Assembly: GCF_026210795.1 (NCBI RefSeq)
Contig: NC_089457.1
Location: 1,240,001-1,304,000 of the forward strand
DNA length: 64,000 nt
Direction: 5' to 3'
Origin: Rhizophagus irregularis
Taxonomy: Eukaryota; Glomeromycota; Glomeromycetes; Glomerales; Glomeraceae
Shown here: positions 1-64,000 of the stretch, in pieces
How positions within the stretch are numbered: position 1 is the stretch's first letter
Layout: each line of letters begins with the position of its first letter
Position numbers and translations under genes: made by a program
The notes under the pieces: generated by a model
Seen by the model: the letters and a program-made list of their open reading frames with translations, nothing else
Told to the model about the DNA's origin: nothing
The model's database searches: none

Positions 1-178
1 ATCAGTTTCAGCATTTTTTTTGCATTTTTACTAGTAAAAAATGCCAGAACTATCAGTTTCGGTGTTTTTTTTGCATTTCTACTAGTAAAACGCTAAAACT
101 ATCAGTTTTGGTGATTTTTTTTATTTCTACAAGAAGAATGCCAGAACTATCAGTTTCGGCGATTTTCTTTTTAGATTA
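1..178. repeat. Tandem repeat of about 50 bp, ATCAGTTT(C/T)GG family
   Basis: About three and a half imperfect copies of a unit containing ATCAGTTTCGG, a T-run, GCATTT, ACTAGTAAAA and TGCCAGAACT. The same family recurs at 1530-1680, so the two arrays bracket the polypyrimidine block between them. No coding potential is seen. It is either a subterminal repeat of a transposon or an independent minisatellite. Confidence 0.7.
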
Positions 179-1510
179 TAACTAATTTTCATCTGGGGTG
201 ATTTAGCAATTTTTCACCTAGGGTGATTTAACCTGATAATTTTATATATTTTTATATAATTTACCCGGTGATATCACCTCATTTAAATTTTATTGGCTAA
301 TTAATATGCTGATCATTTCTTATGTTTGTTTGTTTTTTTTTTAACGTACTCGGATAATCTTTTTTTTCTTTTTTAGGCCTTTCGCTCCTTTGCACGGCAC
401 TCAAGGTACGTTTTTTTTCTTTTTTTTTTATTTGCTTCTTGCATTTTGTTTCCTACTAACTTTATTTCATTTTTTTAGGTCCTTTAGCTCTTTCGGCTTT
501 GCAATTAAGGTATATATGTCCAGCACTAGGCCGTTTCTTATTTTTTATTTCATTCTTATATTTCGTTTCTTACATTTTGTATTTCACTCTTTTTAGATCT
601 TTCGGTTTTTCTCTGCAACTACTAAGGTATGTTTTTATTTTTTTGTTTTCATTTATTTATTACATATAATTTCTGTTCCCTACTAACTTTATTTCTTCTT
701 TTATTTTATGGGTTTGGTTTTTACTTGGTCCCCTGTTTATCTCATTTTCGTTCCTTTTCCATTTTTTGTTCTTTTTCGTCTCTTCATTTTTTTTGCTTTT
801 TTATTTTTCCCTTCCTTTGTTTTTTCCGTTGTTCTTTATTTTCTCTGCGTTCTTTTCATTTTTTTTGTTCCACTTTGTCTCTTTCGTTCCTTTACACTAC
901 CCTTCATTCCTTTTGTTTTATTCCATTCCCGCTTCATCTTTTTTATTCCTTTACACTACCCTTTATTCTTTTTATTCCCCCTTTCGCTCCATCTCGTCTC
1001 TCCTTCATTTTTTCATTTTTTTTCATTCCCACTTGATCTTTTTCGCCCTTTCATTTTTTTCACTCCCCCTTTGCTCCATTTCGTTCCTCCTTCAATCCCC
1101 CTTTGTTTCTTTCATTCCCATTCACCCTCATTTTTTTTCCTTTTTTTATTCACATATTCTCTTTTCTTTATCGTTGTGACTCATTTTTTTTGTTATTCCT
1201 ATCAAAAAATCTAGTATTTTGGATAGTATGAGTTTGTTTTTTTCAATCAATGATTCATGTAATCTATTAAAAATTAATAAATTGCTATAAACTTTTAGTG
1301 CGAAAATATTTTAAGCATTGTTTATTATATATTTAAAAATTTAGCAATCAAAAAATTTCTTTTGCAGAGGATTTATATGCAAATTACGAAGTGAGAAATA
1401 TTAATTTATACCAATCAAATTTAATAAATTTAATAAATTAATCGTGAGTGAAATCACCTAGGTGAAATCACTCTAGGTGATCTTCACCCGGAGAGAAAGT
1501 TAGCAACAGT
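179..1510. mobile_element. Candidate inverted-repeat element with polypyrimidine core
   Basis: The left arm (about 185-235) contains TCACCTAGGGTGATTTAACC. The right arm (about 1445-1500) read on the other strand contains TCACCTAGAGTGATTTCACC. This gives an imperfect terminal or subterminal inverted repeat rich in the palindrome CACCTAGGTG. Between them, about 360-1200 is almost pure C/T on the plus strand. Overlapping open frames there (629-1214) encode only Phe/Leu/Ser-rich low-complexity peptide and are not credible genes. No transposase or clear target duplication was found, so the element is a candidate only. Confidence 0.4.
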
Positions 1511-1514
1511 CTTC

Positions 1515-1690
1515 TTTTTATTATTACATGTAAAACGCCGAAACTATCAGTTTTGGTGATTTTCTTTTCGTTTTTACATGTAAAACTGCCAGAACGATCA
1601 GTTTCGGCAATTTTCTTTTCATTTTTACATGTAAAACTGCCGAACTATCAGTTTCAGCATTTTTTCTTGCATTTTCACATATAATGTGAT
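1515..1690. repeat. Second array of the ATCAGTTTCGG repeat family
   Basis: Three copies of a unit of about 50 bp (ACATGTAAAACTGCC, GAACTATCAGTTTCGG, T-rich spacer). They match the array at 1-178 in sequence and orientation. Confidence 0.65.
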
Positions 1691-3187
1691 TAATTACCAA
1701 TAGTATTTATGGTAATTACGTTAAATGTAATTATTTACAGGTACTTTTGACTAATTACGAAGACATTAATAATTACGATTAACGTAATTATTTACGTTAT
1801 ACATAATTAATTACGAATTACGTAATTATTTACATATTTCAAATTACGAATTACATTTTTGGCTGATAATTTACCAGGCCATGTATATTTAGTTACAGTT
1901 TCCCATTATGAAAAACTTTGCAGTATTTAAGAACTTCAAAGGTAAATGCTTTAAAGTTCTATTTTTTAATGATTGTTATACTAATGATCGTTTCTTTTAT
2001 GTTTAGATTCTGGATTGCTAGATTATATATTTTGAAGCTACTTGCTTTGAAATTTTTTTTCATTTGTAAGTTTTCGTTGTTTGTTGAAATCGAATCAACT
2101 GGAATAATATTCTAAACCATTAACAACAGTAAAGAGATAATGAATAGCAATGACTAGTAATAGATTTCAATTGTATTTGTAAACATGTTAATATATAATA
2201 AAAAAGTAATTTTGATTATATAAATAAATTAGTAATTAATGCAATAAATTAATTTGTATTATTGTGACGCAGATTTTTACTGAAAAAAATTGCTGAGGTA
2301 TTTCAAAGGTCTTTTATTTAAAAATCTGCGCAGAACTTTGTTATTTATAAAATCTGTGCAGTTTTTTATTGGATTTTTCCTCTAATGTTTTGCGCCAGGG
2401 TATAAGATCTGCACAGAAATAATTTCTAAAAATCTGCGCAGATCTGCACCCCAAAAAATTTTCTGATGTACAGTAAAATAACACTAGTTTAATAACGTAT
2501 ATATAATGTATAAAAATGTGTACATTGATATTAAAAATGCGTATAGCAATGGTATTTTTTAGTTTTAATTTAGTAATTATTGACATATTTAAAATTTCAT
2601 TAATTGTATTAATTGTTTTTTTTTCAATTTAAAGTTTATTAATTTTAACACTTATTACCAATACACCATACAATATAGGAGTCATATCTCACAAGAATAC
2701 AGCAAATAGGTCAACCACTCTCACAGTGCAATAAAGATGCATTAATAAACTATATCACGATATAAAATTTAATACTGCAGACAATTAACTCATGATCAGT
2801 TAAACTAAGGTTTGGCTGCCTCAGAAAGCCTGAGGCCAGGCGAGATGGCGTTTCGCCGAAAAGTGAAATTCTGCCGAAACTATATTAAAGTTATATTAAA
2901 AAACTGGCGAAACTTTGGAGAAATGCGAAACTGCTGAAACTTATTATAAATGCTGAAACTGCTGAAACTCTGCCGAAACTATAATAAATCTATAGTAAAA
3001 TTTTGACGAAACTAATCATAGGATTTTGAAGAGGTTTAGACAAGCAACCTTAAGTTAAACAAATTTATTCAAATTTTTGCATACAAAAGAAATATTAACT
3101 ATAATATATTTTTAATATTTTTATAAGAAAGTGTAATTACAACTTGAATTAATTAAAGTGTAGCTTTAAAAATCACTTTTAGTGGGT
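1690..3187. repeat. Gene-free repeat-derived sequence
   Basis: No gene is visible. 1690-1860 carries many copies of ATTACGTAATTA-type palindromes. 2263-2455 carries several AAATCTG(C/T)GCAGA motifs in both orientations. 2820-3010 carries at least seven GCCGAAACT/GCTGAAACT units in AT-rich DNA. These look like decayed MITE or transposon ends, but no complete element could be bounded. The short open frames at 1918-2115 and 2341-2586 lack recognisable sequence or splice context and were not called. Confidence 0.5.
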
Positions 3188-3724
3188 CCTGTAAATAGGG
3201 ATGTTAAAGTCCGTTTAGGTTCAGTTTAAGTTCAGTTCCTTAAAGTTCCGGTAGGTAAAACTCATGAACTTAGTTTATATAATAGGGTTTGAACCTGTTC
3301 AAAACTGGGTCTAAATTAGGTTTGAACTTTTCATTTGAAAAAAATAAAATTCTAATTTAGGAAAAATGTGAAGTAGGAAACTTAAAGTATTTTATTATAT
3401 TTTAAAGTTTATTTAGTTTATTTTAATTGGTTTTAATTAAAATTATCATTTTTTTTTTTGATAAACGCATTTCCTTATTAAATTAAAATATCATGTGATA
3501 GTGCGTGAAACAATTTTGTAAAATAAATTGACTGATAATTTATTAATCCCTTAAACTCATTTAAATAAAAAAAAATACTCTTCATTGCACATATTTTATA
3601 TACTCAAAATTTTCGCCTAAAATTATCTTTATTATTTGTATTTATATTTTATACTTACATTTCATGTAAAACATTTGTATATATTAATCGTAATTACAGC
3701 TTAGTGTTGATTAATTATTGTTGC

Positions 3725-6085
3725 TTATATCAATTTTTTCCAACCAAGATTTAGTACATAAAGTGGCTCTGACTGTTTGTGAGTCAAGTCTATTTCAGGT
3801 TTTAGTAATAATATTGGTAGCAACAGAAAAAGTTGCTTACATGCAACGCTAGTTGCTTGAATACAAAGGTAATCTCTCGCGATTAATGATAGTTTTGGAA
3901 ACTCTTGTTGGTGCGCTTGCCACCACAATAATGGATCTGCTTTTTCATCATAAGGTAAAGCTAAATACCGGTCTAATTCTGGAAAAGTTTCCTCTGATGA
4001 TGTTGAACTTGTAACGAAAAAATAGATGATCGATGTGAATATGTTGAATCACTTTCAAATGAACGACGCCATTTTTGTACAAAATATTCTCATGTACTGC
4101 TATAATTATTTTTATCTAATGCTTTTTAGTTGCAACTTCCACTTGTCATCACATGATAACTACGTAATAAAGCTGTAATAGTGGATATTGCATTAGAAGT
4201 TGGTATTCCTGATGCAAATAAAGTAAGTTTTGTTTGAGGATCCAAAATAGCAGTTACTAAAGTTTGTTCATCAATATATCCCCAATAGTCATCAATTTTC
4301 TGATTTATAGATGATGCTAATTCACTTTGACTACTTTACTAAAAATGGCCAATTTTTTGAAATGATTTTGTAATAATTTTAAAATACTACAAAAATACAT
4401 TTAATACATCAAAATGTTTTTATTATATTTTTGTTATTATTTTGTAATTATATTGTATCTAGGTCTATAAAAACAACTCAAAATAATATCATAATAATTT
4501 TTTAATATTTTTGTTATTATTTTATTATTATAATATGATTAACTTTGATATTATTTTAATATTTTAATCTCAAAAATACCTTAAATATATCTTGATATAT
4601 TTTAAAAATTTTACAAAATAATTGCACAATTGTTTTGAAAGCCATTGTATCTAGGTCTATAAAAATATTTCAAAAAATTGGCCAAGTAAATTCTTCTAAT
4701 CTGATCAAATCATTTAGATAATCTAAAATTCCTAAAAAAACAAACTGAACATCTGCAATTGTTAGATACCGAACAGCAGAAAGATAAACTGTAGCTTTTT
4801 CCAAAGGATCCAAAACAGTAAGTGTATCCTTATAATAAAAAAAATTAAAAAAATATATTAATTATATTAATGAATAATAAATTAATAAATACTTATTTAA
4901 TACTTACTTTAATTATTTTCCACTCATTTTCAGTTGGCATTAAATTTTGAATTTCCCGATTTTTAACAACCAATAATTGCAAATCACGCCACATTTTTTC
5001 CAACTTTCTTAACATATTGTAAGTCGAATTCCATCTTGTCTTACAATCTAATTCTGGTCTCAAGTATGTAATTTTTGCGTACAAGCATAAATTTTTTAAC
5101 TGATCGCTAATTACTATTGAATGTTTAATTTTACTCATTAATTCTTGCACTTTAATAACTTCATCCGATATTAATTCAAGTCCTTGTTGTGCAGCAAGAT
5201 TAAGGATGTGGGCTGAATATCGATAATGTTTAAAATTTTGAGAATTAAGTTGTAAAATTAATTGTTGTCCAAGCGTTCTTCCACACACAAGCATGGCTAA
5301 CTCATTATCTGTTGTAAGGGCCAAAGTTTTTTCTTGAAGATTAAAATTATTTAAAACGTTATTAATTGATATTGCAATATTAACTCCTATATGGCGTTTA
5401 GTAAAGGATATAATATCTAATAAAAAATTCTGCAACTTCTAATTTTGATTGATATAATGAACTGTAAGGCCAAAAAATGCATCATTTGTAAATTTACTTG
5501 TCTACATGTTAGCTGTAAGTGCTATTTTTCCTGGGATTTGAACCATATATGTACCAATATTTTTTCTAACTGAATTGTATCAAATTCGTTTACAACCATA
5601 CTTTTTAAATTTTGTCTATTAGGAACCTGATATCTTGGATCAAATACTTTAAACATATTAACAAAATAAGGATTTTCAACAATTTGGAACGGTTGTAAGT
5701 CAGAAATTATCCAGTCTACAAAAGCCTTGTCTCTCACTTGCTGTTCAGTAATTGGCCATGGATCAACTCTAGGAAAATTCAAAATCATTTGAGTATTTTT
5801 AATATTATCTATAATAATATTATGTTTGTAAAAAAGGTGTTTCTTTAAAGTTAATATTCCAGTTTTTGCTCCATATTCTTTAGAACAGCTTTTACATGTT
5901 TTTTTACCAGAAAGTTGTGATTTAAAATAGTTCCAAATAGAACTCTTTTTATTATTTAAATTTTCGTCATTATTTTCTTTTTCTTCCTCTTTATTATCTA
6001 AAATATTTTCATCTTCATCAAGTTCGCATGGTATTTCAGCTCTTAATTGTTGTAATTGACTAGTTTCTGCAACAGAAAATTCCAT
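3725..6085 (-). pseudogene. hAT transposase, broken
   Basis: Read on the minus strand from 6085. The first open piece (6085-5522) is acidic and then carries a BED-like finger (KKTCKSCSKEY, then KKHLFYKH). The second (5435-4893) includes LALTTDNELAMLVCG and the conserved helical hAT core with HILNLAAQQGLE and KTRWNSTYNML. A third stretch about 4325-4137 carries the family motif TAILDPQTKLTLF. The last (3928-3725) is the dimerisation segment, WWQAHQQEFPKLSLIARDYL. Stop codons, frame changes and a nested element separate these blocks, so no functional enzyme is encoded. The order and motifs are those of hAT transposases; introns cannot explain all the breaks. Confidence 0.88.
4347..4683. mobile_element. 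Inverted-repeat element nested in the hAT transposase
   Basis: A 337-bp AT-rich block with a perfect 17-bp terminal inverted repeat: GGCCAATTTTTTGAAAT at 4347-4363 and its reverse complement at 4667-4683. Internally the string ATTGTATCTAGGTCTATAAA occurs twice in direct orientation. It interrupts the transposase between the RNase H core and the TAILDP motif. No unambiguous target duplication is visible. GG-start termini suggest a PIF/Harbinger-type MITE, but this is uncertain. Confidence 0.65.
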
Positions 6086-6457
6086 TTTTGATAGTTGTAA
6101 TAGTTGTAGTAACGTGTAAACGCGTTAGAGATAATCAGATGATCTTTATTTAATATATATATATCATATCACATGATAATCAGCATTTATGATTGGTTGA
6201 ATATTTTGAACTAATTATGAACTTAGTTTATATAAAGTTCCAAAAATGAAACTGAGTTTCTATTAAACTAGATTCAAGAACTTTCAGTTTAAGTTCCTGA
6301 ACCCAGAACTTTTAACATCCCTACCTGTGAATGCCTTGTGAAGAAAGAGAGGCATTTATGCTAAGAATGGCCATTTTTAAATGAATCATACCCTCTGAGC
6401 AAAAATTTCACTCGATAGTACACATGTGAGATGTTTTATAGTATGATGAGTGGTTTG

Positions 6458-6985
6458 CACAGGTTGAAAAGTGAAAAATCAGGCACCAATCAGTCACCAA
6501 TCAGGTAGCTGATTGGTGACATGATGGTGCCGATTGGTGCCTGATTGGCATTTTCGCCAAATCTGTCACCAATCAGGCAGTTTGCTAACTTTTGATCCAG
6601 TGATCGAAAAGGATGAAATATAGCTCATTGGAATCGTCTCAACAAGACGAATCTAATGGTAGTAAAATCGCATTTCTAGGATTAATACTTGATGAGAAAT
6701 TAAGTAAAATATAAAAATGAAAATGTATCATTTATATTTTATTTAATTTTATATTAACTATTAATCCTAGAGATGCGATTTTACTACCATTAGATTCGTC
6801 ATGTTGAGACGATTCCAATGAGCTATATTTCATCCTTTTCTGATCACTGGATCAAAAGTTAGCAAACTGCCTGATTGGTGATTAGATTTAATGCCAATCA
6901 GGCACCAATCGGTCACCAATCAGGTACCTGATTGGTGACTGATTGGTGCCTGATTGATGCCTGATTTTTCACTTTTCGACCTGTG
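6458..6985. mobile_element. 528-bp foldback element with long inverted repeats
   Basis: The ends CACAGGTTGAAAAGTGAAAA and its near-perfect reverse complement start two arms of roughly 200 bp that pair almost throughout. They include the palindromic CACCAATCAG/CTGATTGGTG units and a conserved stretch around 6600-6685 and 6765-6850. The loop is about 75 bp. The arms are flanked by TTG on both sides, a possible 3-bp duplication. No open frame exists. This is a non-autonomous foldback or MITE-type element; the superfamily cannot be assigned. Confidence 0.82.
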
Positions 6986-7355
6986 TTGGTAGTTAATAAT
7001 ATTAGATAGTGTAGGTTAGTTTTTATTTACTTCATATAATGTACGAGTCTTTTTGGCTGTTTAATAAACTATCAAATGCATTGCGGAAAAAAAAAAAAAA
7101 AAAAAGAATCACTTATAAAGATATATAAATTGTCAATGTTTCCATCAAATTAGTGAAACCTTAACATTTGAAATTGGTGTAATGTTTGAAATAAGATATC
7201 TAGAATGCAAAATAAATAGTGTAGATTTGCAAATATATTTTTCTTATATTATCTTGTATGATAAATTTTTCAGTTTTTGCGGAAAAAAATAAGACTATTA
7301 TTTATTTATTTATTTTATTTATTTATCTTTATTTAATATGTTCTTTTTACTAAAC
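6986..7355 (+). other. Possible retroposed 3' end (AATAAA plus A19), then AT-rich spacer
   Basis: AATAAA at 7063-7068 lies 18 bp before an uninterrupted run of 19 A residues (7087-7105). This arrangement is expected of a reverse-transcribed polyadenylated RNA inserted on the plus strand. The source RNA is not recognisable and the 5' limit is lost. A weak candidate duplication AATCACTT follows the tail and also occurs near 3168. 7106-7355 is AT-rich and holds nothing identified. Confidence 0.4.
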
Positions 7356-7372
7356 ATATGCAGTAGTAATAT

Positions 7373-8633
7373 AGGGTTGATCACCCTTGGTTCATTGTAT
7401 ACATACCACCCAAATTATTTTGGACTGCCGTAATTATAAGTAAAATCCCAAATTCAATTATGGCATCCCAAATTATTTTGGCACTTTACATAGTAAATTA
7501 TATATAAACCGAATGAATTATGGCATCCCAAATTATAATTATGGCATCCTAAAATAATTTGGGCAGCATGTATAGTTCATTGGTTAGTCTGTGAGTCCCT
7601 TCGTGAAGCTTGAGTATGGTAAGGTGATTCCGCTGATCATGAAAATTAAAAGAATTTTACTGCAGATACTACTACCAATAGTGTAATATAAAGGTACAGG
7701 AATTAGTGTAGGCTGGACTGCATCATAGTGAATTAGTATGTACCGGTCAGTACCATATTTCAACAAAGGATTATGGTGTCCTCCTAGCGTTTCCTATGAG
7801 GCTATTGGGAAGCCTATTGTCCTGTCTGGATGGTCACTACTTGCATACCATCTGGGTGAGCTATTGTTTTGGTGGAATTATTTCTACATACGTTAGGGTG
7901 TGGTAAAACTTTACTGTGGGGTTCTTACGCTAGATGGTCCACATAGATGGTAAAGTCTCAAGTGCAATGTCTTAGCAGTAGTTTACCTTTTAATAGGTTT
8001 AGGCTGATTGGAGACGTTCGTAGGCTTACAAGTATATAAGGTTAGGTGAGGTTCGGTCCTCGGCAGTGAATTTGATGTACTGGTGGGTGATCAGAGGTAA
8101 CTGGATTAGTTCTTTATAATAGGGGTGATCCCGTACCGTTAGTAGTTTACTGTCCCTGGTAGTCGCTACTATTACTACTGGGGAATTTACAACTATGGTG
8201 AGCTGGTATGGTAATCGCGGCCTGTAGTGGGCTTTGAGTGAGGCCATATTTGTAGTCTTAGTATTACAGTACCTCTAAGCTAACCATTATGGAAGGACTT
8301 CTAGATGTCTGCTCCGTTATATCTGCTATACGTGAGTAGTTGCTCACTTCTGACAGGCGCTAGTGGGTAGCATAACTGTGTCAGTAACCCTGCTACATTA
8401 CGACCCATCCTTGTGTGGGTATAAACTTGGGTCGTCTTCCCAGTGTGGTATATAGGAGATAGGGGGGATGAACATCCGGTTACTTCTAAATAATTAAAGT
8501 AGGTTGCTTGGTTATTTATTTGTTGCTTAACGGTAGGAGTATATTACTGCAACTGGTGTTGTAATGCTCCTTTCACATAGCTTTGGTGAGCCGGCTATGC
8601 TGATGTCTTCTAAAACGTAAAAAAAAAAAAAAA
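7373..8633 (+). mobile_element. 5'-truncated poly(A) non-LTR retroelement copy
   Basis: A block visibly richer in G/C than its surroundings that ends in an A16-17 tail (from about 8618). It is flanked by a perfect 17-bp direct repeat, ATATGCAGTAGTAATAT, at 7356-7372 and 8634-8650. The tail plus a duplication of this length is the hallmark of target-primed reverse transcription (LINE or LINE-mobilised RNA). No plus-strand reverse transcriptase frame is present, so this is either a 3'-untranslated-region fragment or a non-coding retroposon. A 177-bp MITE lies inside its 5' part. The minus-strand open frames at 7584-7766 and 8026-8247 are not considered genes. Confidence 0.85.
7398..7574. mobile_element. 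177-bp hAT-type MITE nested in the retroelement
   Basis: Inverted ends of about 24 bp beginning TATACAT and containing CCCAAATTATTTT on both arms. A perfect 8-bp duplication, GTTCATTG, flanks it at 7390-7397 and 7575-7582. Internally GGCATCCCAAATTAT-like motifs repeat. The 8-bp duplication and small size fit a non-autonomous hAT. It must be younger than the retroelement copy it interrupts. Confidence 0.88.
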
Positions 8634-8650
8634 ATATGCAGTAGTAATAT

Positions 8651-9885
8651 GCTATATATACGAAAACTTTTTATTAACGTAAACAAATTATATACTTTAT
8701 TAAAATCCCAAATCCTACAAATCAAAATTTCTTTAAAAATTTCATCCAAATTTACATTTTCCATTTGACTATTAATTATTATCAATTTTTATAGATAATG
8801 TTGAAATTTACCAATTATATTTTGATATACTTGTTCTAAATGTTCACATTTTTATAAATATATTAGTAAAAAACTTCTTTATTACTTTTATTTATATTTT
8901 CTTTTTATATTGATTATTATTTTTAAGAAATAAATATGATAATAGGTATGTATTATTTTTATATGTAAAATATATAATTTAAATTTCAAATTTTTGTATT
9001 ATAAGTACCATTTATTCTATATTTATTAATAATAATTCCAAATTTATTTATTTGATCAATACTGATTTTATTTTAATTGCGTCTATCAGAAATAGATTTA
9101 TTTTTACTTAATAAATAATAGTAAATCTATATTTTTACTATTAATAAGATATATATAAATCTTTGTATTATTTACTATAAATTTTTTATATTTTATAGTA
9201 TGATGTATTAATGAACTTGGTTAATATATATTTTAGTTATATGTGTAATTTTATTAACTGAAATTTTTTAAAATATCATCATACTCAAATTCTTTATTAA
9301 TGAAATATTTTATTATTTTAATAGATTAAAATTATAAAATTATACTTTTGAAGTGTGAATAGTTTTTTTATTTTTTTTGTACTTCTTTTCTCTAAAGAGA
9401 CAAATAAGATTTCATTATAAGAATTTGGCTAATTTTTTGCTTAAAGAATTTGAACAAATAATGGCAATACATTTTATTTTTAGTATTATATACATCACTT
9501 ATTACTAGCATTTACATTAATTGTAATATTTTTCTTCTTATGCTTTTATTTATTTATTATATTCTGGCTGTAAAAAAATGTAAAGTAATCATATAATATT
9601 ATAAATTAAGCCAAAATTAACTATTTTAGATATTGCAAAATATGGAATTTTTCAATTCCTCAACAATTATTTTGCTACATTATTTTATTTTACCTTATAA
9701 TTCTAGGCATACTAATATCATTTTGTAAAGTATCTTTTGTTTTTTTTATAATTAAATCAATATCATTTTACTGATTGAAAATATTAAATATGAAATGTGT
9801 TTGTACATTTATTGAGTTTTGAAACTTTAAACTCTATTCAAATATTGTTAAAACAATGACCATTAAAAACATTAACTACAAAAAA
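8651..9885. other. AT-rich spacer downstream of ATP4
   Basis: Very AT-rich sequence without a supportable gene, RNA gene or bounded transposon. It includes the 3' flank of the minus-strand ATP4 gene. Confidence 0.6.
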
Positions 9886-11257
9886 TTAAGCTCTAATGAC
9901 TTCTAATAAGGTTAATAAAAACAATATTAGATTATATAGATAAGTAAAAAATATATATGAGATATATAAAAAGATACATACTTTCTAAATCACCGATTGA
10001 TTGATTTAAAATCTCTTGTTGCTAAAATATATAAATATGTTACATATGTTACATATAATTATGACACTAAACAATTAATTAAAAAATTAAATTAAAGCAA
10101 CGAACCGTTTTAGGATCTTCTAATTGTTTTTTTACACGCTCAATGACATAATCTGAAAGGGCCTTTTGTTCTCGTTCACGTAAAGAAGACTCATAACGAA
10201 CCCATGAATCTAAAACAGCCTTAACCTCGGTAGCTGCTGCGACTTTTTGTTTCAATTCGAAGGCTTCAGCTTCCAACGAAGCAATTTCCTTTCAAAATAT
10301 AATTTTAATCAAGAACAGAGAATAAAACTTAAAAATAAGTTCGACATCTAATAAAAATACCTTAGACATAGAAAATAATGCCTTCGTAGTATCAACAATG
10401 TCTCCTAACTGTCCAACTGTTTCAATTCTTTCCTGAACAGCATTTTTATGATCATCTCGAGCTTTACGGAGAATATTATTCACCCGCTTAATTTAATGTA
10501 GAATATTATTAAATCACAATGTTTATTTAATATTTGTCAAGGAAGTTTAGAGGTTGCCCTACTACATACTCCTTTTTGCTCTTCAGCCCATTCATTAACC
10601 GGTTTTTTAAGTGCACGATATAAGACAGCCGCAATGGAAGCAAAGCTAACCACCAATAAAGTTTCCTCATTGAACACATATAATTCTTTAGAGATAGCCA
10701 AAGTTACTAATCCTGTTCCCACAGTGATGTAGCCAGTCTTTGTGATTAAAGAATTTCCAGGTAGAGAATCGATGATACTTAATGCTTTCTGTTTAGGTTC
10801 AACCTTTTGTTTATCTGATTAATGCAAAAATTCATATTGGTTTAAATCTTCACTGACAATTATTTATTCTTTTGTTATAAACACATACCATCTTTAGAAG
10901 AAGCGGTATATCTTCGAATTCTATTTGTTGCAGATAGATAATTGGTAATATATTGAAGTTTATTATTAAAACAAATTCATTTATCATCGAATTTTCCTTT
11001 AATCTTTAATATTCAAAAGAATTCTTAAATCCTTAATACAATTTTTAAAAAAAAGAATAAAAAACAATACCCAGAAAACGCAACATTGCGTTGTGAAATC
11101 TGCAATGGCCTTAAGGTGGCAGCTATTTCACGAAAAAAAAATAAATATAACCTTTTTTTAAGTGTGAAGTTGATACAAAAAGGTTAAAACAGGGACTCAA
11201 TAATAATTATTAACTACCTGACAAACCTCGCGGATTTCTAATAAGCCTGAAAGCCAT
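9886..11257 (-). CDS. ATP synthase subunit 4 (subunit b), mitochondrial
   Basis: Peripheral-stalk subunit b of the mitochondrial F1Fo ATP synthase, anchored in the inner membrane and reaching up to F1. The ATG at 11257 opens MAFRLIRNPRGLS, an Arg-rich matrix-targeting sequence spread over three short exons (13 to 19 residues each). The mature part carries TKTGYITVGTGLVTLAISKE, the membrane hairpin (LLVVSFASIAAVLYRAL), then the long charged helix with VQERIETVGQLGDIVDTTKA and EVKAVLDSWVRYE, all family hallmarks. I join about seven exons with GT-AG introns; the last encodes the end (GDLEKVIRA) after ATTAG at about 9905. One donor (ACG/GTTCGT near 10105) is unusual. It is divergent from U2AF, 232 bp apart. 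Confidence 0.9.
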
Positions 11258-11489
11258 TACTTAGAAAAGAAGAATATAATTAATTAAACCCGAAAAAATT
11301 CTCGAGATCGATAAATTACGAATTTTTGATCTTGGCAGAATTAACAAGGAAATTTATAATGCTGGCCACTGAAAAACAGCTGATCCTGCTATTGTGTAGC
11401 CAAGCCAAAATATTTTTTTAAAAAAGTGCGTCATTCAAAAAGCTTCGCAGTAAAATATAGAATAGTCTCGGTCAAAAACTATTTGCAAT
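11258..11489. promoter_or_regulatory. Divergent promoter of ATP4 and U2AF large subunit
   Basis: A 232-bp space between oppositely oriented start codons. TTCTCGAGAT lies at 11299-11308, 42 bp from the ATP4 start. The same core occurs just upstream of RanGAP1 and NOG1. No convincing TATA box stands out. Confidence 0.5.
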
Positions 11490-14670
<3,181 letters not shown>

Positions 14671-15099
14671 TCATAATATTTTACGATGCTTCTTTGTTAT
14701 AATATATTGTTATCTAAATAGTTTCATGGTTAGTACCGATGCTAACAAATTATTGGTTTAATGAACAAAGTTTACATTTGAATGATTTAATCTAGTAATT
14801 TTATAATAAACTAAATGACGATTCAAACATTTTAAAAAAAAAATATTTACAATACATTCAACCGCAGGAATTAGTTGTAAAATCAATAAAAATTAGCCAA
14901 AAAATTACAATAAACAATAAAAGTTGAAACTCCGGACAAATTAGGGTTTATTGGTATATTGTTATGACGTATGCTACAACACATATACAAATATCTAAAT
15001 TAACGACGCTACATTTATAGTCAACGATATCAATCTATAAAAAAAAAGCAGACTTCCTCTTTTATCCTCTTCTCGAGCTATTCATAAATTAAAACAATC
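14671..15099. other. U2AF 3' flank and RanGAP1 promoter
   Basis: AT-rich spacer. TTAGGGTTTA at about 14942 resembles a telobox, and TTCTCGAGCT at 15070-15079 lies 21 bp before the RanGAP1 ATG. Neither has been tested. No gene is seen. Confidence 0.45.
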
Positions 15100-16771
15100 A
15101 TGAGTATAAACGCAGGTGCAAATGTATTTAGCATTGAAAGCAAAGGTTTGAAATTAAACACCGCGGAAGATGTTCAAGAATTCGTGAATTCTATATCGGA
15201 AATAAAAAATTTGGAACAAGTGATACTGAGCGGAAACACTTTTGGTGTTGAAGCAGCACAAGCTATTGCTGGAGTGCTTAAAGGAAAGAAGACAATGAGG
15301 GTTAGGAGTATATTTAAACCTTTTGGAGTGTTACTTAATATATATATATAAATACTAATTATTTAACTTATAATTCTTTAACGCGTCAATATTATTGATA
15401 TGATAATTCAATATATTTAATCAGATCGTTAATGCATCAGATATATTTACAGGTAGACTTAGAGAAGAGATTCCATATGCTGTTAAAGCATTTTGCGACG
15501 CGCTCGAAGAAAATGAACAGCTCATCGAGCTTAATTTTAGCGATAATGCGTTTGGTCCTGCAGGTGCTGAGCCAATGGTAGAATTTCTTAGTAATAACAA
15601 ATGGTTCCAAGTTCTTAAACTTAATAATAATGGTCTTGGGACACGAGGTGGCACTCTAATTGGTAAGGCTTTACTCGCTTTGGCTAACAAAAATGTTTCT
15701 GAAGGACGTAGTTCGTCTTTTAGAACTATTATAGCCGGTCGTAACCGATTAGAAGATGGCTCTAGTCAAGCTCTTGCTGATGCAATTGCTGCTCATGGAA
15801 CTTTGACCGAAATTCGTATGCCACAAAATGGTATTCGACCAGATGGTATCATTACCTTATTAAAAGGGTTTGCGGCATGTAAGAATTTAGAAGTTCTTGA
15901 CCTTCAAGATAATACATTTACGGAGAAAGGTTCTGTGGCATTTGCGAAAGCACTTGTTGAATGGCCGAATTTGAGAGTTTTAAATGTTGGTGATTGCTTA
16001 TTATCAGAAAAAGGTGGAGTAGCTATTGCGGAAGCTCTGTTATTAGGACATAACAAAAAACTCGAGACTCTTAATCTTCAATACAATGAAATAGATAGTA
16101 AAGGTGTGAACATATTAGCAACTGCCATTTCTACACATCTTAAAAGTTTATCTTCATTGGAATTAAATGGCAACAAAGTTGATCCGGAAGATATTTCTAT
16201 TAAAAATGTAAGAAATGCTTTAGAAGAAAACGGGTATGCAGATGCATTAGGCGAATTAGATGATATGGAAGTGGAAGAAGAAGAAGAAGAAGAAGAAGAA
16301 GAAGAAGAAGAAGAAGAAGAAGAAGAAGAACAAGAAGAAGAAGAAGAAGAAGAAGAAGAACAAGAAGAAGAAGAACAAGAAGAAGAAGAACAAGAAGAAG
16401 AACAAGAAGATGATGTTGAAAAGGTGGAAAAAATTTCTGTAGTAAAAAATGAGGTGAAACTTGACGAAAAAAATACAACGGAATTGATAACGTCTAGTAA
16501 AGTTGTTGTCAAAGAAACAAAAGAACTTGATATAGAAAACAAAAAGGAACCAACAGTATCGAAAAAGCTGGAAAAACTCTCCATCAAAGAATTAGAAGAC
16601 AAAGAAGATTTAGTGGATCCACAAAAATCTGAAAAACGTACCATCGAAGCGAAAGCTGTAGAAGATAAAACACGTGAAATTAATAAAGATCATGAAAACC
16701 AGCTAATAAATAGCGAAGACCAAGTAGAATCAATTAGAGAGCGTATTACGAAGGTTCAAATTCTTCATTAA
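15100..16771 (+). CDS. Ran GTPase-activating protein 1
   Basis: Stimulates GTP hydrolysis by Ran in the cytoplasm, sustaining the Ran-GTP gradient for nuclear transport. Two exons (15100-15300 and 15425-16771) join in frame to 515 residues. Leucine-rich repeats fill most of the protein, with the family features LIELNFSDNAFGPAG, FRTIIAGRNRLEDGSSQALA (the catalytic Arg-Asn region of RanGAPs), EIRMPQNGIRPDGI and LNVGDCLLSEKGG. They are followed by an uninterrupted Glu/Gln-rich tract from a GAA/CAA array (about 16270-16410) and a Lys/Glu-rich tail. Yeast Rna1 also has an acidic region after its repeats; the tail beyond it here, about 120 residues, is longer than in Rna1. The open frames on the opposite strand are shadows of the GAA repeat. 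Confidence 0.93.
16270..16410 (+). repeat. GAA/CAA trinucleotide array coding for polyglutamate
   Basis: Near-continuous GAA codons with interspersed CAA and GAT, encoding over 40 mostly acidic residues of RanGAP1. It is likely length-polymorphic, and it creates false open frames in the other registers. Confidence 0.9.
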
Positions 16772-17264
16772 CTTTTTTCTTAGTTTTTTTATTGTCATTT
16801 TTTGTTTTGGATAGACCGGGGAGAAGATAAATAAGTTTCAAACAACTTAATCTCTAATCAATTTTATCTTTCTTAGTGTAATTTTCTCTAACAAAAGAAT
16901 TCGAATAGATCTCTGGTCATTATAAACAATGGATCATATGAACGTTCAGAGTAAGCGTTCATCGGGATCATCATGTTTTTTAATTTACTGTCATATTTCT
17001 TCCTAACGCAAGTTTATTATTTATTAATCATAGTACAATAAAATAAATTAACAAGAGTACAAACCTAGATTAGAAAACAGCTTTGTAAAGATTGTTATTA
17101 AAAATTAATAAAGTGACTAAATTTAAAAATAAAATCAGGTGATATAATTTATTTATCGCCTGTGTTTCATTCGAAATTTTTTTTCTTATCTGTATAATGT
17201 ATATCACGGGTGGAAAATCTAAAATTTTGGCGATTGATAAAAAAAATTTCATTCAAGATTAGTG
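16772..17264. other. Spacer between RanGAP1 and ESF2
   Basis: About 490 bp of AT-rich sequence serving as 3' flank and promoter. The short minus-strand frame at 17070-17252 has no recognisable features. Confidence 0.5.
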
Positions 17265-17821
17265 ATGTCAGAATTTTCAGAGGATAAAGAAAAGAATATA
17301 ATAGAAATAACTACCAACAAAGAGCAGGAAGCTGTCAAACCTTTGACACCTGCTAAATTAGAAAAGTTTAAAAAAGCACAAGATAATACAGGAATAATTT
17401 ATTTATCTAGTATACCACCGTTTATGAAACCTTCAAAAGTAAAGCATTTATTAGGACAATTTGGAAATATTGGAAGAGTTTATCTTGCACCTGAAGGTAA
17501 AAAAAACTCTTTGAAATAAATTTGGGAATATATTTTAATATTTTACTACAAGTATATTGAGTAAACATTCATATTTTAGATCCTAAAACGAGAATAAGAA
17601 GAAAAAAATATGGTGGTAATAAAAAGAAAAAATATACCGAAGGTTGGATTGAATTTTTAGATAAACGAATCGCTAAAACAGTTGCGAATACTTTGAATGC
17701 TCGACCAATTGGTTTGAATTTATTTTTTACTTTTTTTGAAAAACGGGTGATTCTAATGAATTTATATATAATCAATAATATATCATTTTAATTCATACAT
17801 TAAATTATCCCTTTTAATATT

Positions 17822-17853
<32 letters not shown>

Positions 17854-18675
17854 TAGGAGGAAATAAACGGAATTATTATCATGATGATTTATGGAACATT
17901 AAATATCTTCCAAAATTTAAATGGACCAATTTAACAGATCAAATAGGTAAAAAGTATTAAAACTTTTTTATATAATGATCTATTTTAATTAATTAAATTT
18001 TTTTTTTTGTAAAGTTCATGAGAAGGCTACAAGAATACAAAGATTACAAGCCGAAATATCACAAGCTCGAAGAGAAAATAAAGAATATTTAAAGAAAGTA
18101 GAAAAAGCAAAAATGATTAAAAGTATGGAAGAAAAGAAAGAAAAGAAACGTAAAGTTGCAGAAGTTGAAGAAAGTAATTTGGAAACTTTTACGGAAGCAG
18201 ATGTACGTTGACAAAACCTTTTGAATATATATGATATTGAAGAATAAATTTAAATTAACCTTTTTTTTTTTTACAATTTCATTTAGACTAGAGAAAAGAA
18301 AAAGAAGAAAGTTAAAGAATTTCAATCAGATAACAAAGTAAGTCATATAGCTGATAGCTGATATATGTTTTTTTTTTAATAATAACTTAATAACTTAATA
18401 ACTTAATAACTTTTTTTTAAACCAATCAAGTCTTTTGAGGATGATGATAATGTAAGTAATTTCATTTTTTTATTTACAATTTAACAAATTGATCACATGA
18501 TTAACATCAAATATATTAAATATATTATAATGAATAAATTTAGTCACAAAAATATAGTAAATTTAAGCAAAGGAAGTTGGTTATAAGTGAAGTTATTGAA
18601 GGGAGAAAGAATGATGAACCAACCAATACCAGCGAAGGAGTTAAAAAGATTTTGAGTAAAATATTTATGAAATAA
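17265..18675 (+). CDS. Pre-rRNA processing protein ESF2/ABT1
   Basis: Nucleolar RNA-binding protein needed for early cleavages of pre-18S rRNA within the small-subunit processome. Seven exons (17265-17496, 17580-17711, 17857-17946, 18015-18202, 18287-18337, 18431-18451, 18544-18675) join in frame to 281 residues. The RRM-like domain reads [20 protein letters not shown], then [31 protein letters not shown], and the family signature [20 protein letters not shown] coiled, charged segment ([18 protein letters not shown]) and a Lys-rich C-terminus with [11 protein letters not shown] follow. The ATG at 17265 is chosen over the GTG one codon earlier. Exon 6 is only 21 bp. A TA dinucleotide run lies in the intron before 17857. 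Confidence 0.92.
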
Positions 18676-21600
18676 TTTATATATTAGAATTCTATAGAAT
18701 CATTTTATGTGAATGATATGCATTTTTTTTTTAAGATTTAATTAACAGAAATCATGACATGCATTAGATAATGATCTCGTGCAGATTATAATAAATTGAT
18801 AACTTCCCGAAAGCCACGTGACTTAGCAATCAAAATTTTACATGATTGGTGATACTTAATAATTTTGATAACCTGATATCCGCACAATATATGTGCGATT
18901 AGATTAAATTCATTTAATTTCATAAAAAAATTAAAAAAATAAATTTTTATCAAATCACAAACAATATTAATCCCTAGTCTTTACCTTTTTTATTAATAAA
19001 AATAAAATTGTTTTTTAATTTTGCATTAGGTTTTAGTGAAAAACATATTCGTGTTTGATTTAATACAGGAAAAAAAAATTACAGATTACTTTAAAACGTA
19101 ATGATTGGATTCTTGTTTGACTAAAATTTTCTAGGGAAATAACACGTTTGTTACATGAGAATAAAAGATTACTCTGTAATATATGATAGGTTCAAACATG
19201 CAATTTCGAGTTTAAAAAAAATTATCTTTGTTTAAAAAAAATGATGAACGAATTTATGTAACCATATGTATAATAAATAATTGTAAAAACGCGCAATTAC
19301 TGTTAATCTAAACAAACATAATAATTTGTAAACCGAATTTGATGATTAGAGTAAATTAGAGTAATAAACAAAAAGAAAATCCTTGTTATGACTGTCACCT
19401 GTCACAAATGTCACAAAATTTGATGATTGTTACTCAACAATATTTAAAATCATCATGATATACAGTTAGTTCGCGGAGCAACAGGAAAAAAAGTGGATAT
19501 TTTCTTTTTTAAAAAAATGTTGATTCTTACCAAATTATTATTTCATTTATTTCATTTAAAATACTATTAATAGAAAACAAAAAAATCTAAATTTAATTTC
19601 AGGATATGACAATTGTCCCTATTATAATTATGATAATGACGACAGTGACAGATATTATGTAATATCTTTAGGGGTAAGGAAAATCTTAAGTAATACAAAT
19701 TTTTTTTGTGGGGAAATAAAAATAAGAAATATATTATGATTTTATATTGTCATTTTAAAGTATACTTGGCAGTTTAATTTATTATAGTTATAGAGATAAC
19801 CTTTTTCGAAATACATAATAACTTTAATTTCTTTTAATAGAATTTATTATCTTTTTAATCTTTAATAGAATTATATTACCTTTAATAGAATTATATAATC
19901 TTTGATAAAATTATAATCTATAATAGAATTCAATCTTTAATAGAATTCATAAAAAAAAAAAAAGTTTTTTATTAAAAATTTGGTTTTACATCGTGTATTT
20001 TGATAAGCGATGTATTACGCACTTAAGGGGTTTATTATCAGGATCCTCCCATCATATGGCGTATTATAATCAAAAAAAAATGTGAATATTAATTACTTAT
20101 TAAAAGATACTCGATTTATACGATAAGTTAATAATAATATCCGAAGAGTTCACTAACCCCTTTAATGATCGCTTTCTCGCACTGTTGAAAATCAAGCTTT
20201 TGGATAGCAAAATTAGAAAAGGTTTGGTAGATCCTTGATTAGACTTACTTTAAATAGGTGAGCTCCGATTTGGTCTGTGCTAAAGATTGATTGGCGCAGT
20301 TGAAATCAAAAAAATTTTTTTTTCACATTACAGTTTAGATAGAAAAGATGCAAAGAATTTTCGTTTCGATAACATCATCTAGCAAAATCTTTTTCAATGT
20401 TGTTATCATGCGTAACATTTTTTCTTAATAAAGGGTTATAAAAGGATAAATAAATAAACAGAAGGTATTACAATCTATTTGTTTTTAATATAACCAATTT
20501 TCGAGTTCATTTCTTATAAGTAAGATAAAGTTGTCATACGAAAAAAAAAAAGCTTAAAAAAATGATTATTAGTTACACCTGTAAAATTACTTTTTGAAAT
20601 ACAAAAGTGATTAATATTTATTTTTAATTATTAATTCATTTTAGTGTACAATAAATAAATTATGTAAAATATTATAAATTCTTTGTAAGTTTATAAACAA
20701 TCTTTTTGTATATCAAAAATGTTAAGAATAATGAATTAATAAAAAAAGTAAATGAAAAGATGAAATAATTTAATTATTATTTATATTTTTTTTTCTCATG
20801 AGAAAAAAAAAATTTCTTTCTTTTAGAATTCGGGCAAAAAAAAAAAAAAAAAAAAGAAACAAAGTTTAATCATCACATAATAACACAACATTAATTAACA
20901 CTTATTAAATTAAGATCAATTCCTTATAAGGAGTATTCATAGTATGCATCGGGTGCGATAAGTAATTTCTATGCCAAATGATATAATAAATGACACATTT
21001 TCGGCGATAATTCTTTTTTAGGTTAATATTAATTTAACGTAAGTAAATTAAGTTTATTTATGCAAGTAATCAAATTTACAATATTTCCTAATTTATCATT
21101 TCTAATTTAATTTAAGAAAATTTTATTGGTGGTTAAAAAATATACCGAAACAAAAATCATGCGGACAAAAAAATTGTCCATATATAAATATTTTAATTAA
21201 TGGATAAATGAAAGATTGGATGTTTGATGTTAATCAATTTTTTTTAAAAATAACTTCTTCTAATTATAAACAAAAATAATGATTTTCAATTTTTTTTTTT
21301 TTGAAATAATAGAATTTTCTTTTTTCTCTTTCTAAAATTAAAATTGAAAGAAATGAAACGATTAGAAAATGTAATGTTCTTTTAGTTTTAAATGTTTCAC
21401 AAAATCATTCATGTAAAAGATCGAATTTTAAAATGTACGTAATTTATAATGAAGATTTTATACGTGCATTCTTTTTTGTTGTTTATTCCGCAGTAAATTT
21501 TGAATTTTTTTTTACGGCAGACTATTTGTATTTTACAATATGCAAAATACTATATATAGAATATAAACAAAAAATTTATATCTATAATTAGATAACTTTT

Positions 21601-22747
21601 GATAATTATTATTATTATTATTATATTATTTATTATTATTATTATTTATTTTTTCTTTGGCTCGGAAAAAGTATATTAATTTAATAAAAAGAATAATCTT
21701 TCCTTTTCTCTCTCTCTATTTTTTTTTTCTTCAAAAAAAAATTCTCTCTCTTATTTATTTAATTTATTTTTCTAAAAAAAAAAATTAAATTTTTTTTTTT
21801 GAAACTTTTTGAAAAATTGGGTAAAAAAAATTTTTTTTTTTATTTTTAATTTATTTATATATATATATATGTTTATATATATTTTTTAATTGTTTGCTAC
21901 TTGTCAGACCCGCAACGCCAATTTTCCATTCATTTAATCATCTCAATTTTTTTTTTCTTTACATTTTTTCTACCCAATTTTCTTAAAATAACTTCTTACT
22001 TTCAACTTACTTTAATCTAAACTTTTTTTTTACTTTCTTTTTGTTTATTATTCTCCATCTTATACATTCATTTGCATTATTAATAATTATTACATCTCGT
22101 ATTTTCCCCACAAAAAAAACAAATTCAATCCCAAAATTTATATAAATATATAATATAAACATATAAATGACAAGATTAGAACTTACGTAATAACTGGAAA
22201 TCAGGGATTAACATAAATAAAAATATAAAATATACCAGGAAGTTGAAATCAGGTTATTTTACTCTTACGATTTTTTTTTTTAGTTGATCGTTATAAAAAA
22301 AAAAAATCTCTATTATATATTACTATATATTAAATATCACATCATAAAAAGAAATTCAGCCCCCCCGCATTATAATCATTTTTATTGTATTCACGCACAC
22401 GGGCAATACTCTTTTCAATCCTTTTATATATAAAGCACTTTTACCTTCACACAAAAAAAAAAAGAAAAAAATTTATATATACAAATATAAATAATATAAA
22501 ACACTTAACAAAGAAAGTCAAAACTTTGTTAAGAAATATTACTTTTTTTTTTTATTTTTTAAAAATTTTTCTTTCTTCTAAAATATTAGATATATATTCT
22601 ATAAAATTTCACTCCCCCTTGAAATTTTTAAAATTTTTATAAATCACATAAATCAAAACCATTAATTTATTTTATTTAAAAAAAGTTTCTTTTTATAAAA
22701 GTTTTTTTATTTTTTTCCCATTCTTTTTACTTTAAAAATAATTAATA
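18676..22747. other. 4-kb AT-rich spacer with long A/T tracts
   Basis: No supportable gene. It contains many A9-A18 and T8-T14 runs, repeated AATAGAATT units (about 19840-19945), an ATT array at 21606-21650 and a CACGTG hexamer at 18815-18820. One isolated exon-like segment lies at 19603-19673. The final kilobase is probably the promoter and 5' leader of the gene at 22748. The open frame at 22385-22642 is low-complexity and not called. Confidence 0.5.
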
Positions 22748-23495
22748 ATGAGTGTTGACGCGATATCAGAAGATGCTGGAATAATTTCAAGGCTACAACT
22801 TGCTAAAGCTTTGAAAGAGGATCCCGAAAATATTTATGCAGAATCTCCTGAAAATAGTGCTATTTTTCTCAGACAACGTAACCGAAATACAAGATTTGGT
22901 ACTCAAACACCTCCAAGAGGTGCTTTTCGTTTACCACGTCCAACTTGTTTATTAGTTCCTCCAGTTTTAGGTAATGTTGAAGAATATAATTCTCAACATA
23001 ATACCTCACAAATATTACCTTCTCAACTATATCAACAAGCTCAACAAACTCAACAGACTCAACAGACTCAACAGACTCAACAACAAGCTCAACAAGAAGT
23101 TAGACGTCCAAGTATTCCTCAAATTTCTACTTCAAGTCCAAGGAATAGTATTATAATCCCTGAAGATAGAGAAAGACGTGGTAGTGGTAGTAAACCTGCT
23201 ACTTTATTGGATGTAAGAGAATCCATGTTGGAAGTTAGACAAAATTTACAAAATACTTTGCCTTTTTCTGCTTCTTCAAGTCATAGAACTTCTATGATAC
23301 TTCAACAAAATAAGTCTCTTCCCGGTAAGTTTGTTTTTATTACTATTCTTACTAAATTCGGTAATTGGATCAAAGTTACACGAATGGTTTTCGCGCTCAT
23401 TGTTTTAATAAATTAGCCCAATTTCCATAAATGGTAAAAATTCAAAAAAACCTAACATTATATACGTAATATATATACATATATTACTATATTTA

Positions 23496-23565
<70 letters not shown>

Positions 23566-25165
23566 TTATTTTTATTTTATTTTTATTTTATTTTATTTAT
23601 TTTATTATTTTATTATTTTATTTAATTTAATTTTTATTAATTATTTTATTTTATCTTATTTTTTTCGTATCACATCAATTTAATAGATGCAAATGGAAAA
23701 CCTCATGGTTCATCAAAACTTAGCAATGTTACGGCTTCGCGTCCAAATTCAGTTATATCCCCATCTCGCCCGATTTCATCGTATTCTAATAATGCTAGTT
23801 CCCGTCCTACTTCATTTTATAAATCAAATAAATCATCTAATCCTCAAGATTTTGAAGAAGAAGAAGATGATGAAAATGAAAAAGAATCTTCTTCTGCTAA
23901 TTCTAAAAATTCTAAAAATTCTAAAAGTTCTAAATCTAAATCACAAAAATCTGGAGTAATTAAAAAGAATGGATCTTCATCATCTGATGATTCTGATTCA
24001 GCTCCAAAACAACCTCCAATGTTACCTCCAATTAAAAGTGTTGCTAATCAAGCTATAAGTCTTGAAAAAGTTGAGGAAGAAGATGATTCTTCAGAAGAAT
24101 CAGAAGATGATGATGATGACGATGACGATGAATCAAGTGAAGATGATACTCCACTTGCTTTAAAATCTACTCCTAAAATTAAAATAGCTTCTCCCAGAAT
24201 TACTACAAAGAAAAGTAATGGTGGAAGAATTGAAGCATGGCTTGAACATGGTATGGTATTTAATTCTTTTCATATTACTTAATGTTATTATATATTGTGA
24301 TTCTAACTTTTTTTTTAAAAAAATAGTTTCAGGATCACCTGAAGGAATTCCCTCACGTCCTTCAACACCCGGTCATTCTTCAACACCACCACATTCTCCA
24401 CATTCTCCACATTCCCCACATTCTCCACATTCTCCACGTGTAAGAAAAATTTCGGAACATAGTCAATATAGTTCAAGTCCACTTGGAATGGGGCATAGAA
24501 TGTCATATGTGGGTGAACCTATTCATGATGCACGCAATATTCGTCCCAAATCAGTCTATATTCCAGAAGATTTACAACCACCTAAGCCAGAATTTCATCA
24601 ACCAAGAAAGAGAAGTAATAGTGAATTTGCACCTAAAAAAAGACCAATTTCATTTATGCATGATGTACCTCTCCCAGTTGGACGTGTTTCTCCAAGTCCT
24701 CGTCAAGATTCTGGTTACTGGGCAAAAGATACTTTACTTGCTTTATCAGATGATTTACGTCATATGAGTATAATGAATGATTCCAATGCTCTATATTCGA
24801 GAACTAGAAGTGCTAGTTTTAGTAATCCTAGTGGTAGTGGTAATATCGCTAAGCTTTCTCCTGCAAATAACATTTCAAAAGTAATGAATCGTCATAGTCA
24901 TAGACGTGAAGGAAGTTCAAGCAGTGCTCATAATAGTAGACCTAGTACACCACAATTGCAGATCCCTCCAATTGTAAAACCTTCAAGATCAAAAGATTCA
25001 TTACAAACTCCTCCAATGTCACCTTATTCATCTTCTACAATGAACGGAAATAGAAATAGTTTTTATGCAAATAATCAAAGAATTTCATCTGAACAATCAA
25101 AAGTTTCAAATAGAAATTCTTTTTATTTACATCAACACCAACAAAAAAATCGTATTAGATCTTAA
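22748..25165 (+). CDS. Unrecognised Ser/Pro-rich, largely disordered protein
   Basis: I do not recognise this gene. Three exons (22748-23324, 23687-24250, 24327-25165) join in frame to 659 residues. The first 80 residues look partly ordered (ISRLQLAKALKEDPENIYAE, then RLPRPTCLLVPPVLG). The rest is low complexity: a Gln-Gln-Thr repeat (about residues 98-114), Ser/Lys runs, an acidic Asp/Glu stretch, a Pro-His-Ser repeat, and Ser/Arg motifs such as RKRSNSEF and RTRSASFS that resemble basophilic-kinase or 14-3-3 sites. Conserved-looking islands are TLLDVRESMLEVRQNLQ and KDTLLALSDDLRHMSIM. The first intron holds a long ATT microsatellite. A phosphorylated scaffold or regulator is a guess. Confidence 0.75.
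23490..23640. repeat. ATT trinucleotide microsatellite in an intron
   Basis: More than twenty consecutive TTA/ATT units followed by TTTTA pentamers, inside the first intron of the Ser/Pro-rich gene. It is likely highly variable in length. Confidence 0.9.
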
Positions 25166-25868
25166 TGTCATAGAATATTTAATTATTAATTAACATACAA
25201 AGAACATTTAAAGAGATTAGATATAATTATTTAAGTAATTTCGGAATTTTAGGTTGATGAATGATACAAAGACTATGAAATTGCCGTTTTTATTAGTTGT
25301 ATTAATATTATTTTTCCTTTCTTGTATTATTTTTTTCTTGTGAATAATTTTCTTTTTTTTTGGCATTCCTAAAAATTTAATTAATTCAAGTAATATATAA
25401 AATAATCATAATTCAAAAAACAAATAAATACTAATGATATAACAATGTTGAGATTTATTACAATGGATCTAAAGTTCTAAGTTTATTTTCATTTGATTAA
25501 ACATAAGTTGGGTTCACGTGACATTAGCTGTTAAGGTAAAACTCCGTAAGCGCGGTAAAAACGGCGTTAGCGGTATTTTAGCGGTTTCATATTTCCAATG
25601 AAATTTGTATTGTTAGTAATCAGTAAGTACTTTTTTTAATACAATGATCAATATAGACTACCAATCAAAAAAAGAATGGAGGCTAAATTAGTAAATCGAT
25701 GTTACCTGCAAATCATTCTAGAATTTTAGTAATTACCCGGATTGTATTCTAGATCAATGTAGATCACTGAATTTGTCATCGCGTATTTAAAAATTATAAA
25801 AGAGTGAGGTATTAAAAACCTTTTTTTTTTTGTTGTTAACATTGATACTTAATAAAAAATATAAAAAA
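25166..25868. promoter_or_regulatory. Promoter region of SQT1
   Basis: AT-rich spacer. TTCACGTGAC (CACGTG at 25515-25520) and the GC-richer stretch GTAAGCGCGGTAAAAACGGC (about 25546-25565), followed by two AGCGGT copies, stand out upstream of the SQT1 ATG. No gene is seen. Confidence 0.4.
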
Positions 25869-28056
25869 ATGGCAGAACAAGTAAAAAAAGCTTTTTTTTT
25901 AAATTACTTTATTATTATTTTAAATTATAAATTAATTTTCTTAATTGATTTGATTTGATTTTTTTTTTTAAAAAAAAGGATTCATCACTTTTTAATTCCG
26001 AATTTGTTGAACAAGAAGAAATTTATGAAGAACAAATTTTAAATGATAATAATGAAGTTGAAAGTTCTATGGATGAAGATGAAGGTATATTTTTTTAAAA
26101 AAATTAGATTTAATTTTTTTGAATTTGAAAAGAATTATTTAATCAAAAAAAAATTTTTTTTTTAAAAAAAAAAATTTTTTATTTCTTTTTTGAATTTTTG
26201 ATTAAAAATTTTTCAGATGAAAGAAATGATGAACAACAGAATGAAATTGAAAATGAAATGATTGAATTGAAAGATGATTCTATACAAGGATTTTTTGATC
26301 ATAAAGGTTTAATATTTCATCTTGGAAATAAATTGGATTTTCTTTAAATTAAAATTAAATCATTTAAATCATTTAAATTATTTAAATCATTTGAATCATT
26401 TGAATATAATTTTATAGATTCTGTTTATACTATTGATATAAATCCAATTAATGAAAATCTTATTGTATCTGGTGGTGGAGATGATAAAAGTTTTTTATGG
26501 AATAGTGATACTGGAGAAAAATTATTTGAATTATTAGGTAAACAAATATATATATATATGTTTATATTTATATTTATATTTAATAACTTGAATCAATTCA
26601 ATATCTAAATTATGATGGATTATTAGGTCATACTGATTCAGTTACAAGTGCATTATTTAGTAAAGATGGTCAATATGTAGCAAGTGGTGGTATGGATGGT
26701 AAAGTTAAAGTATGGAAAGTTGAAAATAGAGAATTTATCTTATCATTAGAAGGTCCTGATGAAATTGTGGTATGTGAATCAAAGAAAAAAAAATAATTTT
26801 GAAATAATAAATTATTCTAAAATATTTATTTATATATATATATAATATATAAGTGGTTAGATTGGCATCCAAAGGGAAATATATTATTAGCAGGAGCAAA
26901 TGATTCTACAATATGGATGTGGCAAGGTAAATTAAATACCAATTATTATTATTATTTTTTAAAAAAAAAAGTACTTTAATTAATTAAATATTTTTTAGTA
27001 CCTTCTGGTAATTGTATGAATGTATTTTCGGGACATTCATCATCAGTCACAACAGGACAGTTTACACCTGATGGTAAAAAAATTGTGTCTGGTTCGGAAG
27101 ATAATTCATTAATAGTTTGGGATCCGAAATCTGCCAATTCAATCTATAAAATATCAGGTATAATTATTATAAGCTCGATTGTACGATTGTTTTATAATTC
27201 CTTTTTTTTTTAACATTCAAACTGTTTTAGGCGAAGACGCAAGATTTCATAAAGAAGGTATAACTTGCTTAGCAGTAAATAAAGAAAGTACATTAGTATT
27301 ATCTGGATCTTCTGATGCTTCTGCTAGACTTGTCAATTTAACAAATGGAAATGTAAGTTACAAGTCATTCATTGTTTTTTTTTTAAAAAAAAAATGAAAT
27401 TTTTTTTCGAAATACAAAACTAAATTCGTAACTTCATATTATAAATTTCATTTTATTAGATTCTCGGATCATTTGAAGATCATACTGAATCTGTTGAAAC
27501 AGCTGGGTTCTCAAATATGTAAATTATTTATTTTAATTAATTAATATTTAATATTTGAAATTTATTCTTTATAAACTTACAAAATTTTTTATTAGTTTAC
27601 CATTAGCAGCAACGGGTTCTTTAGATGGTAAATTAAATATTTGGGATGTTACAACAATGCGATTACGTCAAACATGTAATCATGATGTATGTAAATTTAT
27701 TATTATTTTTCCACTTTTTACATTTTTTTTCGAATGAGTATGTTAACTTTTTTTTTCCCTTTTAGGATGCTATAATACAACTTCAATGGCATCATGATTC
27801 TCCTTTATTAACCACCTGTTCTGCTGATAGAACTGTACGTGTATGGGATGGTAGAACCGGTAATTGTGAAAAAACTTTCTATGGTCATCAAGATACTATT
27901 CTTGGATTTGCTATTTCAAAGTATGTATCGTTAAACTTTCTCTTTTTATATATTCCACAAATATTATATTAATATTTTCTTTCATTAAACTTTAGGGATG
28001 GTAAAAAAATTGTCACTGCTGGTGATGATCATGTTTGTCTTGTATTCAAATATTAA
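25869..28056 (+). CDS. WD40 ribosome assembly chaperone SQT1/AAMP family
   Basis: In yeast Sqt1 is the dedicated chaperone of ribosomal protein uL16 (Rpl10); the animal relative is AAMP. The first exon encodes only MAEQ, followed by an acidic leader (FVEQEEIYEEQI, SSMDEDE) and WD repeats spread over about a dozen exons: VYTIDINPINENLIVSGGGD, GHTDSVTSALFSKDGQYVAS, VWLDWHPKGNILLAGANDST, GHSSSVTTGQFTPDGKKIVS, FHKEGITCLAVNKESTLVLS, then DHTESVETAGFS, LAATGSLDGKLNIWD, IIQLQWHHDSPLLTTCSADR and GHQDTILGFAISKDGKKIVT. It ends VCLVFKY. The acidic leader before eight or so repeats, the WLDWHP motif and the ending match the family. Exact intron edges in the poly-T stretches are approximate. Confidence 0.9.
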
Positions 28057-28344
28057 ATTTAGTTATTATGTTATTTAGATTTTACTTATTTAAATTTCGT
28101 AATTAATAAAATAAATCAATCAATAATACTTTAAGATATAAAAAGTCCAATCTACCAAATAACCAAAAAATTTATTAAAAAACATAATCTAAATAAATTA
28201 AATACAAATGCTATGATATATATATATAATAAGAAATGAAAAATATTTATTAGGAATTGTACTTCTGGCAAAAGAAAGCAAACAAAAATAAAAGTATGTG
28301 TAATAATAAACAAAGAAGTCCCTAAAAGATTTATTTTATCTGTT
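28057..28344. other. Convergent 3' spacer between SQT1 and the SUGP1-like gene
   Basis: The two genes point towards each other, about 290 bp apart. The sequence is AT-rich with potential polyadenylation signals on both strands and no gene. Confidence 0.5.
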
Positions 28345-29788
28345 TCAATAATATGGTCGACGGGGATTGTTCTAGGAAGGGCAAAAGGTTAGTAGTGCAC
28401 AAAAACGATATGCAAATAATACTACACAAAAAGCGAATTTTATAAGTCGAGCACAAATATTTATAGAAAGCCTATCGGATATCCGAAAGGGAAGGACAAA
28501 ATTGCACAATAATACATTCTTCTTCACATGTAATTGAAATAAAAGTTGTTCACGTACCAGAGGATTTGGTCTAAATCTGTATGCCAACATCATTCTCTTG
28601 CGATAAATTTCAAACTCATCATCTTCTTCTTCAACGCCTTCAGGTTTCGTTTGTCCTAATCCTGCATTTGCTGGTCGATTATCAGCTCTAAAAACGAAAT
28701 TATGTATCATTGTCAAAAAAAAAAAATAAAAAAATAAAATTCAAATAATAATTTATAAATAACATACTTGTTTATAGGAACAGCAATACCTTCCCCAGAT
28801 TTTCCTAATCCGGACCCAGCCTGCCAACCTTGTTTCATTAGCATTTTAAATCCAATGTTTGACGGATCCAACTTATTGCCAGCATAATCTTCATATGTTG
28901 GAGATGAACCACCAGTTTTGACAGCTTTAACTTTTTGTTCAAACCTCTCAAGTTCTTCCTTGGGTAAAAAGTCAGCGATATGGTGTGCACGTTTAGCCTC
29001 AGCTTGAGAAGTTAACAAAGCCGCTTGTTCTTTTTTTGCGAAGTTATTAATATTTTGTTTTAAATGTTAATTCTTCCCTCAATTGTTATCTTTATCTTAC
29101 CCGCTGTCTTTTTCATTTCTTCTGCTCTCTTTTTATGCTCCCATGTACCACCATCTGTAATTTCATCTTCAGGATAAACCCATTTGGATCCGATACGAAC
29201 CATACCAGATTTATAAGTATCCGAATATTTTACAAATTTTCTTTTATCTGAAAAGGTATAACTTTGCTGTGGGGGAGTAGGATTCGCTGAAGTTGCTGTT
29301 GTTGTAGTGCTAGTGCTGGTGCTGGTGCTGGTGCTGGGTCTTACTAGAGTAAATGAGGAGGAGGAGGCATAACTGGCAGTTTCATCACTTACACTTTGAG
29401 TTGAATTTGAGTCAATTGAAGGTGTTGGAGCTTCTTTTACTGTTGTTGAACCAGCCTGATCCCAGCGACTTCTTTTTCGCTTTTTTTTATTTTCCCCTGT
29501 ACCTCCATTATTTTCCGATAAATTAGATTCTGTTGATTCGTTTTTTAATGTAACATTCTGTTCAATACTCTGTGTTGCAGTTTCTTGTGGGTTGTCCACA
29601 TCTTCGTTCCCCAAATTTACGTGCTCTGGTGGTTTCGATATGGAAAAACTGATTTTAGTGTGATTATTGTTTTCAATTGAACTAGATCCGGACTCGATCT
29701 TCGCTTTTGGCTCAAGTTCGGTTGCTGCACCTTGCTCAGTTGGACCAGCTATAGTACTGACATCGTCACTATTACTTAATGTACTCAT
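28345..29788 (-). CDS. SUGP1-like G-patch splicing factor
   Basis: The C-terminus matches animal SUGP1 (splicing factor 4): the G-patch core [20 protein letters not shown], then [20 protein letters not shown], and a final exon encoding NNPRRPYY. G-patch proteins activate DEAH helicases, and SUGP1 acts at branch-site recognition with SF3B1. Upstream are an acidic/Ser-Thr-rich N-terminus, [12 protein letters not shown], and [20 protein letters not shown]. Human SUGP1 has two SURP domains; none is seen here, so this is a shorter form. The start is the ATG at 29788; the open frame extends to a GTG at 29800. The intron before the last exon runs between GTACGT near 28557 and CCTAG near 28370. Downstream, convergent SQT1 ends at 28056. 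Confidence 0.85.
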
Positions 29789-32322
29789 CTTGTCCTTCAC
29801 AAAGGCCTTTCAAGCCCTGTTCGAACAAGACTATTAAAAATAAATTTCGTTGTCTTAGTCGCCGATCGAAAATTTTAATGAATTATTCAATTTTCAGAAA
29901 ATCTTTATTTATACCATTATTGATTTGTACATTTCACGTGATTCCCAAATGTTCATATAACTAGGAATTCTAGGAATTCCGGGGGGTTTACGTGACAGTA
30001 GCGCGATAACTTCACTGATTTGTTTATTTTTATACAAAAGCACTTCGCTCACTCATTTCTTTTCTTTCTTTTCTTTTCTAGCCTTTTATTTTAAAAGATT
30101 TTGCCCTTTTTCTTTTAATTTTTAAAACGCAAAAAATTACGTTCTTGACCCTGTACGACTTACTTTCTTGAGGTCAAAATATGCATGATTATGTATGACG
30201 AAAATAATTATTTCTTGTGATCTTTTTTACAGTATAGACGAAAAAAAAATTTACTATTATATCTCTTTTAAGTGCATCCTCTATGATGTCTACACGTGCA
30301 TACAAATGCATTCTCGTGACAATTATACAGTCTATACTGACTGGCGATTAAAATTATACATTCACTATACTGAGGATCTTGTACTTTCATTATAGCAAGT
30401 TATTCACTATATAAAAATTCGCTATAGAGATGATAATGTTGGCCAATCATTAATAACCGGTTGATCCCGACTTATTTTTAAAAATAAACAAATTAATAAT
30501 AATTTAATTTAAATTAATTAATTTGCACAATCTTATATTACTGAGGAAAAATTTATAAATTTACTAAGGTGAAATTACAAATTTACTATTTATATATTAC
30601 GTGTAATATATTACGTGTAAAAAATTAGTAATACTGATAAATTATAATTCAAACCTTTCTGTCATCTGAAATTTTCTTCATTCAATTCACTTTAATGAGA
30701 TAAATTCCAATTACTAGATAGTAAGATTGTAAGAAACCGTTTTTTTTTTAATTTATAATACACCTATTATCGAATACCTTGATTTTTACTTAATCCAGAA
30801 AGGTTAAACTGTTGTGCATGAAGAATTATGCCACTGCAAGAACAATAATTAGAAACAATAATTAAAGCAGAATAGCAGGAATATGCAGGATACATTTTTG
30901 AATGTTACCCAAAATTCCACTGTAAATGCAACTTTATAGAGAGATACTGGAGCTTTATAAAACAAAAGACCAGATAAATATGCAGTTATTAGTTTTGCAG
31001 ATTTAATGAAAAGTTCTAGAAGTTTTTATTGGCATTTTCTGTAACAACTATTTATAAGTTTGTATGCAAGTTATAGAAGTATATGGATGCATACAATAAA
31101 GAATTAGAGAGTAAAACTGCCAAGTAAGCTGTTAATAAATATAAATCATATTGTCAGCTACCTGAAAATATTAAAAGGTTAATGGATTAATGGACTAATA
31201 AATATAATTTCATTTATCCACAGATTTACAACTTTCTTAATTAATTTGATTCAAATAAATAAAAGTTTATTTTTACATGAAATATTATATGTAAAATAAT
31301 GTAATATATGTTTTATTATCCAAAAATTCTTATTTTTTATTGGAAACTTGTATAGTTATATAATTGTTAAGTATAGATTTTTTGCATTATATAATAAATA
31401 TTTTAGTGATTTTAAGAATTTAGTTAAATACAATTATCCTTTATACATATCATATTTGCAAAGTTATTTCAAGCCATTAATAAGCTTATGAATCTTCTTA
31501 AATGAAAGCTTCTTAGTAGGTTTAAAAATAGTAAACAAATATCACTAATTTAATAATTCAAAATTTAATATATTAATATTACTACTACAATTTCAATTGA
31601 TTTCAAAATTTATTTCATTATATATATATGGTTACTTTTCTTATTGTATTAAAAATAAAGAACAATTAATTACTATTTATTCTTTTAAACTTTTACTGTC
31701 ATTAAAAGTAATATTTAAATTTATATCTATTTTAATATTCTTATTTATATTAAATGATTTTAATACTTTTTGTCCGGAGAAAAGCAAAGGACTATATATG
31801 TCTACGCACTATGATGATCTATGGAAATAACGTGTAAATTTTCAATCACGTGAGTTTCTCTGTCCAGGAATTCCAAGGCGTTATGCTGCTAATCAGCAGA
31901 AAATTACCAGAATTCCAAGGCGTTATGCTGCTAATTAGTAGAATATATCGCTACATTTTTATTTATTATACCTCGCTCTGGACTTACAACGGTTCCCGTT
32001 TTCTAGTACTTAAAAAGGTTTTGTAGAAATCAAATCTTAAAAAGAGTTTAATAGTTGAATTATTTTTATTTTTATAGTTTATAAATTGAGATTATAAAAA
32101 GCAGAAAATAATATTAAAGAATTTCCTAATGAACTTTATAATTATGCTTTTCTGCTTTTCTTCTAAAATTAAAAATTTTTTCACAAAAATCTTTTGAAAG
32201 GAAAAGTAATATTATATAATTTTAATGCAATTGACTATAAATCTGCAAAGAAAAATTTAAAGCAATTTTATATGAGAAGATATACTTTTATTATGAAATA
32301 AAATCTCCAAAAAATAATAAAT
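29789..32322. other. Promoter of the SUGP1-like gene and AT-rich spacer
   Basis: CACGTG occurs at 29935-29940 (147 bp upstream of the SUGP1-like start) and at 31847-31852. A GC-richer segment with GTGACAGTAGCGCGATAA lies near 29994. At 31867-31950 a unit of about 43 bp containing CCAAGGCGTTATGCTGCTAA is repeated. The frames at 30195-30395 and 31597-31830 show no protein-like features. Confidence 0.45.
31867..31950. repeat. Two-copy 43-bp direct repeat with hairpin
   Basis: GAATTCCAAGGCGTTATGCT occurs twice, starting about 31868 and 31911. Copy one contains the hairpin CTGCTAATCAGCAG, which is decayed in copy two. It may be a transposon end or a small duplication. Confidence 0.7.
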
Positions 32323-32336
32323 ATAGCATTATTATT

Positions 32337-32725
32337 ATTTTTTTTATTATTTTTTTATATAACCACTGCACATTTATTGAGAAAAAGTCGAAGTATTTAC
32401 AAATATACAAAAGTACATAAGAGGACTAACTACTAAGACTAAAAAATACCCTATAAACCACTTGTCATTTCTTTACGAAAACCCCATGTGTACACAGTCA
32501 GGCGGTTATATCGCTATACGAGTATAGTTCAAATTACTAAGAATCTTTTCTTAGCCCTCCGGGTCTCATAGTCTAAGCGAAATAAACCACAAAACTAATG
32601 CCGATATGGACTGTATTATCATTATAAAAAAACCAAAAACAAAAAAGTAATATATAAGATCAAACCCCTCTGTAATCCCTACAGAGTTCCTCCACCCATC
32701 AGCAAAATGGCATGTGAATGGCCAG
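32337..32725 (-). mobile_element. Retroposed poly(A) fragment, minus orientation
   Basis: Flanked by a 14-bp direct repeat, ATAGCATTATTATT, at 32323-32336 and 32726-32739. Read on the minus strand the insert ends AATAAATGTGCAGTGGTTAT followed by an A-rich, T-interrupted tail. It is therefore a polyadenylated RNA copy with its 3' end at the left. GATGGGTGGAGGAACTCTGT lies near its 5' end. No open frame is present, so it is a truncated LINE 3' region or a retroposed non-coding RNA. The repeat sits in ATT-rich DNA, so part of the flank identity could be chance. Confidence 0.68.
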
Positions 32726-32739
32726 ATAGCATTATTATT

Positions 32740-34050
32740 TCAAATTAAAGATATTAATAATACAAGTATAAGAGCTAATAAAAACTATTACATTTTAGTT
32801 AGATTATAGTTTATATTGGCAATTTCAGTTAGTTATTGTAATCTTTTCAGAAATATCCTTATTATATAAAAATGTATTTAAATTATTATCTACTTTTTGC
32901 AAATTAAGATTAAGGTTAGAGTTATATATATATATCAATTAAAAACGAAAAGGAAAAAAAAAAAGTTTTTTATTAATTTTAAAATAAATGAAAATATTAC
33001 CAAAATTTTTAAAGATCTTTTGATTTTTTATATTTGTCATTTAATATTAAATGGCAAGTTAACAATGAAAATAAAGGAAATATATGGAGGAGAAAGAATG
33101 AAATAAACTATGCATTCTCTTGGATATAATTATGGAAATTATAATTAAAATTGAATTTATTCTTATTATTAATTAATTGAATATTAAAAAATAATTATAA
33201 TAATAATGAAAATATATAGTATTAGAATAAGAAAAATCAAAATCTTTTACTGTATATATATATATATATATATAATTTTTTTCTGATATTTCAAAAATAG
33301 CTCTAATTGTAATTGTATAAAAAATAAAATTTCAGGAAAAAAGGTTGTAAAAATGACAAAAGCTTTATAGTTTTATTTACTTTTCATATTTAGCACACCA
33401 CCCCTAATGCCAGCTGATATGTTTAATGCCAGCCATTTCGTGAAGGTTACATTGAGTGGTCTTTTAATTATCATAATATCAACTCGTTCTACAAATAAAT
33501 AGACACAGTTTTCACAGATGAATTCTCCTTATAACCACGTAATTTCTAACCAAGTTCTCTCTTATACATCAGTTTTGAATCCATCATAACTTTTACAGTC
33601 TCTTTTGTTCAATAATGATTATATCTTTGTTACACATAACTGGATGGTGATTTTGCTAAACCTTTGTGATGTGGTCGATTTGGAACAATAGTAATAGTCT
33701 TATGAGAAAACAAAGTGGTTCACGGCAATATTGGGTGCGTAAAGTGACAATTTGGAAATCTTTTTGAAGGCAAACCGTAGAATCTTGCCTTTTCTTTCTC
33801 GGCTTCTTGCAATGACCTCTAGTAGCAAGGAGAAAAATTTTCTGATTATTGATCACTAATCAGTAATAACCAATTGATCGTTAAAACATTAATTAAGTCG
33901 ATTTAAAATATAAATTGAGGTGATTATATAATAGAAGGGACTCAATATTACAATTATTATTTAATTACAATTATTATATTATCAAAATAATTAATATTAT
34001 TAATACTTTATATGGTAATAGACCTTTATTGAAATAAAAATATATTTAAT
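32740..34050. other. AT-rich spacer with an unidentified GC-richer patch
   Basis: Mostly AT-rich. 33400-33850 is more complex, and a 66-codon minus frame (33656-33856) includes ATRGHCKKPRKKR, but no family is recognised and there is no start or splice context. It may be a decayed transposon piece. The PAM17 3' flank is at the right end. Confidence 0.4.
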
Positions 34051-34774
34051 CTAGTCCTCCTCTCCAAGATGAAATGTTCCCTTTCTAATAATATCTCTTT
34101 GTTTCCTCAACCATCTACGATAATCTGTCACAGATTTAATTTTTTCACCGTAATAATCAGGTGCTGGGTTTCGAAGTGAGTGTAAAGATGGATCCGCTCT
34201 ATTCTTTTTAATGTGAGCATAGAAATCTCGATCGCTCTAATGTAATTTGAAATTTCAAATATGAGTAATAATAAAAATGTTACATAAATCACATAAAATA
34301 TCTCTTTACGAGATCTATTTAGTAAGTGAATATGAGGCGAGTCCCCATAATAAAAACTAAGTCACGTACCTGTTCCATTAATTCAACTTCCCTCCTATGA
34401 AACAATTTCCAAATTGAACTTCCAATGACAGGTCCAATCATTAATCCAGTAAAACCACATAAAATAGTCCCAAATCCATAAATCACAAGAGGATCATGTC
34501 CCCATATTAGAGTAGGATCAAATTCCTTAGAAGCAAAATAAGCAAAACTAATCCCGAAACCTCCAAGTGCCGTTGGAATTGTAACTAACCGTTCAGTTAT
34601 TCGTCTTTTACGCCTTAATACAAAATATTCGTTCCAAGTCAACTTCCTTTGTTGGGGAGATGAATTGTTTGTTGATATTGAATAATGCTGTATGTATATC
34701 GAAGGTTTTTGTAGAACTTCAGCTTTTGGTATAAATGGGGTTTTAAACCTTGATAATGCAAGTTTAAACGCCAT
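34051..34774 (-). CDS. Presequence translocase-associated motor subunit PAM17
   Basis: Inner-membrane subunit of the TIM23 import motor, needed for assembly of Pam16-Pam18 with the translocase. Two exons (34774-34370 and 34236-34051) join in frame to 196 residues. The N-terminal part is a matrix-targeting sequence ([20 protein letters not shown]). [20 protein letters not shown] leads into two membrane segments: [18 protein letters not shown] and [20 protein letters not shown]. The second exon has the conserved [20 protein letters not shown] and [20 protein letters not shown]. Length and topology fit the family. It is divergent from NOG1 with a 266-bp shared promoter. Confidence 0.95.
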
Positions 34775-35040
34775 TATTAAATAAAGAGGATTTCATACAC
34801 TGTATGCTTTTTATCTTTTATATATTTAAATTTTTGTAATAAAGTTTACGAAAAGGTAAACGTCAATTTGAGTGAAAGTTAGTATTTCAAAATTACTGTC
34901 AAAAAAGAAAATCTAGAAAATCTAAAATCTACGATTTTGTCAACCAATCAAGATTCGCATAATTTTGTAACATCAAAATTTTCTCGAGCTGTTTGATTTT
35001 TTTTTTTTCTTTTGCGAGACAACTCGTGTTCTAATTCAAT
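34775..35040. promoter_or_regulatory. Divergent PAM17-NOG1 promoter
   Basis: 266 bp between start codons. TTCTCGAGCT lies at 34981-34990, 51 bp before the NOG1 ATG, identical to the motif before RanGAP1. A T-rich tract follows it. Confidence 0.5.
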
Positions 35041-37773
35041 ATGGCATTATATAACTTTAAACGAATTCAACCGGTTCCACCGGCTAATGACTTTTTGGAT
35101 ATTGTGCTTTCAAAAACTCAAAGAAAAACTCCAACCGTAATTCACAAGAATTACAAAATTGGAAGGATAAGACAGTTTTATATGCGTAAGGTTAAATTTA
35201 CTCAAGATAGTTTTGAGGAAAAATTGAAAGCAATGCTCGAAGAATTTCCCAAACTCGATGTAAGATATTATAAGAGGTTGTTTGATAATTTTTATTTCCT
35301 CATTTATGACAATTTTTTTTTTCTAGGATATTCATCCATTTTATTCGGATTTGATGAACGTATTATACGACAAAGATCATTATAAAATAGCATTGGGTCA
35401 AATAAATACTGCACGTCATTTAATCGATCAAGTTGCTAAGGAATATGTTCGCTTATTAAAGTTTGGTGATTCGCTATACCGATGCAAACAATTAAAAAAG
35501 GCTGCACTTGGAAGGTATTATTTATCCATGTAGAATTAATTATTTATATGCAAAGGTCGTTTAAAGTTTTTTAAAATTTCAGGATGGCCACTATCATGAA
35601 ACGCCAGAAGGATAGTTTAGTTTATCTAGAGCAGGTTCGTCAGCACTTGGCTCGTCTACCCTCAATAGATCCAAACACTAGAACGCTCTTGATTTGCGGT
35701 TATCCAAATGTTGGAAAATCGAGTTTCATGAATAAAATCACTAGGGCAGATGTTGATGTGCAGCCTTATGCCTTTACAACAAAGTCATTATTTGTTGGAC
35801 ATATGGATTATAGATACCTTCGGTGGCAGGTAAGTAATTCATATTACAGATTAGGATGGATCCCGAAATTGAAAATTATTTATAAACAAATCCATAATAT
35901 ATGTTAGCATAGCCTGGAACTAAATATAAATTCAAAATAACTTATAATGCTGGTAAAGACAATGAGGGAATGATCACAAAGAATTTCGGGATCATGTCCG
36001 ACCTAATTTTATATTATAAAAGATATAATAATTTTCTTTTTCATTAGGTAATTGACACACCTGGCATATTAGATCATCCACTTGAACAAATGAATACAAT
36101 TGAAATGCAATCAGTTACAGCATTAGCCCATCTTCGTGCTTGTATTATGTTTTTTATGGATCTCTCAGAACAATGTGGATATAGTGTTAAAGATCAAGTT
36201 GGTCATATGTTTTTTTTTTATGATTCTCTTTCCGGAATATTTTCTTACAATCGCTTTTTTATAGATAACACTGTATCAAAACGTCAAACCCTTGTTTGTC
36301 AATAAACCGACGTTTATTGTCATCAATAAAATTGACGTTACGCGTCCGGAAGACTTGCCTGAAGATGAGCAAATTATGTTGAAAGAAATTGCCGAAAGAG
36401 ATGGTGCCCAGATAGTTCAATTAAGTTGCCATACAGATGAAGGTGTCATAGACGTGAGAAACACTGTAAGGATTTAGTTATATGAGATCACTCACTATTA
36501 GCCTGCATTTCGCTTATTTTTTTTTTGTTTGTTAGGCATGCGATAAATTGTTGGCGGCTCGTGTTGATTTTAAACTTAAAGGAAATAAGATCAACGAGGT
36601 CATCAACAAGATTCATCTTGCAGAACCAATAGCACGTGACGATATACCACGAACACCCTTTATTCCCGAACAAGTGAAGGGTAGACCATTATATGATATG
36701 AAAGATCCTAAAAGACGTAAATTAGAAAGAGATTTGGAAGCAGAAGGTGGTGGTCCAGGTGTTTTTAGTGTCGATTTAAAGAGTGAGTTTGAGATATACT
36801 ATATTAACGGAAACTGCAAAAGGTTTTACATTTCTTAACATAAAATTACATATTGTTTAGAAAAATACTTATTAAAGAACGATGAATGGAAATATGATGC
36901 GATTCCAGAAATTATAGATGGAAAGAATATAATAGATTTCGTTGATCCTGATATTGCAGAAAAATTGGATGCATTGGAACGTGAGGAACAGAAACTCGAG
37001 GCTGAGGGATATTATGATTCTGCAGAGGAAATGGTACGTGGCACACACTTTAAAAACACATATCATTTCATGATTTATTTATGTGTTCATGAAAATTATT
37101 TTGTTTAGGTTGATTCGGAAGAAGAAGAAACAAAGAGACTAGCAGAAATTATTAAAGAGAAAAAGAAATTAATCATACAAGCTCATAGGGCTAAGAAGAT
37201 GATGAAAAACCGTCCTGTTATGCCTAGAACTGTAATCACAAAGGTATAATTATCAAATTAATGTTTTTAGATTTTATTAGGTTTCTCGCTAGCAATATTT
37301 TTTTTTTTACTTAGTCCGTTGAAGAGATGGAAGAACAACTAGGTCAGTTAGGATTGGATGCAAGTGCAATTCGTGGTCGTAGTCTAACTCGGAAGCGTAA
37401 ACGGACAGAGACAGATGATATGGATGTTGATTATCCACCATCATCACCACAAGCTTCGCGTTCTATAAGTGTGGCTCGTTCAAAAAGTGCTGTACGTGAC
37501 CGCAGTATTGCCGGGTTAGCAGATACTAAAGTACATAATTTTATTATTATTTTTACTTAAATATAGACAATTTAATGCATTTTATTAATTTTACTTGTTA
37601 TCTTTTGTTATCTTTTACAGCAACAAAAGGAAACTGAAAAACAAAAGAAACTCTCCCAGAGAAAATCTAATTTGCTTGCTAAAGTTGGGGAGTCTGATAG
37701 AAGTATTAAAGTTAAAAGACCCAAACATTTGTTTAGTTCTAAAATGACTAACGGAAAAAAAGATTGGCGTTAA
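35041..37773 (+). CDS. Nucleolar GTP-binding protein 1 (NOG1)
   Basis: Essential GTPase of pre-60S ribosome maturation, in the nucleolus and nucleoplasm. The N-terminal domain begins [20 protein letters not shown] and includes [20 protein letters not shown]. The GTPase motifs are visible: G1 [10 protein letters not shown]3 DTPG (with [15 protein letters not shown]) and G4 NKID ([15 protein letters not shown]). The C-terminal part has [50 protein letters not shown] and a basic tail ending GKKDWR. About ten exons are joined by GT-AG introns; one donor, after KDQ at about 36202, is GTTGGT, chosen because it keeps the conserved [15 protein letters not shown] in frame. All catalytic motifs are intact, so the protein is probably active. 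Confidence 0.94.
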
Positions 37774-38133
37774 AGTTTTGTTATTGCTATTCTTATTACA
37801 GTCAAACCCAGCTCTTAGGACTTAGCTTGTTTTGTCTACAATACATGGTCCTATCGCATACACTAAAATTCCTTATGTAAACACACATAGTTGAGATTTA
37901 AATCTATTTTTATGTATTTAATAAGTTAATAAGGATGAATTAATTCAAAAAATTTCACAAAAAAGTATACAAGTATATGGATCGGCGCATACGTGTTGTT
38001 TTGACTTTATCGATTTCCTTTTTTGAAAATATCTAGGAATGTTAATTCCGTTTAAAAACAAAATATAAACAATGAATTTCCGGATTTTTTTTTTTTTTAA
38101 AAAAAAGTTATTTTACAATAAATAATAATACAT
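37774..38133. other. Spacer between NOG1 and the kinase-like gene
   Basis: About 360 bp of AT-rich DNA. It holds the NOG1 terminator region and the promoter of the next gene, and no recognised sites. Confidence 0.45.
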
Positions 38134-40698
38134 ATGAGCAACAGTACAGAATCACCATCACAGTCTTCTAATGGTTCTTCTAGAAACCCTAGACTTAAAG
38201 AAGCTAAAGAAACTTTAGCAGACACTTCTAAATTTGCTTTAGAAGCTGTGAGCAATGTAGGAGAGGCTGTTGGACCTTATCTTCCTTTGATAACAGCAGT
38301 AGCTTCACTTACACAACAAATTGTAAAAGCATATGAAAGTGCTCAATATAATAAGAAATCATGCGCAGCATTAATTGAAAGAGTACAAGCAGCTGAAGTA
38401 GCTGTTCAAGCATTAAATCGGCGTAAACAAGAAAATGAAAAAAAATTTCGCAATCAATCATATTATTATAACTTTGAAAGATTTGTTGCTATTCTGAGAG
38501 AAATTAAAGGATTTATTCAAGATGTAACTCATTTATCTGGTTACAGAAAATTTATTTCAAGCGTTCATATTAAAGAGAGATTTCAACAATTAATTACAGA
38601 TTTTGATAGTGTTGTAGCGGATTTACAACTGGCAATGGTAATTGCTAATGAGGAGGAAAGACAGTCGGATATCGCTATGTTACAAGAAGATATTGACGAA
38701 ATGACCAAATTTTTAGAAAAAATTGAAGGTGGCGTAACAACTATTGATAAAAAGATTAGTAATGTTCTCGAACACATCTTAACTTTAAAAGGCAAATCAT
38801 CCGAAAAAGATTTCAACCCTATTATCAATAGAATTGATTCAAATGAGTTAAAAGAACCTGTTGGTGGTAGTCAAGTTCTATCATCACGTAACAAGCATAA
38901 GATACATAAAAAACTTTATAGAGGCCAGGATGTAGCATGTAAACTTATTGCCGAGGAACAAAATAAATCTGATAAATCTGAAAAATTAACGGAAACAGTT
39001 CCACCAATTTCAAATAGGGTTCATGCTGAATTGGCAATTTTGAGTAATTTAGGGAAATGCGATTACATTATTAATTTTCATGGATTATGTGAAAAGGATG
39101 GAAGTGTTTTGGGTGTTTTTGGATGGGCAGAGAATGGAAATTTGAGAGAACTATATGGGAGATATGAAATTGAATGGCCTCGAAAATTAAAAATTGCATT
39201 AAACATTTGTCGTGGGATTACTTTTCTTCATGGATGGTTAGTAAAAAAATGCAATTTGATTGATATTCTGAATCTAGATTACTAACTATATTATATTATA
39301 TTTCTCACAATTACCTGAAAACTCGATGTAGTCAAATTTTACATCATGATATTAGGTAAATATTTACTTTATACTTGAATTCATGAGAATTTGAATAATG
39401 ATAATTAAAGTAAATTCTCAACATTAGATGTGAAAATATATTGATAACCGAAAATCTGGAACCAAAAATTTCGAATTTCAAGTATAGTCGTGCTTTACAA
39501 GCAAATACTACCAACATTGGGAATATTACACAAATCGTTCGTTGGTTAGCACCTGAGAAAATGAATTCAAAGAAAATACAGACAGAAATTGCAGCCGCTG
39601 TTTCAGCAGCACAACAGGCACCGAAGAAAGATGAAGGTAAGAAAGATAGGAAAGATGATGATTATGTTCCATACACCATACAATGTGAGATATTTAGGTA
39701 AATATATAGCACTGAAAACTGACTTATTTTTATTTGAAATATTTTAAATTAATATGTGTTCTGCTGTCTTAGTTTTGGAATGTTACTTTGGGAATTAGCT
39801 TTTCAAAGATTTCCATACAAAGATATGGAAATTTCTGAAATTCAAAAACATGTATTAAATGGTAAAAGAGAACATTTAAATTTTCCTTTAAGTTCATTTG
39901 GAGTTGAGAAAGAATATGGCAACATTATTAAAGCTGGTATGGTTTATCTTTTTTAAAATAACAATTCAGTAAATTATTTACTATAAGTGAAATTAATAAT
40001 TAAATATTAAATTTGCATTCTTAGCCTGGCAATCGGATCCATCTCTTCGTCCAGAATTAAGTTATTTATTCAATGATCTCGAAAATTTGAGTTCTCCTTT
40101 ACTTTCAGATCGTTCACCTAGAGGATTAAATCCGAGAAGAAGCGAAATGGAAGTAACACCTATTGAATTGCCACCAGGAGATACAGATGATTTCGATTTA
40201 GACCAAATAGATTTTATTTTGCCAATGATGAAACTTGAAGATGGAATATCAGCTCATAAGATTGGAGACAGAAAAAAAGCTTTTGATTGTTTTGAAAAAC
40301 ATGCTGAAATAAATAATAAAGTTGCAAAATATTGGCTTGGTTATTATTATTGGGAAGGTTATGTAGTTGATAAAAATTTAGGTAAAGCAGTTGAGTTATT
40401 TAGAGAAGCTGCTGATAAAGGGGTTCCTGATGCCCAATTAAGATATGCGTTTGCTTTATCAGATAAAAATAGTCCACTTAAATTTAATTTAGAAGATTTT
40501 GTGAAATACTTAACTATGGCGGCTGATAATGGAAATACTGCAGCTCAATTTAATTTGGGTGATTTATATTTCAATGGAAAATTGGGTATTTCAAAGGATG
40601 AAGAGAAAGGTTTAAGTTATTTAAAATTGGCAGCTATTAAGGGTCAACCAAAAGCTCGTGCTATGTTAGATAAGTTAAAAATCAATTACTTCGTTTAA
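38134..40698 (+). CDS. Helical-bundle / pseudokinase / Sel1-repeat protein, MLKL-like layout
   Basis: Five exons (38134-39236, 39332-39355, 39428-39697, 39773-39936, 40025-40698) join in frame to 744 residues. Residues 30-225 are helical: a hydrophobic first helix (VGPYLPLITAVASLTQQIVK), then long amphipathic and coiled helices, resembling the four-helix bundle plus brace of MLKL-like proteins. A kinase-like domain follows. The beta3 Lys (VACK, K270), helix-C Glu (E299), HHDIRCEN (D374, N379) and APE (WLAPEKM) are present. The glycine loop is degenerate and DFG is replaced by NFK (392-394), so phosphotransfer is doubtful. A Lys/Asp-rich insert follows APE. The tail has at least three Sel1-like repeats (AKYWLGYYYWEGYVVDKNLG, AAQFNLGDLYFNGKLGISKD). 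A signalling or cell-death role is inferred from architecture only. Confidence 0.85.
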
Positions 40699-42334
40699 GA
40701 TTTGATTTTAATTTAAGCAATAAGTTTTCTATAATTTATTTACACATAAATAAAATATCATGTTTTTTTTAAAAAAAAATAATACCACACAAGAAACATA
40801 ACATTAATTAATACATTATCTTAGAAAACATTTTCGCGAAAATTAACAATATTTATTTCAATCAAAAAAAAAATTTTTATCTGCATTAATATAAGTCAAA
40901 AGTACACAAAGTACACGAAATATTATATCTGATATATCACGAATATCACAAAAATAATTTGTTACTAATAATATATTCCAAACTTCTAAATTCTATTGGA
41001 AAAAAAATAAAAGTAAATAAATGAAATAGCATTTAATATTAACTACAATATAATAATAAAGACATTTTTTAAAAGATATACATGCTTATAATATTGCAAA
41101 GAAATTTAAATAGTAAAGAGTTATACTGTACGCAGTAAATTTACAAATCATATAAACAGTAGTAATTTAAGAAAAAGAAATAATCATCATAATTTTAGAA
41201 AGTTTAAATAACAGTCAGTAAAAACAAATCTAATGTATAATAATTAATAATATTCTTTAAATAAAATTGTTAAATTGGTACTATTTATTTTTTTTAAAAT
41301 AGTAATAATGTTGTAAATATATAAATAGAAGTCTTAATTAGTAATACTAACTAATTTTACTAAATCATATATATTATTAGTACTTAAGATTATAGTATGC
41401 ATTTTCTCTATAGTTTAATTAAACAAGTTATACTAATTAAAATTGCTTAGCATCCTTAAAAATGATGATCAGAAAAAAAGATTTAATCAGTACTATTTTT
41501 TTTTATATTGCAAATATTATAAAATAAAAAATTTCAAAAAACTTATATAAATATATAAAGTATATATTGCAGAATTAAATAAAATATACTAATTATTATA
41601 TTAATAAAATCAGTTTAACTAATCTACTAATAATATAAATAAAAAAGTTAAAGTAACAAATAAAAAATATATAAATTATATAATTATAGTATTAAGTATT
41701 ATATTTTATAATTTTTAATATTTTTTATATATTGGCTATTAAACTAATTAAATATTTATAAATCTTATATTATTTGATTTTGCATTTTTATTAATTTTTT
41801 GCAATTATCTTATTATTATAATCTAATAATTTAATTTTAATAAATATTTTTTCTTTATAATTTTTAATAAAAACTACAAAATGAAAAAAAATTATTTAAA
41901 TTAAATAATAAAATAATTGTAAAAATTAAAATAAATATTATTACCTTTTCATATAATGGTATTCATTTTTATTTTATTATTAAATCTTTTTTTTTAAAAA
42001 AAAAAATAAGTATTTTTATTAATTAAAAAAAAAGTTTTTAATATACTGTATATAATAATAATAATAAATTTAATAATTAATAATATAAGTTCATTAGAAA
42101 TATTTGCTAATTGAGTGAAGTATTTTAGAGGTTAATGTTTATAATTACGTAAACTTTTTACCATAATTAAATATCAATTTCTATAAGGATAAATAAAAAA
42201 AAAATAATTAATAATTATAATAATTTAATTTATTGTAAAATATAAATTATAAATTTTAAATAATATATTAATTAAATCTAAATAAAAACTAAAGTTTTTT
42301 ATTTTTTTAAAAAAAAGTAATCAATTTTTTATTA
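40699..42334. other. AT-rich gene desert, left part
   Basis: Extremely AT-rich; no gene, RNA gene or bounded element found. Confidence 0.6.
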
Positions 42335-42625
42335 GGCCAAGTAAATAAATTTATTCATTTCTCATGACCGGGCGGATCATGTAAATGTTACGAAAAGATA
42401 AAAAAATTTATTTTATTTGGTTATGTGATTTTGGTTTTGACCAATCATAATCATAAAAAAATGATTTTTTTTTCCATCGATGGCCGGCAAAAAATTTATT
42501 AAATCAACCAATCATCATCTAGGAATCAGCTAAATTTTTTTTGAAAATAAATTTTTTTTCCAGGCGGCCGGGTCAAATTTAGCAATTTTTTTTCATGAGA
42601 AACAAATAATTTTATTTCTTTGGCC
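42335..42625. mobile_element. PIF/Harbinger-like (Tourist-type) MITE
   Basis: Inverted ends begin GGCCAAGTAAATAAA (left) and, on the other strand, GGCCAAAGAAATAAA (right). Both continue into TTTCTCATGA, giving about 40 bp of imperfect terminal repeat. TTA lies on both sides (42332-42334 and 42626-42628), the 3-bp duplication expected of PIF/Harbinger. The 291-bp interior is non-coding and contains GACCGGGCGG and GGCGGCCGGGTC. The assignment rests on ends and duplication only. Confidence 0.72.
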
Positions 42626-42659
42626 TTAGTTAAAATAATAATATTTTTTTTTAACTGTA

Positions 42660-43101
42660 TGGTGGCTATCACCTAGTATAAACAACAATAGTCCGAAATT
42701 TTGAAATTTATTTATTTATATTGTGTAACTTATTTTTTAAAGTACTTTATTAAAATATTAATTGCTGCGTGAAGTCGTGAACAGCAAAATTTTTTTTTTG
42801 CTATATTACATGGAATTCTTGTGGATTTCCATGGAATTTTTGTAAAATCCATAAAAATTACACAAAAACTAGTCTGAAATTTTATATTTTTATTATTGCT
42901 ACTTATTAAAATTATCCAACTTTAACCCATAATATTAATTAAAATTCTTATTAAATTCTATAAAATAATCTGATAGAAATGTTCAGTACATGTTGCTCTA
43001 TCATTTTATCGGTTTAGTTTTTTCTTTTTACTATTTAATTTACAATTTATAAAAATTTGAAGTCATTTAAATATTAGTGTGGTTATAGGTGACAGCCACC
43101 A
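42660..43101. mobile_element. Mariner/Stowaway-like MITE
   Basis: The ends TGGTGGCTATCACCT and its reverse-complement partner (TGGTGGCTGTCACCT) match at 14 of 15 bases and are flanked by TA on both sides, as in Tc1/mariner insertions. The 442-bp interior is AT-rich with no open frame. The short repeat makes this less certain than the other elements. Confidence 0.6.
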
Positions 43102-43725
43102 TAGTACATGTACATTTGTAAATTTATTAAAGTAATAAAAAAAATTTATATAAAAGGGTAAAAATTATATGCTATTCTAATATAATTAATCTATATTATT
43201 TATAAAAAGAAATTCCATATGTATACTATTAAATAATCATTTTGATCCTATAAGTATATTATATGTAAAATAAGTATTTTTAATATAAATGTCCTACTAT
43301 TAATACTTAATAGACCATAAACCCCCAAAAATAATAATATTTAAACCAATCAGTCCTTTAGCTTGTTAATAGTTTTTTGATTTTCTTTTTTATTTTTAAA
43401 TAAATAAAAAATATAATTAAATAATAATAATATGACTTTATATATTTATTAAAAACTATAAATATAATATTTAATGTAAAAAAATTTGATTTATTATTAT
43501 TTTTACTTATATTTTTATTTTTTTCACCATTTATTCTAATTTAATTAGTATTAAATCCCACTTTTCAAATATATATAATTAAAAATATTAAATAAATTTT
43601 TTTATGTAAATTAAATTTTTAAATCCATTTTAACTAATTACAATTTTAATATATAGTATTTTATTTAAAATTTGCAAATAATATAAATAATATATAATAT
43701 TAATTTTTATAATAATATACAAATA
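43102..43725. other. AT-rich spacer between MITEs
   Basis: About 620 bp, very AT-rich, with no feature identified. Confidence 0.5.
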
Positions 43726-43959
43726 TCTACTATATAATAATTGTTTTCCTGTGTGACAGTCACGTTTAGATTACATATTTATATCTGTGTTCCTGTAACG
43801 TTTAGACTACAATTTATACCTGTGTATCTGTAACGTTTAGACTATGAATTTATACCTGTGCACCCGAAAGACTATATAAAATCGTGTATAACATTTGACC
43901 GTCGTACCAATCACGTGTATGTTTATCTGACGTTGCGGAGCAACGGATTCAACAGCTAG
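43726..43959 (+). mobile_element. Short non-autonomous Helitron-like element
   Basis: The 5' end reads A/TCTACTATATAATAA. The 3' end has the perfect hairpin CGTTGC-GGA-GCAACG (43931-43945), followed 10 bp later by CTAG/T (43956-43959). A TC start, a hairpin shortly before a CTAG end, and insertion between A and T are canonical Helitron features. Inside are three copies of a unit of about 36 bp containing TGTAACGTTTAGACTA and ATTTATACCTGTG. ATCTACTATATAATA at the left is nearly complementary to TATTATATAATAGAT just past the 3' end, an unusual extra inverted repeat. At 234 bp it can only move with another element's enzyme. Confidence 0.7.
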
Positions 43960-44085
43960 TATTATATAATAGATAAATTTTTAAAGAATAAAAAAATAAA
44001 TAAATTTTTTTAATATCTTTTATTTTGTGGTGATAGTGTGGTGATTATTAAATATTAAGGGTCAATAGCAATCTTGCTTTTTCTT

Positions 44086-45850
44086 CTGAATTTTAGTTTA
44101 TTAACTTCTTTTTGTTTGAAATTAAGACTATTAATAATTTTATAAATATTAGACATTGTTAAAGATTTGAAAGAAGTAAAACAGAATGAATGAAAAATGA
44201 TTTTAATCAATAAGTAATGACTTATTTTGATTTCCTATTTATCACTTTGCTGTAAACTACAATTTTAATAGAAGTGATGACTTATTTTGATTTCCTATTT
44301 ATCACTTTACTGTAAACTACAATTTATTAATAGAAATGATGACTTATTTTGATTTTCTATTTATCACTTTACTGTAAACTACAATTTATTAATAGAAATG
44401 ATAACTTATTTTGATTTCCTATTTATCACTTTGCTATAAACTACAATTTAATAAAAGTGATGACTTATTTTGATTTTCTATTTATCACTTTACTGTAAAC
44501 TATAATTTATTAATAGAAATGATAATTTATTTTGATTTCCTATTTATCACTTTGCTTAAAACTACAATTATCACTTTTTATTTTTTTTTTGTTTGAAATC
44601 AAGGCTATTAATAATTTTATAAATATTAGACATTGTTAAAGATTTGAAAGAAGTAAAATAGAATGAATGAAAAATGATTTTAATCAAGAAGTAATGACTT
44701 ATTTTGATTTCCTATTTATCACTTTGCTGTAAACTACAATTTTTTTAATAGAAGTGATGACTTATTTTGATTTTCTATTTATCACTTTACTGTAAATTAC
44801 AATTTTTTTAATAGAAGTGATGACTTATTTTGATTTCTTATTTATCACTTTACTGTAAACTACAATTTATTAATAGAAATAATAACTTATTTTGATTTCC
44901 TATTTATCACTTTGCTTAAAACTACAATCATCACTTTTTATCTTCTTTTTGTTTGAAATCAAAGCTATTAATAATTTCATAAATATTAGACATTGTTAAA
45001 GATTTGAAAGAAGTAAAATAGAATGAATGAAAAATGATTTTAATCAATAAGTAATGACTTATTTTGATTTCCTATTTATTACTTTGCTGTAAACTACAAT
45101 TTTAATAGAAATGATGACTTATTTTGATTTCCTATTTATTATTTTACTGTAAACTAAATTTATTAATAGAAATGATAACTTATTTTGATTTCCTATTTAT
45201 CACTTTACTGTAAACTAAATTTATTAATAGAAATGATGACTTATTTTGATTTCCTATTTATCACTTTGCTGTAAACTACAACTTTAATAGAAGTAATGAC
45301 TTATTTTGATTTCCTATTTATCACTTTACTGTAAACTACAATTTATTAATAGAAATGATAACTTATTTTGATTTCCTATTTATCACTTTACTGTAAACTA
45401 AATTTATTAATAGAAATGATGACTTATTTTGATTTCCTATTTATCACTTTGCTGTAAACTACAACTTTAATAGAAGTAATGACTTATTTTGATTTTTTAT
45501 TTATCACTTTACTGTAAACTACAATTTATTAATAGAAATGATAACTTATTTTGATTTCCTATTTATCACTTTGCTTAAAACTACAATCATCACTTTTTAT
45601 CTTCTTTTTGTTTGAAATCAAGACTATTAATAATTTCATAAATATTAGACATTGTTAAATATTTGAAAGAAGTAAAATAGAATGAATGAAAAATGATTTT
45701 AATCAAGAAGTAATGACTTATTTTGATTTCCTATAAATCACTTTGCTGTAAACTACAATTTTTTTAATAGAAGTGATGACTTATTTTGATTTCTTATTTA
45801 TCACTTTGCTTTAAAGCTACAATCATTACTTTTTATGATCTAAACTACAA
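44086..45850. repeat. Higher-order tandem satellite, unit about 60 bp
   Basis: About 22 copies of a unit containing GATGACTTATTTTGATTTCC, TATTTATCACTTTACTGTAA and ACTACAATTTATTAATAGAA. The array is punctuated four times (about 44100, 44590, 44946, 45604) by a second motif of about 110 bp containing TTTGTTTGAAATCAAGGCTA and TTAGACATTGTTAAAGATTT. The result is blocks with internal repeats, a higher-order arrangement. No open frame runs through it. Confidence 0.92.
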
Positions 45851-48800
45851 TTTCTAATTACTTGACAAAGAAATTTTTTTTTTTTTAATATCAGTATTTA
45901 TAATTTGCAATTATAAATAATCAGTAATTTGCTTAATATTTTTATTAGAAACTATGTCCATTTTGTAAGTTCTGTACATTGAAAATTTAAATCCTGACAT
46001 ATCATCCTTCAATTTTCTTCCAGAAGTTCTTTCTATCATGTTGTGAACTTGTGATATTACATTATTTATTGAGTATTTATAATTTTTACAGATTTTATAA
46101 TAATATTTAACTAAATGAAATAAATATAATTAGATTTTTAAAAATAGAGAGGATGGGTAAGCAGAAGATTTCTAAAATTTTTAATGTTAGAGTATAAAAT
46201 ACAACTGGGGTTAAAATATTAAAATAAAATTTTGAATTTGAGCGTCAAGCTTTGCTAATTTATGATATGGTGGTACTAATTCATGAGGTGGTGTACGCCA
46301 CAGGTATAATCTCTTTGTAGGTATCTGTTCTTTTCAGTCTAATATCTGAAACGTTGCACGCTGTGTAACTTCGATATTAACGAATTTTTGCACTTGGGGG
46401 GAGAGTGGGTAATAGCACAAAAAAAATTTCTTTTGGGTACTTTTGGGCAAAATCTGGCCTTTGGCCGTAGCCGAAATTCCAATATATGTTAAAACCAATT
46501 AGGTTAAAAATTTGGTGCGTCGGTAGTTGATCAATTATAGATATTAAATTGTAGGCTATTATACTGAATCAAGTTTAGAATATGTAAAACTAATTTTTTT
46601 TGACCTTTTTTATATTTTCGTTCAATTATTAAACTCTTTATAGTTTCAAATCATATACTGTATATTTATAGAATCAAACAGAATAGATAAATGTTATTGG
46701 GCAATTCATTTAACCAATGGTTATACGAAAAAAGCATACGAATTGATATTCATAAACTGATAATGTACAAATGATCGGCGTACAGAAACAAAAATTATGT
46801 GCAGTACTTTGCAATCCAAAATCAATTAATAAATAATTCAATGTTTTTTTTTTTTTGAAACGAAAATAGAAATATTGTATAATAACTTTTTTTTTAATAA
46901 TTATAATTTTTTTTTACTTTTAATAGATAATAAAGAATATTTAAGAATTGATTTTAACCTTATTAACGTTAAAATAATCTAATTGGTTTTGAAAAGTTGT
47001 TGTATAAAATTAATTGAACATAGAAAATACTAACTATTACATTCTTAAATAAGACGAAAATTTTTTTTTTAAAAAAAATAAAAATCATCCAAAATCAGTT
47101 ATGAAATTAGGGAGATGAAACTTTGAGAAAGTTCTGTATTCTAAACATAGAATCGCTCAATAGGAAAGGTCATGTAATATATCAAAGTTGGATTAATTTA
47201 AAAAAAAAGTATTTGTGTAATTAATTATACTTTTTAATCAATAAATCAATGTTTGAATATTATTTGTACATTGAGAAGTAATTGAAACTTGAATTATATT
47301 AATAACTGGAATTATATAATTATATTATTAATCAAAGTATTAAAAATAAAACCACATTTCATTGAAAACAAAACTTTCAATGTAATTTCAATTTTTTCTT
47401 TTTAATACCATAATTATTTTTTTACCTTTTTTATTCGGGAAATTTTCAACCGATTTAGTAGTAAATATGCTACTATTGCATATTGTTTGCTAATTTAAAA
47501 CAATGTTTTAAAAATATTTTATAAATACAATTATTTTCCAAAAGAAGAAGATATAATTTGATTGAATTTGGGAATAGTGAAAAAAGAATCGAAACAAATA
47601 TGCAAGTATTGTGTGATTATAATAACCAATCCCCAGGTATTAAAAAGTTTAAATACGCAGCTTTTTCAAAACATAGGACGATCTAGTTGATTTGATTGAA
47701 GGAAATTATTTAAAATTTTTTAAATACCAAAATTATGGCGCATATGTGCATGGCGTGTGCAAGCAAGCAATGCAGGCAATGCAGTGCAAGCTGCGCATGT
47801 TTTATCAATAAATACTCGGTATTATCACTTAAATATCACGCGAATTTTGTTTCTCTGATTGTTTCACGGGTTTTATAAACCTATCCCTGAAAAAAAAAAA
47901 AAATTCACCCCTTAAACCCCTAAAGAAACAGATAATATTTAGCATAAACAATTAATAATATAACCCGTGAAAATCAATCGCGTATATATAAGTTGAGTAA
48001 CGATTAAAATAAATCTCCTTTTTTAATATATCAATATGATTATACCATTTTAGAATTTTAAATATGGCAACACCAATACTAACATTTTAAATATATCAAT
48101 ATACCCAATATAACCCAATATACCCAATATAAACATTTTAATATATACTTATATACTTATATACCGCTAATATAACTCAATGTAACCATTTTAATATACA
48201 AATATACCAATATACCAATTTTAGTAACAAACAATATAAAATCCTTTGTCATGAGATAAATTACCAAAAAAAAAAAATTAATATATATTTCTATTTTTAT
48301 TATTTTTATTATTTATTTTAAAAATTTTTTTTATTTGAACCTGTTATCACAGTATACCTTTTATCACAGGTATATCCAGTATATAATTGAACCTGTTTAT
48401 ATAAATTGTACCTTTTTAGAGATTAAAAACCTTTTATTATAATACATATACAGTAGTACATTGTCATATATAATAGTATATTGTCATTATATATTAAAAC
48501 AGTTTAAAACCGCGTTATAATGATATAATTTCCGATTAGGTTTTAAACAGGAATGTTTTTTGGGATGAGGTCATGGAAGTAAAAAAAAACTTGGATATCA
48601 GTGTTATGACGTAAAAATAGTCAAACCCCGCTGATTTTCTTGGGAGTTGAGTATTTTCATCATATTATTTACAGTTAATTACAGGCAGTTATTAAATGCA
48701 ATTCTTATTAATGCCAAGGGATCTCAAGGATCAAATTTTTATTACAAAAAAATATAACTGATAAAATGCTAAAAAAGATATATATATGTGTAAATTATAT

Positions 48801-48925
48801 ACAATAATAATAATATGATAATAATAATATAATAACAATATATAAAAATATATAAAAATAATAAATAAAGCAATGAAAAGAAAAAAAAGAGAAAAAAAAG
48901 AAAATAAATAAATTAATTAATTATA

Positions 48926-48966
<41 letters not shown>

Positions 48967-49628
48967 TATTAAAACCACAAAAAAAACTTTTTCCGTCTCG
49001 ATCTATTTCCATAATAGGATGATAGGAAGAAATTTTATATCTTAAACGTTCATTAATTAAATCTTGTGGTCTATATAAAGTAGTTAAGTAGTCTAGAGGG
49101 ATAGTAACAATTTTTTTCTATGAATTGTTCTTTTTTAGATTATTATTTATTATATTATATTAAACTAAATTGAAAAAGATTACGTGTATTGTTTTTTTTA
49201 TTGTCGAATAATAAAAAAAATATTTTTTTTTGTTTTCTTTATTTGAAGTGTCTTTGGATGATTTGTAAAACGGTATCCGTAAAAAAAAAAAAAAGTGAAA
49301 AAAAATGGAAGAAAATCATGACGAATTAAAAAAAAAAGATAAGAAAACGTAAAAATGCTCGAAAAATGCTATGTTATAATTCAGAATTTGCCGATGTGTT
49401 ATATTATTCAGATTAAATTTGCCAATTTTAAACGAGATGATCGAATTTTTTTCCGTTGAATATTATTTACAATTGTCCCCAACAGTCTAATTACAGAAAT
49501 TTAAATAAAAATCTAAAAATTGTTTAAAGTAAAAAGAATACGAGGCCGAATAAAATATTTTTTTTTTTTTTGGTTTTTTTGGTTTTTTTTGGTTTTTTTT
49601 TGGTTTTTGGAATATCATGAAAAGTCAT
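45851..49628. other. AT-rich gene desert, right part, and 3' flank of the C2H2 gene
   Basis: No gene is supported. 46240-46500 is less AT-rich and includes GGTGTACGCCACAGG and TCTGGCCTTTGGCCGTAGCC, perhaps a transposon relic. 47735-47810 has short GCAATGCA/GCATGTGC-like repeats. 48100-48230 is built from short ACCCAATATA-like units. 48900-48965 is an AAT microsatellite. Confidence 0.5.
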
Positions 49629-50930
49629 CTACATATTGACTGGTTTAAATTTTTTTGCACCAGAATGTGGAAGAGTAGCTTGAGCACAAGGAAGACCACT
49701 ATCAGAACGAAGATGACGATTTAAAGCATCTAATCTAGCAAAAGCACGACTACAATGACTGCAAACATGAGGTTTGAAACCTAAATGTAAATTATAATGA
49801 CGTTTACGATCATGTTGTCTTGCGAAAGCTCTCATACAACCTTGATATCCACAAAGGAATGGTCTTTCATCAGTGTGAGTACGTAAATGACTTTTTAAAT
49901 TATATTGACGAGTAAAGGTTTTTGGACAATCTTCATAAGGACATGCAAATGGTGCAGCAGTTTTTGATTTACGAGCAGGTTTTGGTGGTGCCAAATTCAT
50001 TGTATGTAATCTTTCTGCCATATCGCTTGGAAGAGATTTACGATGACCTCTATGAGAAATTGTAGATCGAGTTCTGCCACGTAATACATTAGAATCTGAT
50101 TTTCTATTATTTGTCTTATTATTATTTTTTGGTTGATCTTGAACTTGTTGTTGTTGTTGTTGTTGATGATGTTGTTGTTGTTGCTGTTGTTGTTGTTGAT
50201 GATGTTGTTGTTGCTGCTGTTGCTGTTGTTGCTGTTGATGTTGAACTCCTGCGAGAACTTCCTGTACTTCCTGTTCCATAATATCTATTTGAGAGTTTGT
50301 AATTGCCATTGTTGGTAATTGATCATCAGAAGTTGATAATTGCATAGTATAAGGATAAAGACTATCAGCAATAGCGGCAGCTTTTATAGGAGTAATTGGA
50401 GTAGCAGGTACAAAATTAAACATTGGTTGATCAACTGACAAACATTCAGCAAAAGTATTTGGAGAAAGTCCATTAAAATTATCGTTTAAAAAATTATTCG
50501 TACTAGTATTTTGATTAGTAGAAGTAATATTTGTATCGAGTTTAAGTGAACCGCCAACCGAATCAACGGTTAAATCATTATATTGATATTGAGAAATATC
50601 ATCCAAAGAATTCGAAAATAATTGAGTAGAATCTTGGGTATAAAATTCATAAGAATCATCTCTTCTATTATCATGATCAAGATATGTTTGTTCATTTGGA
50701 AGATTTGGTGAGGAAACTCCAGAACTTATATAACCATCAGATGAAGGTTCATAATCTGAAAGTGAAGGTGATGATCCTATACTTGAACTTTGAGCTGGGG
50801 AACCATAAGATGGAGTATAATAATTATAATATCCAAAAGTTGGTTGAATAGTAGTAGTTGATGGATTATAATAATCAATATCAGTAACTGGGAGTTCTTT
50901 TTGAAAAAGATATGCGGTTTGAATTTCCAT
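49629..50930 (-). CDS. C2H2 zinc-finger transcription factor, CRZ1-like
   Basis: Single-exon gene of 433 residues, unlike its intron-rich neighbours. The N-terminal 220 residues are Ser/Tyr/Asn-rich and probably an activation domain. A Gln/His run (about residues 231-266) comes from a CAA/CAG array. The C-terminal DNA-binding part has finger 1 (CPYEDCPKTFTRQYNLKSHL, then RTH), finger 2 (CGYQGCMRAFARQHDRKRHY, then NLH) and finger 3 (CSHCSRAFARLDALNRHL, then a final Cys in GLPC instead of the second His). The FARLDALNRH third finger with a variant final ligand is typical of fungal Crz1/Prz1-type factors acting in calcium-calcineurin signalling. I see no clear calcineurin docking motif, so the pathway is uncertain. 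The start at 50930 is the first ATG. Confidence 0.88.
   Translation of the reverse strand: MEIQTAYLFQKELPVTDIDYYNPSTTTIQPTFGYYNYYTPSYGSPAQSSSIGSSPSLSDYEPSSDGYISSGVSSPNLPNEQTYLDHDNRRDDSYEFYTQDSTQLFSNSLDDISQYQYNDLTVDSVGGSLKLDTNITSTNQNTSTNNFLNDNFNGLSPNTFAECLSVDQPMFNFVPATPITPIKAAAIADSLYPYTMQLSTSDDQLPTMAITNSQIDIMEQEVQEVLAGVQHQQQQQQQQQQQHHQQQQQQQQQHHQQQQQQQVQDQPKNNNKTNNRKSDSNVLRGRTRSTISHRGHRKSLPSDMAERLHTMNLAPPKPARKSKTAAPFACPYEDCPKTFTRQYNLKSHLRTHTDERPFLCGYQGCMRAFARQHDRKRHYNLHLGFKPHVCSHCSRAFARLDALNRHLRSDSGLPCAQATLPHSGAKKFKPVNM
50125..50245 (-). repeat. CAA/CAG polyglutamine array
   Basis: Long run of glutamine codons broken by two His-His pairs within the zinc-finger gene. It produces the false leucine-rich frame on the opposite strand (50133-50318). 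Confidence 0.9.
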
Positions 50931-53900
50931 TGCTAATTATATTCGTTTTTTGTCGTTAAAAAAAATAAAGAAAGAAAGAAATACGATTTTTTTTTTTATG
51001 ATCGATTTTACGAAGAAAAATTTTTTTTTTTTTTACGAAATTTTTATGGAATGATTTTAGACAGATCGATATATATATATGTAAAAATGACAATTAATAT
51101 CCGTAATAGTAACAACAGATTACATTTAATGGTTAAAAATAGAAATTAAAATGATTTGCCGAATATTCCGTGTAATGTAATGCAAAAATAGTAAACACTT
51201 TTTTTATGAGAGGGTGATTTTTTTCTTTTAAAAGAGATATAAATAGACTTTTATCGTAATAGTTTATAGACTAATATAAAAAAATAATAATTGTATACTG
51301 TATATATATATAAAAAAAAGTAAAAGCTTCTTCTTCTTTTTTTTTTTTTAAAAAAAAAAAAAAAAAGTTTTTATATGATTTGAATAACGAAGAGAAGTGA
51401 AAGTACAAAAAAGAACTTGAACTTCTTCAAAAATATTTTAACTTTTTTTTACTTTTTGAATTATTTTTAAACACACGCTAAAAAGTGTTGGTGTTGGAAA
51501 AGAAAAAGGACATCCTTGTTGTTATATATATTTTTTTTTTCTGCATTTGAGGTGATACAAAATTGAGTTATTTTTGGATTTGAATAATAATATTTAAAAT
51601 AACATCAGGTTGCATGATGGTTTCCATTATTAGAAATATCACAGTGATAACTAATAGTTAAAAGTACCTCAACGGCCGATAAAAATAGATTTTTGTTTTT
51701 TAATGTAATCAAAAAGATTCGGACAAATTTCCGTCTTTATTGTAATTTTAAAAAATATAATTCAAGTTGGTTTAAATTGTGTAACAAACAATTTTAGTTA
51801 TAATTACCAAATTATTGGATTATAATACCTGTATTTAATGTGCCACTTCCCTTTGACGTTTATTTTTGCCACCTTTCCAGCCTTACCATATTTAGTTCAT
51901 ATTCAATGCACGTGCTTTCATTATAATACCCGAAGTTATTCATAGGTCGTCAGTCCAGCATTTCAACGATCTTTTTTTCAAATTATTTGAAATTAAAATT
52001 GATTTACGTTAGTAGCATAATGTCTTGGGATAGGACAAAAGTTGTGTGTGTGGGAAAAAAATAAAAATAAAGTTTTCATGAATTTAAAATTTTTTAACCA
52101 AAATCATCATATTTCTAACCTTTTTTCTTTCTTTCTTTCTTTCTATTCTTTCTATTCGAATGATATAATAATATATTTGTTAGTCATAATTAAAACAAAA
52201 TAAGATAAATTAAGAAAAATTAAATAAAGTTCGGTTATTAATTTTTTCCCCACAATAATTAGACAAGAAAGATTAGATGTATTTTTAATCAACCATCTTT
52301 AAAAAAAAAAGAGAGAGGAGATATCATAAAATCTCGCTTTTTACATTGTAAAAAAAATTGTTATCCGATAATTCTCAGATATGATTTGTTTACTGTTTAA
52401 GGAATGGATATTAAATTTCCTAAAAGTAGGAAATTATGAGATAAGATAAAAAATATTATTGGTTGTTCAATTAAGATTATTTAGAAATAATCAGTTAAAT
52501 ATTATTATCATTGTTGAAAATTAAATTTTCATTAACATTATTATTTTCTCGCCCGAATTATGAATATTATGAATATCTTTATCAATTATTTTAACGGAAT
52601 TGTCCGCTAATTATTTACCGCAGTATACGTGGCTTATCGTCCGAAAGTTACTCAATTTACCTATTTATAATAATATCGACAAAGTGGCGAGTAAAAATAT
52701 TCATTATCTTATTATCAATGAAAGGGGTAAACTATAAAGTTAAACAAAGAAATTTGAAAAAAGTGCTATCTTTTACTAAGCCTACTTAAGCCATCGACTC
52801 ATAAATCAGTACGACGTTCTTAACATATTTATCAAATATTAAAAAAATCATCTGATGCTTTGATGATCATCAAAGGTACCAAAAAAGTAACTAGGAGAGG
52901 ACGGAGAATGGGAGAAAATATAAAATACAAAATTACATTTTACATTTTACATTTTTTTTTTTCTTGACAATCTGGCAAAAAAACTCCCATTTTAATTCAC
53001 ATTTTCACACTCTTTTATATGAAAAAATTCATCAAATTTATTAAACTTGGCACAACATTTGAAACATTAAAGAGAAAATTACTTAGTTCCATTACTTCCA
53101 TGATTACCAGCCACTAAACTAAATTAAGTAAATGAGATGAAAGATCCATGGTGGCTTGATTAAATAGAATTTTCTTTTGAAGGCTGAAACATGCACAAGG
53201 AATTTTCGGATAATGTGGATGATGCAGAGAAACATGATAAGAATATGTTGGAATATGTATAGAATAATAAACAAATACATCATTGCATCATATGTAACCA
53301 TGGATATTTTTAAATCAGTATAACCGTATAACACTGGTAAATTAATAATGTAATAATAAACAATTATAATTTTAAAGTATTATATATTATAGTGGCAAGA
53401 ACCAATAATTATGAAATTCTAAAAATAAAAAGTTTTTGATTAACTTGACAATGGTTATATAATAAACAATGATATATCTGTTATAATGATATTCATAATA
53501 AGATGACGTATTAAATCATTTATCATCCCCTCAAAATAACAAAAATAGTTTAGCCTAAATAATAAATTAAGATGGCATCATGAATAAATAAATGAATAAT
53601 TCAAATAATTCATATTTTTTTTTTTTTACAACTCTTTACCAGGTTTTAAAGAATATATGTAGTTTATCAAGATTTTTATGCATAATACAGAAAAAAATTT
53701 TTTTAAAAAAATTTTATTTATTTTTTATTATTTTTTATTATTTTTATTATTATTTTTTTTTATTATTATTTTTTTTTTATTATTATAAAAAAAAAATTAA
53801 AATTAAAATTAAAATTCTTATACATGTATATACATTTTTTTTATACATTTGATATTTTAAAATTACATTGTTTCGTACTCATTTTAGTAAGAAATCCTGA

Positions 53901-55960
53901 AACTCAAAACTATTTTTCATAAGGAGAGAATTTAAAGTAGATCATCCTTGTTATAATGTTACATTATATACAATTATATCATTACTCTAAATTCCACGTT
54001 ATTTGCTTATTTATTCACCATCTATTATTTTTTTTCTGTAACATGAAAGGGGAAGGATAAACAAATATTTGGTAATTAAAATTTTTTAATAATATTTTAA
54101 TAATTTATTATTATTATTTTTTTTTTTCAAAAATAAACAAATCAAGAAAAATAAAAAAAAACAATAACGCAAAAAACAAAAAAAGTAACTGTTATTAAAA
54201 AAAGTGATAATCAAAAATTTTATCACCAAACACTGAAAATTGCACCATATATACAATGACGTAATTTCTTAGATGTCATTCGTGAAACAAATAACCCAAA
54301 TAAAAAAATTTGGTTTGATTATATTTGATAATATAATTTAAATCTATTTTTATATTCTTATCACATTTAAATAATACCAGGAAATCTGTCTTATTCTAAT
54401 AATATAATTATTTGATAAAATTGGGGCATTGTTATATTTATTATTATAATTTCTTATATTATTTTTATCGAAAAAAAAAATCCATTAGATTATTAATGGA
54501 TTCATTAATTAATTATTAATTGTTGTTTAATCATCATGCCAAGATCTTTTTTCCTTGTAATTGGAGAAGAAAGAAAATGGGAAAAAAGAAAAGTCCTGAA
54601 GAAAAAAATATGAAACACTGAAACATTTAAATAATTAATCGTATGATTTTGTATGATTTCACAGCCTTAATATGTCTGAGACCGTTTTTTTATTCTCGAT
54701 CAATTACTTCTCAATTCTTTCATTCTATTTTACCCGTTTCATTCATGCATTTAATTAATTTGAAATTAAGGAGTAAATAAGTAAAAGTTTAAGATTAATA
54801 ATAAAGAATTCATTTTTAAAAAAATTACGCGTGATTTTTTCTTCTCTTTACTTCTTTTAGAAATTTTTCCTCTATAAATGACTTAATTTGAATCACAATA
54901 TTATTTCCTTTAATTCTACCTCATTGTAATGTTGTGACTACGAAAAATAAAAAAGAAAAGATGCAAGGAAATAATTCTAAAAATAATTTCTACCGAATTA
55001 AAAAAATATTTTAACGTGTTCTTTTAATGTATCATTTGATCTACCGTTAATCTAAGCCTTTTTAATTTTAGCTTTTTTGTGTTACACTATTACACTATTA
55101 CACTAATGTATTATAATTGTATTATAACAAATGTAGATCATTTTTGTAAATCATTTTCATTTGCATTTTTTTTTATAAAAAAAATAAATAAATAAATTCT
55201 TTTTTAAAAAAAAAAGGGCGCAATAATAAGATTTGAATTTTTTTGGAGGGGTAAATCATTCTTTTTTGGTTTGATTATCATTAGTAAAAACCTGGTAAAA
55301 AACTTGATTTTAATTAAAATTCTAACCTAATTACGGTATTGTGAGGCGGTGTTTCTATTTATGATTATCTTGAGGTAATTATTTACTTTTTGGGAAAAAA
55401 AATTATTTGAAAAAAGGAAATTTAATTAATCAAATTTCTAATTTTGTACATTGAATAAACTAAACTAATCCATTTAAGGTTAATACTATGATGAAAATAT
55501 TTATATTTTTGGAAACGCTTAGTTCATATTTTGTCGAAATTCGGTTAACTCCGAGGTATAATTATTATTATTAGTTATTTCATTCTATATTAAGCACACG
55601 TTACAATTTTATGATGATACCTTTTTTTTTGTTTGTAATGCATTATTTCATAATTTGATATGATTTTCTTTGTTCTTTTTTCATTTTTTTTTCTTCTTCT
55701 TCAGAATTCGGTGTAATTTTCATGCTTACTATCTTTTACTTAGCGTGATTCCCTCCCTCTTTTTTTTTTTTTTATTGTATGAATCGTGTTATTAAGATAT
55801 ACGTGTGATTTTCAAATATACTTGTGATTTTCGAATTATCCTGGAGAACCTTTTTTTCTTTCTTTGGTTAAATTTTAACTTGCTCGATCTGGAATATCCT
55901 ATTTTGATTGTTTCATTAAATTTACCGATAGATTATCATGTAAATTATGTAAATTTAAAT
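50931..55960. other. 5-kb AT-rich intergenic region
   Basis: The left part is the upstream region of the C2H2 gene, with several T- and A-tracts. The rest holds no supportable gene. The frames at 53119-53334 and 53592-53852 are low-complexity. Confidence 0.5.
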
Positions 55961-56045
55961 TACACGTTACTTCCACGTTACTTTCAACGCTACTTCCACG
56001 TTACTTCCACGCTACTTCCACGCTACTTCCACGCTACTTCCACGC
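55961..56045. repeat. 11-bp minisatellite
   Basis: Eight copies of an 11-bp unit (ACGCTACTTCC / ACGTTACTTCC, one with an expansion). Further degenerate AATAATCGTTA units continue to about 56115. Confidence 0.88.
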
Positions 56046-56989
56046 AAATAATCGTTACTCCACAATCCACATAATAATCGTTATTCCGTTATTCCACGCA
56101 ATAATCGTTACACCGTGTTTCCTCCATGCAATAACCTTGGAGTGACACTTTTTGTTTAAAAAAATAACGTCCCTTATGCCAGGGTATCGGAAGGTAAGTT
56201 CTAGTATACCCACAAACCTGGTGAAGGTATCATATGAAATCTATTTAAAACTCGTGATAATTAATCGATCTTCCGATAATATAGTATTCAAATGCTTTTC
56301 ATTTTCTCCGATCATTGATTTTCTGTCCGGATTTATGAGTTCCTTTAATTGGAATTATATATCCCTTTTTTTTTATCGCTATTTATATATCCAAATATTA
56401 AGAAATCTCTATACATCTATAATATTATTTTAAAAACACAATCTCTTGATTATATTAAAAGATTGGTTTGATTATTATAATGCTTCATATGAACTGTTCT
56501 TGTTATTTTCATATCAACATAAAAACTTACTTATATTGTTAGTTTAATGTATCCAAGTCTATAAGTCTCTGATAATATATTCTAGTTTATATTACGGTAT
56601 TAAGTCTCTGATAATATATATCCAAATCTCCGATATCCAACTTAATTATCCAAGTTTATATACTCAAATCTCTATTAATCCCGTCAGAATAATTCATATA
56701 AAATGTGTAGCAGATGCTAGCTGTTTTAATGCTTCTTTTCGCAATTTCAAATTTCTAGAATTCTAGTTCAAGTTCGAACATTTGTTTGGATGTATGTAAA
56801 ATCGTTCTTGGAACTATACGTTTTGTTCCTATAAAAAATATTTTTTTTTTTTGATTGCTTTCAGTTGCATGCCATGTATTCGATGTGGAGGTAAAAATTA
56901 TCGATTCTTATTTCTTAACAACATTTATTATTTCCAAAGTTATTTTTTTGTTGAGAGTATTGAAAAATATTTCATATCCTTTTGTTGTT

Positions 56990-57280
56990 AGTTCAAGTCA
57001 TGATCAAGTAACAGCTAACTTGTTCTTTCCTAAATTTGCTGAACAGTTATTATATGATCAAGTAATAACAATCTTACATTTATCATCTCCAAAATCGCTA
57101 ACTTGTTCTTACATTTGCTGAACTTTTATTATATGATCAAGTAATAAGAATCTTACATTTATCATCTCCAAAATCGCTTCCTTGTTCTTTCTTACATTTG
57201 TTGAACTTTTATTATATGATAAAAAATAACAATCTTACATTTATCATCTTCCAAATCGCTAACTACATTTGCTGAACTCC
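56990..57280. repeat. Tandem repeat with unit of about 85 bp
   Basis: Three to four imperfect copies containing TTATTATATGATCAAGTAAT, CTTACATTTATCATCTCCAA and AATCGCTAACTTGTTC. The short frame 56855-57121 runs through it but shows no protein family. Confidence 0.85.
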
Positions 57281-59416
57281 TCCAGCTGGCAATCACTGGA
57301 GCCCGCAACTTTTGTCATAGTTTAAGCATCCAATATCCTCTACTACTATCCCAATAATTTTTCTTTGAATATTCATTTATAGAAAAATAGGTACTCGAAA
57401 AATTCTCGAAAATTAAGTTGCATACAACGACGTACTCTGTCTACTTATTTTGTACCTCTTCTTCTTATATTCTTGTATTCATATTCAATTTTTAGATGAA
57501 AAGAGAATATAGAATAAAATTTATAAAATTTTAATTTCTTTTAATTATTATTATTTTGCGGATTTAGATCAATTTCTATAATATCCGTCTTAAAATATTT
57601 ATTGTTCAGAAATTTATTATTTATCATTCAAAAATCATACAGTTTGTCCTAATGATTTAGGTCACTCTTTCGGGTAACCAATGTTTTTTTTTCAAATTCA
57701 AATAAAATAAAGAATATGCAACCAAACGTTACAAGGGTTACATGACTTTCAGTGATGACCATGGAAATCTAAATATATCAATTTATTCAATAAATGACAA
57801 TGAAGATGTTCACATAATTAAATAATATTGAAGTTTCTTGTATATCGGTTGATACTGCACATTAGAATTGATAGAAAAAAAAAGATAAATAAATACAAAT
57901 TTGAATAAAAAAATAATATTCAAAGATTAATAATAATACATACCATTATTAATCTTCTACAAGATAAAATTTTGTAGTTTGTACCATCTATTTATCGCCA
58001 TTATCTACGTATCATAAATTTTATTTCTCGTTTATATCTTTTTTTTTGTTTATCGATGTAACAGCGGACAAACGGACTTCGCCACATGATCCAATATGTG
58101 ATTAACGTTCATAAACATATACAGTCCTTCGCTTCGCTCTGGGCAATTAATCATGTTCAAGCCGATTACCATCACATTTCTTTTTTTTTGCGTTCGCTAT
58201 ACTGTACACAGTAGAGTTCATTATATATATCTAGGAATAAAGGTAATGGATGAATTGGAGAAAATTTTAAATCACTTTAATTTGTAATATACTTTAATTT
58301 TGTATACATCGCAATTTTCAAATAATAATAAACCATTACCTTAATTTACTTGATGGTCGTTTAATTAATGCTTAATCGTCTAATTAATGTTTACTAAATC
58401 ATTCAATCCTATGCTTACTTATAGGACTGAATAAATTATGTTTTCTCTCCAAAAATTTCTTTCGCGTTCAGATATATTTGTTTTGAATATGATAGACATT
58501 TTAGGGTCTATATAACTGAAAAAGGAGTAAACCCGATGGGTAAACACCACCGAGAACAAGAATAATTTCCATAATACGGAAGCAACTCTGAAGAATCACC
58601 TACAAGCAATGGACTATCTTTTTTACAAGAGTATGTATAACTCTGCTTAGCAATACTTCAAATTTTGACAAGTTTTATCTAAATCTCCAGATAAAATTCA
58701 AACCACTTTATTCAGAAATTGTATAAATTGTCCAGTTTATCTATTACTTCAAAGCATTTGCTGAATAATAATTTACAGTTTTATTTTTACGAGAATATTA
58801 TCTTACGGCTTGTGTTTGCAAAAAAAGCAGTTTAACCCAACTATTGGCTCTGCTTAGAGCATTATTATGTAAAATTGTAACCAAGCATAGTATAATAGGT
58901 TGAAGGTATATTTATGTTTTCAGAATGTAATTGCTAATTATTCTTGTAGGTGAAATGTGCTCGATTCTATTATTGTCCATTGTAGTCATTCGCCATATTT
59001 CAAGAAATATATATTTCTTCTATTCGAATTAAAGACCAAAATGATAGTAAATAATGACGTGAATGACAAGTGAATTCTTTTTTGTAAATTTAATATGAAT
59101 TTTAACTATCGTATAATTTCTATTCTAACTTGATAATACCCGAGTATTATAAAGAAAGTTATAAAAAACCATATCTTTAGTCAAATATCAATGAAATGGA
59201 AGGGAATGGGGTTTGAATGATGTGAATAATGGAAGTTCTGCGAATTCTAGAGAGAAATTCTGAGAGAAATTCAGAAATTCTTTTTATTCTTTTCTTTTTT
59301 TTTTAGAGATCGATAATCGTGATCATCGATCATCTGGGTCTAGACCGTCTAAGACCTATAATAAATATGCAAATCAAATATATATACCTTTTTTTTCTCA
59401 ATTTTCTTTTTTTAAT
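57281..59416. other. AT-rich spacer upstream of the mL50-like gene
   Basis: No gene is supported. A less AT-rich patch at about 58060-58210 includes ACAGCGGACAAACGGACTTC and CCTTCGCTTCGCTCTGGGC, possibly a transposon relic. Confidence 0.45.
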
Positions 59417-60278
59417 ATGATACGGTTATCTTCAACAAAATTATCTTTTTTTATTAGATTATCGCATAACAAAACAATATTTCATGTATGTCAAGTTAGA
59501 AAACCGCCAAACCATATTTTAGTTGCTTCATTTACTCAAAGTTCTACTGTATCTAATAGTTTTTTTAAAAGTACACCATTTGGAAGCGAAAAAGTTAAAG
59601 AAGAAGAGGAACAATTAAATGATGATAATTCAGAACATGTAGTTATAGATGAATTTAAATCAATTCTTAAAGATGATGATGATTATACTAAGAGGTTTCG
59701 TATTGAAATTTAAAAATTGATAATAATTATTATCATACATTATATTTATTATATAATATATATATATTTTTTCATATTTGATTGTAAAATTAAAATACTT
59801 ATATTTTTCTAGCCCTAAAAAAATTACGGATCCTAATGAAATCAAGGAAAATATTTTTGTAATTTTACAAAAGTATATTGAATCATCAAAAGGAGATTTG
59901 ATGCAATTTGAATTAAAGGATTCGAAACTTAAATTTGAGGTATGTTAATTTAAAAAAAACTAATACGAATTTACCATTATTACATAATATTTATATATAT
60001 ATTTTTGATAGGTTTTAAGAGATTGTACAATGATAATAGGAAAGAAAATACCAAATTTTGAACTTAACAAAATTAATACAGTTAAAGATGCTATCGATTT
60101 TTTTACTCAAGAAGAAGAATCTGATCAAAGAAAAGGTCATCCTGTTGCAGAATGGTTTATAAAACATAAAGATGAATTACCTTCAAATATGATGTTTATT
60201 CCTTATGTAAAAGAAAGAGGTGTAAACCGAGAAGATCGATCTAAAAGACAAAAATTCAAAATTAAAGAACACAATTAA
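59417..60278 (+). CDS. Probable mitochondrial ribosomal protein mL50
   Basis: Three exons (59417-59694, 59813-59939, 60012-60278) join in frame to 223 residues. The N-terminus (MIRLSSTKLSFFIRLSHNK) is a typical matrix-targeting sequence, followed by a variable acidic linker. The C-terminal region with NIFVILQKYIESSKGDLMQF, KFEVLRDCTMIIGKKIPNFE and NTVKDAIDFFTQEEESDQRK resembles the acyl-carrier-like fold region of MRPL50/Mrpl13 proteins of the large mitochondrial ribosomal subunit. The end is basic. Similarity is judged by eye and modest, so another small mitochondrial protein is possible. Confidence 0.65.
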
Positions 60279-60825
60279 AAACTTTTTTAACCATTGTTGT
60301 AACTCAAAATTTATCAATATTACATGCGGTACAATTAAACTTTGTTTTATTCGTTCAATTTTTTTTTAATTGCCACTGCTTTAGGAATTGAGTATGCAAC
60401 GTTTGACACACTAAGCATTACATTATGCACTAGGTGATCACATTTGTACAAATACCAAACAAAACTCAAATGGGAGCACTGGGAAAGGAATGGTATTTTT
60501 TCATTAAGAAAAAAACCATACTAATTACTACTAAAGATGTTACTTTGCAACAAGGGTCCAATCAATTTGATAGTTTTGGTGGTAGTAGCATTTAGGGTAT
60601 ATTGTCACATTTCGTCGATATGTAATTTCTAGCCCGCCTTTTTGACTGGTAAGAAAAAAAAGAGAAAATTATAATCTTGGGGTTTTATAAAACCAAAGAC
60701 TTTTTTAATCCGAACGTACAAAAAAAAATTTTCCCTGCGACAAAAGTCCAACTCTGTTCAATCTCTTTTAATTATCTTTGCAAAAAAATAAGTCGCTCCT
60801 TTTATCACTATACTACCTATAAAAT
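60279..60825. other. Spacer between mL50-like gene and septin
   Basis: About 550 bp of AT-rich DNA holding the 3' flank and the septin promoter. No recognised site. Confidence 0.45.
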
Positions 60826-63107
60826 ATGCCTTTGGTACGTAAAAAAAATTTTATAATCTTTTCGAACTTTTACTTAGTACCAAGTTATATTAAATGGTTT
60901 TCTTTTTATCATTCGTAATCGACTTTTTTATTTTCTTTAGGAATACGCTCTTCAACACAGGTAAATAATAATCTCTAATAGAGACAGAGATGACCTCGAA
61001 ATGTTTTTTTTTTTTGAAATCAGTATTAATTAATATAGTAGTTGAAAATTACGATGACTGTTATTGAAAAAGTTTATTCGATCAAATTTATAAAAACAAA
61101 TATAATTAATGTATGTAAATTCACTTTTTTTATAATCAGAGGACTTTTCCCAGATCCTGGACCATGGAAGATTCCTCAAACTCGCGCAGTTATCCTTAGA
61201 GATAATCTAGGAATTGACGCTTTACCACGACAACGTTTTAATAAAACTAAAAGAACACCTTATGTACTTAATATTATGGTTGTTGGTAAGCATAAATAGA
61301 ATTTTATAATCTTAATTTCAATCTTTTTATCAATATTATTTGAATAAATTTATACATTTTTTCATAAACTGAAAGAAATTGACGAAATTCATTCTTGTTG
61401 CGCGAATTATTAAATACATAAGGCGAGAGTGGACTCGGAAAAACCACTTTTATGAATACTTTGTTCAATACACCCCTCAAAGAGGAAATCCTCCCGAAAA
61501 ATCCACAAGCCACACAGACAGTTGAAATTGTTCCCGTACATTATGGTTGGTTATTCCCTTTCGGAATAAATTTAACTTGTTGACCTTTTACAAGTTCAAT
61601 ATTTAAAATTATATAATATTATAGAATTGGTTGAAAATGGTGTAACTCTTAACCTAACTGTCGTTGACACGCCCGGATTCGGTGACCAACTTAACCGTGA
61701 ACACAAGTACGTTAATCTTAGTTTTAATAAATGAAGTTCGTCAATATCCTCCACTATATATTCACATTTTTTTTTTTTCCAACAAGTCTCAATCCGATTG
61801 TTGAATATATTGATAATCAATTCGAAGCTTACCACACGGCTGAGCGCAGTTCCGAATTTAGACGTGCAATTCCAGATACTCGTATACATGCTCTATTGTA
61901 TTTTATTCCACCAACTGGTCATGCGTATGTAATGATTCTTAATTATTATCACAAAAAATATATATATATATATATATAAATAATGATTTACTAATTTAAA
62001 CTTAAATTAAAAAAGTCTTAAAGAACTTGATATCAAAGCCCTCCAAGTTTTATCTACTAAAGTTAATGTAATTCCCGTTATTGCAAAAGCTGATACACTT
62101 ACACATGAAGAAAAATCGGCATTTAAGAAAACTGTATGTTATTCATTTTATTCAATTTCATGTTTTATTTGTTTCAAAGATAGACTAATTTATAACCTTT
62201 ATATAATAAATATTATTATGATTAGATATTAAGAGATATCGATTTTAATAATATCAGAACTTTCCCCACAGCTTATCCAGATGATCGGGAGAGTGTTGAG
62301 GAACTTGAGGTATGACTAATTATTATTATTATTATAATAAAAATTTTGTAAAATATTAATCTTTTTTATATTACAACAGAAATATATTCCATTCACTGTT
62401 ATTGGCAGTGACACATTTGTGGAAGTAGAAGGTAAAAAAGTACGAGGACGATTATATCGATGGGGTGTAGTTGAAGTTGAAAACGAACAACATTGTGATT
62501 TCATTCATCTTCGTGAACTTCTTATGACACATGCGCTTCACGATCTTCTTGAGACAAGTCATACCGTTCATTACCACAATTTTCGAGCTCAAAGACTTCG
62601 TTCAAGTGGTCGTCCAGAATCCATTCTTGCTTGTGATGATTCTTATGAGCACAGAATTGAAAGAAGCAAACAAAATATGGCCGAAGATATGATCAAAAAG
62701 GAAGAAGAAATGAGACAAAACTTTGTGTTGAAGGTTAGAGAGAAAGAAGCAAGCTTAAGAGAAAGAGAAGAACAGGTAATGTATTTTTTTCTGGTAGCCA
62801 ATATGTAGTTGTTTACGAGGCTTCTTTTTTACTAAACGCATTATTATTTGTAAATATAGCTTAATCAACGCAGACAACAACTTATGGCAGAATTAGAAGA
62901 GCAACGTTTGGCACTTGCAGCTGAAGAACGTGAATTCCAAGAATTGTATAATGCAAGTCGGAGCACTAGGTAATTATTTTGTTCGAATTTAAGTTTGTAA
63001 TTAATGTTATTTATATTACAAATAATAATTATATTAAATAAATTATATTTTTTTTTTATTTATATAGTGTCTCAAAAGGCAGCAAAATTTTTGGCAAGAA
63101 AAATTGA
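60826..63107 (+). CDS. Septin
   Basis: Septins form heteromeric filaments at septa, buds and membrane domains. About ten exons join in frame; the first encodes only MPL (60826-60834) and the second seven residues. Next come [20 protein letters not shown] and the polybasic [10 protein letters not shown] before the GTPase domain: P-loop GESGLGKTT (G1, split by an intron after VVG), DTPGFGD (G3) and AKAD (G4, [14 protein letters not shown]). The septin-unique element is seen in [20 protein letters not shown] and [20 protein letters not shown] long C-terminal coiled coil ([34 protein letters not shown]) follows, ending KIFGKKN. GTPase motifs are intact. The subgroup (Cdc3, 11 or 12 type) is not certain. 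Confidence 0.94.
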
Positions 63108-63806
63108 TCACATTTAATTTCATAATTTAATTTATCCATTTATTTTTCTTGTATTTTTATTCAAATGTCATTTTTAAATTCATCAATCCTATTATTTTTT
63201 TTTTTATATAAATAGTAGAAAGGTCATTATTTTTGAAATTTCCTATTTTATTTCATTATCTTGTATTAGTTAAACAGTTGACCAAATTTATTGCTTTAGA
63301 CAAATATTTTTTTTTTCTATTATGGTATATTGTTTGGATTTTATGTTGCTGGGTGACTAGAGTTTTTTTTTTTTTTACCTTGAAAAAAAAATATAATTAC
63401 AAGTTTCTTTTTCATTTTATTATTATCATTATAATTAGAAAACATATATATATATTTTGTACTAAAAGTTATTATTTACTTCCATACCTACCTTATTATT
63501 ATTATTTAATATAAAAAGGGGTGAATTACGATAAAAGTATAATAATCAAAGATTTTTTTTTTTTTTTTTTAATATATTTAGGTATGGTTTATTGATAACT
63601 TGTATTAATAATATTGTTGTTTTTGCTTTTTTTTTATAAAAATATAATTAATACTATTTTTTTTAAAAAAAAGAAATTTAATTTTTTTTTTTAATATAAA
63701 AGATATTAGAATAAATTTTATTTTTTTTTTATAATTCTTATTACAAAAGAATAAAAGTGATTATCAAAACAATGAAAATTTTATAAAATTATAAAATAAA
63801 CAGAGT
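63108..63806. other. Convergent spacer right of the septin gene
   Basis: AT-rich sequence with long T-runs between the septin 3' end and the 3' end of the minus-strand gene at the window edge. The frame 63233-63514 is Phe/Tyr-rich low complexity and not called. Confidence 0.5.
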
Positions 63807-64000
63807 TTAATCAAAACTCTTTTTAACCATTAGTGCATCAATAACGGCTAAAATAGTCCATTTGCGATTTTCGGCTTCTTGGAATACAAAAGATCTTGGG
63901 GAATAAAATACCTAAAAAAAAAAGAAACACAATTAAATTAAAAAAAAATTGAATAAGAATTTATATTAAAAAAATTGTCAACCATTTACCTCATCACTAA
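63807..64000 (-). CDS. 3' end of an unrecognised gene, cut by the window edge
   Basis: Two exon pieces on the minus strand. The last exon (63911-63807) follows a CTTTTTTTTTTAG acceptor and encodes [20 protein letters not shown], then [14 protein letters not shown] and a stop at 63807. The preceding exon ends at 63990 with SDE before GTAAAT and continues beyond the window. The composition is protein-like and the splice sites are good, but I cannot name the family from 37 residues. Confidence 0.6.

Follow-up and report, generated by a model that had tools for sequence, protein, structure and literature searches.

We find that a gene in a 64-kb window of the Rhizophagus irregularis genome (the window being the whole stretch of DNA that was analysed) is predicted to encode an MLKL-like helical bundle, followed by a kinase-fold domain that lacks the metal-binding DFG aspartate and by a tail of Sel1 repeats, an architecture that is supported by profile matches and by direct reading of the motifs. 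The gene belongs to a large family, and four of its close copies, clustered on contig C29, are predicted to carry a DFG-bearing kinase joined in frame ahead of the bundle and pseudokinase.

Organization of the predicted gene

The gene occupies positions 38134–40698 of the forward strand and is predicted from its sequence to encode 744 amino acids in five exons, with every intron bounded by GT-AG and a methionine codon soon after a stop codon at the start of its frame; a preliminary description of this DNA had given the same coordinates and length, and the five-exon model agrees with both. Its parts are as follows.

38134–39236, + strand: exon 1; N-terminal extension, MLKL-like bundle, brace-like helices and pseudokinase N-lobe (gene model and Pfam)
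38296–38658, + strand: MLKL_N match, residues 55–175 (Pfam)
39332–39355, + strand: exon 2, a 24-nt micro-exon encoding most of CQILHHDIR, the catalytic loop (GT-AG on both sides)
39428–39697, + strand: exon 3; CENIL...NFK...APE, then a Lys-rich insert (gene model)
39474–39482, + strand: NFK replacing DFG (direct reading of the sequence)
39773–39936, + strand: exon 4; pseudokinase C-lobe (gene model)
40025–40698, + strand: exon 5; end of the C-lobe, acidic linker, Sel1 repeats and stop codon (gene model and Pfam)

Pfam also calls the kinase domain (hmmscan), and the Sel1 tail that had been proposed is borne out by matches above the Pfam cut-off (E 4.4e-17) in two stretches, the better of them at residues 693–727. 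Two kinase queries found no second kinase within the 64-kb window. The other features read in the window were these.

15407–16768, + strand: leucine-rich repeat protein with an acidic tail
34322–34792, − strand: Pam17
49632–50936, − strand: C2H2 zinc finger protein
62341–62805, + strand: septin fragment

In addition, a BED zinc finger and a neighbouring frame (4896–6124, − strand) resemble the remains of a transposase, presumably of the hAT type, and a long frame of Arg-Asp/Arg-Glu repeats lies at 12302–13068 in near-periodic DNA that has several open frames on both strands.

The N-terminal domain

By sequence comparison the N-terminal domain belongs to the MLKL_N family. The window protein matches Pfam MLKL_N over residues 55–175 (hmmscan) with an E value of 3.1e-9 and 36.9 bits against a cut-off of 27; when residues 1–259 were searched alone the match was found at 3.4e-10, and the runner-up, MitMem_reg (9.8e-5), fell under its own cut-off. 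MLKL_N was not found in the Pfam scan when the same residues were reversed or shuffled, and the best Pfam match of the reversed N-terminus was Laminin_II (9e-4, under its cut-off), a value that gauges the background of generic coiled-coil matches. All 27 sequences in an alignment of the window protein and 26 paralogues match MLKL_N (L010 was excluded because it contains a stop codon), and nine residues, P51, Y72, N73, L80, R83, F150, D163, L164 and L183, are invariant in that alignment. A single-sequence search of the PDB with the N-terminus gave MLKL as the top five and six of the nine matches overall (E 0.01–0.22). A profile search of the PDB with the 27-sequence alignment gave MLKL at E values of 5e-6 to 6e-5; only MLKL lay below 1e-4, and nothing else lay below 0.006. 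The MLKL-like N-terminus of the preliminary description is thus upheld by the E value of 3.1e-9, the 27 of 27 aligned sequences and the negative controls; the outcome named there beforehand as refuting, a match to generic coiled coils only, did not occur.

The window N-terminus had no match in NCBIfam and matched Pfam HeLo at an E value of 0.38, and HeLo / PigL_N was found in one of the 27 aligned sequences at 0.0023. Searches of the genome with PF14479 and PF17111 gave no match and are uninformative, since the control genomes were equally silent.

The predicted structure of the domain consists of helices at residues 47–72, 74–104, 108–132, 137–141 (short), 144–196 and 201–220, with a mean pLDDT of 56 and a pTM of 0.41. 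Foldseek placed MLKL chains at ranks 14, 17, 19, 27 and 41 of its best 50 matches (E 0.31–0.61), a VIA comparison had no MLKL chain among its best 50 entries, and in the structure comparison MLKL was outscored by helical bundles of other kinds, chemoreceptor and de novo bundles among them. A full-length model of one paralogue (L049) could not settle the matter either, since its bundle and the region around its activation loop are weakly predicted. The N-terminal model is therefore a weak one that does not discriminate an MLKL bundle from other helical bundles: the helix pattern fits the four-helix bundle and brace that had been described, but at a pLDDT of 56 and with other bundles ranked higher the model itself lends that description no support. 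The second outcome named beforehand as refuting, a prediction that lacks a four-helix bundle, did not arise.

These structural rankings, together with the tandem bundles and adjoining canonical kinases described below, are what might be expected if the bundle were a helical domain for kinase regulation or dimerisation that merely resembles MLKL_N and for which contact with membranes is irrelevant. The specificity of the sequence profiles for MLKL_N and the negative controls speak against this explanation, and we consider it quite unlikely.

The pseudokinase domain

As had been described, the kinase-fold domain retains the lysine (VACK) and the catalytic-loop Asp and Asn (HHDIRCEN) and has NFK in place of DFG. 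The glycine loop, described before as degenerate, was not seen at all in the window kinase domain (KIHKKLYRGQDVACK), and the glutamate that had been listed as retained holds for part of the family, since the close C29 copies retain the presumed alpha-C Glu, whereas at that position more distant paralogues have H, Q or nothing aligned. The DFG aspartate is absent from all 35 copies that could be read there (37 were examined), and the catalytic-loop aspartate is kept in 29 of 32 readable copies.

The pseudokinase of vertebrate MLKL likewise lacks the DFG aspartate, and it has lost the catalytic-loop aspartate as well. Vertebrate MLKL and the window protein thus share an MLKL_N-family domain followed by a pseudokinase without the DFG Asp; they differ in the Sel1 tail, the N-terminal extension of about 48 residues and the mostly retained catalytic-loop Asp found here, and in that a large family stands here against one gene. 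A sequence search of the PDB with the window kinase part gave 1524 matches, of which the best 60 are FGF receptors, and in a comparison of kinase folds MLKL is among the best matches but other kinases equal or exceed it (best score, 16.4). We do not class the window protein as an orthologue of vertebrate MLKL.

Plant MLKL proteins, which are used in immunity, also combine an N-terminal MLKL/HeLo-type domain with a kinase-like domain, in a different lineage, and we know of no Sel1 tail among them; wheat Pm13 is one example (PMC10951266).

A large gene family

A genome search with the window N-terminus gave at least 127 matching places (E ≤ 1e-3), which are counted per exon and so do not equal 127 genes, and Pfam MLKL_N gives 71 matches in this genome and none in any of 14 control genomes. 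Searching with a degenerate DNA pattern of the catalytic loop gave six places only, too narrow a yield for counting. We examined 31 regions, which are mostly the top matches and not a random sample. Bundle, pseudokinase and Sel1 repeats occur together in 28 of the 31 (one of these, L041, is broken, and another, L039, holds two copies, one of which is without Sel1); of the other three, L059 and L060 each combine three bundles with a canonical kinase, and L069 has a DLG kinase together with a bundle. In a highly divergent bundle-pseudokinase-Sel1 relative (L061, C10:1602301–1604677), HRD is replaced by HKY and DFG by NFR.

Proteins of this kind have been noted before. Section 3.3.3 of PMC8778642 reports, in two sentences, that homologues of the MLKL family (TCDB 1.A.105) were found in no group but Glomeromycotina and that they carry Sel1; a table in that paper lists programmed cell death as a putative role of MLKL homologues. 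The shared MLKL homology, Sel1 repeats and fungal group make it very probable that the window family is the one reported there. The parts of that paper covered here give no domain anatomy, DFG loss or kinase fusion. Fungal HELL domains in proteins with a kinase or pseudokinase domain, and clusters of two or three genes, are reported in PMC12881547, and a fungal MLKL of Basidiobolus is mentioned in PMC11476962. The fungal HELL/HELLP and HeLo domains and basidiomycete BaMLKL belong to the 4HB superfamily, as the window N-terminus probably does too, and BaMLKL shares the extra helix ahead of the first bundle helix. The portions of PMC9815663 and PMC12881547 consulted treat these domains chiefly in connection with NLRs and amyloid motifs; the C-terminus of the window protein is Sel1. 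The preliminary description, which called the layout less described, was right in degree: MLKL with Sel1 is in print briefly, as is HELL with a kinase or pseudokinase.

Close copies predicted to be fused to a kinase

Seven close copies of the window gene lie at about 1.415–1.458 Mb on contig C29, some 134–178 kb from the window gene; the cluster also has an eighth bundle at 1.415 Mb, one that is more distant. Two of the seven (at 1.419 and 1.440 Mb) have in-frame stops and one is without Sel1, which might be taken to mean that the family turns over fast and that most of what local duplication has left behind is in decay. The window copy is intact, however, and the layout is kept at 35–40% identity across contigs. 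In comparisons with the C29 copies, dN/dS is 0.27–0.53 for the N-terminal exon, with one 68-codon piece at 1.10; 0.16–0.57 for the N-lobe piece; 0.11–0.91 for kinase exon 3; and 0.22–0.39 for the Sel1 exon, where short or broken pieces reach 0.95. The close copies thus appear to have dN/dS values mostly below 1 (these are raw ratios, to which no significance is attached), and below 1 for every piece compared but one. We regard decay of the family as very improbable.

The copies predicted to be fused lie at the following places.

C29:1420100–1422889: L039 (upper copy)
C29:1424792–1427795: L043
C29:1443456–1447211: L040/L044
C29:1455330–1458389: L042

In these four of the seven (the upper L039 copy, L043, L040 and L042) the frame of the bundle runs upstream into an apparent kinase C-lobe end, and a donor (AAG/GTAA, with the slash at the splice site) and an acceptor (AG/AA) link the preceding kinase exon to it as K-E-C-W (Q-E-C-W in L042). 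Pfam calls the kinase in the upstream exons and, in the exon that follows, both the bundle and the N-lobe of the pseudokinase; the short C-lobe end within the bundle exon is not called by Pfam, and a search of the genome found similar C-lobe ends adjoining several kinase exons elsewhere. The preceding kinase exon carries DFG in all four fused copies, and the set GRGSFG, FALK, HRDL and ADFGLSK was read for the two whose upstream exons lie within the stretches covered (the L040 copy, with L044, and the upper L039 copy, with L043). Sel1 is present in three of the four and missing from the upper L039 copy. L041 has the look of a fused copy that is broken, and three genes are solo copies: the window gene, L044 and the lower L039 copy.

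The distance between ECWK and the bundle's PYLP motif is 112 codons in three fused copies, among which no indel occurs, and 55 in L042, with no stop. Over a 65-codon linker between kinase and bundle purifying selection was not seen (dN is not less than dS, with few changes). We dropped the reading in which the kinases upstream of the C29 copies are separate neighbouring genes, since their frames continue into the bundle. In the upper L039 copy, L043 and L040 the linker contains Met codons, at which a separate bundle protein could start; the shorter linker of L042 has none. The case for fusion consists of an uninterrupted frame, a splice junction, a C-lobe end that resembles kinase-adjacent tails elsewhere in the genome, and this Met-free linker. 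Neither a kinase-bundle-pseudokinase-Sel1 fusion nor the DFG loss was found among the titles and abstract starts listed in searches of the open-licence literature.

Apparent triple-bundle kinases and other layouts

On contig C1, two further loci seem to carry a canonical kinase joined behind three tandem bundles, a layout that the same literature searches did not show either. The first, L059 (C1:5192574–5195276; 75–2780), has approximately three tandem bundles (Pfam calls two stretches, and the N-terminus search gives three matches), and GT-AG introns could join them to downstream exons with GKGGFG, VALK, HRD and DFG; it is divergent to a pseudokinase copy, L033 (C1:5189388–5190023, − strand), about 2.5 kb away. 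The second, L060 (C1, 5.24 Mb; 92–3999), is similar (one Pfam stretch, three matches in the N-terminus search) and has degenerate further kinase units behind its canonical DFG kinase. No Sel1 was found in the stretch examined of either. L069 (C15:1013519–1015246; 320–2047) is not counted as a fusion: stops separate its DLG kinase from the bundle frame, a GT-AG intron could join the two, and neither pseudokinase nor Sel1 was found in the remainder of the 3.5 kb.

Possible function

The window gene may encode an MLKL-like switch protein that would act on membranes to give regulated cell death or sealing, and we put the chances of this, with the following mechanism, at about even. The pseudokinase would hold the bundle in check until the conformation was altered, whether through the action of a kinase upstream or because the Sel1 tail recognized a ligand or a partner. 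The bundle would then oligomerise at a membrane and permeabilise or mark it, and the outcome would be local regulated cell death or the sealing of a compartment in the coenocytic mycelium, most plausibly as a defence or non-self response; the role in stress signalling that the preliminary description also raised would be just as conjectural. The predicted in-frame kinase fits control of the bundle-pseudokinase module by a kinase. Against this reading, bundle helix 1 begins about 48 residues from the N-terminus (residues 49–56 align with positions 7–12 of MLKL chains) and is preceded by a kinase in the copies predicted to be fused, so there is no assurance of an N-terminal helix free to insert; its hydrophobic moment is no more than moderate (0.21–0.43 in 18-residue windows starting at 43–59). 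The weak structural model of the bundle and the kinase comparisons described above also weigh against it.

The same architecture might instead serve as a membrane-associated or oligomerising signalling scaffold, in which the bundle brings the protein to a membrane or complex, a signalling complex is built up by the pseudokinase and Sel1 repeats, and cells do not die. The repertoire of kinases and Sel1 proteins is very large (at least 150 Sel1 matches in the genome; 2,533 kinase genes according to PMC10234402, with kinase and Sel1 genes also given as high-copy families in PMC8647823), bundles are joined to DFG-bearing kinases too, and the first bundle helix is not N-terminal, all of which would suit a scaffold. 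Against it, the sequence consistently matches the MLKL executioner domain over other bundles, and the DFG Asp is lost in every readable copy; we consider a scaffold possible but somewhat doubtful.

The C29 copies with canonical kinase, bundle, pseudokinase and a Sel1 tail for sensing or oligomerisation might even be self-contained necroptosis-like machines, with RIPK and MLKL in effect fused, that stand beside triple-bundle kinases and solo copies, among them the window gene, which such kinases could activate, in a large innate-immune or allorecognition repertoire. This extension is tentative, and as matters stand we think it unlikely.

In our judgement, little is understood at the gene level about how arbuscular mycorrhizal fungi recognise non-self and undergo regulated cell death. 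The MLKL-like/Sel1 family, its predicted fused-kinase copies and the apparent triple-bundle kinases are concrete candidates for a necroptosis-like pathway in an early-diverging fungus, and they bear on whether a kinase-MLKL relay can exist within one protein, in which case switch and executioner may share one molecule.
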